NCBI RefSeq assembly: GCF_014863405.1
Contig: NZ_JACZZA010000019.1
Span: 1-55,544 of the forward strand
Length of the DNA stretch: 55,544 nucleotides
Reading direction: 5' to 3'
Source: Dyella acidiphila
GTDB taxonomy: Bacteria > Pseudomonadota > Gammaproteobacteria > Xanthomonadales > Rhodanobacteraceae
The notes beneath the pieces were generated by a model. It ran no database searches and had not been told where the DNA came from. It saw only the letters and a program-made list of their open reading frames with translations. The position numbers and the translations under genes are program-made. Each line of letters opens with the position of its first letter. Position 1 is the first letter of the stretch. Positions 1-55,544 of the stretch are shown one piece after another.

Positions 1-73
1 CCTGCGAGGAAAGCACCTCGGCCTCGCGCAGCTTGTGGATGATCTCTTCGGAACTAAAGCGTTTCTTGGGCAT
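1..73 (-). CDS. IS3-family transposase OrfA, N-terminal part only (runs off the window)
   Basis: Reading the minus strand from the ATG at 73 gives a protein starting MPKKRFSSEEIIHKLREAEV, the usual beginning of the small helix-turn-helix OrfA of IS3-family elements. OrfA binds the element ends and normally joins OrfB by programmed frameshifting to make the active transposase. Only about 24 codons are visible, so subgroup and intactness cannot be judged. A good ribosome binding site (GAGGAG) lies upstream of the ATG on the minus strand, and the terminal repeat sits outside it. Confidence 0.8.
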   Translation of the reverse strand, partial: MPKKRFSSEEIIHKLREAEVLSSQ

Positions 74-133
74 CGTCCAGTCTCCTCGTCATAAGTCTAT
101 GAACTTTGGATCTGGACCAGAAATTTCAGGTCA
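1..133 (-). mobile_element. End of an IS3-family insertion sequence
   Basis: The strip from the orfA start out to about 133 ends, read on the minus strand, with TGACCTGAAATTTCTGGTCC. A terminus beginning TGA-C/T-CTG is typical of IS3-family inverted repeats. The outer edge at 133 lies 2 bp from the stop codon (136-138) of the next gene, so the duplicated target bases should include the end of that stop codon. The other end of the element lies outside the window, so the boundary is inferred from one end only. Confidence 0.65.
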
Positions 134-135
134 GC

Positions 136-885
136 TCACGATTTAATTTGCGCAATCACAGGCGCCATTGCTTCATCACTAGAAACTGGAGCTTCTAGTA
201 CAAATTGCATAAAGGCTTCGGGGTTAGATGCTACAATTTCATAAATGTCATTGCTTCGTACATTGTGTTTAGACGCAGTGACGATCCTGCGGTTAACTTC
301 ATCGGCCTTTTCATCGTTTTTTTCCAACTGCGCGTATGTCATTTCTTGATGCAAGGCAGCCATAAGCTCCCTTTGTTTTTGCTTGACAGGGGCATACAGC
401 GCGGCCGCGAAGTCGCCTAAAAACATGTCAATCCATGATGATAGAGCGGTCCTTATTTTAGATGAGGAGCTTCCTACGCCCTTGAGAGTTTTGACAACGT
501 TCTGGGCCGTAGCGTAAGCGTATTGGGGGGTCGGAGGACCGGTGAAGCGTCCGGCTTTGCTTTGTAGGTTGACGAGGCTTTCGCAGGTGAGTTCGCTTAG
601 TTCCCTTATGCGGGCGAGTATGTCCGTTGCCTCTGTAATCTTTTCTTCCAGCTTACGGGTCTTTGCTTCAATGCCAAGACCTTTCAAAGATTCAAATTTA
701 TCTATATTTCCCGCCAAAACAAGTACAAGTCCTGCAGCGAGGCACGTGCCTGCGACCGAAATATTCCCCTCTGCCGCAAAGTAAGTGCCGATGAACAAAT
801 TTACACCACCGAAAATACAAAGCACTCCACTGGCGACTGGAAAGGTCCATCGCTGCAGCTCTTGTAGAATCTCTTTGGCTTTCAT
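136..885 (-). CDS. Unknown membrane protein with cytoplasmic coiled-coil region
   Basis: I do not recognise a family. The 249-aa protein has two hydrophobic helices near the N-terminus (about residues 14-37 and 42-60), then a charged stretch (about 65-100) with coiled-coil character, then a soluble C-terminal half. The ATG at 885 is chosen because AGGGGG lies 6-7 bases upstream on the minus strand. Longer in-frame starts would run through the hairpin at 931-953 and have no good ribosome binding site. Codon use is clearly more AT-rich than in the housekeeping genes from 3084 onward, which suggests transfer. The IS3 end lies 2 bp beyond its stop, and the reading frame itself is intact. A membrane-anchored effector carried by a mobile element is possible but is only inference. 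Confidence 0.6.
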   Translation of the reverse strand: MKAKEILQELQRWTFPVASGVLCIFGGVNLFIGTYFAAEGNISVAGTCLAAGLVLVLAGNIDKFESLKGLGIEAKTRKLEEKITEATDILARIRELSELTCESLVNLQSKAGRFTGPPTPQYAYATAQNVVKTLKGVGSSSSKIRTALSSWIDMFLGDFAAALYAPVKQKQRELMAALHQEMTYAQLEKNDEKADEVNRRIVTASKHNVRSNDIYEIVASNPEAFMQFVLEAPVSSDEAMAPVIAQIKS

Positions 886-930
886 GTTCTGCCCCCTAGA
901 TACTCTCTCCAAAGCACTGGATACTAACGA

Positions 931-953
931 AGAAAGCGGCATTATGCCGCTTT
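931..953. terminator. Hairpin terminator, works in both directions
   Basis: The inverted arms AGAAAGCGGC and GCCGCTTTCC surround a short loop, with T-rich sequence on both sides (TTTCCTTTTG on plus, TTTCTTC on minus). It lies downstream of the small minus-strand gene ending at 1026 and upstream of the gene starting at 885. It is closely similar to the hairpin at 2018-2048, with the same AAAGCGGC core. Confidence 0.6.
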
Positions 954-1025
954 CCTTTTGATCTTTATTTGTTCGGTGGGGGATGTGTGTATAGGTATAT
1001 GCGCCGATCCTTGTGGAAAACTTTT

Positions 1026-1214
1026 TTAGCAAGCGATAGCTACGTTCCACGCCTCTTTAGCGACATTTTTTCCGCTCTCGATAATTTGGCCGTGCTCATC
1101 AATGATCGCCAATTGAGCAGGTTTCCCGTCGGCCGCGGTAACGCTAAGTCCTTCGAAACAAACAGCGCTAATAACTGAGTCGGATAAACCACCAGTTTTG
1201 TGCATTCCAATCAT
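1026..1214 (-). CDS. Small protein of unknown function (62 aa)
   Basis: The sequence starts MIGMHKTGGLSDSVISAVC and shows no signal peptide, membrane segment or known motif. It is kept because AAGGA sits at good spacing before the ATG at 1214 on the minus strand, and because a hairpin terminator (931-953) follows within about 70 bp. It lies in the AT-richer accessory strip next to other unknown genes. It may be a small mobile-element protein or a remnant; nothing in the sequence decides its role. Confidence 0.4.
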   Translation of the reverse strand: MIGMHKTGGLSDSVISAVCFEGLSVTAADGKPAQLAIIDEHGQIIESGKNVAKEAWNVAIAC

Positions 1215-1235
1215 TGACTGTCCTTACGTGGAAAG

Positions 1236-1390
1236 CGGTTCCAGGTTGACTTACTTTGTAGCCGGGAGGCTCAAGGCAGTGGAGACCGTATACGTCCGGT
1301 GCAAGGGGCTTGAGCTATAACGGGCTCCCCAGCCGCTTTTGGGGCGGCGTAGGGGCCGGCCGGCAGCGGGTTCCCGAATCCCACTATAAT
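1236..1390 (+). repeat. Upstream module A (related to the segment at 2055-2162)
   Basis: This 155-bp segment opens with CGGTTCCAGGTT, contains GGTTCCCG and ends with TATAAT at 1385-1390. The segment at 2055-2162 has the same three landmarks in the same order, and there it leads into a rimO start. Here it lies 40 bp before the gene at 1430. It looks like a promoter region derived from an ancestral rimO upstream sequence. Confidence 0.45.
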
Positions 1391-1429
1391 TTTTGGACTT
1401 CACAGAGAACCGTACAGGGGTGTTTGCGT

Positions 1430-1954
1430 ATGTCTGTGCCGGACTTGGTGACGATAACGCTCGGTGTAGTTTCGCCGCTAGTTTCTTTGGGCGGTTCCTA
1501 TATTTCGTGGCGCATTTATCAAAATCAGGCACGAGATAGCAGGAGCCAGACGCGCAAGACTATGGAGATATTGGCGCCTTCCTTTCTTGGGGATGTGCGG
1601 ACTGCAAGGGCTGCCTTAGAGCAAGTACGCAACGATTGCGCTTCAATTCCGCAGGTGCGCATGGCGAATTCAAGGCAATCTGTAGAGGTCGTTCAGACGC
1701 TGGCAAAGATACGAATGCCGACAGTTGAGAAATACAAAGATGACGTAGTCAGGTTCGACCCTACGGTTGCCGATCCACTATTGCAAGCTTTGGCGTGCCT
1801 CGAACGCGTCCGCAACGTGGTGGAAAACCTTGTTAGTAAAGATCTAAGCGTGGCAAGCTTGAACGATGCTATCGCTGGAATACGAACATCGATTCCTAAC
1901 GCGATCCGGCTGTTTGAAATCGCTGAGGACGTGCTGGCGATGCCGTCTAAATAA
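1430..1954 (+). CDS. Unknown protein with N-terminal membrane anchor (174 aa)
   Basis: No family is recognised. The ATG at 1430 gives MSVPDLVTITLGVVSPLVSL, a single hydrophobic helix over residues 3-27, followed by a charged and mostly helical soluble part to residue 174. An in-frame upstream ATG at 1310 would add 40 residues translated from promoter-like sequence (TATAAT at 1385-1390), so the shorter form is preferred. AGGGGTG lies upstream of the ATG. A strong bidirectional terminator follows at 2018-2048. Architecture (short anchor plus helical domain), AT-rich composition and isolation resemble the gene at 136-885, and both are probably accessory cargo. Confidence 0.6.
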   Translation: MSVPDLVTITLGVVSPLVSLGGSYISWRIYQNQARDSRSQTRKTMEILAPSFLGDVRTARAALEQVRNDCASIPQVRMANSRQSVEVVQTLAKIRMPTVEKYKDDVVRFDPTVADPLLQALACLERVRNVVENLVSKDLSVASLNDAIAGIRTSIPNAIRLFEIAEDVLAMPSK

Positions 1955-2017
1955 GGTCGACGAGGGAGCGTGACCCGCTGGAACCTAAATCCAACGGGCC
2001 TATAGCGACTGATAGTA

Positions 2018-2048
2018 AAAAGAAAGCGGCTTTAGGCCGCTTTCTTTT
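2018..2048. terminator. Strong bidirectional hairpin terminator
   Basis: A perfect 13-bp stem, AAAAGAAAGCGGC paired with GCCGCTTTCTTTT, encloses a 5-base loop. An A-run on one side and a T-run on the other allow termination in both directions. It ends the gene at 1430-1954 and insulates it from the following rimO-derived segment. Confidence 0.8.
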
Positions 2049-2054
2049 CAGAAA

Positions 2055-2197
2055 CGGTTCCAGGTTCAGTTATGCCCAACAGCACTCCCTTGTGGGACTC
2101 CCTTCCTGTTTTGAGGGGGCGGCTGGCAGCCAGGCACCAGCAGCTCTGGTTCCCGCTATAATTCGCAGTTTGCCAACCCCTTAACGGTCCCCAGGTC
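2055..2197 (+). promoter_or_regulatory. Displaced rimO promoter region (module B)
   Basis: The segment opens with CGGTTCCAGGTT at 2055-2066, contains GGTTCCCG and a perfect -10 hexamer TATAAT at 2157-2162, and leads into the ATG at 2198 of a rimO 5' fragment. No convincing -35 is visible. It shares its order of landmarks with module A at 1236-1390. Confidence 0.5.
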
Positions 2198-2245
2198 ATG
2201 TCCAAGGCCACCCAGAAAATCGGTTTCGTCAGCCTCGGCTGCCCC
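2198..2245 (+). pseudogene. rimO: rimO 5'-end fragment (first 16 codons)
   Basis: The 16 codons read MSKATQKIGFVSLGCP, a standard RimO beginning, and then homology stops abruptly. The intact rimO begins [15 protein letters not shown] at 3084. The two sequences match at 26 of 30 bases over 2216-2245 and 3099-3128, and the last 17 bases (TCAGCCTCGGCTGCCCC) are identical. Past this point the fragment runs into unrelated AT-rich sequence. The simplest reading is that something inserted at the GCP codons, left the old promoter and start here, and supplied a new 5' end to the gene downstream. Confidence 0.75.
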
Positions 2246-2438
2246 TGGCGCACTCTATCTATACTGAACAACCTACTCATTTCCTGATTTGCGGCTTAGA
2301 CGGGGTCTAGGCAAGTGTGAAATGTCGGCTGTTGACCCTTGACGGACACATTGTTGCAGCCTCTAACCGAGCCTGGGGCATAATGCGCCGGTAGTCCGGT
2401 CCGGCACTTACAATTCAATCGTCGAGGCTAGATGGCCG

Positions 2439-2864
2439 ATGTGGTCAATTCGTTTCACAAAAAAGTCTTTGCGGCGTTGGTTTGGGCGCCTATTCCAAAT
2501 CGTGCTGGCCATCCTCACGGTCATATTGCTCTGCCATCCTACGCTTCATGTGTTTGCACCACTGCTCGATTTGATTGGCTCAGTGGGCCTTGACGGATTG
2601 CTTTTGATCTTGGAAGTGCAATTTCTGGCGTGGTCCGTCCCGATCCTTCGCCGCCGTGTTGGCCCGGCGATCACGCAGTACTGGAATCGCTATTTCGCTT
2701 CGTACTTTGGCTTGCAACCAAGTGAAAATATTTTTTTTGACGCCACGCTAAGCTTTTTTCACTTTCTGTTGCTTCGCGGCGGCGCGCCTGGTTTAACGAT
2801 CTATCTCTTTTATATTGCCTTTGCTTGCCACTTTAGTACTCATGTGCACATGGCACTGAGTTGA
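2439..2864 (+). CDS. Unknown small polytopic membrane protein (141 aa)
   Basis: The protein is strongly hydrophobic with three likely membrane segments, at about residues 17-37, 45-70 and 104-130, and basic N-terminal residues (RFTKKSLRRWFGR). No family is recognised. A weak GAGG lies 12 bases before the ATG at 2439. It is the only gene inside the 883-bp interval between the displaced rimO start and the intact rimO, so it would be the cargo of that insertion. Its last codons and stop lie within a 33-bp direct repeat that recurs 102 bp downstream, so the 3' end may have been remodelled. Confidence 0.55.
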   Translation: MWSIRFTKKSLRRWFGRLFQIVLAILTVILLCHPTLHVFAPLLDLIGSVGLDGLLLILEVQFLAWSVPILRRRVGPAITQYWNRYFASYFGLQPSENIFFDATLSFFHFLLLRGGAPGLTIYLFYIAFACHFSTHVHMALS

Positions 2865-2972
2865 AGAAGCATCGGAGCCTTCACTCAATCTCAGCTTCGC
2901 CATAAATGGGTAGCGGACATTGCGCATGGCCATATCAGCACTCATGTTCACATGGCACTGAGTTGAGGAAGC
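2838..2972 (+). repeat. Pair of 33-bp direct repeats, 102 bp apart
   Basis: Copy 1 (2838-2870) covers the 3' end of the membrane protein gene, and copy 2 (2940-2972) is intergenic. They differ at 2 of 33 positions and share CACATGGCACTGAGTTGA. The 69 bp between them is not repeated. They could mark a small duplication or a former element boundary. Confidence 0.75.
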
Positions 2973-3083
2973 GACTGGAAGCGGACAGCAGGGTAAAATA
3001 CTAGTTTAGTGTGAATCAGGGCACCCTGGTCCCTGCAGAAATTCGGTGAGCGAGTGAAAAAGCGTTTAGAATTAAAGGTTAAT

Positions 3084-4400
3084 ATGGCGCCTGCGCCCAA
3101 AATCGGGCTGCTCAGCCTCGGCTGCCCCAAGGCGCTGGTCGATTCCGAGCGCATCCTCACCCAGCTGAAGGTGGAGGGGTACGAGATTGTGCCCAGCTAC
3201 GACGCGGCCGATGCGGTGGTGGTGAATACCTGCGGCTTTATCGATGCGGCCGTGCAGGAGTCGCTGGACGCGATCGGCGAGGCGCTGCACGAGAACGGCA
3301 AGGTGATCGTTACCGGTTGCCTGGGCAAGCGCTCGGAGCTGATCCGCGAGGCTTATCCGGATGTGCTGGCCATTACCGGTCCGCAGGACTACGGCAGCGT
3401 GATGAATGCGGTGCATGCGGCGCTGCCGCCCAAGCGCAATCCGCTACTGGACATCATTCCCGATACCGGCATCAAGCTGACGCCCAAGCACTACGCGTAT
3501 CTGAAGATTTCCGAGGGCTGCAATCACCGTTGCAGCTTCTGCATCATTCCCTCGATGCGTGGCGACCTGGTCTCGCGCCCGGTGGACGAAGTGCTGCTGG
3601 AAGCGGAAAAGCTGGCCAAGGGCGGGGTGAAGGAGCTGCTGGTGATTTCGCAGGACACCAGCGCCTACGGCGTGGATATCAAATACGCCGAACGCAGCTG
3701 GCGCAACACGCAGTACCGCACGCGCATGACCGAATTGTGCGAAGGCCTGTCGGAGCTGGGCGTGTGGACGCGCCTGCACTACGTGTATCCGTATCCGCAC
3801 GTGGACGAGATCATGCCCTTGATGGCCGAAGGCAAGCTGCTGCCGTACCTGGATATCCCGTTCCAGCATGCCAGCCCGCGCATCCTCAAGCTGATGAAGC
3901 GCCCGGGCAATATCGACAAGACCCTGGAGCGCATCCAGAACTGGCGCAAGCTGGTGCCGGATCTCACCTTGCGCAGCACCTTTATCGTCGGTTTCCCCGG
4001 CGAGACCGATGCGGAGTTTGAAGAACTGCTGGATTTCCTGCGCGAAGCCGAGCTCGATCGCGTGGGTGCCTTCACCTATTCGCCGGTGGACGGCGCCAAG
4101 GCGAACGAGCTGCCCAATCCGGTTTCCGAAGAGCTGAAGGAAGATCGCCTGGAGCAGTTCATGGCAGTGCAGGCGGAGATTTCCGCGGCGAAGCTGCAGC
4201 GCAAGGTTGGCCGCACGATCAAGGTGCTGGTCGACGAGGCCGGCGCCGATGGCGCGGTGGCGCGTTCGGCGGCCGATGCGCCGGAGATCGATGGCGTGGT
4301 GCACATCGCCAACGGCCAGGCGCTGAAACCGGGCCAGTTCGTCGAAGTGGTGGTGCAGGCTGCCGACGAACACGATCTGCACGCTAGCCTGGTGCACTGA
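3084..4400 (+). CDS. rimO: Ribosomal protein uS12 methylthiotransferase RimO
   Basis: RimO is a radical-SAM enzyme that adds a methylthio group to the conserved aspartate of ribosomal protein S12. The 438-aa protein has the N-terminal methylthiotransferase domain ([18 protein letters not shown]), the radical-SAM cluster CNHRCSFC with C146, C150 and C153, and a C-terminal TRAM-type domain. The ATG at 3084 has AAAGG at good spacing; a GTG at 3054 would add ten residues unlike the family. The DUF3025 gene follows after 11 bp and is probably co-transcribed. The first 15 codons differ from the displaced copy at 2198, so the 5' end seems to have been replaced during an insertion. Confidence 0.97.
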
Positions 4401-4411
4401 GCCGGCGCGCC

Positions 4412-5215
4412 ATGCGCTATCTCGCGCCTGCTCGCGCTGCGGTCGATCCGGCGGTATTCGACTACGCGCCGCTGCGTGACTGGGACAGCCATGGCGACTG
4501 GTTGCGCGGCGCCGGCTGGCCGTCGATCGAGCAGCTCAATGCACATTGGCCCGCGGAAGCTGGCGAGCGCTTCGTGGCGCAGACCCGCGCGCTGCTCGAA
4601 GATGGGCTGCATTACGAGCAGCGCATCGCGCAGCATGGTGTGATCGCCACGCGCGAACAAAACTGGCACGACCTGTTCAACGCCATGATCTGGCTGCGCC
4701 ATCCGGCGCTGAAGCGCGCGCTCAACCGGCAGCAAGTGGCAGAGATCATCCGCTTCGGCCCGCGCGAACGTTCGCGCCCGCAATGTGCGCAAACGCATTT
4801 TGACGAGGCCGGCGTGCTGGTCATGGTGCGCGATCCTGGCTTGATGGCTTTGTGGGATGCGCATGACTGGCACGGCTTGTTCTGGCGCCAGCGCAGTGCG
4901 TGGCGCGATGGCTGCATCGAGCTGGAACTGTTCGGCCACGCCTTGCTGGAGCACGCGCTGACGCCGGGCAAGTTGCTGGTGGGCAAGGCCCTGGCGGTGG
5001 ATGCTGCCGATTCGTCGCGGGCGCTGGCGCAGTGTGCCGAGGCGATTGCCGCCGGGCGGTTGCTGCGCGATCCGCAGGAATTGCGTCCGTTGCCGCTGTC
5101 AGGCATTCCGGGCTGGCATGCCGAGAATGAAAGCGAAGCCTTTCATCTCAACGCCGCCTGCTATCAGCCCTTGCGTGCCGGGCGCCGCTATCCCGCGCCA
5201 TGGCGCCTGGATTGA
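4412..5215 (+). CDS. DUF3025 family protein
   Basis: The 267-aa soluble protein carries the DUF3025 signature around residues 70-100 (NWHDLFNAMIWLRHPALKRA) and a second conserved stretch, QCAQTHFDEAGVL, near residue 125. The function of this family is not known. It begins 11 bp after rimO, so the two probably share a transcript. Its TGA stop directly abuts the stop of the convergent sulfotransferase gene, forming TGATCA. Confidence 0.85.
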   Translation: MRYLAPARAAVDPAVFDYAPLRDWDSHGDWLRGAGWPSIEQLNAHWPAEAGERFVAQTRALLEDGLHYEQRIAQHGVIATREQNWHDLFNAMIWLRHPALKRALNRQQVAEIIRFGPRERSRPQCAQTHFDEAGVLVMVRDPGLMALWDAHDWHGLFWRQRSAWRDGCIELELFGHALLEHALTPGKLLVGKALAVDAADSSRALAQCAEAIAAGRLLRDPQELRPLPLSGIPGWHAENESEAFHLNAACYQPLRAGRRYPAPWRLD

Positions 5216-6169
5216 TCAGCTTTTCGGCTGGATTTTTGCGGCGATGTTCTTCAGCAGCTCTTCGTAGGCAAGCAGCTTTTTGGTCAGCTCCTGCTCCCTC
5301 GCATGCACCTGGTCCAGATGCGTGCTGTACAGCTCGGAGACGCTGCGGAAGTTGAGCGCAGCCTGATCCAGTGCCTGCCAATCGCTGCGCGCTTGGGCCA
5401 GTGCGAGGCAATGGCGGTAGAACTCGGCGACGAAGGGCGGGAGATTGTCCGGCAATGCGCTGTCATGCTCGGGCCTGGCCCGATGATGGCGATGACCTGC
5501 ATGCAGAAAGCTGTCGATGTCCGAACTGGCGGCCGCTTCGGCGCGTGGCCAAGTCAGCGCCAGCGTACCGGCGACGCGCTGCATGGTGGCGCGCCAATCG
5601 CCCAGCAATTGATCGTAGGTGATCAGCGCGCGCGGGCATTCGCGCGCGGCCAGCACCGCTTCCACCATGTAGTGCGCCCACAGCAGGTATGCCGGCTCGC
5701 GCATCCACGGTTCGCGTGCTTGCAGGGAGGCGGCGACTTCGCGCGGATCGCGCACCACCAGCAGGCATTGCACCTCGTAGCCCATGGCGCGGAAGGCATC
5801 GATCCATGCCGGTGCGGTCAGGCACATGCGCGGGTCTTTGACGGCTACCAGGGTGCTGGCGGCGAATTCATCGCTGATGATGCGCCGAATGCGTGGCTGC
5901 ACGTTTTGCGCTTCCGGCCGCTGCAGCCAATGGGGCGGCAGGCGGCGGATATCGAACCAGCTGCGCCCGAATGATTCCAGCAGATAGTGATTGGTCAGCA
6001 TCGCATCGGCGTGCTCCCAAAAACCTTCGGAATTGCCTGCGCCTGGCGGCAGGATATTGCGGCCGATATTGGCCCCCAGCAGATTGACCACGCGCGTGAC
6101 AGCGGAGGTTCCGCTGCGATGCATGCCCAGGATAAGCAGCGCCTTGCGGCGCGGTGGTGATGCTGACAT
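5216..6169 (-). CDS. Sulfotransferase family protein
   Basis: The N-terminus has the PAPS-binding P-loop of sulfotransferases (LILGMHRSGTSAVTR, about residues 11-25), and a second motif, LLVVRDPREVAAS, matches the 3'-phosphate-binding loop. The C-terminal 60 residues are helical and may form a coiled coil. Sulfotransferases of this type transfer sulfate from PAPS to carbohydrates or proteins; the acceptor cannot be told here. The ATG at 6169 is chosen over an upstream TTG at 6199 because MSASPPRRKALLILG places the P-loop at the usual distance; its ribosome binding site is weak. No cell-surface glycan genes adjoin it. Confidence 0.8.
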   Translation of the reverse strand: MSASPPRRKALLILGMHRSGTSAVTRVVNLLGANIGRNILPPGAGNSEGFWEHADAMLTNHYLLESFGRSWFDIRRLPPHWLQRPEAQNVQPRIRRIISDEFAASTLVAVKDPRMCLTAPAWIDAFRAMGYEVQCLLVVRDPREVAASLQAREPWMREPAYLLWAHYMVEAVLAARECPRALITYDQLLGDWRATMQRVAGTLALTWPRAEAAASSDIDSFLHAGHRHHRARPEHDSALPDNLPPFVAEFYRHCLALAQARSDWQALDQAALNFRSVSELYSTHLDQVHAREQELTKKLLAYEELLKNIAAKIQPKS

Positions 6170-6280
6170 TCCGGAGTGATTCCCCGCGCGAAGCGCCAAC
6201 GTGCAAGTCTCGAGACAGTTTTAACGTGTCGCCGGATGCGGGGTTGACGTAGGGCAGCGGGGGGGCGCGGTATGCGCAGT

Positions 6281-6784
6281 TTATTGCGGATAGTCGACAC
6301 CGATCACGGCAAAGCGCGTACGCCCGCCGGGCAGCTCGGCCTCGAATTCGTCGTCCACTTTTTTCTTCATCACTGCACGGGCCATAGGCGAGTCGATGCT
6401 GATCCAACCACGCTTGGCATCGGTCTCGTCGGGCCCGACGATGCGATAGCGCAGCGTGTCGCCGCTGTCGACGTTTTCCAGTTCGATGACGGCGCCGAAG
6501 AACACGGTGTCGCGATCGGCAGGCGTTCCTTCGGCCACCTTCAGCGAGGGAATGCGCTTGCTCAGATAACGCACGCGCCGATCGATCTCGCCGAGCTGCT
6601 TCTTGCGATAGGTGTACTCGGCGTTTTCCGAGCGATCGCCTTCGGCCGCGGCGGCAGCCAGCGCCTTCACCACCTCTGGGCGCAGCGTGTGCCAGAGATG
6701 GTCCAGTTCGCTCTTGAGCTTCTCGAAGCCTTCGCGCGTGATGATGGCAGTGGAGCGTGGGGCAGGTGGACGCCAGCGAGTCAT
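6281..6784 (-). CDS. greB: Transcription elongation factor GreB
   Basis: GreB rescues backtracked RNA polymerase by stimulating cleavage of the nascent transcript. The 167-aa protein has the N-terminal antiparallel coiled coil, with the acidic tip region [20 protein letters not shown], and the C-terminal FKBP-like domain ([36 protein letters not shown]). The long, basic C-terminal half and the N-terminal extension before ITREGFEKL fit GreB better than GreA. It is divergent from the lytic transglycosylase gene, with about 120 bp between them. Confidence 0.93.
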
Positions 6785-6906
6785 GGCAATACGCGGTTAT
6801 CGTTGCGATGGTGGCACAGGGCACGCATTGTAGCGGCGTCGAAAGAAGTTGTTTGCATCCGCGTCGCCCGCTATGGTTGCGCCTTCATTGCAGGTGTATT
6901 GCCGAC

Positions 6907-8415
6907 ATGCCGAATCGCCCCGTAGCTGTGTCCCTTCGTCTGGTTCTATTGGCCGCGGGGCTGACGCTATTGGGGGGGTGCGCATCCGGCAGCAAGGCGG
7001 CCAAGCCCGCACCAACACCGGATGCGGTGAACGTGCTCTACACCCAGCTCGACCAGGCCAGCAAGAGTTACGAGACGGCCTTGCAGCAGACCCGCGCCGG
7101 CGACATCGAGGCTGCGCAGAAAACCCTCGATGGTGCGCTCGATCAGCTCAAGGAGGCTTCCGCGCATTGCGGTACCACTCCGGGCTGCGATCCGCAGCGC
7201 TTCTTCTCGGTGTTTGATCATCTGCTGCGCCTGAAGGACGGCAGCTTTATCGGCGACGAAACGCCGGGCGAAGGCGAAGCGGCCACGGGCGAAACCTCGT
7301 CCGTGCCGGTGGCCGGCCAGGCCGGCGCCGCCGGCAGCCTGCCCGAAGTGCAGCGCAGCGTGACCTTGCTGCGCGGCCACCAGCTGTCCGAGTTGATCGC
7401 CATGAACGGACCGGTGAAGGCGGCGCTGGAGATGTGGTTGACGCAATGGCGCGGCAACCTGATGGACGCCTACGTGAATTACCAGTACCTGCGCCAGGAG
7501 ATGTGGCCGCAGTACCAGCAGGAAGGCCTGCCCGAGGCGCTGCTGTTCGGCATTCTGGCCAAGGAATCGGGCGGCAAGGTGCACGCGGTATCGCGCTCGG
7601 GTGCGGCCGGCCCCTTGCAGTTCATGTATGCCACGGGACTGCGTTTCGGGCTGAGCGATCAGGATGGCTTCGACTCGCGCTTCGATCCTGGCGAGTCGGC
7701 CCGCGCCAATGCCGCGTACATGGATGAGCAGCTGAAGGTGTTCAACGACAACCTGGAGCTGACCCTGGCCGCGTACAACGGTGGCGAAGGGCGCATGAAG
7801 CGCCTGGTCGGCGACGATACCTCGGTGAGCTTCTACGATCCGCGCATCTACGGCCAGGTGTCCCAGGAAACGCGTGACTACGTGCCGTCGGTGTTGGCGG
7901 CAGCGTGGCTGTTCCTGCATCCGGACAGCTACAACCTGCGCTTCCCGAAGGTGGATGGCCTCACCGGCAACATCACGCTCAAGCGCGCAGCGTCGATTTC
8001 CGAACTCACCGTGTGCCTGGGCTCGGCCAACGACATGCCGGACGGCTGGTTCCGCACGCTGCGCAATCTCAACCCGCGGCTGGATCCGCAGCAGGAGCAG
8101 CCGGTGGGCGCGGAATTGCAGATTCCCAAGGCGCTGGAGGGCGTCTACGCCGTGCGCTGCGTGAATGGGCCGTGGCCGATCCTGGCGGCCGATCTGCATA
8201 ACGCCGTAGTGCCGGTATTCCCCGATCCGCCGCCGGCAGTGGCGGCAGCTTCCAGTTCCACCCAGCGCTACACCGTGCGCCGTGGCGATACGCTGGGCAG
8301 CATCGTGCGCAAGCATGGCGGCTGTTCGAGCGAGAGCGAAGTGGCTCGCATGAACAACCTCAAGTTCAATCATGTGAAGGTAGGGCAGGTGCTGAAACTG
8401 CCGAGCTGTCGCTAA
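6907..8415 (+). CDS. mltD: MltD-like membrane-bound lytic murein transglycosylase
   Basis: This lipoprotein cleaves peptidoglycan glycan strands to give 1,6-anhydromuramyl products. The ATG at 6907 starts a lipoprotein signal ending LTLLGGCAS, with C25 as the lipidated residue. The SLT domain spans about residues 205-335: catalytic E220 in AKESGG, then SRSGAAGPLQFM and LTLAAYNGGEGRM. A single LysM domain (RYTVRRGDTLGSIV) occupies the last 50 residues. MltD of E. coli has two LysM repeats, so this is a shorter relative. A region rich in A, E, Q and G (about 100-145) links the signal to the catalytic part. An AGGTTGGGTT-type palindrome follows. Confidence 0.88.
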   Translation: MPNRPVAVSLRLVLLAAGLTLLGGCASGSKAAKPAPTPDAVNVLYTQLDQASKSYETALQQTRAGDIEAAQKTLDGALDQLKEASAHCGTTPGCDPQRFFSVFDHLLRLKDGSFIGDETPGEGEAATGETSSVPVAGQAGAAGSLPEVQRSVTLLRGHQLSELIAMNGPVKAALEMWLTQWRGNLMDAYVNYQYLRQEMWPQYQQEGLPEALLFGILAKESGGKVHAVSRSGAAGPLQFMYATGLRFGLSDQDGFDSRFDPGESARANAAYMDEQLKVFNDNLELTLAAYNGGEGRMKRLVGDDTSVSFYDPRIYGQVSQETRDYVPSVLAAAWLFLHPDSYNLRFPKVDGLTGNITLKRAASISELTVCLGSANDMPDGWFRTLRNLNPRLDPQQEQPVGAELQIPKALEGVYAVRCVNGPWPILAADLHNAVVPVFPDPPPAVAAASSSTQRYTVRRGDTLGSIVRKHGGCSSESEVARMNNLKFNHVKVGQVLKLPSCR

Positions 8416-8438
8416 CGCCGCCGTCCGCACGGAACCAA

Positions 8439-8527
8439 CGTAGGTTGGGTTAGCGTAGCGTAACCCAACGGAGTTTGATCGCTTCGGTGAAGATCTGTTG
8501 GGTTACGCTGCGCTAACCCAACCTACG
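8439..8527. repeat. REP-like palindromic element, copy 1
   Basis: Two inverted arms of about 31 bp, CGTAGGTTGGGTTAGCG... and its complement ending ...CCCAACCTACG, flank a 27-bp centre. It lies between convergent genes. Near-identical arms recur at 11390-11478, a half element at 28486-28525, and degenerate versions at 19785-19822 and 55273-55317. Confidence 0.9.
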
Positions 8528-8535
8528 GCGATGCT

Positions 8536-8976
8536 TTAGGCCGCGGCGCCGGAACGCATCCACTGCGCGGTCGCATCCTGTTGCTCGCTGCCGGCGTCGC
8601 GCAGCTCGCGCAATACGCGCAGCAGCTGGCGGTGCTGCGGCTGCAGGCTGGTGTGCGGCGATTCCTTGGTTTCGTGATAGGCCACCGCCAGCCACAGCGC
8701 GATGCCGCGCAGGGCTACTTCGGGATTCTCGGATTGCGCGCGGCCGTAGCCGATCTCGGTGCCCTGGCCCCAGGGCATGTAGCGCTGCTCGGGGGCGGTG
8801 CCGTACAGGTGCGGGAATTCGCACTTGGAGGCTTGGCCGATCTCGCGCAGGGTCATGATGGCCAGACGCGAGCGCGTGCGTGCGGGCAGCACGGCGATGT
8901 TGCGATCGATCTGCTGGAACTGGCGCTGCAACTGGCGGGCGCGAGTCATCGCAATAAGGCGGGTGACAATCTGCAT
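8536..8976 (-). CDS. Conserved-looking hypothetical protein (146 aa)
   Basis: The soluble, Q- and R-rich protein has no motif I recognise. It starts at the ATG at 8976 behind GAGGGG on the minus strand, a convincing ribosome binding site. Composition matches the surrounding high-GC genes, so it is probably native rather than acquired. It converges on mltD across the REP-like element. Function is unknown; charge and length would be compatible with a small nucleic-acid-binding or ribosome-associated protein, but nothing shows this. Confidence 0.6.
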   Translation of the reverse strand: MQIVTRLIAMTRARQLQRQFQQIDRNIAVLPARTRSRLAIMTLREIGQASKCEFPHLYGTAPEQRYMPWGQGTEIGYGRAQSENPEVALRGIALWLAVAYHETKESPHTSLQPQHRQLLRVLRELRDAGSEQQDATAQWMRSGAAA

Positions 8977-9129
8977 TGGGACCCCTCGTCGAACAGTGCC
9001 GCACGACTGCGCGGATTAGGCGCGGAGGATAACGGCCTGCTTCACGCGGATGCGCCGAAAACGTCACAAAATGACAACAGGTGTCAAAGTTCGGCGCACA
9101 GGGCCAGGCAAAAACGCCGGCAGGGCGAA

Positions 9130-9978
9130 CTAAGTGTGATGCAGTTCACCTAATCGCTGACCAAGCTTGATCACCTGCTGCGAATTCATGGCATCGAGTT
9201 CGGCCATGCCTTCGGGCAGCAGCACGATCACGGTGGAGCCCATGTTGAAGCGTGCCATCTCGGCGAAGCGTTCGAGCGTGATGTTCTGCCCGGCGAAGGA
9301 TTTGCGCCGGATCGACGACGCATACGGCGGAATCACCAGGCCGTCCCACACGGTGGCGACCGAGGAGACCAGGATCGCGCCCACCATCACCAGCACGAAC
9401 GGGCGGCCGTGCTCGTCTTCGAAATGGCAGACCAGGCGCTCGTTGCGCGCGAACAGGCGCGGGATCGCTTCCACCGCAAACGGCGCCACGCTGAAGATGC
9501 GGCCCGGTATATGCACGGTCTCCTTCAGCTGGCCGCGCAGGGGCATATGGACTCGGTGATAGTCACGCGGCGAGAGGTAAATGGTGACGAAGCGTCCGTT
9601 GCGGTAGGGGGCCGCGGCGGCCTCGTCACCCAGCAGTTCGGCGGCGGTGTAGTCCTGGCCCTTGGCCTGGAATATGCGTCCGCCGTTGATCGGACCCGCC
9701 TGGCTGATGCGTCCGTCGGCTGGCGAAAGCAGTGCGGCCGGCGCCGCATCAGCACGGCGGGCATCGGGGCGCAGCTTGCGCGTGAAGAACGCATTGAAGT
9801 GGGGATAGGCAAACGGATCGGACTGGGCGGCCTCGGTCATGTCGACCTGGTAGCTGCGCACGATCTGGCCGATCAGGAAGTTCTTCCACGGTGCAAAAGT
9901 CCAGCGTGTGGCCCAGTACACCACGCGCGACAAGGCCCGATGGGGAAGGATGTATTGCAGGAATACCTTGAAAGTCAT
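9130..9978 (-). CDS. psd: Phosphatidylserine decarboxylase proenzyme
   Basis: Psd converts phosphatidylserine to phosphatidylethanolamine at the inner membrane. The 282-aa proenzyme cleaves itself and the new N-terminal serine becomes a pyruvoyl group. The self-cleavage site is FNMGSTVIVLLP, between G247 and S248, leaving a 35-residue alpha chain. The catalytic aspartate (SPADG) and histidine (YHRVHMPL) of the family are present, as are GAILVSSV and the membrane-interacting N-terminus (LQYILPHRALSRVVYWATRW). It is divergent from the cupin gene at 10045. Confidence 0.96.
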   Translation of the reverse strand: MTFKVFLQYILPHRALSRVVYWATRWTFAPWKNFLIGQIVRSYQVDMTEAAQSDPFAYPHFNAFFTRKLRPDARRADAAPAALLSPADGRISQAGPINGGRIFQAKGQDYTAAELLGDEAAAAPYRNGRFVTIYLSPRDYHRVHMPLRGQLKETVHIPGRIFSVAPFAVEAIPRLFARNERLVCHFEDEHGRPFVLVMVGAILVSSVATVWDGLVIPPYASSIRRKSFAGQNITLERFAEMARFNMGSTVIVLLPEGMAELDAMNSQQVIKLGQRLGELHHT

Positions 9979-10044
9979 CCGGCAAGTATAAGGAAAAGAG
10001 AGCCAATCTCAGACGGGGGTTGAATTGGCTTTCGGGGAGGCAGC

Positions 10045-10371
10045 ATGCAACCACGTATGACACCCGCCGCCGCCCTGGCCGCACTCGACCAGGCGCGCAA
10101 GACATCCGCCGGCATGTTCCGGCACGGCACGCTGGAGGTGGAGATCTTCCAGCCCTCCGGGATCGACACGCAGGCCCCGCACCGCCGCGATGAGCTGTGC
10201 ATGGTGATCGCCGGCAAGGGCTATTTCGTCTGCGGTGATACGCGCCGGGCCTTCGGGCCGGGCGAGCTGCTGTTCGTGCCCGCCGGCACCCCGCACCATT
10301 TCGAGGATTTCAGTCGCGATTTCAGCGCCTGGATCATGTATTACGGCCCTCACGGAGGCGAGGCCGCGTGA
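10045..10371 (+). CDS. Small single-domain cupin protein
   Basis: The 108-aa protein is one cupin barrel. Motif 1 is PHRRDELCMVIAGKGYFVCG and motif 2 is FGPGELLFVPAGTPHHFEDF; the histidines and glutamate could bind a metal. Small cupins of this kind act as isomerases, dioxygenases or sugar-binding proteins, and the substrate cannot be predicted. GGGGAGG lies upstream of the ATG. It ends shortly before prmB and may share a transcript, although a -10-like TATACT at 10415 suggests prmB has its own promoter. Confidence 0.8.
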   Translation: MQPRMTPAAALAALDQARKTSAGMFRHGTLEVEIFQPSGIDTQAPHRRDELCMVIAGKGYFVCGDTRRAFGPGELLFVPAGTPHHFEDFSRDFSAWIMYYGPHGGEAA

Positions 10372-10449
10372 GCCATAGCCATGAATCTGCGTGGGTCTCC
10401 TGATGAGCAGTCGCTATACTTCACAGCCCCCAAGCCGGACCGTGCCTAC

Positions 10450-11370
10450 GTGACTGCCGAACTCGCCTCGATCATCGACTTCATCCGCTACGGCGCCAGC
10501 CGCTTCTCCGCGGCCGGGCTGACTTTCGGGCACAGCCACGACAATCCGATCGACGAGGCTACCCACCTGGTGCTGGCCAGCCTGCACCTGCCACCGGATA
10601 TTCCGCCGGCCTATGGCGCCGGCAAGCTCACCGCGGAGGAGCGCCTGCGCGTGCTGAACCTGATCGAGCGGCGCATCAACGAGCGCCTGCCGGTGGCCTA
10701 TCTGGTCGGCGAAACCTGGTTTGCCGGCATGAAGTTCAAGAGCGACCGCCGTGCCCTGGTGCCGCGCTCGCCCATCGCCGAATTGATCGAATCGGGCTTT
10801 GCGCCCTGGCTGGATGGCCGTCACGTGGAGCATGCGCTGGACCTGTGCACCGGCTCCGGTTGCATCGGCATCGCCATGGCCGAATACCACCCGCACTGGC
10901 AGGTGGACATCGTGGACATCAGCGACGATGCCTTGTCGCTGGCGCGTGAGAACGTGGCGTTCCAGCACGTGAGCGATCGCGTTGAGGTGGTGCAATCGGA
11001 TCTGTTCGGTGGCCTGCAGGGCCGCAAGTACGATCTGATCGTGTCCAATCCGCCGTACGTCACCGAAGACGAATATGCCGCGCTGCCGGGCGAATACAGC
11101 CACGAGCCCAAACTCGGCCTGACCTCGGGCGAGGACGGCCTGGATATCTGCCTGCGCATCCTCGAGGAAGCGCCCGATCACCTCAGCGAAGACGGCCTGC
11201 TGATCGTCGAGGTCGGCGAAAGCGAGCACGCGCTCAATACGCTGCTGCCCGAAGTGCCCTTCGTATGGATCGAGTTCAAGGTCGGCCAGATGGGCGTATT
11301 CGCGCTCGAACGGCGCGAACTGGTGGAACACGCCGCGGCGATCCGCACGGCCGCCGCCGCACGCCGCTGA
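10450..11370 (+). CDS. prmB: 50S ribosomal protein uL3 glutamine methyltransferase PrmB
   Basis: PrmB methylates a glutamine of ribosomal protein L3 using SAM. Motifs are the SAM-binding DLCTGSGCIGIAMAEYHP and the substrate-binding NPPY at N200-Y203, together with VPRSPIAELIE and EYSHEPKLGLTSGEDGL, which match PrmB rather than PrmC. The GTG start at 10450 (VTAELASIIDFIRYGASRFS) matches family N-termini and gives 306 aa. An ATG at 10381 would add 23 residues overlapping the -10-like TATACT at 10415-10420. A REP-like palindrome follows the stop. Confidence 0.93.
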   Translation: MTAELASIIDFIRYGASRFSAAGLTFGHSHDNPIDEATHLVLASLHLPPDIPPAYGAGKLTAEERLRVLNLIERRINERLPVAYLVGETWFAGMKFKSDRRALVPRSPIAELIESGFAPWLDGRHVEHALDLCTGSGCIGIAMAEYHPHWQVDIVDISDDALSLARENVAFQHVSDRVEVVQSDLFGGLQGRKYDLIVSNPPYVTEDEYAALPGEYSHEPKLGLTSGEDGLDICLRILEEAPDHLSEDGLLIVEVGESEHALNTLLPEVPFVWIEFKVGQMGVFALERRELVEHAAAIRTAAAARR

Positions 11371-11389
11371 TCGATCCCGCCGCGGATCG

Positions 11390-11478
11390 CGTAGGTTGGG
11401 TTAGCGCAGCGTAACCCAACAAATCTTCATCGAAGCGGGCAAGCATTGTTGGGTTACGCTGCGCTAACCCAACCTACG
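11390..11478. repeat. REP-like palindromic element, copy 2
   Basis: It has the same architecture as 8439-8527: arms beginning CGTAGGTTGGGTTAGCGCAG and ending CCCAACCTACG around an unrelated centre. It lies between prmB and the GNAT gene, both on the plus strand, only 24 bp before the chosen GNAT start, so it probably lies in that gene's leader. Confidence 0.9.
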
Positions 11479-11502
11479 TATTGCCTTGGATGGGCGCTAC
11501 AC

Positions 11503-12054
11503 ATGGAATTCAACACTGCCCGACTGCGCCTCGACGGTCTGCGCGAAAGCGATGCCGGGAGCTTGTTTCAATACCGTTCCGATCCTGCCGTTGCGCGGTA
11601 TCAGGGCTGGTGTCCCGCTTCGACTGACGAGGCACTCGATTTCATCCGTACGCAGCAGTCGATCTCGTTCGACGTACCGGATAGCTGGCTGCAGCTGGCA
11701 ATCCGCCTGTCCGACGACGACCGCTTGATCGGCGATCTTGGTCTGCATCTTCCGGCCGATGCCGATGGCTCCTACGAATTCGGCGTCACCCTTGCACCGG
11801 CTTTCCAGGGCCGGGGTTATGCGCGTGAGGCGGTGGGCGCGCTGCTGGATTTCCTGTTCCGCACGCACGGCGCGCATCGCGTGCACGCCTCGATCGATCC
11901 GCGCAACCTGGCGAGCGCTGCCTTGCTGCGTTCGCTGGGCATGCGCCAGGAAGCGCATTTTCGGGAAAGCCTGAAAATGCGCGGCGAATGGGTGGATGAC
12001 GTGATTTTCGCGCTGCTGGCGCGGGAATGGCCCGCGCCAGGCGCGCTGCGCTGA
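11503..12054 (+). CDS. GNAT-family N-acetyltransferase (RimJ/RimL type)
   Basis: The 183-aa protein has the RimJ/RimL-like fold: MEFNTARLRLDGLRESDAGS at the N-terminus, then GDLGLHLPADADGSYEFGVT and the acetyl-CoA loop FQGRGYAREAVGALLDFLF. These enzymes acetylate protein N-termini or small molecules, and the substrate is open. The ATG at 11503 is chosen because upstream codons translate the REP-like element. Spacing to aroC (about 100 bp) would allow either co-transcription or a separate promoter. Confidence 0.85.
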   Translation: MEFNTARLRLDGLRESDAGSLFQYRSDPAVARYQGWCPASTDEALDFIRTQQSISFDVPDSWLQLAIRLSDDDRLIGDLGLHLPADADGSYEFGVTLAPAFQGRGYAREAVGALLDFLFRTHGAHRVHASIDPRNLASAALLRSLGMRQEAHFRESLKMRGEWVDDVIFALLAREWPAPGALR

Positions 12055-12150
12055 GTCGTTTCTGCGGCGCTGGACGCCTGGGCGTGGCAAGATGGGGAGA
12101 CTTCGGCGCCGCAGCGGCCGTTGTCATCCTTTATCGCCATTGGTTCTATC

Positions 12151-13239
12151 GTGTCCAGCAATTCCACCGGCAAGCTATTTACTGTCACCACTTTCGGCGA
12201 AAGCCACGGGCCGGCCATCGGCTGCGTGATCGACGGCTGTCCGCCGGGGCTGCCGATCGATGCGCAAGAATTCCGCGCCGATCTGGAGCGCCGCGCCACG
12301 GGGCGCAGCCGGCATACCTCGCAGCGACACGAGGCGGATGATGTCGAAATCCTTTCCGGGGTATACCAGGGCTGCACCACCGGTACGCCGATCGCGCTGC
12401 TGATCCGCAATACCGACCAGCGCAGCAAGGATTACGGCGATATCGCCGCCACTTTCCGCCCTGGCCATGCCGACTACACCTACTGGCACAAGTACGGCAT
12501 CCGCGATCCGCGTGGCGGCGGGCGTTCTTCGGCGCGCGAAACCACCATGCGCGTGGCCGCGGCGGTGTTGGCCAAGAAATGGCTGCTGGAGCGGCATGGC
12601 GTGCGCGTGCGCGGCTATCTGGCGCAGCTGGGCGAGGTATCGCCCACCGCTTTCGACTGGGAGGCGGTGGAGCAGAATCCGTTCTTCTGGCCGCATGCGG
12701 CGCAGGTGCCTGAGCTTGAAAAGTACATGGATGCGCTGCGCAAGTCCGGTGATTCGGTCGGCGCGCGCATCAACGTGGAGGCCGAGGGCGTGCCGCCGGG
12801 CTGGGGCGAGCCGATCTACGGCAAGCTGGACGGCGATCTTGCCGCCGCGCTGATGTCGATCAACGCGGTCAAGGGCGTGGAGATCGGCGACGGCTTCGAG
12901 GTAGTGGGCCAGCGCGGCAGCCAGCATCGCGATGAAATGCATATGGACGGCTTTACGTCCAATCACGCGGGTGGCATCCTGGGCGGCATCAGCACGGGGC
13001 AGGCGGTACGTGCCTCGATCGCGCTCAAGCCCACCTCGAGCATCCTGATTCCCGGCCACAGCGTGAACCTGGCCGGCGAGCCGGTCGAGGTGGTCACCAA
13101 AGGGCGCCACGATCCCTGCGTCGGCATTCGTGCCACGCCCATCGCGGAGGCCATGATGGCACTGGTATTGATGGATCACGCCTTGCGTCATCGGGCTCAA
13201 TGCGGCGACGTGGGCGAGATAAAACCGCGCATCGCCTGA
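12151..13239 (+). CDS. aroC: Chorismate synthase
   Basis: AroC makes chorismate from EPSP in the last shikimate step and needs reduced FMN. The 362-aa protein carries the family signatures [35 protein letters not shown] with [10 protein letters not shown], and the C-terminal [19 protein letters not shown]. The GTG at 12151 gives the typical N-terminus [20 protein letters not shown]; a TTG at 12121 is the alternative. The ribosome binding site is weak for either start. Chorismate feeds the trp genes later in this window. Confidence 0.96.
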
Positions 13240-13323
13240 TTGGACGATGCGCGCCGCCGTTCCCGCCTGCGCGGGAGCGGCACCTCCACGAAACACCGGC
13301 CAAGCCGCCTTTCACCATTTACG

Positions 13324-14325
13324 ATGAGCAAGCAACAAAGCGTCTGGGTGTCCCGCCCACTGTTCCCCGAAGTACTGGCCAGCCTGGCGCAGTACGTGGA
13401 CGTGCGTGTGGAAACCAGGGAGGCCAGGCGCACGCCGGAGCAATTGCGGACGAAGCTGGTGAAGGTGGATGGCGCGATCATCGGCCTGGGCGACCGTATC
13501 GACGCTTCGGTGGTGGCCGGCAATCGCCGCCTGAAGGCGATCGCCAACCTGGCGGTGGGCTACAACAACCTGGATCTGGAGGCACTGACCGCCGCTGGCA
13601 TCCAGGCCACCAATACGCCGGACGTGCTTACCCAGACCACCGCCGACTACGCCTGGGCGCTGCTGCTGGCCGCCGCCCGGCGGGTCAGCAGCGCCGAGCG
13701 CTGGCTGCGTGCCGGCCGCTGGCGCGGCGGCATGCGCTTTGACGATTGGCTTGGTGTCGACTTGTACGGCAAGACCCTGGGCATCCTCGGCATGGGCCGG
13801 ATCGGGCAGGCGGTGGCACGCCGTGCCAGCGGCTTCGACATGCCGGTGATCTATCACAACCGCTCGCGCCTGCCGGAGGCCGTCGAGCGCGAGTGCCGCG
13901 CGCGCTGGGTGGATAAAGCCCAGCTGCTGCAGCATGCCGACCATCTGGTGCTGGTGGTGCCTTATACCGCGCAGACACATCACGCGATCGGCGCCGCCGA
14001 ATTGGCGCAGATGAAGCGCACCGCGGTGCTGGTGAATATCGCCCGCGGCGGCATCGTCGACGATGCCGCGTTGGCGGTGGCCTTGCGCGAAGGGCGCCTG
14101 GCGGCCGCGGGGCTGGATGTGTTCGAGGGCGAGCCGGCACTCCATCCGGCCCTGCGCGAACTCGAGAGCGCCGTGCTCAGCCCGCATATCGCCAGCGCCA
14201 GCGCCGATACCCGGCGCGCCATGGCCCAGTTGGCCGCCGATAATCTGCTCGCCGCGCTGGGGCATGGCCCCGACGCGGGACGTCCGCCCTCGCTGCTCAA
14301 TCCCGCCGTGCTGGGCGGACGATGA
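13324..14325 (+). CDS. D-isomer 2-hydroxyacid dehydrogenase (GhrB-like)
   Basis: This NAD(P)-dependent oxidoreductase is of the glyoxylate/hydroxypyruvate/2-ketogluconate reductase type. The 333-aa protein has the nucleotide-binding GKTLGILGMGRIGQAVARR (about residues 145-163) and the catalytic Arg (NIARGGIVDD), Glu (DVFEGEP) and His (LSPHIASAS). Similarity over AVGYNNLDLEALTAAGIQAT supports the GhrB/TkrA branch. The ATG at 13324 is preferred, since the upstream in-frame codons lack family similarity. Substrate preference cannot be read from sequence. Confidence 0.85.
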   Translation: MSKQQSVWVSRPLFPEVLASLAQYVDVRVETREARRTPEQLRTKLVKVDGAIIGLGDRIDASVVAGNRRLKAIANLAVGYNNLDLEALTAAGIQATNTPDVLTQTTADYAWALLLAAARRVSSAERWLRAGRWRGGMRFDDWLGVDLYGKTLGILGMGRIGQAVARRASGFDMPVIYHNRSRLPEAVERECRARWVDKAQLLQHADHLVLVVPYTAQTHHAIGAAELAQMKRTAVLVNIARGGIVDDAALAVALREGRLAAAGLDVFEGEPALHPALRELESAVLSPHIASASADTRRAMAQLAADNLLAALGHGPDAGRPPSLLNPAVLGGR

Positions 14326-14458
14326 TGTCGAAACGTGACCGGCCTCACGTTGATAAGGCCATGCCGTGTTGTTTGCGTGCTGCGCAGGCTAGATTCCCCG
14401 GTTGGGGTTTCGGCGCCGATGCGGCGACCTTCCCAAACCCCCTGACAAGTGACCTGAG

Positions 14459-15487
14459 ATGAGCAAGAAGAGTAGTTACAAGGTAGCCATGGTGGGCGCC
14501 ACGGGCGCCGTGGGTGAAACGCTGCTGAGCATCCTGGCGCAGCGCGAATTTCCGATCAGCGAACTGGTGCCGCTGGCGAGCGAACGTTCCGCCGGCGACA
14601 CCGTGGCGTTCAACGGCAAACAGGTCACCGTGCGGAACCTTGCTGACTACGATTTCAGCGGCGTGGATATCGCCTTTTTCTCGGCCGGCGGCTCCGTCAG
14701 CCGCGAGCACGCGCCGCGCGCCGCGGCCGCCGGTGCTGTGGTGATCGATAACACCTCCGAATTCCGCTACCAGGACGACATCCCGCTGGTGGTGAGCGAA
14801 GTGAATCCGCACGCCATCGCGCAGTACACCACGCGCGGCATCATCGCCAACCCCAACTGCTCCACCATGCAGATGCTGGTGGCGCTGGCGCCGATCCATC
14901 GCGCGGTAGGCATCGAGCGCATCAACGTGGCCACCTATCAATCGGTGTCCGGCGCCGGCCGCTCGGGCATGGAAGAACTGGGCAAGCAGACCGCCGCGCT
15001 GCTCAATTTCCAGGACGTGGAAAAGAGCAAGTTTCCCAAGCAGATCGCCTTCAACGTCATCCCGCACATCGACGAATTCCAGGCCAACGGCTACACCAAG
15101 GAAGAAATGAAAATGGTGTGGGAGACGCGCAAGATCCTGGAGGACGAATCGATCCAGGTGAATCCCACCGCAGTGCGCGTGCCGGTGTTCTATGGCCATG
15201 CCGAAGCCGTGCACATCGAAACGCGCGACAAGATCACCGCCGAGCAGGCGCGCGAGCTGCTGGAACAGGCCGATGGCGTGGTCGTGCAGGACGAGCGCAA
15301 GCCGGGCGGCTATCCCACGCCGGTGGGCGATGCGGCGGGGCAGGATCCGGTCTTTGTCGGCCGCATCCGCGAGGACATCTCGCACGAGCACGGCCTGGAC
15401 CTGTGGGTGGTGGCCGACAACATCCGCAAGGGCGCGGCGCTGAACGCCGTGCAGATCGCCGAGCTATTGATCGAGGATTATCTGTAA
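14459..15487 (+). CDS. asd: Aspartate-semialdehyde dehydrogenase
   Basis: Asd reduces aspartyl phosphate to aspartate semialdehyde, the branch point to lysine, diaminopimelate, threonine and methionine. The 342-aa protein has the NADP-binding VAMVGATGAVGETLL, the catalytic cysteine C134 in ANPNCSTMQM, and HIDEFQANGYTKEE and RVPVFYGHAEAVH. It belongs to the shorter USG-1-like/Gram-positive type branch also found in Xanthomonadales. Its TAA stop overlaps by one base the ATG of the next small gene. The neighbourhood asd-fimV-truA-trpF is as in related gammaproteobacteria. Confidence 0.96.
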   Translation: MSKKSSYKVAMVGATGAVGETLLSILAQREFPISELVPLASERSAGDTVAFNGKQVTVRNLADYDFSGVDIAFFSAGGSVSREHAPRAAAAGAVVIDNTSEFRYQDDIPLVVSEVNPHAIAQYTTRGIIANPNCSTMQMLVALAPIHRAVGIERINVATYQSVSGAGRSGMEELGKQTAALLNFQDVEKSKFPKQIAFNVIPHIDEFQANGYTKEEMKMVWETRKILEDESIQVNPTAVRVPVFYGHAEAVHIETRDKITAEQARELLEQADGVVVQDERKPGGYPTPVGDAAGQDPVFVGRIREDISHEHGLDLWVVADNIRKGAALNAVQIAELLIEDYL

Positions 15488-15783
15488 TGCATCGCAATGC
15501 GCTGGTTGTTGTAAGTGGCTTGCTGGTTTCCGCACTCGCCGTAGCCGGTCCGCAGGCTGCCAGCAGCAGTACCGCCGGGGCTCCGGCGGTCGCCCGCATG
15601 AACCAGCGCATTGCCCAGCATCAGGCCGAGGTCGACCATTTGCAGCAGAACGTAGGCCAGCAGGAATCGGCTAGCCGCGAGGCTGCCGATCGCCTGCAAC
15701 AGCAGGACCGTACCATCGCGGCGCTGCGCCAGCAGCTGAAGGCCGCCCAGGATGCCGCCGGTAAACCGGCTGCCGGGCATTGA
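15487..15783 (+). CDS. Small exported coiled-coil protein (98 aa)
   Basis: A signal peptide (MHRNALVVVSGLLVSALAVA, with likely cleavage near AVAG) is followed by a short linker and a Q/A-rich helix from about residue 35 to 90 with coiled-coil spacing (QHQAEVDHLQQNVGQQ, LRQQLKAAQDA). The start codon overlaps the asd stop as TAATG, which implies translational coupling. It directly precedes fimV, whose product also combines periplasmic and coiled-coil parts, so a cell-envelope role is plausible. No named family is recognised. Confidence 0.7.
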   Translation: MHRNALVVVSGLLVSALAVAGPQAASSSTAGAPAVARMNQRIAQHQAEVDHLQQNVGQQESASREAADRLQQQDRTIAALRQQLKAAQDAAGKPAAGH

Positions 15784-15800
15784 CGGCCGTCACGCCGCCG

Positions 15801-15826
15801 AAAAAATCGCCCGCTGAGAGGGCGAT
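15801..15826 (-). terminator. Minus-strand hairpin with T-run, no assigned gene
   Basis: The inverted arms ATCGCCC and GGGCGAT enclose a short loop, and on the minus strand six T residues follow. This is the layout of an intrinsic terminator for leftward transcription, but the genes on both sides are rightward. It could end an antisense transcript from the fimV leader. Confidence 0.4.
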
Positions 15827-15951
15827 CGGACCATTCTGGTATTGTTGATTGACGTTTATCTAACTAAAGTGACGCCTTCTAAGAGGAAGTCATCGCAAGC
15901 TGCGGTGATTTTTAGGCAAAGCGTCCGGGTTGGCTCTCGGGGGAGCACGCG

Positions 15952-18249
15952 ATGAATCGTTCGTTAAAGCTGTCGATACTGATGGCGCTTGCGCTGGGCA
16001 GTACTCAGGCGGCAGCCGTGGAACTGGGCCAGGCGCATGTGAAATCGGCGCTGGGCCAGCCTTTGCTGGTGGAAATTCCGGTGACCCAGGCCTCCCAGGC
16101 CGAGCTGGAAAGCCTCAGCGCGCAGCTGGCTTCGAACGACGCTTTCGCCAAGACGGGCAGCGAGCGCCCGACCGTCGCGCTGCAGTTCAGCGTGGTGGAC
16201 GAAGGCGGCCACAAGGTTATCCGTGTCACCAGCAGCGCTCCGGTAAGCGATCCCTACCTGGATCTGCTGATGGAAGTGACCAGCACGGCCGGCAGCAGCG
16301 TGCGCGAATTCGCCATTCTGCTCGACCCGCCGGGCAAGTCCGCGCAGAGCGTACAGAGTGCGACCAGCAGCGCGCCGAGCCATCGCCATGCGCCGTCCTC
16401 CGGCAGCACGGCAGCAGCCCCCGCCGGCCACCAGGCTGCGTCCAACGCTGCGCCTGCCCAGCATGCGGTCGGCCTTAGCGGCGGCCAGTTCGGCCCGGTG
16501 GAGAAGGGTGCCACGCTGTCGCATGTAGCCGCGCAGACCGCGCCGACCGGCGTGGATACCAACCAGATGATGCTGGCGCTGAAGGCGGCCAATCCGGATG
16601 CTTTCTACCGCGACAACATCAATGCCCTGAAGGCCGGCGCGATCCTGCGCCTGCCGTCCCGCGATGACGCCATGGCCACGGCTGCGGCCGCGGCTGCCGC
16701 GACGGTGCGTCAGCAAAACAGCGACTGGCGCAACGGCACGGTCAGTGCGCCGGTGGCTGTGGCTGCCGGCGGCACACGCGCCAATTCGTCGGTGGCGCCC
16801 ACGCAGAGCAGCAAGGCCGACAAGCTGGCGCTGGTGCCGGCAGCGGGCGAAGGCCAGTCGGCCGGCGGCGCGAACGGCAAGGCCAACGCCGCCATTCGGC
16901 AGGAGCTGCAGCGCAGCCAGGAAACGCTGTCTTCGCTGCAACAGCAAAGCGGCGAGCTGGAGTCGCGCCTGAAGGACCTGGAAGACCTCAACGGCAAGAA
17001 CCAGCGCCTGCTGTCGCTCAAGGACAACGAAATCGCCGACCTGCAGAAGCAGCTCGCCGATGCACGCAAGTCCGCGGGCATGCCGGCCGCTGCGCCGGTC
17101 GCCGCGGCCCCTGCACCCACGCCCGCGCCAGTTGCTGCGCCGGCACCTGCCAAGCCGGCCCAGCCGGCTGCGGCGGCCTCCACCCCGGCTGAAACCGCCG
17201 CCCAGGCGCTGGCCGCCAAGCCGGCAGCCAGCACCAGTGCACCGGGCGCAGCGACGGTCACCACCCCGCTCAGCGCACCGGCCAAGCCGAAACCGGCAGC
17301 GCATCCGCCGGTCCATCACACCCCGCCGCCGGAACTGCCCTGGTACATGCAGACCTGGGCAATGGCCGTCGGCGCCGGCGTGATCGTGCTGGCCTTGCTG
17401 GCGCTGTTCGCCCGCCGCGGCAAGTCCGGCGCCAAGCCGGCCAAGTCCAAGGCGGCGCCGGCCGACAAGGGTTCGCTGGCCGATCGTTTCGGTACGGTCG
17501 ACGTCGACAACCTGGACGGCGCGCACGGCTCCGATCCCGACCAGGATGAACTGCTCGACCAACTGGCCGAGCATCCGGACGACATCGCCTCGCATCTGGA
17601 GCTGGTCAGCCTGTACTACATGCGCCGCGATGTGGAGCATTTCGAAGCGGCCGCCGAAGCGATGCACGCGCATATCACCGATGCCGACCAGCCGGAATGG
17701 CAGGACGTGATGCATATGGGCCAGGATCTGGCGCCGGGGCATCCGCTGTTTACGCAGGCGGCCATTCCGCCGTCCGGCCACGATGAGCATTCGCCGCTGC
17801 ACCATTTCGACCTGGACAGCTACGGCGAGGACCGGCATGCCGCCGACGAGCCGGCAGCACCGCGCCAGGCCCCGCCGCCGCTGCCGTCCAAGGTCAGCGA
17901 ATATCACTTCGACTTCGACCTCACCCCGCATCATGCGGAGCCGGCGGCTCCGGCCGTCAGCCAGGTGACGCCGCCCAAGCACGAGGAAGAACCGGTTTCC
18001 ACCTGGCAGTTCGACGAGCCGGCACAGGCCGCACACGAAACCCAGCACGACAGCGGCCACGCCGCCGTGCAGGAAGACGAGTTCGGCGAACTGAATGACG
18101 ATCCGATCGACACCAAGCTCGATCTGGCCCGCGCCTACCTCGACATGGGCGATCCGGACGGTGCCCGCGCCATGCTGGAAGAAGTACTGCACGAAGGCAG
18201 CCAGATGCAGCGGGATGTCGCGCAGACGCTGATGGCGAAGATTCGCTGA
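15952..18249 (+). CDS. fimV: FimV-like pilus assembly/polar hub protein
   Basis: FimV is an inner-membrane peptidoglycan-binding protein needed for type IV pilus assembly, twitching and polar organisation. The 765-aa protein has a signal peptide (about 1-22), the FimV N-terminal domain (VELGQAHVKSALGQPLLVEI), a LysM-type region at about 182-235 (PVEKGATLSHVAAQT...ILRLPS), a coiled coil at about 316-373, an A/P-rich linker, one membrane helix at about 467-486 and an acidic cytoplasmic part. It ends with the conserved C-terminal FimV domain (about 718-765, DTKLDLARAYLDMGDPDGAR). A terminator follows at 18273. It is typically encoded next to asd and truA, as here. Confidence 0.92.
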   Translation: MNRSLKLSILMALALGSTQAAAVELGQAHVKSALGQPLLVEIPVTQASQAELESLSAQLASNDAFAKTGSERPTVALQFSVVDEGGHKVIRVTSSAPVSDPYLDLLMEVTSTAGSSVREFAILLDPPGKSAQSVQSATSSAPSHRHAPSSGSTAAAPAGHQAASNAAPAQHAVGLSGGQFGPVEKGATLSHVAAQTAPTGVDTNQMMLALKAANPDAFYRDNINALKAGAILRLPSRDDAMATAAAAAAATVRQQNSDWRNGTVSAPVAVAAGGTRANSSVAPTQSSKADKLALVPAAGEGQSAGGANGKANAAIRQELQRSQETLSSLQQQSGELESRLKDLEDLNGKNQRLLSLKDNEIADLQKQLADARKSAGMPAAAPVAAAPAPTPAPVAAPAPAKPAQPAAAASTPAETAAQALAAKPAASTSAPGAATVTTPLSAPAKPKPAAHPPVHHTPPPELPWYMQTWAMAVGAGVIVLALLALFARRGKSGAKPAKSKAAPADKGSLADRFGTVDVDNLDGAHGSDPDQDELLDQLAEHPDDIASHLELVSLYYMRRDVEHFEAAAEAMHAHITDADQPEWQDVMHMGQDLAPGHPLFTQAAIPPSGHDEHSPLHHFDLDSYGEDRHAADEPAAPRQAPPPLPSKVSEYHFDFDLTPHHAEPAAPAVSQVTPPKHEEEPVSTWQFDEPAQAAHETQHDSGHAAVQEDEFGELNDDPIDTKLDLARAYLDMGDPDGARAMLEEVLHEGSQMQRDVAQTLMAKIR

Positions 18250-18272
18250 TTGCCGCCGTTGCATGCATCATG

Positions 18273-18303
18273 ATCGGGCCGGCCATGCCGGCCCGATTTT
18301 TTT
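18273..18303 (+). terminator. Intrinsic terminator after fimV
   Basis: A GC-rich stem, ATCGGGCCGG paired with CCGGCCCGAT around a short loop, is followed by seven T residues. It separates fimV from truA. Confidence 0.85.
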
Positions 18304-18355
18304 GTGGCCATGCCGACCTGTTAATCTTGGCCGCTTAGCAACGCACTGAATCATC

Positions 18356-19123
18356 ATGCGCATCGCCCTGGGCATCGAATACGACGGCACCGATTTCCTT
18401 GGCTGGCAACGCCTCAGCCATGGCAACACCGTGCAGGGCAGGGTGGAGCAGGCACTGTCGTTCGTGGCGGCCGAGCCGATCGAAATCACCTGCGCCGGCC
18501 GTACCGATGCCGGCGTGCATGGACGCTGCCAGGTGGTGCATTTCGATACCACGGTGCAGCGCGATATGCGTAGCTGGGTGCTGGGCGGCTGTTCGAATCT
18601 GCCGGACAGCGTGGCGGTGCTGTGGGCACAACCGGTGGCGGAGGATTTTCATGCGCGCTTTTCAGCGCGCAGCCGCCGCTACCGCTACACCATTCTCAAT
18701 CGTCGCGTGCGCCCCGCGCTGGATACGCGCTACGTGGCCTGGGAGCGCCAGCCGCTCGATGCCGAGCGCATGCATGCAGCTGCGCAGGCACTGATCGGCG
18801 AACACGATTTCACGGCATTTCGCGCGATGTCCTGCCAGGCGGCGCATGCACGGCGCGAAGTGAAGACTTTGCGGGTATGGCGCGAGGATGAGCAGGTCAT
18901 CATCGAGATCGAGGCCAATGCGTTCCTGCATCACATGGTGCGCAACATCGTCGGCTCGCTGCTGCCGGTCGGGCGCGGCGAACAATCGGTGGGTTGGGTG
19001 CAGGCCTTGCTGGCCGGCCGCAATCGCGAAGTGGCCGGCCCCACTGCGGCGGCTTCCGGCCTCACCTTTATCGGTCCACGTTATGAGCGGCACTGGCAGT
19101 TGCCGCCTGAGGTAAGCGAATGA
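18356..19123 (+). CDS. truA: tRNA pseudouridine(38-40) synthase TruA
   Basis: TruA converts uridines 38-40 in the tRNA anticodon arm to pseudouridine. The 255-aa protein has the catalytic aspartate D51 in [11 protein letters not shown], the conserved RYRYTILNR and the C-terminal [17 protein letters not shown]. Its stop overlaps trpF by four bases (ATGA), so translation is probably coupled. It begins about 50 bp after the fimV terminator. Confidence 0.96.
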
Positions 19124-19743
19124 CCCGGATCAAATGCTGCGGCATGACCCGCATCGAGGACGCCCTGCTGGCGGCGCAACTGGGCGCCGATGCGATCGGC
19201 GTCGTCATGACCGCGCACAGCAAGCGCCAGGTGTCGGTGGCACAGGCCAAGGCCATCGTCGAGGCGATGCCGCCGTTCGTCACTACGGTGGCGCTGTTCA
19301 TGGACGACGACACGGGCTTCGTGCAGGAAGTCATCGACGTCGTGCGTCCCTCGCTGCTGCAGTTTCACGGCACGGAAAGCGATGAATGGTGCCGGCAGTT
19401 CGGCCATCCCTATCTCAAGGCGATCGCGATGGGCGAGGGCGCCGCGGCGCTGTACCAGCTGCGCGATCATCCGCATGCAGCCGGGTTGCTGCTGGATGGT
19501 CACGGGCTGGGCGAGGCGGGCGGCAGCGGCAAAGTCTTCGATTGGTCGTTGATGCCGCACGACGTGAAGCAGCCGCTGATCCTGGCCGGCGGACTGACGG
19601 CGGCCAATGTCGCTGCGGCCATTCGCATCGCGCAGCCGTGGGCGGTGGATGTTGCCAGTGGCGTCGAATCGGCGCCGGGGATCAAGGATCCGCACAAGCT
19701 GCGTGATTTCATCGCTGCCGTGCGCAGCACCGCGAATCCGTAG
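19120..19743 (+). CDS. trpF: Phosphoribosylanthranilate isomerase
   Basis: TrpF catalyses the Amadori rearrangement in tryptophan synthesis. The 207-aa TIM barrel has the catalytic cysteine in [21 protein letters not shown] and the phosphate-binding end [20 protein letters not shown] with [15 protein letters not shown]. It is coupled to truA by an ATGA overlap. trpF and trpBA are separated here by the oppositely oriented trpI gene, so the two tryptophan transcripts are distinct. Confidence 0.96.
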
Positions 19744-19784
19744 ATTCCGGACTTGATTCGGCAGTAACCAAGTATTGAAGACCT

Positions 19785-19822
19785 GTTGGGTTACCCCCGG
19801 ATCAAGTCCGGGGTAACCCAAC
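19785..19822. repeat. Palindrome of the GTTGGGTTA type, variant
   Basis: A perfect 13-bp stem, GTTGGGTTACCCC paired with GGGGTAACCCAAC, surrounds a loop containing ATCAAG. The outer GTTGGGTTA and TAACCCAAC match the REP-like elements at 8439 and 11390, but the inner part differs. It lies between the convergent trpF and trpI genes and could act as a transcript end. Confidence 0.75.
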
Positions 19823-19837
19823 CTGCGCGCGAGTGCA

Positions 19838-20722
19838 TCAGGCCAGGCTTTTGCGCAGCCATGCCACGAGCGCATCGACACGGTTGTCGTTGCTGCGGCG
19901 TGGCGTAGCCAGGATCCAGCTCGCATCGGTTTGCTGGAAGCCCCATGGAGCAAGCAGGCGGCCTGCGGCGAGATCGTCCTGCACCAATTGCGCGGGTGCG
20001 ATCGCTACGCCCAGTCCGGCCACCGCCGCTTCCAGCAGGTAGAACAGGCGTGCGAAGCCTTGCCCGTAATGCAGCGTGGCGGCGGCGATGCCGCTAGCCT
20101 GCGCCCATGCCGGCCAGGCCTGCGGCCGCGAGCTGGTATGCAGCAGGGCTTCCTCGCTCAAGCTGGCTGCGCCGCCTTCCAGCAGCCACGCAAGACCGAC
20201 ATAGCGCGGGCTGACCACCGGGCCGATGCGTTCCGGCGCCAACGCATGAACCACCCAGCCGGACGGCCAGGGCGGCGCGGCAAGCGCCAGAGCGGCATCG
20301 GGCTGGGTATGCAACGGCGTCAGGGGATCTTCTTCCGGTGACAGGTGCAGGCGCAGCGCGGGCAGTTCGCGTTCCAGCCGTTCCAGGCGGGGGATCACCC
20401 AGCGCGCCAGCAGGCTGCTGGCACAACCCAGCACAAAAGGGCCATCGTGGCGCTGGTGCTGCAGCTCGGCCCAGCCATCGCGCAACTGATCGAACGCGCC
20501 GGCCACCCGGTCGCGCAATTGCTCGCCGGTGGCGGTAAGCGCGATGCCACGCCCGAGCCGGGTAAACAGCGGCTGCTCCAGCGACTCTTCCAGTACCCGC
20601 AGCTGGCGGCTGATCGCGCCATGGGTAACGTGCAATTCCTCGGCCGCGCGGCTGACACTGCCCAGCCGCGCAGTCGCTTCGAAAGCGCGCAGGGCATTCA
20701 GCGAGGGCAGGTCACGGCTCAA
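19838..20722 (-). CDS. trpI: LysR-family activator TrpI
   Basis: TrpI activates trpBA in pseudomonads in response to indoleglycerol phosphate. The 294-aa protein begins [20 protein letters not shown] and has the helix-turn-helix [20 protein letters not shown]. Its effector half contains [20 protein letters not shown] and YYLLEA-like [17 protein letters not shown], close to what I recall of Pseudomonas TrpI along its length. It is divergent from trpB with 123 bp between, the classical trpI-trpBA arrangement. The start is a TTG at 20722; no ATG fits, and the ribosome binding site is weak. Confidence 0.88.
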
Positions 20723-20845
20723 GCGTCTTGTGAGAATTTCTAACGAATCGTAGCCATCATATCGCTTTTTCGATGGCCGGAATCGCGGTATTTTCTGCTA
20801 TCTGCCCGCCAGGCGTGCAGTTTGTTCTCACAGGATTTCTGACTA
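20723..20845. promoter_or_regulatory. trpI-trpBA divergent control region
   Basis: The 123-bp gap between the divergent genes should hold both promoters and the TrpI sites. TGTGAGAA at 20729-20736 near trpI is repeated in inverted form as TTCTCACA at 20825-20832 beside the trpB ribosome binding site. The left copy extends into the partial dyad GTGAGAATTTCTAAC. That these are TrpI contacts is inference. Confidence 0.55.
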
Positions 20846-22057
20846 ATGCCCACGATCCAGAATTTCCAGAACTGGCCCGATGCCCACGGGCGATTCGGCG
20901 ACTTCGGCGGCCAGTACGTGGCCGAAACCTTGATGGCCCCGCTGGCCGAACTGACCGAGGCCTACCTGCGCCTGCGCGAGGACCCGGAATTTCTGGCCGA
21001 GCTGGACCGCGACCTCACCCATTACGTGGGCCGCCCCAGCCCGATCTATCACGCCGAGCGCCTGTCCAGGCACGTCGGCGGCGCGCGCATCCTGCTCAAG
21101 CGCGAAGACCTCAATCACACCGGCGCGCACAAGATCAACAACACCATCGGCCAGGCGCTGGTGGCCAAGCGCATGGGCAAGCCGCGCGTGATCGCCGAGA
21201 CCGGCGCCGGCCAGCACGGCGTGGCCAGTGCCACGGTCGCCGCGCGTTTCGGCCTGAAGTGCGTGGTGTACATGGGCGCGGTGGATATCGAGCGCCAGAA
21301 GATCAACGTATACCGCATGAAGCTGCTGGGCGCCGAAGTGATTCCGGTCACCTCCGGCTCCAAGACGCTGAAGGACGCGCTCAACGAAGCGATGCGCGAC
21401 TGGGTTACCAACGTGGCCGACACCTTCTACATCATCGGCACGGTCGCCGGCCCGCATCCGTATCCGATGATGGTGCGCGATTTCAACGCCATCGTCGGTC
21501 GCGAAGCGCGGGCCCAGATGCTGGAGCAATACGGGCGCCTGCCGGATGTACTCACGGCTTGCGTCGGCGGCGGCTCCAACGCGATCGGCCTGTTCCATGC
21601 CTTCCTCAACGACCGCGAGGTACGCATGGTCGGCGCCGAGGCGGCGGGCGAGGGCATTGCCAGCGGACATCATGCGGCATCGCTGGCGGCGGGACGCCCG
21701 GGCGTGCTGCATGGCAATCGCACCTATGTGCTGTGCGACGACAACGGCCAGATCACCGAAACGCATTCGGTGTCCGCCGGCCTCGATTATCCGGGCGTGG
21801 GTCCCGAGCATGCTTTCCTGAAAGACGCCGGTCGCGCCGAGTACGTCGGGGTCACCGATGACGAGGCGCTGGAAGCGTTCCACCTGTTGGCGCGCACCGA
21901 AGGCATTCTCGCCGCGCTGGAATCCAGCCACGCCGTGGCGCAGGCGTTGAAGCTGGCGCGCGAGCTGCCGAAGGATGGCATCGTGCTGTGCAATCTTTCC
22001 GGCCGTGGCGACAAGGACGTGCACACGATTGCTGCACGCGAAGGAGTGCAAGTATGA
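20846..22057 (+). CDS. trpB: Tryptophan synthase beta subunit
   Basis: TrpB condenses indole with serine using PLP, in complex with TrpA. The 403-aa protein has the PLP lysine in [39 protein letters not shown], the phosphate-binding GGGSNAIG and the C-terminal [13 protein letters not shown] lies ten bases before the ATG at 20846. It overlaps trpA by four bases and is divergent from trpI. Confidence 0.98.
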
Positions 22058-22854
22058 GCCGCATCGATCGCCGTTTCGCCGCCTTGAAAGCCGCGCAGCG
22101 CACCGGCCTGATTCCTTTCATCACCGCCGGCGACCCCGCGCCGGAACACACCGTGGCGCTGATGCATGCGCTGGTCGAGGCCGGTGCGGACGTGATCGAA
22201 CTGGGCGTGCCGTTCTCCGATCCGATGGCCGATGGTCCGGTGATCCAGCACGCCAGCGAGCGCGCGATTGCCAAGGGCGTAGGCCTGGCTGACGTGCTGG
22301 CCTGGGTCACGGCGTTCCGGCAGCGCGATCAGGACACGCCGATCGTGCTGATGGGCTATCTCAATCCGCTGGAAATCCACGGCTACGCGCGCTTCGCCGA
22401 TGAGGCGGTGGCCGCTGGTGTCGATGGCGTGCTGGTGGTGGACTGCCCGCTGGAAGAGACCCAGGTGCTGAGTGCATTGCGTGCAGCCGGCCTGCAGCAG
22501 ATTCTGCTCGCCGCGCCTACCACCGCACCCGCGCGTATGGCGCAGCTGTGCGAAGCGGCCCGAGGTTTCCTGTACTATGTATCGTTCGCCGGCATCACCG
22601 GCGCCGGACGCTTGAGTACACCGGATATCGCCGCACGCGTGGCGCAGATCCGGGCTCAGGCCAAGGCACCGGTAGCGGTCGGCTTCGGCGTCAAGGATGC
22701 GCAGAGCGCGAAAGCGATCGCCGGATTCGCCGATGCCGTGGTGATCGGCAGCGCCCTGGTCGAGCGGCTCGAAAGCGCCGGCAGCGCGCAGGAGATCGCC
22801 ACGCGGGCCGGCGAATTTCTGCGCCCGATCCGCGCAGCGCTGGACGAAAGATGA
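22054..22854 (+). CDS. trpA: Tryptophan synthase alpha subunit
   Basis: TrpA splits indoleglycerol phosphate to indole, which passes to TrpB through the tunnel of the complex. The 266-aa TIM barrel has the catalytic glutamate and aspartate in [19 protein letters not shown] and [11 protein letters not shown], and the phosphate loop [21 protein letters not shown]. The ATG at 22054 overlaps the trpB stop (ATGA) behind AAGGAG. About 255 bp without a gene separates it from accD; that gap holds G/C-rich repeat-like sequence and no clear promoter. Confidence 0.97.
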
Positions 22855-23109
22855 TTTCTCGCTCTCCCTGAGGAGGGGGCGGGCTGGGAACCAGGGGCTG
22901 CGAACCTGGGGTTCGCGACAAACCAGATAGGGAACCGCGCCGGATCCGGATGGTCCGAGCGTGATCGAGGCCGGGTCGTCCTCGCCCTTTATCTTTTCGG
23001 GATCAGCTCCATACAGGAGTGGCTCGATACGGCAAAGGGACGCGCGACATGTTCGCGTGACCGGGCGCGCCGAACAGGCGTCGCTTGTTTCCAGATTGAG
23101 GCGTATGCA

Positions 23110-23979
23110 ATGAATTGGCTGCAAAAAATCATGACCCCGCGCGCGCGGACGCAAAGCTCCGCGGCCGGCAAGGGCAAGGTGCCCGAAGGTGTGTGGGAGA
23201 AATGCGCAGGTTGCGGTGCGGTGCTGTACCGGCCGGAGCTGGAGCGCAACCTCATGGTGTGCCCCAAGTGCAGCCATCACCACGCGATCGGTGCGCGCGA
23301 GCGCCTGCTGGCGCTGTTCGACGAAGGCAGCACGCAGGAACACTGGGCCAATCTGGAGCCCACCGATCCGCTGAAATTCCGCGATTCGAAGAAATACCGC
23401 GACCGCATCGTCGCCGCGCAGAAATCCACCGGTGAAAAAGATGCGCTGATCGCGCTGAGCGGCAAGCTCAAGGACAAGCCGCTGATGGCGGTGGCGTTCG
23501 AGTTCTCCTACATGGGCGGCTCGATGGGTTCGGTGGTGGGCGAGAAATTCACCCGCGCCGCCGAGCGCGCGCTGGCCGAACGCAGCGCACTGGTGTGCTT
23601 CTCCGCCAGCGGCGGTGCGCGCATGCAGGAGGCGTTGTTCTCGCTGATGCAGATGGCCAAGACGTCCGCCGCCCTGGCGCGGCTGCGCGAAGCCGGCGTG
23701 CCTTACATCAGCGTGCTGACCGACCCCACCACCGGCGGCGTCTCGGCGAGCCTGGCGATGCTGGGCGATATCAACGTGGCCGAGCCGAAGGCGCAGATCG
23801 GCTTTGCCGGCCGGCGCGTGATCGAGCAGACCGTGCGCGAGACCTTGCCCGAAGGCTTCCAGCGCTCGGAGTTCCTGCTTGAGCATGGTGCGATCGACAT
23901 GATCGTCGACCGTCGCGAGATGCGCGACAAGCTGGCCGACGTGCTCAACATCCTGCGCAAGGTGCCGCGCGCGGCGTGA
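23110..23979 (+). CDS. accD: Acetyl-CoA carboxylase carboxyltransferase beta subunit
   Basis: AccD joins AccA to form the carboxyltransferase that makes malonyl-CoA for fatty acid synthesis. The 289-aa protein has an N-terminal zinc ribbon (C32, C35, C51, C54), and a crotonase-fold catalytic part with [38 protein letters not shown] and [20 protein letters not shown]. In many relatives accD is followed by folC; here a terminator and a 600-bp gene-free stretch follow instead. Confidence 0.97.
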
Positions 23980-24000
23980 GTCATCGCTGCATGGGTGCAA

Positions 24001-24031
24001 ACAAAGCCGCCGCAAGGCGGCTTTGTTGTTT
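24001..24031 (+). terminator. Intrinsic terminator after accD
   Basis: The stem ACAAAGCCGCC pairs with GGCGGCTTTGT around a short loop and is followed by a T-rich run (TGTTTTC). It lies 21 bp after the accD stop. Confidence 0.88.
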
Positions 24032-24060
24032 TCTCAACCGCTCTTCCGGCTTGCCTTTCG

Positions 24061-24216
24061 CCCTCTCCCTTCGGGGAGAGGGCCGGAGTGAGGGGGCGCG
24101 CTTGCGCGCATCTGCATCCTTGCACCGAATGAGTGGCCGAAAGAGTGCTGCAGCGGCGATGTTCCTTCGTCGCAAAATTGCCTCTCACCCCAACCCTTCC
24201 CCGAAGGGGAGAGGGA
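24061..24216. repeat. CCCTCTCCC-type intergenic inverted repeat
   Basis: Left arm 24061-24095 (CCCTCTCCCTTCGGGGAGAG... then GAGTGAGGGG) and right arm 24181-24216 (CCTCTCACCCC... then CCCCGAAGGGGAGAGGGA) are imperfect inverted copies around about 85 bp. Each arm also folds on itself. Similar elements are at 26962-26983 and, with a different loop, 44221-44376. Confidence 0.75.
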
Positions 24217-24232
24217 GCAACAGCGCATTGGG

Positions 24233-24545
24233 TTTTCCACAATAAATGTGGACGGCCTCTGGACAAGCCTGTGGAAAAGCCTCCGATCACATTGCGCCAT
24301 CAAGCACTTGGCACGCAGTGATGAAAGTTTGCGCAGAAAGTGCGCGCAGTTTTCCACAGCGACTGTGGAAAGTATCCGGTAGAGCTTGTGGATAGGTGTC
24401 GTATGTCATTGACCGCAAAGTATGTGAGCACGGTGTGACGAACGAATGAGCAGCGCAAACTTTGCGCACCGCTGCGCATGCGTTGCGCGTTGCGCGAGGT
24501 TTTCCACAGCGATTGTGGAAAGCAGCCGGTAGAGCTTGTGGATAG
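24233..24545. other. Three repeated modules of DnaA-box-like 9-mers
   Basis: Within the gene-free stretch 23980-24625, three modules begin at 24233, 24350 and 24500 with TTTTCCACA. In each, an inverted 9-mer starting TGTGGA follows at exactly +14 (24247, 24364, 24514) and another at +37 (24270, 24387, 24537). The third-position sites are TGTGGAAAA, TGTGGATAG and TGTGGATAG, one or two mismatches from the DnaA box TGTGGATAA (complement TTATCCACA). Modules two and three are about 80% alike over more than 100 bp and exactly 150 bp apart; module one is more degenerate. TGCGCA-rich sequence lies between modules. This could be a DnaA-binding locus, but it could also be a hairpin repeat family. Confidence 0.55.
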
Positions 24546-24625
24546 ATGCGCTATGTCGTTGAGTGCAAAGCGTGTGGCTACGGCGTGACGATGAATTGCT
24601 CAGCGCACGCAACAGCGATCGGCAA

Positions 24626-25201
24626 CTACGCCAGCAACTGCGGTGCGCTGTGCACCAGCCACAGCGACAGGCTGCCCAGGCCGCTGCCGACCACGATCGC
24701 AGCCAGCACGTCGCTCGGATAATGCAGCCCCAGAATCACCCGCGATGCCGCCACCAGTGCGGTGAAGGTGAGCAGCAGCGGCGCCAGCAGCGGATACCAG
24801 GCCAGCGCCACGATGGTGAAGCCCACCGCTTGCAGCGTGTGACCGGAGGGGAAGCTGAATTCGTCCAGCGGCGGCACATGGGCGATCACGCCGGGGCAGG
24901 TGCGGAACGGACGCGGACGGCGCGTCCAGCGCTTCAGGATGCGGTACAGCAGCAGCGCGACCAGGCCGGTGGCGGCCATGTGGGCGGCGGCTTCCAGGCC
25001 GCGGCGACCATCGATCAAAACCAGCGCCAGCATCAGCGCGTACCAGAAAATGCCATCGCCGAGACGGCTGACGATACCGAAGAACAAACCTACTGCATGC
25101 CGCGCACCCCAGCGATTGGCGGCGATGCACATGCGGCGGTCGAACGCATGGCGGGGCAGGGCAACCTGGTCAGGCAGGTGCGATGGTGACATGGCGCTCA
25201 T
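24626..25201 (-). CDS. PAP2-family membrane phosphatase
   Basis: The 191-aa integral membrane protein has the three PAP2 motifs: KRWTRRPRP, FSFPSGHT and SRVILGLHYPSDV. Members remove phosphate from lipid phosphates such as phosphatidic acid, phosphatidylglycerol phosphate or undecaprenyl diphosphate. About five membrane segments are visible. Its 5' end overlaps the preceding glycosyltransferase gene by 32 bp (23 bp from the second ATG at 25192), so the two form one transcript. A shared role in phospholipid or glycolipid metabolism is inferred from this pairing. Confidence 0.9.
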   Translation of the reverse strand: MSAMSPSHLPDQVALPRHAFDRRMCIAANRWGARHAVGLFFGIVSRLGDGIFWYALMLALVLIDGRRGLEAAAHMAATGLVALLLYRILKRWTRRPRPFRTCPGVIAHVPPLDEFSFPSGHTLQAVGFTIVALAWYPLLAPLLLTFTALVAASRVILGLHYPSDVLAAIVVGSGLGSLSLWLVHSAPQLLA

Positions 25202-26330
25202 GCACGTTCTCCTCGACCAGTTGGTTTAGTTGACTTTCGAATTCGCGGATCACCGCTTCCGGCGACAGCCGCTCCACACTCGCTACTGCGGCGGTACCCA
25301 TCTGGCGGATCAGGCCGGTGTTGCTGGCCAGCGTCACTGCCGCGGCGGTGAAGGCCTCGGCATCGCCGGAGTTGATGCGGAAACCGTTGACGCCATCGAT
25401 CAGATGCTCGCGCGCCGCGCCTTCGTTGTAGGCCACTACCGGCAGGCCGGCGGACAGCGCTTCCAGGATCACGTTGCCGAAGGTTTCGCTGAGGCTGGGG
25501 AAGGGGAACAGATCCGCGCTGGCGTAGTGCGCCGCGAGCGTCTCGTCGCGCTTCATGCCGGCGAAGATGAAATCCGGATTGGCCGCCTGCAGCGCCGCGC
25601 GGGCCGGGCCGTCGCCCACCCACACATAGCGCGCATTCGGCACCTTTTGCTGGATGGCGCGGAAAGTCGCCACTGCCAGGTCGAGATTCTTTTCCGGCGC
25701 GATGCGGCCTACGTACAGCACTACCGGCGTATCCGCATCCACGCCCCAGCTTGCGCGCAGCGCTTCATCGCGCCGGGACGGATGGAACAACTTGGTATCC
25801 ACCGCGCGGCGCAGCAGGCGTGCATGGTCCACGCCCATCGCGGCGAGTTCCGCGGCGAGTGCATCGGTGGGCACCAGGGTGATGTTGGCGCGGCAGTGGA
25901 AGCGGCGCAGATAGCCGTGCACCACCGGAGTGAGGAAACCTACGCCGTAATGGTCGGCATAGGTGTCGAAGCGGGTATGGAAGCCGGTGGCGACGGGAAT
26001 GCCGAGCTTGACGGCAGTTTTCACGGCCGAGCGCCCCAGGGGGCCTTCGGTAGCGACATAGATCACGTCGGGGCGCTGTTCCGTCCAGCGCTTGCGCAAG
26101 GTGCGCGGCGCCGGCAGGCCGAAGCGCAGGCCGGGATAGCGAGGCAGGGCGGCGCCGCGGGTTTCCAGGGCGTCGATGCCCGGTTCGTCGGCGTGGCTGA
26201 CGTTCTGGCGGGGACGGATCAGATCGATCGCATGGCCGTGAGCGGCCAGACCGGTCGCCAGACCATGCACGGTGAGGGCAACACCGTTGATCTCCGGCGG
26301 ATACGTCTCGCTGATGATGCCGATACGCAT
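25170..26330 (-). CDS. GT4-family glycosyltransferase
   Basis: The 386-aa protein has a two-domain GT-B fold. The N-terminal part begins MRIGIISETYPPEINGVALT and includes GFHTRFDTYADHYG; the C-terminal donor domain has LYVGRIAPEKNLDLAV and the E-x7-E motif in SETFGNVILEALSAGLPVVA. It resembles GDP-mannose-dependent alpha-mannosyltransferases and sulfolipid-synthase-like enzymes that glycosylate diacylglycerol or phosphatidylinositol. The following PAP2 gene overlaps it, which fits a lipid substrate. The donor sugar is not determined by sequence. Confidence 0.85.
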   Translation of the reverse strand: MRIGIISETYPPEINGVALTVHGLATGLAAHGHAIDLIRPRQNVSHADEPGIDALETRGAALPRYPGLRFGLPAPRTLRKRWTEQRPDVIYVATEGPLGRSAVKTAVKLGIPVATGFHTRFDTYADHYGVGFLTPVVHGYLRRFHCRANITLVPTDALAAELAAMGVDHARLLRRAVDTKLFHPSRRDEALRASWGVDADTPVVLYVGRIAPEKNLDLAVATFRAIQQKVPNARYVWVGDGPARAALQAANPDFIFAGMKRDETLAAHYASADLFPFPSLSETFGNVILEALSAGLPVVAYNEGAAREHLIDGVNGFRINSGDAEAFTAAAVTLASNTGLIRQMGTAAVASVERLSPEAVIREFESQLNQLVEENVHERHVTIAPA

Positions 26331-26507
26331 GGCGCATCCTCGTCTTGTACGGCAGTAGCCTGCGCCCGCGTGATTTCGTGCAGGTGGCGGACACGTGACA
26401 AGGCGGTTACGCGTATGACGAAATGCAGAAAACGATGTAAGCCGGCGAATAACAATTTGGGCTAGATTGCCGGCATCAGGTTTTGTCCACGGTCAAGGAG
26501 AACGCTC

Positions 26508-26942
26508 ATGAAACGTCTATTGCTCGCCCTGGCACTGCTGACTACCGCAGGCTACGCCGTCGCTGCCGCCACGCCCGGGCTGCCGGTCACCAAGGCCACG
26601 GCCGGGGCGGAGGTCTACATCATCTCGCCGCAGGACGGCGCCACGGTGCCGCAGACCTTCACCGTCCGCTTCGGCCTCAAGGGCATGGGCGTTGCGCCCG
26701 CCGGCGTGGAGCACAAGGACACCGGCCACCACCATCTGCTGGTGGACGTGAAGGAGCTGCCTGCCGCCGGCACGCCGATTCCCAAGGATGAGCAGCACAT
26801 CCATTTCGGTGGCGGCCAGACCGAAACCACGCTCAAGCTCGCGCCCGGCACGCACACCCTGCAGCTGGAACTGGGCGATTCGAACCACATTCCGTTCGAC
26901 CCGCCGCTGCTGTCCAAGCCGATCACGGTACATGTGAAGTAA
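26508..26942 (+). CDS. DUF4399 exported protein
   Basis: A signal peptide (MKRLLLALALLTTAGYAVAA) is followed by the DUF4399 domain: VYIISPQDGATVPQTFTVRF, GLKGMGVAPAGVEHKDTGHH and the C-terminal LSKPITVHVK. The histidine-rich patches (GHHHLLVDV, EQHIHFGGGQ) could bind a metal, but the family has no established function. AAGGAG lies before the ATG. It is divergent from the glycosyltransferase gene and followed by a short CCCCTCTCC hairpin before gltX. Confidence 0.85.
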   Translation: MKRLLLALALLTTAGYAVAAATPGLPVTKATAGAEVYIISPQDGATVPQTFTVRFGLKGMGVAPAGVEHKDTGHHHLLVDVKELPAAGTPIPKDEQHIHFGGGQTETTLKLAPGTHTLQLELGDSNHIPFDPPLLSKPITVHVK

Positions 26943-26961
26943 GCCGGCGCCCCTGGCGATG

Positions 26962-26983
26962 CCCCTCTCCTGCGGGAGAGGGG
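26962..26983. repeat. CCCCTCTCC hairpin
   Basis: A perfect 9-bp stem (CCCCTCTCC/GGAGAGGGG) with a 4-base loop lies between the DUF4399 gene and gltX. It is the core of the repeat type seen at 24061. No T-run follows, so it is not a canonical terminator. Confidence 0.6.
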
Positions 26984-27041
26984 AGTTCGGCCGCGGTATC
27001 GGTTAAAATTTCCCGTTCCGTCCTGGCGCAACGCAGAAATC

Positions 27042-28442
27042 ATGACCGTCCGCACTCGCTTCGCTCCCAGCCCCACCGGCTTCCTGCACATCGGCGGTGC
27101 CCGTACCGCGCTGTACTGCTGGCTGGAGGCGCGTCGCCGCGGCGGTGAATTCCTGCTGCGCATCGAGGACACCGACCGCGAGCGTTCCACCGATGCCGCC
27201 GTGCAGGCCATCCTCGACGCCATGCAGTGGCTGCAGCTGGGCGCCGACGAGGCGCCGATCTACCAGACCCACCGCCTGGCCCGCTACAAGCAGGTAGCCG
27301 ACGCATTGCTGGCGGCCGGCAAGGCCTACTACGCCTACGAGAGCAAGGACGAAATCGAGGCCATGCGCGAGGCCGCCATGGCCCGCGGCGAGAAGCCCCG
27401 CTACAACGGCTACTACCGCGACCGCAACGAGCCGTATCGCGAGGATCCCAATCGCGTCATCCGTTTCAAGAACCCGCTGGAAGGATCGGTGGTGTTCGAG
27501 GACAAGGTGAAGGGCAGGGTGGAGTGGGCCAATGCCGAGCTGGACGATCTGGTGATCTTCCGCTCCGATGGCTGGCCTACCTACAACTTCGCGGTGGTAG
27601 TCGACGATATCGACATGGGCATCACCGAAGTGATCCGCGGCGACGACCACGTCAACAACACGCCGCGCCAGATCAATATCTATCACGCGCTCGGCGCCAA
27701 GGTGCCGGAGTTTGCGCACTTGCCGATGATCCTGGACAAGGAAGGCAAGAAGCTGTCCAAGCGCACCAATTCGGTCAGCGTGATGGAATATCGCGAAAGC
27801 GGTTTCCTGCCGCACGCCATTCTCAATTACCTGGTGCGCCTGGGCTGGTCGCATGGCGACCAGGAAATTTTCTCGCGCGATGAAATGATCGCGCTGTTCG
27901 ACGCGGGCGACGTCAACAAGGCGGCCTCGCGCTTCGATACCGAAAAACTGCTGTGGCTCAACCAGCACTACCTCAAGAGCGACGATCCGCAAAGCCTGGT
28001 ACCGGAATTCAGCTGGCATCTGGCGCGTGCCGGCATCGATACCGGCAACGGGCCGGCTCCGGCGGATGTGATTGTCGCCCTGCGCGATCGCGTGCATACG
28101 CTGAAGGAAATGGCCGAGCGCGCTGCCATCTGGTACGGCCCGATCACCGAGTGGGACGACAAGGCCATTGCCAAGCACCTGAAGAACGACAGCGCGGCAG
28201 CGGTGCTGCAGGCGGCGCGCGAACTGCTGGCCACCTGCGCGTGGCAGCCCGAGCCGATCCATCAGGTGATCGAGCAGGTGGCCGCGAAGCTGGAACTGGG
28301 CATGGGCAAGATCGCCCAGCCGCTGCGCGTGGCGATGACCGGTACGCAGGTTTCGCCGTCGATCGATCACACCATTTATCTGACCGGCCGCGACGTAGCG
28401 CTCAAGCGCATCGACGATGCACTTGCGCTGGCGCAGGGGTGA
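27042..28442 (+). CDS. gltX: Glutamyl-tRNA synthetase
   Basis: GltX charges tRNA-Glu. The 466-aa class I synthetase has the HIGH-type motif in [17 protein letters not shown], the KMSKS-type motif [12 protein letters not shown], and [20 protein letters not shown]. The C-terminal anticodon-binding part has [15 protein letters not shown]. Length is normal for a discriminating or non-discriminating bacterial GluRS; sequence alone does not separate these. Half of a REP-like element follows the stop. Confidence 0.97.
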
Positions 28443-28485
28443 TGCGCGCTTGATCCGCGAATAAGCTGGCATTTCGTGCGGGTTC

Positions 28486-28525
28486 GTTGGGTTACGCTGC
28501 GCTAACCCAACCTACCCCAACCTAC
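28486..28525. repeat. Half REP-like element
   Basis: GTTGGGTTACGCTGCGCTAA then CCCAACCTAC matches the right arm of the elements at 8439 and 11390, with CCCAACCTAC repeated once more at the end. The arm is itself a dyad (GTTGGGTTA/TAACCCAAC). It lies 14 bp before the next gene. Confidence 0.8.
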
Positions 28526-28538
28526 ACGGCGTGCGGCG

Positions 28539-28808
28539 ATGGATGAATTGCTGGCCAAGGCTACCCAAGGTGTCGATCCGGACTCGCCTGGCGCGTTCAT
28601 TCACATCTTCCTCAACCTGATGAACATGATTCCCTGGGTCGCGCTGTTCTGGTGGAACCTGGGCTTCATCGCGGTGGGCGCCTTGCTTGGCTGGTGGCGC
28701 GGGCGCCTGCTGACCGGTATCGTCTGGGCGCTGGTATTGGGGCCGATCGGCTGGATTGTCGTGCTGGCCGCCCCCAAATCCGCCAGACCGCCGCCGCTGC
28801 CGCGCTGA
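28539..28808 (+). CDS. Small two-helix membrane protein (89 aa)
   Basis: The protein has two strongly hydrophobic segments (about residues 30-50 and 57-78, around a WWRGR loop) and a proline-rich tail. I recognise no family; a short glycine- and tryptophan-rich pattern (GALLGWWRGRLLTGIVWALV) resembles small conserved membrane proteins. It sits between gltX and zur on the same strand with 44 bp before zur, so co-transcription with zur is possible. No clear ribosome binding site is visible, and the start is the first ATG after the repeat. Confidence 0.6.
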   Translation: MDELLAKATQGVDPDSPGAFIHIFLNLMNMIPWVALFWWNLGFIAVGALLGWWRGRLLTGIVWALVLGPIGWIVVLAAPKSARPPPLPR

Positions 28809-28852
28809 GGGCATGCCGGCGCGGTGTATCATTCGCGAAGAGGTGACTCCCG

Positions 28853-29335
28853 TTGAGCAACAGTACGTCCGGCAAAGCGCACGCCCATCACCACCACGAG
28901 ACGCCCCATGAACTCGTGGCCGCGGTGGAGCATGCCAGCGAAGAGCGCGGGCTGCGCCTCACGCCGCTGCGCAAGGAAGTGCTGGAACTGATTGCCGCCG
29001 CCGGCAAGCCGGTCAAGGCCTACGATCTGCTCGACCATCTGCGCGAGCGCCACGGCAACGCGGCGCCGCCCACGGTTTACCGCGCGCTGGATTTCCTGCT
29101 CGAGCACGGCTTTATCCATAAGCTGGAATCGATCAACGCATTTGTCTCTTGCCATCACCCGGCCGAAGCGCATCAGGTGCCGTTCCTGATCTGCGATGTC
29201 TGTTCCAGCGCGCAGGAAGTGTGCGACGAGCGCGTCGCCGAATTGATCGAGGCGCAGGCCCGGGCCTTCGGCTTCCGGCCGCAGGCGCAGACTCTGGAAG
29301 TGCACGGCATCTGCAAGAACTGCGTGAAGGCCTGA
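28853..29335 (+). CDS. zur: Zinc uptake regulator Zur (Fur family)
   Basis: Zur represses zinc uptake genes when zinc-loaded. The 160-aa protein has the Fur-family winged helix (RLTPLRKEVLELIAAAGKPV, PPTVYRALDFLLEHGFIHKL), the metal-site stretch SCHHPAEAHQVPFLICDVC and a second CxxC, GICKNC, at the C-terminus. The lack of the Fur-type HHDH run and the spacing of cysteines fit Zur. A histidine-rich N-terminus (KAHAHHHHETPHE) is unusual and may add zinc binding. The start is a TTG at 28853 behind AGAGGTGA. A Zur-box-like promoter lies about 900 bp downstream. Confidence 0.9.
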   Translation: MSNSTSGKAHAHHHHETPHELVAAVEHASEERGLRLTPLRKEVLELIAAAGKPVKAYDLLDHLRERHGNAAPPTVYRALDFLLEHGFIHKLESINAFVSCHHPAEAHQVPFLICDVCSSAQEVCDERVAELIEAQARAFGFRPQAQTLEVHGICKNCVKA

Positions 29336-29337
29336 GG

Positions 29338-30132
29338 TCAGCGCGCCAGCTGCGCGTCCATCCAGCTGGCGATGGCGTCCACCACTTTGTTCTCGATGCC
29401 GTAGTAACCGTGCGGCGTCAGCGAGCCGCACGTATTCGCCGAACGCTGCTCGCCGCCACTCACGTAGATCACATTCACTGCCGGCGAGGCCGTCATCGCT
29501 GCCGCGATGCGCGCCGCGTTGGCGGGCGGCGCGACCTTGCATTGATCATCGTGATTGGCCACCACCAGGGCCGGCACGCGTACTTTGCCGGGGTCGGCCA
29601 TGAATACCGTTTCATGGCTACCGCCCAGCACCGATACGGATTCGGTCAGCACCACGCCCGCCAGCGTGGCAGGGGCAAGATGCGCGGCGCCATTCATCGC
29701 GGCGATCGAACCCTGGCTGGTGCCGAGCAGAAATACCGGGCCGGGAGACTGCTGCTGGGCGAACTGCACCAGTGCGCCGACCAGCGCCGGATAGGCCGGC
29801 GAACTGCGCATGCCGCGCAGGTTGTCGCCATCGAGCGCATCGGGAATCACTACGGCGTAACCGCGAGCCGCCCACAGTGCGCGCGTGCGCACCACGAAGT
29901 TGTCGTCATGACGCAGATCGCCATCGCGGCGGATGCCCACGTCGCCGGCGCCGCCCGGCAGCATCACGATGCTTGCTTTCGGCTGCGCAGGCGCCAGATA
30001 CAGCACGCGCTGATGGCCGCCGCCGGGTGCCGGAAGATCCATCGTGCGCTCGGCCTGAGGGCTGGCGAAGGTAGCAGGCGGGAGCAGCGCGGCAAGGCTC
30101 AGCGCGAGGAAGCAGGGCAGTCGACGGTTCAT
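29338..30132 (-). CDS. Exported alpha/beta-hydrolase
   Basis: The ATG at 30132 gives a signal peptide (MNRRLPCFLALSLAALLPPA). The mature part has an alpha/beta-hydrolase fold with an oxyanion region VMLPGGAGDVG, the nucleophile elbow LLGTSQGSIAAMN, an acid-side NHDDQCKV and a C-terminal histidine in TPHGYYGIEN. The total of 264 aa is typical for periplasmic dienelactone-hydrolase-like esterases. Its stop lies 2 bp from the convergent zur stop. The substrate is unknown. Confidence 0.82.
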   Translation of the reverse strand: MNRRLPCFLALSLAALLPPATFASPQAERTMDLPAPGGGHQRVLYLAPAQPKASIVMLPGGAGDVGIRRDGDLRHDDNFVVRTRALWAARGYAVVIPDALDGDNLRGMRSSPAYPALVGALVQFAQQQSPGPVFLLGTSQGSIAAMNGAAHLAPATLAGVVLTESVSVLGGSHETVFMADPGKVRVPALVVANHDDQCKVAPPANAARIAAAMTASPAVNVIYVSGGEQRSANTCGSLTPHGYYGIENKVVDAIASWMDAQLAR

Positions 30133-30216
30133 GGGATAGGTAGCGGTGGGCTGATGGGAGGCAACGTTGCACGGGCCTTCCGGTGTACTCAAGTTGCCGC
30201 TTGCGTGTCCGGGCTA

Positions 30217-30236
30217 GGTGTTATAATGTATCAATT
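30217..30236 (+). promoter_or_regulatory. Zur-box-like operator over an extended -10 promoter
   Basis: TGTTATAATGTATCA at 30219-30233 closely resembles proteobacterial Zur operators built on TGTTATAATATAACA. It contains a perfect -10 hexamer TATAAT at 30222-30227 preceded by TG (extended -10). It lies 50 bp before the MerC-domain gene. Overlap of operator and -10 would give zinc-dependent repression. Zur binding itself is inferred. Confidence 0.65.
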
Positions 30237-30287
30237 CTTCTCGCCGGCATCGCCGGCGCCACTTTGTCTGGTGTAGTCCCCCACCCC

Positions 30288-30719
30288 ATGGATTCCACGC
30301 CAACGCCGCAAACCTCCCGCTGGTGGAACCTGGCCGATCGCCTTGGTGCGACTGCTTCGTTCCTCTGCGCCATCCACTGCGCCGCCCTGCCGTTCGTGCT
30401 GGCCATTCTGCCCCTGCTGGGGCTGACCTTCCTGGCCAACCACGCGTTCGAGCGCGGCTTCGTGCTGTTCGCCAGCGCACTGGCCCTGTTCGCCCTGGTC
30501 AATGGCTATCGCCGGCATCATCGCTCGCTGCCGTTGCGGCTGGCCTTGCCCGGTCTGCTCCTGCTGGTGATGGGCGTCACCGTGGCCGAGAACATCTCGA
30601 TCATCCTGCACAGCGTGCTGGTGACATGCGGTGGCCTGCTGGTGGCCAGCGCGCATTTCGTAAACCTGCGCCTCGATCGCCAGCTCGGCCACGAACACGG
30701 CCCGCACTGCGCGCACTGA
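30288..30719 (+). CDS. MerC-domain membrane protein, probably zinc-regulated
   Basis: The 143-aa protein has four hydrophobic helices in the MerC-domain arrangement, with the conserved cysteine region ATASFLCAIHCAALPFVLAI and a histidine/cysteine-rich tail (HEHGPHCAH). MerC of mercury operons transports Hg2+ into the cell; chromosomal relatives next to Zur sites are thought to move or bind zinc. The ATG at 30288 is the only plausible start in the leader, and the ribosome binding site is poor. The Zur-box promoter upstream, zur nearby and a CDF exporter immediately downstream support a zinc role. Confidence 0.78.
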   Translation: MDSTPTPQTSRWWNLADRLGATASFLCAIHCAALPFVLAILPLLGLTFLANHAFERGFVLFASALALFALVNGYRRHHRSLPLRLALPGLLLLVMGVTVAENISIILHSVLVTCGGLLVASAHFVNLRLDRQLGHEHGPHCAH

Positions 30720-30778
30720 ATCTTCGTTCCGTTGCGCAGTGATTGTGTAACGGCCGCATCGCTTCCTAGCATTGTTGA

Positions 30779-31750
30779 ATGAATCACGCGCATAGCCATG
30801 CCTGCGAGCATCACCACGACCATTCCCCGGCAGCGGGAACGGCCGGGCGCGAGCGCAAATTACTCATAGCGGTAGTACTTACCGCCGGCATGATGCTGGC
30901 CGAAGTGGCGGGTGGATGGTGGTCGGGCTCGCTGGCGCTGCTGGCCGATGCCGGACATATGCTGGTCGACAGCGCGGCGCTGGTGCTGGCCTTGTTTGCC
31001 GCGCGCATGGCACGCCGTCCGGCCGATGCGCAGCGCACTTACGGCTATGGCCGCATGGAAGTGCTGGCCGGTTTCGTCAATGCGCTCACCCAGTTCGTGC
31101 TGGTGGGTTTTATCGCCTACGAGGCCATTGCGCGCTTCTTCAAGCCGGTGGAGATTCTTTCTGGCGTGATGCTGGGCGTGGCGGTGCTTGGTTTGCTGGT
31201 CAATCTGATCGTGCTGCGCAGCCTGCATGGCCATTCGCATGAAGACGTGAACATCGGCGCCGCCAGCCTGCATGTGCTGGGCGATCTGCTCGGTTCGGTC
31301 GGCGCGATTGCGGCGGCGCTGCTGGTGCGCTGGATGGGCTGGAACTGGGCCGATCCGTTGCTTTCGCTGCTGGTGTCGCTGCTGATCCTGCGCAGCGCGT
31401 GGCAATTGCTGCGCCGTTCCACGCATATCCTGCTGGAAGGCGTGCCGGAAGGCATGGACACCAAGGATGTGGAAGCCGCCTTGCGCGGCGCCGATACGGC
31501 AATTCGCGACGTACACCATCTGCACGTATGGCAGCTGGCCTCCGGCTCGCGCATGGCCACGCTGCATCTGGAACTGCATGAGCAGGGCGACGGCGCACGC
31601 GTTTTGACCGCGGTGAATCGCACGCTGCTGGAACGCTTCGGCATCCGTCACACCACGGTGCAGATCGATCCGGGCGATTGCCCCGACGGCAGCCCGGGCT
31701 GCAGCGCCCAGCAGGGCCACGTGGCGGTGCATTCCCACCATCATCACTGA
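30779..31750 (+). CDS. Cation diffusion facilitator, zinc/cobalt exporter
   Basis: The 323-aa CDF protein exports Zn2+ or related ions in exchange for protons. It has six membrane helices with the metal-site motifs ADAGHMLVDSAAL (helix 2) and HVLGDLLGS (helix 5), and a cytoplasmic C-terminal domain (DVHHLHVWQLASGSRMATLH). Histidine-rich ends (HAHSHACEHHHDHS at the start and HSHHHH at the end) are typical of ZitB/CzcD-like zinc carriers. It lies 59 bp after the MerC-domain gene. Having a likely importer and an exporter side by side suggests either separate promoters or a shared zinc-buffering role. Confidence 0.9.
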   Translation: MNHAHSHACEHHHDHSPAAGTAGRERKLLIAVVLTAGMMLAEVAGGWWSGSLALLADAGHMLVDSAALVLALFAARMARRPADAQRTYGYGRMEVLAGFVNALTQFVLVGFIAYEAIARFFKPVEILSGVMLGVAVLGLLVNLIVLRSLHGHSHEDVNIGAASLHVLGDLLGSVGAIAAALLVRWMGWNWADPLLSLLVSLLILRSAWQLLRRSTHILLEGVPEGMDTKDVEAALRGADTAIRDVHHLHVWQLASGSRMATLHLELHEQGDGARVLTAVNRTLLERFGIRHTTVQIDPGDCPDGSPGCSAQQGHVAVHSHHHH

Positions 31751-31831
31751 GCCGGGGGCGCGCTTGCGCTTTGGCTTGCCGCTGCTAGGATGATTGGCCA
31801 TCCACAAGCAGTACGAAGCAAGGAGTTTCCC

Positions 31832-31996
31832 ATGGGTAAGGGCGATCGCAAGACCCGTCGCGGCAAGACCTATCGCGGCAGCTACGGCAACACCCGCGTG
31901 CATGGCGCGCAGCCTGCTGTTGCCGGCGCCAAGGCCACCGTGACTAAGCCGGCTGCCGTCAAGAAGGCCGCCGCACCGAAAAAGAAATCGGCCTGA
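31832..31996 (+). CDS. 30S ribosomal protein bTHX-like
   Basis: The 54-aa basic protein begins MGKGDRKTRRGKTYRGSYGN, the signature of the small 30S protein THX, followed by an A/K-rich tail. THX sits in the head of the small subunit and stabilises rRNA. AAGGAG lies seven bases before the ATG at 31832, and an intrinsic terminator follows at 32014, so it is probably a single-gene unit. Confidence 0.88.
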   Translation: MGKGDRKTRRGKTYRGSYGNTRVHGAQPAVAGAKATVTKPAAVKKAAAPKKKSA

Positions 31997-32013
31997 GCCA
32001 TTGTGCTCGCCGC

Positions 32014-32043
32014 AAAGCCCTCGCCACCGCGAGGGCTTTTTTT
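32014..32043 (+). terminator. Intrinsic terminator after the bTHX gene
   Basis: The stem AAAGCCCTCG/CGAGGGCTTT around a short loop is followed by seven T residues. Its T-run overlaps the stop codon of the convergent hutI gene, which ends at 32042. Confidence 0.9.
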
Positions 32044-33268
32044 ATGCCGCAGCGTTGACCGCCACGCCGCCGAGCCAGACCTGGCGCACCAGGCCGCCGC
32101 CGACCCAGTAGCAGAGCTCGGCCGGCTGGCGCACCTGCCACGCGACCAGATCGGCGCGCTTGCCGACTGCCAGCGTGCCGCGATCGGACAGGTTCAGCGC
32201 GCGCGCCGCGTTCACCGTCACGCCGCGCAAGGCTTCTTCCGGGGTGAGCCGGAACAAGGTGCAGGCCATATTGGCGGCCAGGCGCAGCGACAGCAGGGGC
32301 GAGGTGCCGGGATTGCAGTCGGTGGCGATCGCCATCGCCACGCCATGCGAGCGCAAGGCATCCACCGGCGGCAGCTTGGTTTCGCGCAAGGCGTAAAACG
32401 CGCCGGGCAGCAGCACGGCAACGGTGCCGGCGCGCGCCATGGCCTGGATGCCGGCATCGCTGAGGTATTCGAGATGATCGGCGGACAAGCCGCCGAACTC
32501 GGCCACCAGCGCCGCACCATCCAGATCGGACAACTGCTCCGCATGCAGCTTCACGCGCAGCCCCAGTTGCCGCGCGTGCTCGAATACCCGCTGCGTTTCT
32601 GCACGCGTGAAACCGATGCCTTCGCAGAACGCATCCACGGCATCCACCAGGCCTTCATTGGCCAGCACCGGCAGCAATGCGTTGCAGACCAGGGCGACGT
32701 AGTCATCGCGGCGGTCCTTGTACTCCGGCGGCAGTGCATGCAGGCCCAGAAAGCTGGTCTGCACATGCACGCCGAGCGTTTCGCCGATGCGCCTGGCTAC
32801 GCGCAGCATGCGCCGTTCTGCTTCCAGCTCCAGTCCGTAGCCGGATTTGATTTCCAGCGTGGTGACGCCATCGGCCAGCAGGGCGCGTGCGCGTGGCAGC
32901 GACTGGGCGAGCAGCTCGTCCTCGCTCGCGTGGCGGGTGGCGCGTACGGTCGAGACGATGCCGCCGCCGGCGCGCGCGATGTCTTCGTAGCTGGCGCCAT
33001 TGAGGCGCAAATCGAATTCCTGCGCGCGATCGCCGCCGAAGACCAGATGCGTGTGGCAATCGATCAGGCCCGGCGTAACCAGGGCTCCTTCCAGGTTATG
33101 CACCTCCAGCGCGGCCGCGGCGGAAGCGGCGGGCAGGTCGCGCATCGCGCCGATCCAGGCGATACGGCCATCCTGGCAGGCAATTGCCGCATCGGTGATC
33201 AGTCCATAGCTGGCTTCGCCCACGAAGGTGGCCAGCGAAGCATGCGTCAGCAAAAGATCCCAGTTCAT
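32042..33268 (-). CDS. hutI: Imidazolonepropionase
   Basis: HutI opens the imidazolone ring to N-formimidoyl-glutamate, the third step of histidine degradation. The 408-aa amidohydrolase has the metal-binding [40 protein letters not shown] and the aspartate site [10 protein letters not shown]. The ATG at 33268 overlaps the stop of the upstream chloride-transporter gene by four bases (ATGA), so its translation is probably coupled to that gene. hutF lies 3 kb away in the opposite direction, and hutU is 20 kb away. Confidence 0.96.
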
Positions 33269-34704
33269 GGCTTGGATTCGTCGGTTGGCGTGATGGGGAC
33301 CGGTGCGGCGGGTTCGCCGTAGGTGCTGGTTGGGCCGATATCCTCGGCCTGGGCAGGTTTTACTTGCTGCCGCTCGTAGTCCTGGATCATGCGTTCGGCG
33401 AAATCCCGGTACACCGGCGTGGGGCAGAAAATCGAGGCGGCTGCGCGCGCAAGCAGGCAGGCGGCCATGATCGGTATCACCATCTCCTGGTTGTTGGTCA
33501 GTTCCATCGCGATCACCGCCGAGGTAAGCGGCGCGCCGGTGACCCCGGACAAATACGCGCTCATGCCCAGCAGCACCACCGCCGCCTCTGGTGCATGCGG
33601 CAGCAGCAGGGCGATGTTGTGGCCCAGGCCCGCGCCGACCGCCAGGGCAGGCGAGAAAATGCCGCCGGGAATGCCGGCCCAGTACGACACCACATTGGCC
33701 AGCAATTTCGCGAAGCCGAAGCTGTGCCCGGGCGTGGTGGAGGCTTCCTGCACAAAGGCGCGCGCCTGCGCATAGCCGGTGCCGTATACCGCGTCGTGCG
33801 ACAGCACGCCGATCAGCGCCAACGCCAGGCCGCAGGCGCCCGCAAACCACACCGGATGACGCTCGCGCAGGCGCCCGATGGCGGCGAGCGGACCGCTGCG
33901 GCTGAGCAGGATCAGGCGCGCAAACAAGCCGCCCGCCAGCCCGCAGCCGATGCCGCACTCCAGCACGGCCAGCCAGGCATGGCCCAGCGGCAGGCTGGCC
34001 TGCACGGTGCCGAAGTAGGCGTAGTTGCCGACGATACCGAGCGACACCACGCCGCCGACAAATACCGAGGTCAGCAACAAGCCGCTGAAACGATGTTCGA
34101 AAGTGCCGGCCAGTTCTTCGATGGCAAACACCACGCCGGCCAGCGGCGTGTTGAATGCGGCTGCGATACCCGCGGCGCCACCGGCCAGGATGAAGCGCGA
34201 AAGCGCCTTGGAATCGTCAAAGCCGAAGCGGCGCCCGAGCCAGTACATCAAGCCCGCGCCGACATGCACGGTGGGTCCTTCGCGGCCGATCGAGGCGCCC
34301 GCCATCAAGGCCAGCAAGGTCAGCACCATCTTGCTGGCGGCGATCGGCAAGGCCAGCATGCGCGAGCGAAAGCCTTCGTCGTCGATATGGATGGTGGCAA
34401 TCACCTGCGGAATGCCGCTGCCGCGCGAGGCGCGCAGCTTGCCGTCGGTCACCCACGACAGCAGCGCGAACACGACTGGCGTCAGCAGCAGCGGAATCCA
34501 GATCCCGTGCGCCAGGATCTTCTGGAACAGGGCATAGGCCCAGTCGCTGGCCTTGGCAAACAGGATGGCCGCCAGCGCGACCAGAATCGCGCCACTCCAC
34601 AGGGCGATGCGCCGCTTCCATTGATAGGGCGCGAAGAATTCATGACCGAGCACCGCACGCAGACGCGGATTGGCGGCCTTCGAGGGATCGGCGGATTCGG
34701 GCAT
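33265..34704 (-). CDS. clcA: ClC-family chloride transporter
   Basis: The 479-aa membrane protein has the ClC selectivity motifs [23 protein letters not shown] (with the gating glutamate) and [20 protein letters not shown]. The proton-pathway glutamate is also present ([15 protein letters not shown]), which fits a H+/Cl- exchanger like ClcA rather than a channel. The ATG at 34704 is chosen, because upstream in-frame codons lack family similarity. It overlaps hutI by four bases. The pairing is odd, since chloride transport has no known role in histidine catabolism; ClcA usually supports acid tolerance. Confidence 0.88.
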
Positions 34705-34742
34705 TTGCCGATTATGACAGAACGCCCAAAGCCGCCTCGGCG

Positions 34743-36305
34743 TCAGCGCGATTTGCTTAGCCAGCGCGTCTCGTAGAGATCGTAGCGGCGGTCTTTCAGG
34801 TTCTGCACGGCACCGGCATTGCGTGCTCGCGCGAGGCTTTCCAGGCGCAGATCGGCAAACAGCACGGTTTCGATATTCGGGGTGGAATCGGCCGCAATAC
34901 CGTCGCGCGCGAACGGAAAATCGCTGGGCGTAAGAATGCAGCTCTGGCCGTACTGGATATCGAAGTTGTTGACGCCGGGCAGGTTGCCGACGTTGCCCGA
35001 CAGCACTACGTAGCACTGGTTTTCCACCGCGCGCGCCTGCGAGCAATAGCGCACGCGCAGATAACCCTCGCGCACATCGGTGCAGAACGGCACGAACAAA
35101 ATCAGCGCGCCCTGGTCGGCCAGGTGGCGGGCTACTTCCGGAAATTCGGAGTCGTAGCAGATCATCACGCCGATCGGGCCGCAGTCGGTCTGGATGGTGG
35201 CGGCGCTGTCGCCACCGGTGATATTCCACACCACACGCTCGCTCGGCGTGGGATGCAGTTTCTCGCGTTCGTGGATGGAGCCGTCGCGCAGGCACACGTA
35301 GCACACGTTGTGGATGTCGCCGTTCGGCTGTTCGGTAGGATGCGAGCCGGCCACGATATTGATGTTGTAGTGCACCGCCAGGCGGCTGAAGAGTTCCTTC
35401 ACCTGCGGCGTGTAGTGACTGAGCTTGCGGATGGTTTCCACCGGCGAAAGCTCTTCATTCTCGATCGACAGCAATTGCAGCGTGATCAGTTCGGGAAAGG
35501 TGACGAAATCCGCGTTGTAGTCGGCCGCGATATCGGTGAAATACTCCACGTGGGTGGCGAATTCCTCGAACGATTTGATCCGCCGCTGCTGGTACTGCAC
35601 GGTAGCTACGCGCACCAGGTCGGGCAGGTTCTGCGGCGATTTGACGGCGGGGATATCCGGCTGGTTCATCAGCGCCGGATTGCGCCAGATCAGATGCGCG
35701 CCGTAGCCGAGCGAGTCATAGTCCATCGGCACGTAAGCGCGCAGCAAGCCGATAAACTCGAAGTCGTTGGCGAGCTGGAAGCTCAAGGTAGGATCGCGCC
35801 GCTTTCCCTCGATCACCGCCTGCACATAGGCTTCCGCATTGCCGTAGCGCTGCACGTTGCGCGCCAGTCCGGGGATGCGGCCGCCGAAGGTGATGCCGCG
35901 CAGTTTCAGGTCGATGCACAGCCGCTTGCGTGCCTGATACAGGCGCTGGCCGATGCGCATGCCGCGGTAGTCCGGATGCACCACCACTTCCATGCCGTAC
36001 AGCCAGTTGCCGTCGGGATTGTGGCGCGAGGCCATGCCGCCGCCGGTAATCTGCATCCAGGTATGCGGTTTCAGCGCCAATGCTTCGTCGAGGCGGAAGG
36101 TGGCGCAATAGCCGACGATATTGCCCTCGTACTCCACCACGAACTGGCCTTCCGGAAAGTGCGTCTGCTGGGAGCGCAGCATTTCCGCCGAATGGCCCCA
36201 TTCGGCGGTGTAGATGCGGGCGGTGAGGTCGACCAGGGCCGGTACATCGGCGGGAATGGCCTGGCGCAGGGTGAGCTTGGGCGTGTTTTCGTTTTTCTTG
36301 GCCAT
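34743..36305 (-). CDS. Fused GNAT acetyltransferase / carbon-nitrogen hydrolase
   Basis: The 520-aa protein joins an N-terminal GNAT domain (about residues 10-210, with YGMEVVVHPDYRGMRIGQRL as the acetyl-CoA loop) to a nitrilase-family domain (about 232-490). The nitrilase catalytic triad is visible: Glu in TFPELITLQLL, Lys in HEREKLHPTPSE and Cys in VMICYDSEFPEVAR. This fusion occurs in many proteobacteria; its substrate is not known. The ATG at 36305 has GAGGA close upstream. It is divergent from hutF and may share its control region. Confidence 0.88.
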   Translation of the reverse strand: MAKKNENTPKLTLRQAIPADVPALVDLTARIYTAEWGHSAEMLRSQQTHFPEGQFVVEYEGNIVGYCATFRLDEALALKPHTWMQITGGGMASRHNPDGNWLYGMEVVVHPDYRGMRIGQRLYQARKRLCIDLKLRGITFGGRIPGLARNVQRYGNAEAYVQAVIEGKRRDPTLSFQLANDFEFIGLLRAYVPMDYDSLGYGAHLIWRNPALMNQPDIPAVKSPQNLPDLVRVATVQYQQRRIKSFEEFATHVEYFTDIAADYNADFVTFPELITLQLLSIENEELSPVETIRKLSHYTPQVKELFSRLAVHYNINIVAGSHPTEQPNGDIHNVCYVCLRDGSIHEREKLHPTPSERVVWNITGGDSAATIQTDCGPIGVMICYDSEFPEVARHLADQGALILFVPFCTDVREGYLRVRYCSQARAVENQCYVVLSGNVGNLPGVNNFDIQYGQSCILTPSDFPFARDGIAADSTPNIETVLFADLRLESLARARNAGAVQNLKDRRYDLYETRWLSKSR

Positions 36306-36414
36306 TTCCTCATCCTTTCGTAAGCAAGGTGAAGCGAATGCGAGCAAGCCGGCTACACTTTAGCGGCTGTTTATGATGGCGGCGATACGCGCCCCGGTTC
36401 CACGGAGATGATGC

Positions 36415-37785
36415 ATGAGCACCAACGCTGCAATCCGCACATTCAAGGCAAGACAGCTGTGGCAGGACGCGGCATGGCAGGGCGATGCCGTGTTTGCGGT
36501 CGACGAGCGCGGTTATCTCGCCGCTGCCGGCGAGGATTCGCCGCACTATCTCGGCAGCTGGGTATTGCCGGGCATGCCCAATCTGCATTCACACGCCTTC
36601 CAGCGCGCCATGGCCGGGCTGGCCGAGCGCCGCGGGCCGGGCGACGATTCCTTCTGGACCTGGCGCGAAACCATGTACAGCTTCGCCGCCCGCATCGATC
36701 CGGACACCTTGCAGGCGATTGCGGCCCAGCTGTATGTGGAAATGCTCAAGGCCGGCTACACCCAGGTCTGCGAATTCCATTACCTGCATCATCAGCCCGA
36801 CGGTACGCCCTACGCACAGTCGGAAGCGATGTCGCTGGCCCTGATCGAGGCCGCGCGCGAAGCCGGTATCGCGCTGACCTTGTTGCCGGTGCTGTACATA
36901 AGCGGCGGTTTCGACGGGCGTCCGCTGTCGGCACGTCAGCGTCGCTTCGGCCATGACGTGGACAGCTACCTGCGTTTGCTCGGCGACCTGCGTAAGCGCG
37001 AGAACGATCAGCTGCGCGTAGGCGTGGCCCTGCATTCGCTGCGTGCGATTCCGGAAAGCGCGTGGCGTGGCGTGATCGACAGCCAGGCGCTGCAGAGCGG
37101 CCCGATCCATATCCATATCGCCGAGCAGATCGGCGAAGTGCAGGATTGCCTCGCCACCCGCGGTGCGCGTCCGGTGGAATGGCTGTTCGAGCATGCGCCG
37201 GTCGACCGGCGCTGGTGCCTGGTGCACGCCACCCATCTCACCGAGGCGGAAACCGCGCAGATTGCGCGCAGCGGTGCGGTGGCCGGCTTGTGCCCCACGA
37301 CCGAGGCCAACCTGGGCGACGGTCTGTTTCCGCTGGCGCGCTATCTGGATGCCAACGGCACGCTGGGCATCGGCTCGGATTCGCACATCTCCATCTCGCC
37401 AGTAGAAGAATTGCGCTGGCTGGAATACGGCCAGCGCCTGAGCACGCGCCATCGCAACGTAGCCGCACGCCATGCGGGTGACAGTGTGGGCGAAACGCTG
37501 TGGCGTGCTGCCCTACAGGGCGGCGCGCAGGCAGCGGATTTGCCGATCGGCGCACTGCGCACCGGCGCGCGTGCCGATGTAATCGTGCTCGACAACGAAT
37601 CGCCGCTGCTCGCCGCGCGCGATGCGCGCTCCGCGATGGACAGCTATCTGTTCGCCGGCAATACACCGCTGGTGCGCGATGTGATGGCTGGCGGTCACTG
37701 GGTGGTGCGCGATTTCCGTCATCACGACGAAGTGCGCATTGCCGCGCGTTATCGCGCCGCAGTGGAGCGCCTGGCGCAGCAGTAA
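36415..37785 (+). CDS. hutF: Formimidoylglutamate deiminase
   Basis: HutF converts N-formimidoyl-glutamate to N-formyl-glutamate and ammonia, the branch that ends with HutG. The 456-aa amidohydrolase has the zinc site PGMPNLHSHAFQRAMAGLAE, IHIHIAEQIGEVQDC, CLVHATHLTEAET and LGIGSDSHISISPVEELRW. GGAG lies upstream of the ATG at 36415. The presence of hutF shows that this strain uses the five-step histidine route through formylglutamate. A large palindrome follows the stop. Confidence 0.95.
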   Translation: MSTNAAIRTFKARQLWQDAAWQGDAVFAVDERGYLAAAGEDSPHYLGSWVLPGMPNLHSHAFQRAMAGLAERRGPGDDSFWTWRETMYSFAARIDPDTLQAIAAQLYVEMLKAGYTQVCEFHYLHHQPDGTPYAQSEAMSLALIEAAREAGIALTLLPVLYISGGFDGRPLSARQRRFGHDVDSYLRLLGDLRKRENDQLRVGVALHSLRAIPESAWRGVIDSQALQSGPIHIHIAEQIGEVQDCLATRGARPVEWLFEHAPVDRRWCLVHATHLTEAETAQIARSGAVAGLCPTTEANLGDGLFPLARYLDANGTLGIGSDSHISISPVEELRWLEYGQRLSTRHRNVAARHAGDSVGETLWRAALQGGAQAADLPIGALRTGARADVIVLDNESPLLAARDARSAMDSYLFAGNTPLVRDVMAGGHWVVRDFRHHDEVRIAARYRAAVERLAQQ

Positions 37786-37802
37786 AGGGTTGGTTCCCCT
37801 TT

Positions 37803-37899
37803 CGATGTCCAGCAGGTTTGCAGCCGGAGCCGGATCATCGGAAGGCTGCTGCCCGCTACCTCGCGTGGCGGCCTCCGGCTGCAAGCCTGCTGGACATCG
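37803..37899. repeat. Large palindrome with 27-bp arms
   Basis: Arms 37803-37829 and 37873-37899 are inverted with one mismatch (outer sequence CGATGTCCAGCAGG, inner GCAGCCGGAG) around a 43-bp centre. The gene-free stretch 37786-38214 holds this palindrome and AT-rich sequence without a clear gene. It could be an intergenic repeat family or a factor-independent transcript end. Confidence 0.85.
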
Positions 37900-38214
37900 G
37901 AAGGGTGGTGCAGGGGATAAATCAGAATCTCGTTATTGTTTTTGGATGGTGCGTTCAGCACGATGCGTAGCGTGATGGATTCGATATAGAAAACGGATAA
38001 AAGTTCGCGGCCGCCACGTACAGAACGCGTAACTTTTACCGCGCAGCTTTGCCGGCAGCGCACGCGGGCGTACGCAGATACCGTCAATGAATCTGCTTTC
38101 ACTGGCCTGACGGCGGGCCTGAACCCTCGGCATCAGTTCAGCTTCGCGCCGTCATCGCGATCATTCGAGCATGCGTTTTCCGACATGAGTTCCACGCTCA
38201 TAGAGGAGAGCACC

Positions 38215-38379
38215 ATGCGCCGTTATTTTTCCGTCTTGCTGATTGCACTGGCCGTGCTGGGTGGCACCCTGGCGCAGACCGGTTGCGTGGTCGTGGCACC
38301 GCGTCCGGCCCGTGTATGGGTACCGGGTTACTGGGGCCCGAGTCACGTCTGGGTGGGTGGCTACTGGCGTTATCACTGA
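38215..38379 (+). CDS. Small exported protein with WVPGYW repeats (54 aa)
   Basis: A signal peptide (MRRYFSVLLIALAVLGGTLA) is followed by a short mature part with two copies of a W-x-x-G-Y-W pattern (RVWVPGYW, HVWVGGYW), the hallmark of YXWVPGHW-repeat proteins. The sequence AQTGC could be a weak lipobox. GAGGAG lies six bases before the ATG. These small envelope proteins have no established function. It is convergent with the LysR gene ending at 38397. Confidence 0.72.
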   Translation: MRRYFSVLLIALAVLGGTLAQTGCVVVAPRPARVWVPGYWGPSHVWVGGYWRYH

Positions 38380-38396
38380 GCGTCAGGGTCTTGCTG

Positions 38397-39341
38397 TCAT
38401 GGCGCGGCGCGGGACGATGAAGAGGCCATCGTTCCGCGTCCGGTCCATTCACGAATGAAGTCGATAAATACGCGCAGTTTGGGCGGCACCTGGAACCGGC
38501 TCGGGTAATACAGGTAAAAGCCCTCGAACGGCGGCAACCAGGGTTCGAGCACACGTTCCAGGCGTCCGGCTTCCAGCCCGGCGCGTGCGGAAATTTCCAG
38601 CACTGACAACAGCGCGATGCCGTCTTCGACTGCGCGCAACGCCAGCGAGATATCGTTGAGCGTGAGGTTGCCGTCCACGGCAATCTCGTACCAGCGTCCT
38701 TTTTGCGCGCCGCTGCGATGCGCGAATTCCCAGCGATAGATCGCACCGCTGCTGGGCAGGCGGAACTTGATGCAGTTGTGATGCTGCAAATCTTTGGGCG
38801 TTTTCGGATAACCGTGGCGTTGAAAATAAGCCGGCGACCCCACCACCACTGCATGCAGCGGGCCGCCCAGCGGCACCGCCACCATGTCGCGCTGCACGCT
38901 TTCGCCGAGCCGGATGCCGGCATCCAGGCCTTCGGCGACCAGGTCGCTGAGATGGTTGTCCACCCGGATATCCAGTTGCACCTCCGGCCAGCGCGCCATG
39001 AATTCAGCCAGCATCGGTTCGATGATGGTTTGCGAGACCATCATCGGCACAGTCAGGCGCAAGGTGCCGCGCGGACGGTCGGCATGCTGGCGGATCGCAT
39101 CCATCGCCGCTTCCAGTTCATTTAGTGCAGGCGCAATGCGCAGCAGCATTTCCTGGCCGGCTTCGGTAAGGCCGACGCGGCGGGTGGTCCGCTGCAATAG
39201 CCGTGTGCCGAGCTGCTGCTCCAGTTGCTGCACGGTCTGGCTCAGCGCCGAAGGCGTCACCTCCAGCGCGGCGGCGGCGCGGGTGAAGCTGCCGTGCTCG
39301 GCGATCGCGCGGAAAGCGCGCAGGGCGTAGTGGTCGCGCAT
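38397..39341 (-). CDS. LysR-family regulator, divergent from aldo/keto reductase
   Basis: The 314-aa protein has an N-terminal helix-turn-helix (HGSFTRAAAALEVTPSALSQ, about residues 15-40) and a LysR effector domain (RGTLRLTVPMMVSQTIIEPM). It is divergent from the aldo/keto reductase gene, the common layout for a LysR regulator and its target. A LysR-type dyad lies between them at 39378. The effector is not known. The C-terminal 20 residues are low-complexity (GTMASSSSRAAP). Confidence 0.88.
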   Translation of the reverse strand: MRDHYALRAFRAIAEHGSFTRAAAALEVTPSALSQTVQQLEQQLGTRLLQRTTRRVGLTEAGQEMLLRIAPALNELEAAMDAIRQHADRPRGTLRLTVPMMVSQTIIEPMLAEFMARWPEVQLDIRVDNHLSDLVAEGLDAGIRLGESVQRDMVAVPLGGPLHAVVVGSPAYFQRHGYPKTPKDLQHHNCIKFRLPSSGAIYRWEFAHRSGAQKGRWYEIAVDGNLTLNDISLALRAVEDGIALLSVLEISARAGLEAGRLERVLEPWLPPFEGFYLYYPSRFQVPPKLRVFIDFIREWTGRGTMASSSSRAAP

Positions 39342-39377
39342 GGCGGGGTGCCGGAAGCGGGGTTGGCTGCAGATTAG

Positions 39378-39390
39378 TTAGTTCAGCTAA
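39378..39390. promoter_or_regulatory. LysR-type dyad operator
   Basis: TTAGTTCAGCTAA is an interrupted dyad of the T-N11-A form used by LysR regulators, inside a wider AT-rich stretch (GATTAGTTAGTTCAGC). It lies 37 bp upstream of the LysR start and 84 bp upstream of the reductase start. Binding is inferred from position and shape. Confidence 0.5.
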
Positions 39391-39473
39391 ATAATGCATC
39401 AAGCCATTGGCGGTTTTTCTGTGGAATGCCGGCGCGCACACTGCGTCCCATCTTCCACCACGGAGTCACCGCC

Positions 39474-40595
39474 ATGTCGCTCGACCAGTACTACACCCTC
39501 GGCCGCTCCGGCCTGCGCGTCAGCCGGCTTGCCCTGGGCGCCATGACCTTCGGCGAAAACTGGGGCTGGGGCGCCGCGGCCGATACCGCGCGGGCCATGT
39601 TCGACCGTTATCTGGATGCTGGCGGCAACTTCATCGATACCGCCGACCTCTACACCGAAGGCAGCAGCGAAACCCTCCTAGGCCAGTTCATCCAGGACAG
39701 CGGCACCCGCGATCGCGTGGTGCTGGCCACCAAGTTCAGCTACAACGGCCAGCCGGGCAATCCGAATGCCGGCGGCAACGGCCGCAAGAACATCATGCGT
39801 GCGGTGGAAAGCTCGCTGCGCCGCCTGCGCACCGACTACATCGACCTGTACCTGCTGCACACCTGGGATCGCGTTACCCCGGCGGAAGAAGTGATGCGCA
39901 CCTTCGACGACCTGGTACGCGCCGGCAAGATCCGCTACGCCGGCCTGTCCGACGTGCCCGCCTGGTACGCGGCTCGTGCGCAGACCTATGCCGAAGCGTA
40001 TGCACTGACCCCGCTGGTGAACATGCAGCTGGAGTACTCGCTGACCGAACGGCATATCGAACACGAATACGTGCCGCTGGCGCAGAACCTGGGCATGGGC
40101 ATCACAGCCTGGAGTCCGCTGGCGATGGGCCTGCTGTCGGGCAAGTACAAGCCGAGCGAGCAGGGCGGGGCGGGCGACGGGCGCCTGACCAAGATCGCGC
40201 TGACCCAGCCGGGCTTCCAGCGTTTTACCGAGCGCAACTGGAAGATCGTTGCCGAGCTGGAGCAGGTGGCGAAGGAAGCGGGGCATAGCATGGCGCAGGT
40301 GGCGTTGAATTGGGCTACCACGCAGCCTGGCATCGCCTCGGTGATCATCGGCGCGACCAAGCTGGAGCAGCTCGACGCTAATCTCGCCGCGCTGTCGTTC
40401 GAGCTGCCGGCGGCATTGCGTGCACGTCTGGATGCCGCCAGTGCGCCAGATAAGCCGTTCCCGTATTACATGTTCGCCGATGTCCAGCAGACGCGGTTGC
40501 ACGGCGGCGTAGCGGTGGGCGACAAACCGGCCGGCTATGCACCCGGCGTGTTCGTACCGGCGGTGCAGGCGCAATCGTTCAACGCTTCACGCTGA
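39474..40595 (+). CDS. Aldo/keto reductase
   Basis: The 373-aa NADPH-dependent oxidoreductase has the AKR active-site residues: Asp and Tyr in NFIDTADLYTEGSS, Lys in VVLATKFSYNG and His in DLYLLHTWDR. The cofactor end has LGMGITAWSPLAMGLLSGKY and GIASVIIGATKLEQL. GGAG lies before the ATG at 39474. It may form a unit with the following hydrolase gene (65 bp gap, containing a CCCTTTGCG hairpin). The substrate is not known. Confidence 0.9.
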   Translation: MSLDQYYTLGRSGLRVSRLALGAMTFGENWGWGAAADTARAMFDRYLDAGGNFIDTADLYTEGSSETLLGQFIQDSGTRDRVVLATKFSYNGQPGNPNAGGNGRKNIMRAVESSLRRLRTDYIDLYLLHTWDRVTPAEEVMRTFDDLVRAGKIRYAGLSDVPAWYAARAQTYAEAYALTPLVNMQLEYSLTERHIEHEYVPLAQNLGMGITAWSPLAMGLLSGKYKPSEQGGAGDGRLTKIALTQPGFQRFTERNWKIVAELEQVAKEAGHSMAQVALNWATTQPGIASVIIGATKLEQLDANLAALSFELPAALRARLDAASAPDKPFPYYMFADVQQTRLHGGVAVGDKPAGYAPGVFVPAVQAQSFNASR

Positions 40596-40660
40596 GCTTT
40601 CGCGGCTTCGTGTTATCGCCCTTTGCGCATCGCAAAGGGCGCCTTAAAGGAAACTTCGCC

Positions 40661-41509
40661 ATGACCAACACGACTTCGCACTGGATCGACACCCAGCACG
40701 CCCGCCTGTACGCCGAAGAAGCCGGCACCGGCGACACCATCACCATGCTGCACGGCTTTCTGGTCGACAGCGGGCAATGGGACCATGAATTCGCCACCCT
40801 GGCGAAGACCCATCAGGTGCTGCGCTACGACGCCCGCGGCTTCGGCCGCTCCAGTATCGAGCCGGGCAGTTACGCACATCACGAAGACCTCGCCGCCGTG
40901 CTCGATGCACGCGGTATCCGGCGCACGGCCTTGCTGGCCTGCTCCGGCGGCGCGGCCACGGCGCTGGATTTCACGCTGGCGCATCCGCAACGCGTCAGCG
41001 CGCTGATCTTTGTCGGCGCCGGCTATTGGGGGCGTTTTGCCGACAGCACGCCGGCAGCGCGCGCTTTCCTGCAGGCGCTGGGCACCATGGACGTGAACGG
41101 CCTGATCGACAGCTCACTGCGCGCCTTCACCGATGGTCCCTGCCGTGCACCGAGTGAAGTGGATCCGACGGTGCGCAAGCACACCGAGGCGATGACGGCA
41201 AAGTTGTTCAAGCGCGAAAGCAGCTACTGGACGCGCGCCGCGATCGATCAGCGCACAGCGCAACCCAGTGCGCTGGAACGCCTGCACGAGATCGCGGTGC
41301 CCACCCTGCTGCTGGTCGGCAGCGAAGATCAGCGCGAGGTGCATCAGCTGGCGCGCGAACTGCTGCAAGGCATAGCGCATGCGCGTGCAATGGTCATCGA
41401 CGGCGCCGGGCATCACGCCAATCTGGAAGCGCCGGCCGCGGTGCTGGCGCAACTGCGCGCGGTGGTGGCGCAACCGGCCAAAGCGCGGCCTGAGGTGCAG
41501 GCCGTGTGA
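40661..41509 (+). CDS. Alpha/beta-hydrolase
   Basis: The 282-aa protein has the hydrolase fold with MLHGFLVDSGQWDHEFATLA, the nucleophile serine in LLACSGGAATALD (S-x-G-G, a slightly modified elbow), the acid in LLVGSEDQREVHQLA and the histidine in IDGAGHHANLEAP. AAAGGA lies before the ATG at 40661. It follows the aldo/keto reductase and precedes an exporter, which would fit a small detoxification set controlled by the upstream LysR protein. Substrate is unknown. Confidence 0.85.
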   Translation: MTNTTSHWIDTQHARLYAEEAGTGDTITMLHGFLVDSGQWDHEFATLAKTHQVLRYDARGFGRSSIEPGSYAHHEDLAAVLDARGIRRTALLACSGGAATALDFTLAHPQRVSALIFVGAGYWGRFADSTPAARAFLQALGTMDVNGLIDSSLRAFTDGPCRAPSEVDPTVRKHTEAMTAKLFKRESSYWTRAAIDQRTAQPSALERLHEIAVPTLLLVGSEDQREVHQLARELLQGIAHARAMVIDGAGHHANLEAPAAVLAQLRAVVAQPAKARPEVQAV

Positions 41510-41517
41510 TCGATTGA

Positions 41518-44159
<2,642 letters not shown>

Positions 44160-44220
44160 GGCCGCTACTTTCGTCGCTGGCGGCCCAAGCCTCAAGCGTT
44201 TAATCCCTGCGCAATCCATT

Positions 44221-44376
44221 CCCTCCCCTGCGACGGCAGGGGAGGGCTCGGGTGGGGTTGGCCGAGCTGGCCCCGGAACATGCGTTTTACCGATCCGACC
44301 CTGCGCGATGATCCCGGGCTTGAGGCAAGCGCGTGCAACCCCACCCCGACCTTCCTCTGCTGGCGCAGGGGAGGGC
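44221..44376. repeat. CCCTCCCCTGCG-type intergenic inverted repeat
   Basis: Left arm 44221-44260 (CCCTCCCCTGCG...GGGTGGGGTTG) and right arm 44336-44376 (CAACCCCACCCC...GCAGGGGAGGGC) are imperfect inverted copies around about 75 bp. It occupies most of the gap between the LysR gene and the phosphodiesterase gene. Confidence 0.75.
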
Positions 44377-44390
44377 GTGATGCCATCGGC

Positions 44391-45695
44391 TTAGTGCTGC
44401 GCCGCTGCCGCCGGCACCGGCTTCAGCATCCCTTTCACATCCCCCAGATGCCCATCATTGAAAGCCGGCGTAATACCCAACAGATGCGCCATCAACGGAT
44501 ACACATCCACATTCGGGAAGCTGTGATAGCGGATGCCGCTCTGGAACGCCGGCCCGTGCGCGATAAACAGCGCCTGCATCAGCGGATCGGCATTGTCGTA
44601 GCCGTGCTCGCCCAGGCTCAGCGTGCCCTTGTGCTTGGCCAGGTACTCTTCGGTGGTAATGCGCCAGCCCACGTCGGCCAGGCATACCAGCTGCGGCACG
44701 CGCGCATTGGAACCGTAGTTGAAGCGCTTCGGGATGCGCGTCTTGTCCCAGCACTGCATATGCTGCTGCGGCTGCTCCAGCTTCTCTTCGATCGCATTGA
44801 AATCATGCTTGCGCTTGGGATTGAAGCCGGCGATCTCGCCCATCGTCACCGATTCCACCTCGCTCATGTCGATCAGCTTGTCGATCAGGATGCTGTGGTC
44901 CACCGGCACGCTGGCCATGCCGTGGTCGGCCAGCACGATGATGTTGATCTTGTCGTACAGGCCGCGCTGGCGCAGGCCGTCGACCAGGCGGCCGATCGCC
45001 GCATCGGTATCGCTCAGGGCCTGATTGACCTGCGGCGAATCGGGCCCGTAGTGGTGGCCGTTCTTGTCCACCTGGTCGAAGTACAGGGTGAGGAAGGTGG
45101 GGCGCTGATCGGTGGGCAGGTCCAGCCAGGCCAGTACCTGGTCCACGCGCTGATCGGCAGTGACCTTGGCGTCGTAGGGTTTCCAGAAATCCGGATGCTT
45201 GCCCTGGATATCCGCTTCGGAGCCGGGCCAGAACATGGTGGCCGTGCGCAGGCCGGCGGCGTCGGCGGTTTCCCACAGCGGCGTGGCTTCGTCCCACCAC
45301 ATGCCATTGCCGGCGGCCTTGCGATCGCTGAGCGAGAAGCGGCCCAGTTCCGGATCGAGCATGTTGTTGTCGACGATGCCGTTATGGTCCGGCACCAGGC
45401 CGGTGACGATGGCGTAGTGATTGGGGAAGGTCAGCGACGGAAACGAAGGCTGCATGCCGTCGGCGTGCACACCGCTGTCGGCCATTGCCTGCAGGTTCGG
45501 CGTGATGCCGCGCGTGATGTAGTCGGCGCGGAAGGCATCGATGGAAATCAGCAGCAGCGGCGCGGTGACGGCCGCCTTCGCCTGCTCGGCCTTGCTTTCC
45601 GGCGGCGGCGTGGATGGGCCGGAGCCGTGGTGGAAGACGCAGCCGGCGTTGAGGGCGACCAGCGAAGCAAGCAGCAGGCGGGGCAGGTATTTCAT
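44391..45695 (-). CDS. Lipoprotein nucleotide pyrophosphatase/phosphodiesterase (NPP type)
   Basis: The 434-aa protein has a lipoprotein signal (MKYLPRLLLASLVALNAGC) and an alkaline-phosphatase-superfamily fold of the nucleotide pyrophosphatase/phosphodiesterase group. Visible sites are the first metal aspartate in LLLISIDAFRADYI, the catalytic threonine in PSFPSLTFPNHYAIVTGLVP, LYFDQVDKNGHHYGPDS, VLADHGMASVP and GEHGYDNADPLMQALFIAHG. It is expected in the periplasm, anchored to the membrane. Substrate could be nucleotides or phosphodiesters. The ATG at 45695 is chosen because it gives the lipoprotein signal. Confidence 0.88.
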   Translation of the reverse strand: MKYLPRLLLASLVALNAGCVFHHGSGPSTPPPESKAEQAKAAVTAPLLLISIDAFRADYITRGITPNLQAMADSGVHADGMQPSFPSLTFPNHYAIVTGLVPDHNGIVDNNMLDPELGRFSLSDRKAAGNGMWWDEATPLWETADAAGLRTATMFWPGSEADIQGKHPDFWKPYDAKVTADQRVDQVLAWLDLPTDQRPTFLTLYFDQVDKNGHHYGPDSPQVNQALSDTDAAIGRLVDGLRQRGLYDKINIIVLADHGMASVPVDHSILIDKLIDMSEVESVTMGEIAGFNPKRKHDFNAIEEKLEQPQQHMQCWDKTRIPKRFNYGSNARVPQLVCLADVGWRITTEEYLAKHKGTLSLGEHGYDNADPLMQALFIAHGPAFQSGIRYHSFPNVDVYPLMAHLLGITPAFNDGHLGDVKGMLKPVPAAAAQH

Positions 45696-45871
45696 GCAGA
45701 CGATCCGTATAAATAGCGAAAGACAACCTGCCAATAATGGCCTAGTTGTATGACTAAAACAGCTTGTGCCCGACGCAAGTTCTTGAACGGCTGCCGCCAG
45801 CCCGGCGGCGCGGTTTGCGGCAGGCCGGCGTATAAGTCGTGCGAGCCCGTCCCCCATCTGCCGGAGTCCCC

Positions 45872-46348
45872 ATGTCCCCGAACGAACAGCGTCCCCCGTT
45901 GCCGCCCTTTACCCACGAGACCGCGGTGCAGAAAGTACGCCTGGCCGAAGATGCCTGGAACAGCCGCGACCCGGCGCGTGTGGCCCTGGCCTATACGCCG
46001 GACAGCCGCTGGCGCAATCGCGCCGAATTTCTGCAGGGCCGCGGCACGATCGTGGATTTTCTTACCCGCAAATGGGCGCGCGAACTGGAGTACCGGCTGA
46101 TCAAGGAGCTGTGGGCGTTCGAGGGCAATCGCATCGCCGTGCGTTTCGCCTACGAATGGCACGACGATTCCGGCAACTGGTTCCGTTCCTACGGCAACGA
46201 GAACTGGCTGTTCGACGAAAACGGCCTGATGGCCCAGCGCCACGCCAGCATCAACGATGTGCCGATTGCCGCAGCGGAGCGCAAATACCATTGGCCGCAG
46301 GGGCGCCGGCCGGACGATTATCCGGGCCTGAGCGACCTGGGCTTGTAA
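45872..46348 (+). CDS. DUF1348/NTF2-like protein
   Basis: The 158-aa protein fits the DUF1348 family with an NTF2-like cone fold: [20 protein letters not shown], then [40 protein letters not shown] and the C-terminal [20 protein letters not shown]. The family has no firm function; NTF2-like folds bind small molecules or catalyse isomerisation and hydration. The ATG at 45872 is preferred to an upstream start at 45839. Confidence 0.85.
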
Positions 46349-46370
46349 GGCTAAGGCTGCGCGTGCCGGG

Positions 46371-47627
46371 TCATGCCGGCGCGTGTGTCCTGGCCAGCCA
46401 TGTGGCCGCGCCACGGCCGGCGCGATAACCGCTGGCAAAGCAGGCGGTCAGCAGATAGCCGCCGGTGGGCGCTTCCCAGTCGAGCATTTCGCCGGCACAG
46501 AACACACCGGGCAAGGCGCGCAGCATCAGGGCGTCGTCCAGGCCTTCCAGGCGTACACCGCCGGCACTGCTGATCGCCTCGGCGATCGGGCGTGCCTGCG
46601 TGAGCCGCAGCGGCAGGCGCTTGATCGTGCGCGCCAATGTGTGGAGATCGTCGAGCTGCGGCTTGTCCAGCACTTCATGCAGCAGGGCGACTTTCACACC
46701 GCTGAGGCCGGTGTGCCGGCGCAGATGCTCGCCGAGCGAGCGGCTGCCGCGCGGCTTGGCCAGATCCTGTTGCAGGCGTTCGGGGCTGCGGTCAGGTGCC
46801 AGATCCAGTTCCAGCGTGGTCTGACCGTGCCTGGCGATCGCTTCGCGCAGGGTGGCCGATAACGCATAAATCAGGCTGCCTTCGATGCCGGTGGCGGTGA
46901 GCACGCATTCGCCCTGGCGCCGATGGCCGTGGCCGCTGGCGTCGCGCCAGTGCGCGACGACCGGCTTCAAGGGCGCGCCTGCGTAGCGCGTCGACAGGTA
47001 TTCGCTCCAGCCGATATCGAAGCCGCAATTGGCGGCCTGCAGTGGCGCGATGTCCACCTGACGAGCGGCCAGCACCGCTTGCCATGCACCATCCGAACCC
47101 AGCTGCGGCCAGCTGCCGCCGCCCAACGCAAAGATTGCGGCCGAGGGCGTCACGCGGTGTTCGCCGGTGGGCGTTGCAAAGCGCAGGGCGCCATCGTCGT
47201 TCCAGCCCAGCCAGCGATGATGCACGTGGAAACGCACACCGCTTTCGCGCAGGCGATGCACCCAGGCGCGCAACAGCGGGGCCGCTTTCAGATCGCGCGG
47301 AAAAACGCGCCCGGAGCTGCCGACGAAGGTATCCACGCCCAGCCCCAGCGCCCACGCGCGCAGCGCGTCGGCGTCGAAATCGTCCAGCCATGTACCGACC
47401 GCGTCAGCGCGTTCGGCATAGCGCTGGTCGAACGCGGGCCGCGCTTCGCCGTGGGTAAGATTCATGCCGCCCTTGCCGGCGATCAGAAATTTGCGCCCCA
47501 CCGAACCCTTGGCTTCGTAGAGATCCACCTCGATGCCGTGGGCGCGCGCCGTCTCGGCCGCCATCAGTCCGGCCGGACCGCCGCCGATGATCGCCAGGCT
47601 AGGGGAGTGGTGTGCGGTAGAGGCCAT
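46371..47627 (-). CDS. HI0933/BaiN-type FAD-dependent oxidoreductase
   Basis: The 418-aa flavoprotein has the FAD-binding LAIIGGGPAGLMAAETARAH, the characteristic GRKFLIAGKGGMNLTHGEA, AAIFALGGGSWPQLGSDG and the C-terminal FAD loop PGVFCAGEMLDWEAPTGGYL. It falls in the TIGR03862-like branch of HI0933 proteins. Physiological substrate is unknown; BaiN relatives reduce steroid intermediates, but this is not evidence for that activity here. It is convergent with the DUF1348 gene. Confidence 0.88.
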   Translation of the reverse strand: MASTAHHSPSLAIIGGGPAGLMAAETARAHGIEVDLYEAKGSVGRKFLIAGKGGMNLTHGEARPAFDQRYAERADAVGTWLDDFDADALRAWALGLGVDTFVGSSGRVFPRDLKAAPLLRAWVHRLRESGVRFHVHHRWLGWNDDGALRFATPTGEHRVTPSAAIFALGGGSWPQLGSDGAWQAVLAARQVDIAPLQAANCGFDIGWSEYLSTRYAGAPLKPVVAHWRDASGHGHRRQGECVLTATGIEGSLIYALSATLREAIARHGQTTLELDLAPDRSPERLQQDLAKPRGSRSLGEHLRRHTGLSGVKVALLHEVLDKPQLDDLHTLARTIKRLPLRLTQARPIAEAISSAGGVRLEGLDDALMLRALPGVFCAGEMLDWEAPTGGYLLTACFASGYRAGRGAATWLARTHAPA

Positions 47628-47669
47628 GCATTGCTCGCGGTGAAGCCGCGCATTGTAGGCCCTACGGCG

Positions 47670-48200
47670 CTAGGCGTCGGCCCCCACCTTGGGCGCAAGC
47701 CGTTCAAGCAAGGCACGATGCCCGGAATAGCGTCGCAGCAGATCCGGCATGCTGGCCAGCTCGAAATGTTCGAACTCGAAGCCCGGCGCTACCGTGCAGC
47801 CGGCCAACGTATAGCCGCGCGGACCGGTGCGCTCCGCGGCAAACCAGTAGCCCGCCGGCACCAGCACCTGGAAGGTGCCATCCGGCTGCTCCAGCGTATT
47901 GCCCAGGATGCGCGTCACCAGCTCGCCCTGCGGATGCAGCATGTGGATAAACAGCGGATCGCCCAGATGGAAATGCCACAGCTCGTCGGCATCGATGCGA
48001 TGCCAGGCGGAGTAGTCGCCATTGTTCAGCAGGTAATAGATGGCGGTGGATGCGCGCCGCTCGATGCGGGTTTGATCGGCCGCCGAACGCAGAATGCGTT
48101 CCTCGCTGCGATGGGTTTGCCGGTACCAGCCGCCTTCCGGATGCGGCAGCAGATCCAGTTTCGCGATCAACCGATCGGCAAACGAAGATTCGGTATTCAT
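47670..48200 (-). CDS. DUF985 cupin protein
   Basis: The 176-aa protein matches the DUF985 cupin family: LDLLPHPEGGWYRQTHRSEE at the N-terminus, STAIYYLLNNGDYSAWHRID, ADELWHFHLGDPLFIHML and TVAPGFEFEHFELASMPDLL near the end. The structure is a cupin barrel, and the function is not established. Start ATG at 48200 lies next to a T-rich stretch. It is probably a single gene or co-transcribed with the flavoprotein gene 42 bp downstream. Confidence 0.87.
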   Translation of the reverse strand: MNTESSFADRLIAKLDLLPHPEGGWYRQTHRSEERILRSAADQTRIERRASTAIYYLLNNGDYSAWHRIDADELWHFHLGDPLFIHMLHPQGELVTRILGNTLEQPDGTFQVLVPAGYWFAAERTGPRGYTLAGCTVAPGFEFEHFELASMPDLLRRYSGHRALLERLAPKVGADA

Positions 48201-48345
48201 CGAAGCCTCCGCGCGTTCTTTTTTTTATGCGATGGCCAGCGCTGCCTTCTCCTCAACGCTGTCGCGCCGACAGGCCGCCGACAGCTTCGTGCCTGCCGCG
48301 AATACACCTGCGTCTACGCCAGGGCATGGTGCGACCCGGCACCGT

Positions 48346-49461
48346 CTAGGCGCCGTGATGATGCGCCTGCTCGGTCAGCTTGGCGACCAGGGCATTTACC
48401 TGTGTGGTGATGGCGTGAAGCGCTGGCAGATCCATGCGCGTCACCGCCACGAATACACCGATCTTCTGCCCCGGCGCCAAGGCCATGTACGACATGAAGC
48501 CGCCGTAGCCGCCGGTCTTTTCCAGGATCGCCGGCTGCTGCGCACTCGCGGCCAGCAGCACCCAGCCCAGGCCGAGGCCGTCCGCGTGGCCGGCGTGATC
48601 CATGCCCTGCACATCGGCCAGCGACTGGCGTTGAAAATAGATCGCCTGGCTGATCGCGGTTTGCGGATCGACACCTTGCTGGCCCAGGCCCAGCTGCTGT
48701 TTCATCCAGGCCGCCATGTCGGCGGCGCTGGCATACATGCTGCCGCTGCCGGCGTTGTCGCTGGCGCTGGTGCAGGGCGTTGCATCGCGGCCGGCGAGCA
48801 GGCGCGCGCACTGTTCCGCCGAAGGTGTTGCGGTGGTATCGCGCATGCCCAGTGGCTGCGTCACGTAGTGCTGCAAGGCCTGTTCGTAAGTGCTGCCCGC
48901 AGCCTTGCCCAGGGCATCGGCGAGAAAATCGAATGCCAGATTGGAGTAGAGCGCGACGTGCCCCGGCGCGGACAATGTTTTCTGCTGCTGCAGCCAGATC
49001 CAGCGTGCCTTTGCATACGGCAATGCGCCGGCCGGCAGATCGGCCTGTCGCGGCAGACCGCTGGTATGCGTGGCCAGATCGAACAAGGTGATGGGGCGCC
49101 CGGACACGGGCAGCCGCATTCCGTCCGGTGCATAGCGCTGCAGGGGATCGGTGAGGCGCAAGGCATCCTGCGCGGCCAGCTTGACCATCAGGTCGGCGGC
49201 CAGCAGCTTGGACAGCGAACCGATGTGCAACAGCGAATGCGCATCGGGAAGCTGCTTGCTGCCGGGGCGCGTTTCGCCGTAGCCATGGATGCTGACCGTA
49301 TCGCCATCGACCACCGCAATCACCATGCCCGGCGCACCTGCGGCGGCAAACATCGGTTGCTCCGCGCTGCGCGTGAGGTCCGGCGAGGTGGCGCCGGCAA
49401 GCCAGGGCGCAAGCAGCGCGCACGTAGCAAATACGAAACAGCGCAGCGCGCGTTGATGCAT
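48346..49461 (-). CDS. AmpH-like serine hydrolase (class C beta-lactamase fold)
   Basis: The 371-aa exported protein (signal MHQRALRCFVFATCALLAPW) has the penicillin-binding active site: S82-L-S-K85 in HIGSLSKLLAADL, Y-S-N in VALYSNLAFDFLAD, and KTGG in ILEKTGGYGGFMSYM. It resembles AmpH-type D-alanyl-D-alanine carboxypeptidase/endopeptidases that trim peptidoglycan, rather than a dedicated AmpC. Beta-lactam hydrolysis cannot be judged from sequence. No ampR-like gene is adjacent. Confidence 0.85.
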   Translation of the reverse strand: MHQRALRCFVFATCALLAPWLAGATSPDLTRSAEQPMFAAAGAPGMVIAVVDGDTVSIHGYGETRPGSKQLPDAHSLLHIGSLSKLLAADLMVKLAAQDALRLTDPLQRYAPDGMRLPVSGRPITLFDLATHTSGLPRQADLPAGALPYAKARWIWLQQQKTLSAPGHVALYSNLAFDFLADALGKAAGSTYEQALQHYVTQPLGMRDTTATPSAEQCARLLAGRDATPCTSASDNAGSGSMYASAADMAAWMKQQLGLGQQGVDPQTAISQAIYFQRQSLADVQGMDHAGHADGLGLGWVLLAASAQQPAILEKTGGYGGFMSYMALAPGQKIGVFVAVTRMDLPALHAITTQVNALVAKLTEQAHHHGA

Positions 49462-49532
49462 GGGGATCCCCTGGTGGCGAGCACGCGATGCTAGCCGGCA
49501 CGCAGGCCGCTTGCCAGACGGTTTTATGGCGT

Positions 49533-50057
49533 TTAGGTGGCGCCCTGGCCGAACAGATCGCCATGCACGATGCGATCTTCCAGCCCCAGCAGAAAACGCT
49601 TGGTCGGCAAACCACCGCCGAAACCAGTGAGGCTGCCGTCACTGCCGATCACGCGATGGCAGGGCAGCACGATCGGCAGCGGATTGCGTCCGTTGGCGGC
49701 GCCCACTGCGCGTACCGCCAGTGGCTGGCCGATGCGTCGAGCTAGCTCGGCATAGCTGATGGTGGTGCCATACGGAATCCTGGCCAGCGTATGCCACACC
49801 TGTACCTGGAAGGGTGTGCCCAGCGGATGCAGCGGCAAGTCGAAATCCTGCCGCTCGCCGGCGAAATACTCATCCAGCTGCTTGCGCGCAAAGTCCAGCC
49901 TGGTGGCTTGGCGTTGCCAGGTCGAAGCCGGTTCGCGCTGATGCCGGCCGGTTTCGAACCACACCTCGCGCAGGCCTTGCGTATCGGCAGCGAGCAGGAG
50001 CTTGCCGATCGGCGTGGACAGATAGTCGTACCAGACAGTGTCGTGCGCCGTGCTCAT
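49533..50057 (-). CDS. ogt: Methylated-DNA-protein-cysteine methyltransferase
   Basis: Ogt removes methyl groups from O6-methylguanine and O4-methylthymine by self-alkylation. The 174-aa protein has the acceptor cysteine C133 in LPIVLPCHRVIGSDGSLTGF, the helix-turn-helix region TPFQVQVWHTLARIPYGTTI and GGLPTKRFLLGLE. Its ATG at 50057 overlaps the stop of the upstream Ada-AlkA fusion by four bases (ATGA). The two genes therefore form a compact alkylation-repair operon, and ogt supplies the methyltransferase domain that the fusion protein lacks. Confidence 0.95.
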   Translation of the reverse strand: MSTAHDTVWYDYLSTPIGKLLLAADTQGLREVWFETGRHQREPASTWQRQATRLDFARKQLDEYFAGERQDFDLPLHPLGTPFQVQVWHTLARIPYGTTISYAELARRIGQPLAVRAVGAANGRNPLPIVLPCHRVIGSDGSLTGFGGGLPTKRFLLGLEDRIVHGDLFGQGAT

Positions 50058-51565
50058 GCCGTGACCTCCTTCCGCGTAGCGCGCGGCCGTTTTGCCGGCT
50101 CGCTCATGCTGCGCCACAGATGCATCACCGAGTAGGCGCGCCAGGGACGCCATGCTTCGGCCAAGTTGGTAAGTGCGCGCGTGCTGAGCAAGCTGTCGCC
50201 CTCCGCCGCCGCGCGGCGCAGGATCAGGTCGGCCGCAGGAAACGCATCCGGATGACTGAGTCCACGCATGGCCATGTAGTGCGCAGTCCATTCGCCAATG
50301 CCGGGCAGCGCGACCCAGCGTTCGACAAATTCATCCAGCGATTGCTCGACGCGAAAATCCACCCGGCCATCCAGCACCGCACGCGCCACGCCGCGGATGG
50401 TTTCGGCGCGTGCAGTGATGATGCCGAGCGAACGCAGATCGGCATCGGCCAAGGCTTCCGGTCCGGGGAACAAACGTTCCAGGCCGGGCGCGATCGACAC
50501 CGGCAGCGCCACGCCGTAGCGCTGCACGATGCGCGAGGCCAGTGTACGTGCCGCGGCCACGCTGACCTGCTGGCCGAGAATCGCGCGTACCGCCACTTCA
50601 AAACCATCCCAACTACCTGGCAGGCGCAAGCCTGGCCGTTTGCGCAACAGCGCTTTCATCTGCGGTGTGGTCTGCAGGGCCGCGCCGATAGCTTGCGGAT
50701 CGGCATCGAGATCGAACATGCGGCGGATCCGCGTCACCACCGTCAGCATCTGCGCCGGTTGCGGACAATGCAGTTGCAGCCGCAACGCGTGCTCATCGCC
50801 AGACCATGCGCTCAAGCGCAGCCAGCCCGGCGCCTGCGGCGTGCCGAACACGCGCGCATAACCGGTTTCGTCGACGCATTCGATCCCCGGCAGCGCACGT
50901 CCGCGCAGAAACGCCAGCATGGCGCCGAAATCGTAAGGCGGCCGGTAGCTGAGTTTCAGGCTGAGGCTGTCGTCATTGCCGGCATGCGGATGACGGCGCA
51001 GTTCGCGCGGCTGGATTCGATTCGCCTGCGCAAACGCTGCGTTGAAACGGCGCAGGCTGCCGAAGCCGGACGCGAGCGCCACATCGGTAACGGGCATGCG
51101 CGTTTCGGTCAGCAACTGCTTGGCGAACAGCAGGCGGCGAGTGGTGTGCACATCGATCGGCGGGGCGCCCAGCCGTTCGACGAACAGCCGGCGCAATTGC
51201 CGTGCGCCGACACCGACCCGGCGCGCCAGTTCTTCCACCGGCTGCTCCTGCAGCAGGCCGCCTTCGATCAGCTTCAAGGCACGCGTTACCACATGATCGC
51301 CGCGCTGCCAGGCATCGTTGCCCGGCGCCAGTTCCGGGCGGCAGCGCAGGCAGGGCCGAAAGCCGGCCGCTTCCGCTGCGGCCGCGGTGGCATAGAAGCG
51401 CACGTTCACGCTCTTGGCGGTGGGCGCCGGGCACACCGGCCGGCAATAAATGCCGGTACTGCGCACGGCGATAAAGAACAGCCCGTCGAAACGCGCATCG
51501 CGGCTCAGCCGGGCGCGTTCGCAGGCTTGCAGATCGAGCGTGGGGAGTGGGGCGGCTTCGGACAT
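50054..51565 (-). CDS. Ada regulator - AlkA glycosylase fusion
   Basis: The 503-aa protein has an N-terminal Ada zinc domain (methyl-acceptor C41 in GIYCRPVCPAP; C45, C72, C75 as further ligands), an AraC-type helix-turn-helix (about 85-180, RRVGVGARQLRRLFVERLGA, VTDVALASGFGSLRRFNAAF), and an AlkA-like glycosylase (about 195-490) with the HhH-GPD motif LPGIGEWTAHYMAMRG and its catalytic Asp in FPAADLILRR. Methylphosphotriester repair switches on the activator; the glycosylase removes 3-methyladenine. Start at 51565 has GCAGGG upstream. The Ada O6-methyltransferase half is missing but provided by ogt, coupled by overlap. Confidence 0.93.
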   Translation of the reverse strand: MSEAAPLPTLDLQACERARLSRDARFDGLFFIAVRSTGIYCRPVCPAPTAKSVNVRFYATAAAAEAAGFRPCLRCRPELAPGNDAWQRGDHVVTRALKLIEGGLLQEQPVEELARRVGVGARQLRRLFVERLGAPPIDVHTTRRLLFAKQLLTETRMPVTDVALASGFGSLRRFNAAFAQANRIQPRELRRHPHAGNDDSLSLKLSYRPPYDFGAMLAFLRGRALPGIECVDETGYARVFGTPQAPGWLRLSAWSGDEHALRLQLHCPQPAQMLTVVTRIRRMFDLDADPQAIGAALQTTPQMKALLRKRPGLRLPGSWDGFEVAVRAILGQQVSVAAARTLASRIVQRYGVALPVSIAPGLERLFPGPEALADADLRSLGIITARAETIRGVARAVLDGRVDFRVEQSLDEFVERWVALPGIGEWTAHYMAMRGLSHPDAFPAADLILRRAAAEGDSLLSTRALTNLAEAWRPWRAYSVMHLWRSMSEPAKRPRATRKEVTA

Positions 51566-51674
51566 GCCCTGCAGGCTAGCACCGTTGCCGGGGCGAAACT
51601 CGCCGTTTTCGGACATCAATGCCAAGGCGGGCGCAGCCTGGAAATGCAACCCAGGCTGCGCAGTTGGCGCTGCA

Positions 51675-52217
51675 CTATGGCGCGCGGCCGCCGACCATGC
51701 TGCGCAACACGCCATCGCGGCGGATCAGCCCGTGATAAAGCGCCGCACCCAGATGCGCCAGGAAGGTGAGCAGCAACAACATCGCCAACCATGCATGCGC
51801 ATGCCGGAGCACCGCAAACGCCACCGCATTGGCGGGGAAGATCGACGGCAGGCGCAGCGAATCGCTCAGCATCACCGGATAACCGCCTGCCGACAGCATC
51901 GCCCAGCCGACCAGCGGGATCAGCAGCATCAGCACATACAGCAGCCAGTGCGATGCATGCGCGGCAAATTTCTGCAGTGCGGGCAGATCGGCCGGCAGCG
52001 GCGGTGGCGGATTGCGCAAGCGCACGATCAGGCGCACCACGGCCAACAACAGAATCGCGATGCCCAGCGGCTTATGGATGCTGATCAGCCACGCATGCCG
52101 CTCGGATACCGAAGCCACCATGCCCACGCCGATAAACAGCATCGACACGATCAGCAGCGCCATCAGCCAGTGCAGCACGCGTGCGGCGAGCACGAATTGA
52201 GTGGGTGAGCGCGTCAT
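51675..52217 (-). CDS. Cytochrome b561-family protein
   Basis: The roughly 180-aa membrane protein has four helices with the heme-ligand histidines of the cytochrome b561/Ni-hydrogenase b family: AARVLHWLMALL, LISIHKPLGIAIL, FAAHASHWLLYVLM and HAHAWLAMLLL with AHLGAALYHG. It passes electrons across the inner membrane. The ATG at 52217 shares its A with the TGA of the upstream peroxidase gene; a GTG at 52220 is the alternative. The pairing suggests that it supplies electrons to that peroxidase. Confidence 0.88.
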   Translation of the reverse strand: MTRSPTQFVLAARVLHWLMALLIVSMLFIGVGMVASVSERHAWLISIHKPLGIAILLLAVVRLIVRLRNPPPPLPADLPALQKFAAHASHWLLYVLMLLIPLVGWAMLSAGGYPVMLSDSLRLPSIFPANAVAFAVLRHAHAWLAMLLLLTFLAHLGAALYHGLIRRDGVLRSMVGGRAP

Positions 52218-53302
52218 CACTTGGCCTCCGTATGGCTGGCGGCAGTACCGGGCAGATGCGCCTCTTCACTGGTGCGACGCAGATACGAGGTGGCGTACGC
52301 CGCCGAGCGTGCAGGCAGCAGCGGATCGTCCGAGATCTGGATGCCGTTGGGTAGCACCGTCGGGTCGTAGTTGATGTCACGGCAGGGGCCGCTTTCCTGC
52401 GGCTCGGTGCCGGTGAGCACAAGCGTGCCTGCATCGACTTCATGGCGATCCGCCGGCCATTCCTTGCTGGCATCGTCGGTGGGATCGCCGGGGCTGGCCA
52501 GCGTGAGCACCAAATGCCAGCGCTGCGGACCTTGCGCGAGCCGTTGCGCCAGATCGGCATCCAGATAATTCGGATCGCTGCCGCCGGGCGTGCTGTTGCC
52601 GTTCTCCGCCACCATGCGCCAACGCACCGGATGCTTGTCGCCGTTCGCATCGACCAGCACAAAGGCGTTCAAGCTCCAATAACTTTCCGTGGCATAGCTT
52701 GCCGACGGCTTCGCGGTTTTCACCCAGGCGAGAAAAGCCGACGTTTCCGGATGCGAAGCGAAAAACGCACCGAGCTTGGCCGGATCCGGCTTGCCACTGG
52801 CCGGATCGGGATGCTGCGCTTGCAACAGCTCGAAGAACGCCTGCGGCGTGCCCACCGGAAATACCGGCATGCTGTTCATGCCGGAACGCCATTGCTGGCC
52901 GTTCGCCTCAGTGAAGCGCAAGGCCATGCTGCGGATCGGCGCGCTGCTGTCCGGCGCATACGGATTGCCGACCGGCACCGCGAAGCGTCCCACCACCGGC
53001 GTGCGGCCCGGCGCGAACACCTGCGCTACCGAAAACGCCTGGGCCTGGCCGTTGCTGTCGAAATAGCCGGCCACGCATACGCCCTTGGCGTGATTGCGCC
53101 GATAGCCCGGAAAAACCCCGGCATTGGCCTGCAGCTGATTGACCATGCGCTGCGCGGTAAGCCGCTGCGGCGCCAGCCAGCCGCCGACATAGCCGAAGGC
53201 GAGCACGACAATCAGCAGGACCGCACCGATCAGCGCAAAGCGCAGCAGCATGCTGCTGCGGCTCAGCGGTGGCGGTGCGGGGAATTGGGACGGTGCATTC
53301 AT
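52217..53302 (-). CDS. SrpA-type catalase-like peroxidase
   Basis: The 361-aa protein has an N-terminal membrane anchor (SSMLLRFALIGAVLLIVVLA) and a shortened catalase core. The distal histidine region RRNHAKGVCVAGYFDSNGQA, PIRSMALRFTEANGQQWRSG and the heme-side SYATESYWSLNAFVLVD are visible. It belongs to the catalase-related peroxidases, which use hydrogen or organic peroxides and an external electron donor. The cytochrome b561 gene overlaps its stop. It is divergent from hutU with about 220 bp between. Confidence 0.85.
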   Translation of the reverse strand: MNAPSQFPAPPPLSRSSMLLRFALIGAVLLIVVLAFGYVGGWLAPQRLTAQRMVNQLQANAGVFPGYRRNHAKGVCVAGYFDSNGQAQAFSVAQVFAPGRTPVVGRFAVPVGNPYAPDSSAPIRSMALRFTEANGQQWRSGMNSMPVFPVGTPQAFFELLQAQHPDPASGKPDPAKLGAFFASHPETSAFLAWVKTAKPSASYATESYWSLNAFVLVDANGDKHPVRWRMVAENGNSTPGGSDPNYLDADLAQRLAQGPQRWHLVLTLASPGDPTDDASKEWPADRHEVDAGTLVLTGTEPQESGPCRDINYDPTVLPNGIQISDDPLLPARSAAYATSYLRRTSEEAHLPGTAASHTEAK

Positions 53303-53526
53303 GCGAGCGCTTCCTCTGTGGCGGGACGCCAGCTACCCCTGGGCGATCTTGCGCCCGCCGGCGTGCGTTGTCGTGTGCTTCGTGCGAACGGAATGGCCGG
53401 TTACATCGATTTAGGGGACTGCAGCCCCGACCGCCGCGGCCGCACTTTTGCCGCACTGCAGTTGGCGGCCGGGAAAGGGGACGACCATAATGGCTGTCTT
53501 TCCCCATGGCAGTCGCAGGTATTCCG

Positions 53527-55197
53527 ATGAACGCGCCCACCCGCATCGACACCACCCGCACCATCCGCGCCCCGCACGGCACGGCGCTGAGCTGCAAGAG
53601 CTGGCTCACCGAAGCACCGTACCGCATGCTCCAGAACAACCTGGACCCGGCCGTGGCGGAAAATCCCGCGGAGCTGGTGGTATACGGCGGCATCGGCCGC
53701 GCCGCGCGCAACTGGGAGTGCTTCGACGCCATCCTGCGCGCACTGCGCGAGCTCAACGACAACGAAACCCTGCTGGTGCAGTCGGGCAAGCCGGTCGGCG
53801 TGTTTCCCACCCATCCGGATGCACCGCGCGTGCTGATCGCCAATTCCAACCTGGTGCCGGCCTGGGCCAACTGGGAACACTTCAACGAGCTCGATCGCAA
53901 AGGCCTGATGATGTACGGCCAGATGACGGCCGGCTCGTGGATCTATATCGGCTCGCAGGGCATCGTGCAGGGCACCTACGAAACTTTCGTGGAAATGGGC
54001 CGCCAGCATTACGGCGGCAGCCTCAAGGGCAAGTGGATTCTCACCGCGGGCCTGGGCGGCATGGGCGGTGCGCAGCCGCTGGCGGCATCGCTCGCCGGCG
54101 CCAGCAGCCTGAATATCGAATGCCAGCAGAGCCGCATCGATTTTCGCCTGAAGACGCGCTACGTCGACGAACAGGCGAACGATATCGATGACGCGCTGGC
54201 GCGCATCGAGAAATACACCAAGTCCGGCGAAGCCAAGTCGATCGCACTGCTCGGCAATGCCGCCGACATCCTGCCCGAACTGGTGCGCCGCGGCGTCAGG
54301 CCCGATGCGGTAACCGACCAGACCAGCGCGCACGATCCGGTCAACGGCTATCTGCCGCAGAGCTGGACGGTGGAGCAGTGGTTCGAGCGCCGCAAGAGCG
54401 ATCCGAACGGCACGCGCGATGCGGCCAAGAAATCGATGAAGCAGCATGTGGAAGCGATGCTCGCATTCCATGCGCAGGGCATTCCCACCTTCGACTACGG
54501 CAACAACATCCGCCAGATGGCCAAGGACGAAGGCTGCGCCAACGCCTTCGATTTCCCGGGCTTCGTGCCGGCCTTCGTGCGTCCGCTGTTCTGCCGTGGC
54601 GTGGGCCCGTTCCGCTGGGTGGCGCTATCCGGCGATCCGGAAGACATCCTCAAGACCGATGCGAAGGTGAAGGAACTGATCCCGGACGATCCGCATCTGC
54701 ACAACTGGCTGGACATGGCCGAGCAGCGCATCAGCTTCCAGGGCCTGCCGGCGCGTATCTGCTGGGTGGGCCTGGGACAGCGTCACAAGCTGGGCCTGGC
54801 GTTCAACGAGATGGTGCGCAAGGGCGAGCTGAAGGCGCCGGTGGTGATCGGGCGCGATCATCTGGATTCGGGGTCGGTGGCCAGTCCCAATCGCGAGACG
54901 GAAGCGATGCGCGATGGCAGCGATGCGGTGTCGGATTGGCCGTTGCTCAACGCGATGCTTAATGTGGCGGGCGGGGCTACGTGGGTCAGCTTGCATCATG
55001 GTGGTGGTGTGGGGATGGGGTATAGCCAGCACAGTGGTGTGGTGATTGTGTGTGATGGCAGTGAGGCGGCGGATCAGCGGATTGCGCGGGTGTTGTGGAA
55101 TGATCCGGGGACGGGGGTGATGCGTCATGCGGATGCGGGGTATGACATCGCGGTGAAGTGTGCGAAGGAGCAGGGGTTGAACTTGCCGATGGTGTGA
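53527..55197 (+). CDS. hutU: Urocanate hydratase
   Basis: HutU turns urocanate into imidazolonepropionate with NAD+ as a tightly bound electrophile, the second step of histidine degradation. The 556-aa protein has [35 protein letters not shown], the NAD-binding [20 protein letters not shown], the conserved [20 protein letters not shown] and [15 protein letters not shown] near the end. The ATG at 53527 gives the usual N-terminus; 53506 is an alternative. It is separated from hutI and hutF by about 16-20 kb. hutH and hutG are not seen and may lie beyond the window. Confidence 0.97.
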
Positions 55198-55272
55198 TGT
55201 GTTTTGCGTTTGCCTGGTTTTCTATTGCGCCCTCGTTTGAGGGCGCAATGCTATGTGCGTGGCGCTTCGCTG

Positions 55273-55317
55273 CGTAGGTTGGGTTATCCCAGGGCTTGAT
55301 CCGGGGGTGACTCAACG
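55273..55317. repeat. Degenerate REP-like element
   Basis: CGTAGGTTGGGTTATCCCAG begins like the left arm at 8439 and then continues with a GGGCTTGATCC centre and a decayed right arm (GACTCAACGG). The centre resembles the loop of the variant palindrome at 19785. Confidence 0.6.
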
Positions 55318-55401
55318 GATGTCTGTTCCTTCGGCCTCAGGTATGCATGTCGCGTTGATGTGTGCCATTGCCTGCGGCGCTTTCGGCCCCTGCGGGCCCG
55401 A

Positions 55402-55540
55402 GTTACTTTCTCTTGCGTGCCCAAGAGAAAGTAACCAAAGAGAAGGGCACCCCGAGGGAGCGCTTGATGGGCGTCCTGCCCATCAAGTGCGTGAAGGGTG
55501 GGAGGGGCTTTTCGACAGGGCATCCTGCCCTGACGAAAAG
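55402..55540. repeat. Array of three hairpins (GTTACTTTCTC element)
   Basis: Three perfect hairpins follow each other: 55402-55435 (GTTACTTTCTCTTG/CAAGAGAAAGTAAC), 55463-55487 (CTTGATGGGC/GCCCATCAAG) and 55508-55540 (outer CTTTTCG/CGAAAAG, inner CAGGGC/GCCCTG). The last two have nearly the same loop context (GGGCGTCCTGCCC and GGGCATCCTGCCC). AAGAGAAAGTAACCAAAGAG is a familiar intergenic repeat in Xanthomonadales. The segment 55198-55544 holds no gene that I can support. Confidence 0.8.
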
Positions 55541-55544
55541 GCAT

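Follow-up and report, generated by a model that had tools for sequence, protein, structure and literature searches.

What is the function of the gene-free stretch downstream of accD in Dyella acidiphila, in which DnaA-box-like 9-mers are repeated at fixed distances? The window analyzed here is positions 1 to 55,544 of contig NZ_JACZZA010000019.1 (assembly GCF_014863405.1). It carries three exact TTTTCCACA-N5-TGTGGA-N17-TGTGGA modules, starting at 24233, 24350 and 24500 (Table 1), and all nine 9-mers were found at the +0/+14/+37 offsets given in the original prediction. Within each module the first box (I) is on the plus strand and the other two (II and III) are inverted, the gaps within a triplet being 5 and 14 bp. 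The absence of genes was also confirmed, since accD ends at 23979 and a PAP2-type phosphatase gene ends at 24626 on the other strand; the two genes are convergent and both end at the array.

Table 1. Positions in the window of the modules, their associated sites and the flanking genes
Feature	Position	Strand	Details
accD, conserved left neighbour	23110..23979	+	NCBIfam TIGR00515 above cut-off; synteny
Module 1 DnaA-box triplet	24233..24278	+	I 24233-24241 (+), II 24247-24255 (-), III 24270-24278 (-); exact pattern
Module 1 stretch before box III	24261..24269	+	GGACAAGCC; family consensus GGNAAAGCC
Module 1 Fis-consensus-like site at +87	24320..24334	.	5/6 key bases; offset from relatives
Module 2 DnaA-box triplet	24350..24395	+	I 24350-24358 (+), II 24364-24372 (-), III 24387-24395 (-); exact pattern
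Module 2 stretch before box III	24378..24386	+	GGTAGAGCT; family consensus GGNAAAGCC
Module 2 Fis-consensus-like site at +87	24437..24451	.	5/6 key bases
Module 3 DnaA-box triplet	24500..24545	+	I 24500-24508 (+), II 24514-24522 (-), III 24537-24545 (-); exact pattern
Module 3 stretch before box III	24528..24536	+	GGTAGAGCT; family consensus GGNAAAGCC
Module 3 Fis-consensus-like site at +87	24587..24601	.	5/6 key bases
PAP2-type phosphatase gene, conserved right neighbour	24626..25201	-	NCBIfam phosphatase matches, all below cut-off; synteny

The middle boxes are weak as DnaA boxes, with two mismatches to TTATCCACA in modules 2 and 3 and three in module 1. Modules 2 and 3 are 150 bp apart, as predicted, but less alike than the 80% or so first estimated, agreeing at 91 of 126 positions from -20 to +105 (72%). 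Over the three boxes they are identical at 43 of 46 positions, module 1 sharing 31 of 46 with either of them; modules 2 and 3 thus seem to have arisen by duplication in tandem and do not count as independent. In modules of the family the stretch GGNAAAGCC is conserved at +28 to +36, directly 5' of box III, and on the opposite strand it reads as half a DnaA box (TTTNCC) about 12 bp from box III. It is possibly a degenerate DnaA box at +25 of which the half-box is the conserved part. Directly upstream of module 1, two inverted GC-rich CCCTCTCCC-type stretches (24060-24092 and 24180-24215) were recognized by eye; they resemble a hairpin repeat of the dispersed kind.

A search of the 5,067,993-base genome with the 21-base pattern of the module gave three exact matches, all within the window, and allowing two mismatches added a fourth copy, with one mismatch, on contig C11. 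The reversed control pattern gave no match in the genome, 100 dinucleotide shuffles of the window gave none even at three mismatches, and no module is expected by chance. The original prediction had called for such a search and named dozens of dispersed copies as the mark of an ordinary hairpin repeat family; the three exact copies and the near one are far from this number in D. acidiphila, yet some relatives hold at least ten.

The conservation of the spacing was determined in 16 genomes of the genus by a search in which each of the two spacers could take 31 values (961 pairs). There were 50 matches, 35 of them at spacers (5,17), that is +14/+37, and 15 at (5,6), that is +14/+26, with none elsewhere and two matches for the control; 15 of the 16 genomes matched, the remaining one being 86% complete. 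Family-wide, 206 of 233 genomes matched, or 179 of 192 when only good assemblies are counted; the control gave 12 matches altogether. In genera g2, g3 and g4 all those among the matches listed were of the +26 form, so that not every relative has a +37 module. From 154 loci, E. coli excluded, 181 triples were obtained: 99 at (5,17), 73 at (5,6), three at (5,18) and six singletons. Second spacers were thus chiefly 6, 17 and 18 (175 of the 181 triples), values one helical turn apart; 23 of these loci had been fetched at the fixed spacing of 17, and others at a fixed first spacer. Across the class 156 of 369 genomes matched, and among the matches listed all but five were (5,6) and none was (5,17). 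Seven of 12 sister-family genomes had a +37 module, three a +38 module and two neither. Each of 17 further genomes of the family, chosen for having matched earlier, had one exact +26 element; G225 had neither a +37 nor a +38 module, and G142 and G227 had +38 modules. The spacing of the module is under constraint, and among the matches listed the +37 form is confined to two families, where it is added to one ordinary +26 element and does not occur in every genus.

The position of the array is conserved as well, a point that had been raised for comparison in sister species. Of 23 named loci, which come from Dyella, Rhodanobacter, Frateuria, Fulvimonas and one unclassified bin, 22 have the array adjoining accD, the PAP2 gene or both; the remaining one is a second site in Dyella sp. 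C11. The wider neighbours are trpB-trpA-accD on one side and PAP2-glycosyltransferase-gltX on the other. This place was found in ten genera of the family (g1, g6, g7, g9, g10, g11, g15, g22, g23 and g26) and was absent at the g5 and g25 loci examined, and neither gene lay beside the module at the sister-family loci examined. The 38 distinct accD-PAP2 spacers held one to four exact modules each, at least one being given by construction as the spacers were found through the pattern, and up to six exact modules occurred at loci where only one neighbour was recognized. In eight single-contig genomes, taken as circular, the arrays lay at 0.28-0.41 of the genome length from dnaA and the ordinary +26 elements at 0.08-0.24. 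With the E. coli origin placed where we presume it to be, the DnaA-reactivating loci DARS1 and DARS2 fall at 0.33 and 0.21, a range that overlaps that of the arrays. The remnant of a plasmid-type origin, one of the identities proposed at first, is unsupported, since housekeeping genes surround the array and ten genera have it at this place.

The modules were then compared with the DARS of E. coli. In the MG1655 stretches that we take, from their gene neighbours, to be DARS1 and DARS2, the boxes of both cores are at +0/+14/+26 and box I faces boxes II and III. The DARS2 deletion primers of PMC4585315, compared by eye, flank exactly the MG1655 DARS2 boxes. According to PMC5742627, DARS1 and DARS2 share their box spacing, with box I opposite to boxes II and III, and DARS sites are notable for the head-to-head contact between I and II. 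The modules likewise are non-coding and have three DnaA boxes, with I and II head to head at +14 and III in tandem with II; downstream, where DARS2 has its Fis site, they have a candidate Fis-type site by consensus. They differ in that box III is at +37, 11 bp or one helical turn farther out, which would keep it on the same face of the DNA; in that the units stand in tandem beside accD; and in that the Fis-type site is at +86/87 and IHF has no fixed place. Among the functions first proposed, a DnaA-reactivating locus gives the best fit, as the order and orientation of the boxes, the +14 distance and the offset of the Fis-type site agree with it, box III at +37 being the part that does not.

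An ordinary +0/+14/+26 element is also present in D. acidiphila itself, upstream of priA (contig C11, 605337-605368; L070, about 9338-9369), with a 6/6 match to the Fis consensus at +86 and a 7/9 match to the IHF consensus at +120. The fourth +37 copy lies about 7 kb from it and corresponds to the second site in Dyella sp. C11. Relatives with +37 modules usually carry one such element too, mostly beside priA in the two families. Within the fetched stretch, a priA match accompanied the +26 element at 57 of 59 loci in this family and at all 15 loci in the sister family; the figures were 10 of 15 for the remaining families of the order and three of seven for the class. These counts are of loci, some places having been fetched twice (the 15 sister-family loci represent 12 genomes). 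Loss of the ordinary element in the sister family was considered and rejected, as all 12 genomes examined retain it with 0-1 mismatch. The single element and the modules have in common the I/II pair and the offset of the Fis consensus, whereas the former usually occurs in one copy, with box III at +26 and an IHF consensus at about +120. The priA-side arrangement recurs through the order and partly through the class and may represent a general gammaproteobacterial DARS. Beside priA and the element, a 429-aa protein (L070:7839-9128) had no match to an NCBIfam family.

An alignment of 112 modules of the family revealed conserved columns well past the boxes, including a dyad at +86 to +102. The Fis-type site was scored with the published consensus GNNYANNNNNTRNNC, which has six key bases, at a threshold of at least 5/6. 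In the first data the best offset was +87 in 111 +37 modules of the family (74 with at least 5/6) and in the +38 modules (4/11), and it was +86 in the +37 modules of the sister family (8/20) and in the +26 loci of the class (7/10). In 12 ordinary elements of the sister family, scored separately, +86 was again the best offset, but only four of them reached 5/6. In 64 +26 loci of the order, +86 (33 with at least 5/6) ranked third, behind two offsets that overlap the boxes. New data were in agreement: at least 5/6 was reached at +86 in 30 of 39 new class +26 loci, 15 of which had all six key bases, against a background of 1.2% (40 loci were fetched, one at a contig end was dropped, and offsets -15 to +46 were left out), in 8 of 8 new +26 loci of the family at +86 and in 12 of 17 new +37 modules at +87, the background of the last two being 1-2%. 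With 300 shuffled consensuses the observed score was never equalled in either of the two larger sets or in all three sets together, and 25 of the 300 scored as well in the sister-family set of 20.

The three modules of the window all have their 5/6 match at +87, a score reached by consensus match at 1.4% of window positions; with modules 2 and 3 duplicated, they offer about two independent Fis-type sites. The fourth copy scores 0/6 and is without a Fis site. In 14 loci of the genus, variation at the six key bases compared with the nine other bases was 0.012 versus 0.135 in module 1 and 0.095 versus 0.286 in module 2; when the set of key bases was slid over these loci, offset 87 was third of 54 for low variation, 66 and 56 being quieter. 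Because of the conserved site at +87, the unit is about 102 bp long, longer than first described. Since the distance from box I to the Fis-type site is maintained whereas box III is displaced, the +37 form gives the impression of the +26 machinery with its third box shifted, not of a simple insertion. The tie to DARS follows from the +26 element that relatives usually also carry and from the Fis-consensus offset of +86/87 that both kinds share.

The first logo had suggested that IHF has a fixed site in the +37 modules, but this was rejected on the new data: the best IHF-consensus offset was +52 in one set and +68 in another, giving no fixed place in these modules. At the +26 loci, on the other hand, the IHF consensus reached 8/9 at +120 in 12 of 39 new class loci and at +121 in 7 of 12 sister-family ordinary elements. 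The order in E. coli DARS2 is IHF-consensus matches first and the best nearby Fis match after them, and the IHF match downstream of the DARS2 core has no counterpart at a fixed place in the +37 modules by consensus search. According to PMC4245941, E. coli DARS2 depends on both its IHF and its Fis sites and loses strength when the IHF site is moved by 5 or 10 bp. Since no fixed IHF place was found in the +37 modules, this need is the strongest point against plain membership in DARS2. The array is classed as a DARS variant and not as a DARS member.

The proteins such a locus would use are encoded in this genome. DnaA is identical to E. coli DnaA at 263 of 445 positions and keeps R399, D433, H434 and T435 (E. 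coli numbering), which we take to be DNA contacts of the E. coli protein. Identity was found at 18 of the 20 positions checked, including D269, R285, L290 and R227. These four residues are named for DARS in the accessible part of PMC5742627, where the two that differ, V211 (I) and R245 (T), are described as residues for single-strand binding at oriC. Fis is encoded as a protein of 95-97 aa (E = 6.6e-13).

Judged from sequence comparison, the array is rather more probably than otherwise a tandem, compact, Fis-linked DARS variant serving DnaA nucleotide exchange. Boxes I and II would be occupied by two ADP-DnaA molecules in head-to-head orientation, and box III, placed one helical turn farther out than in known DARS, by a third DnaA. 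Contact of the AAA+ domains at I/II would loosen ADP, and the freed DnaA could then take up ATP. About 40 bp past box III, bound Fis may stabilize the complex or gate it with growth. The binding of DnaA and Fis, the release of ADP and an effect on the timing of initiation are the predictions of this model.

The main rival is a DnaA-titrating cluster, in which the boxes hold DnaA away from oriC, their number sets the amount held and the geometry only raises affinity through paired binding. The copy number of the locus, which varies from one to six exact modules, suits a sink; a sink needs neither the exact +14/+37 spacing nor a Fis-type site at a fixed distance, and three modules are few compared with the usual DnaA copy numbers. 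Titration of DnaA on the E. coli chromosome is described in PMC12371093, whose boxes, in the part available, are near the origin, whereas the arrays are at the distances from dnaA given above. We consider titration unlikely, while giving it appreciable weight.

A locus like datA, which would promote hydrolysis of DnaA-bound ATP, is improbable. datA, too, is a non-coding cluster of DnaA boxes, one believed to work together with a DNA-bending protein, and it shares with the array, as do the DnaA-box clusters of B. subtilis and Streptomyces (PMC5742627, in part), several DnaA boxes away from oriC. Minimal datA has an IHF site between its boxes according to the same source, whereas the array has fixed head-to-head triplets, a pairing described there as prominent in DARS, and outside the boxes no fixed IHF place was found in the modules of the family.

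Slightly less probable still is a regulatory function, in which the array would be bound by some other protein, or by DnaA acting as a transcription factor on accD or the PAP2 gene. It is flanked by two genes, and it was oriented identically with respect to accD in every examined locus where accD was recognized; the ends of both genes meet at the array, so that neither start faces it, and the sister-family module has neither gene alongside.

The least probable of these readings is a hairpin repeat or RNA element (a terminator or REP-like sequence) merely resembling DnaA boxes. Boxes I and II can pair, the stem of module 2 could reach 9 bp and some relatives have many copies; it was rejected on the pairing count in 123 modules of the family, where positions outside the boxes do not maintain pairing (pairs 2-20, 1-21, 0-22 and 9-13 in 44, 24, 4 and 23 modules, respectively), and it leaves box III and the +87 site unexplained. 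Six Rfam matches (E up to 1) were all well below cut-offs and upstream of the modules.

The retention of such DARS-like modules at one place in at least ten genera of one family suggests an undescribed variation on chromosome replication timing. No report of such arrays was found among the matches listed in the literature on DARS or DnaA boxes in Xanthomonas, Xanthomonadaceae, Rhodanobacter, Dyella, Pseudomonas, Vibrio or Gammaproteobacteria, or at priA, as judged from titles and abstract openings. DnaA recharging outside enteric bacteria is little known; DARS2 has been compared in seven E. coli-proximal species (PMC8682772, in part). It is conceivable, and proposed here tentatively, that a second class of DnaA nucleotide-exchange element, tandem, Fis-linked and with box III one turn out, arose in Xanthomonadales and multiplied to several copies, as many as 14, with retention of the single ordinary element at priA, copy number and position far from the origin tuning the rate of DnaA recharging.

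The arrays are exact, conserved and deletable sites in soil bacteria, for which the ordinary DARS-type element of the same genome provides an internal comparison; natural variants reveal which parts are fixed (I, II and the Fis offset) and which is movable (III). The searches further suggest that a DARS-type core accompanied by consensus sites for Fis (+86) and IHF (near +120) is widespread in Gammaproteobacteria. Copies of the +37 module number from 10 (G118) to 14 (G063) in some relatives, where they are dispersed or in several arrays; in G063 they are located downstream of accD, upstream of trpB and near priA.
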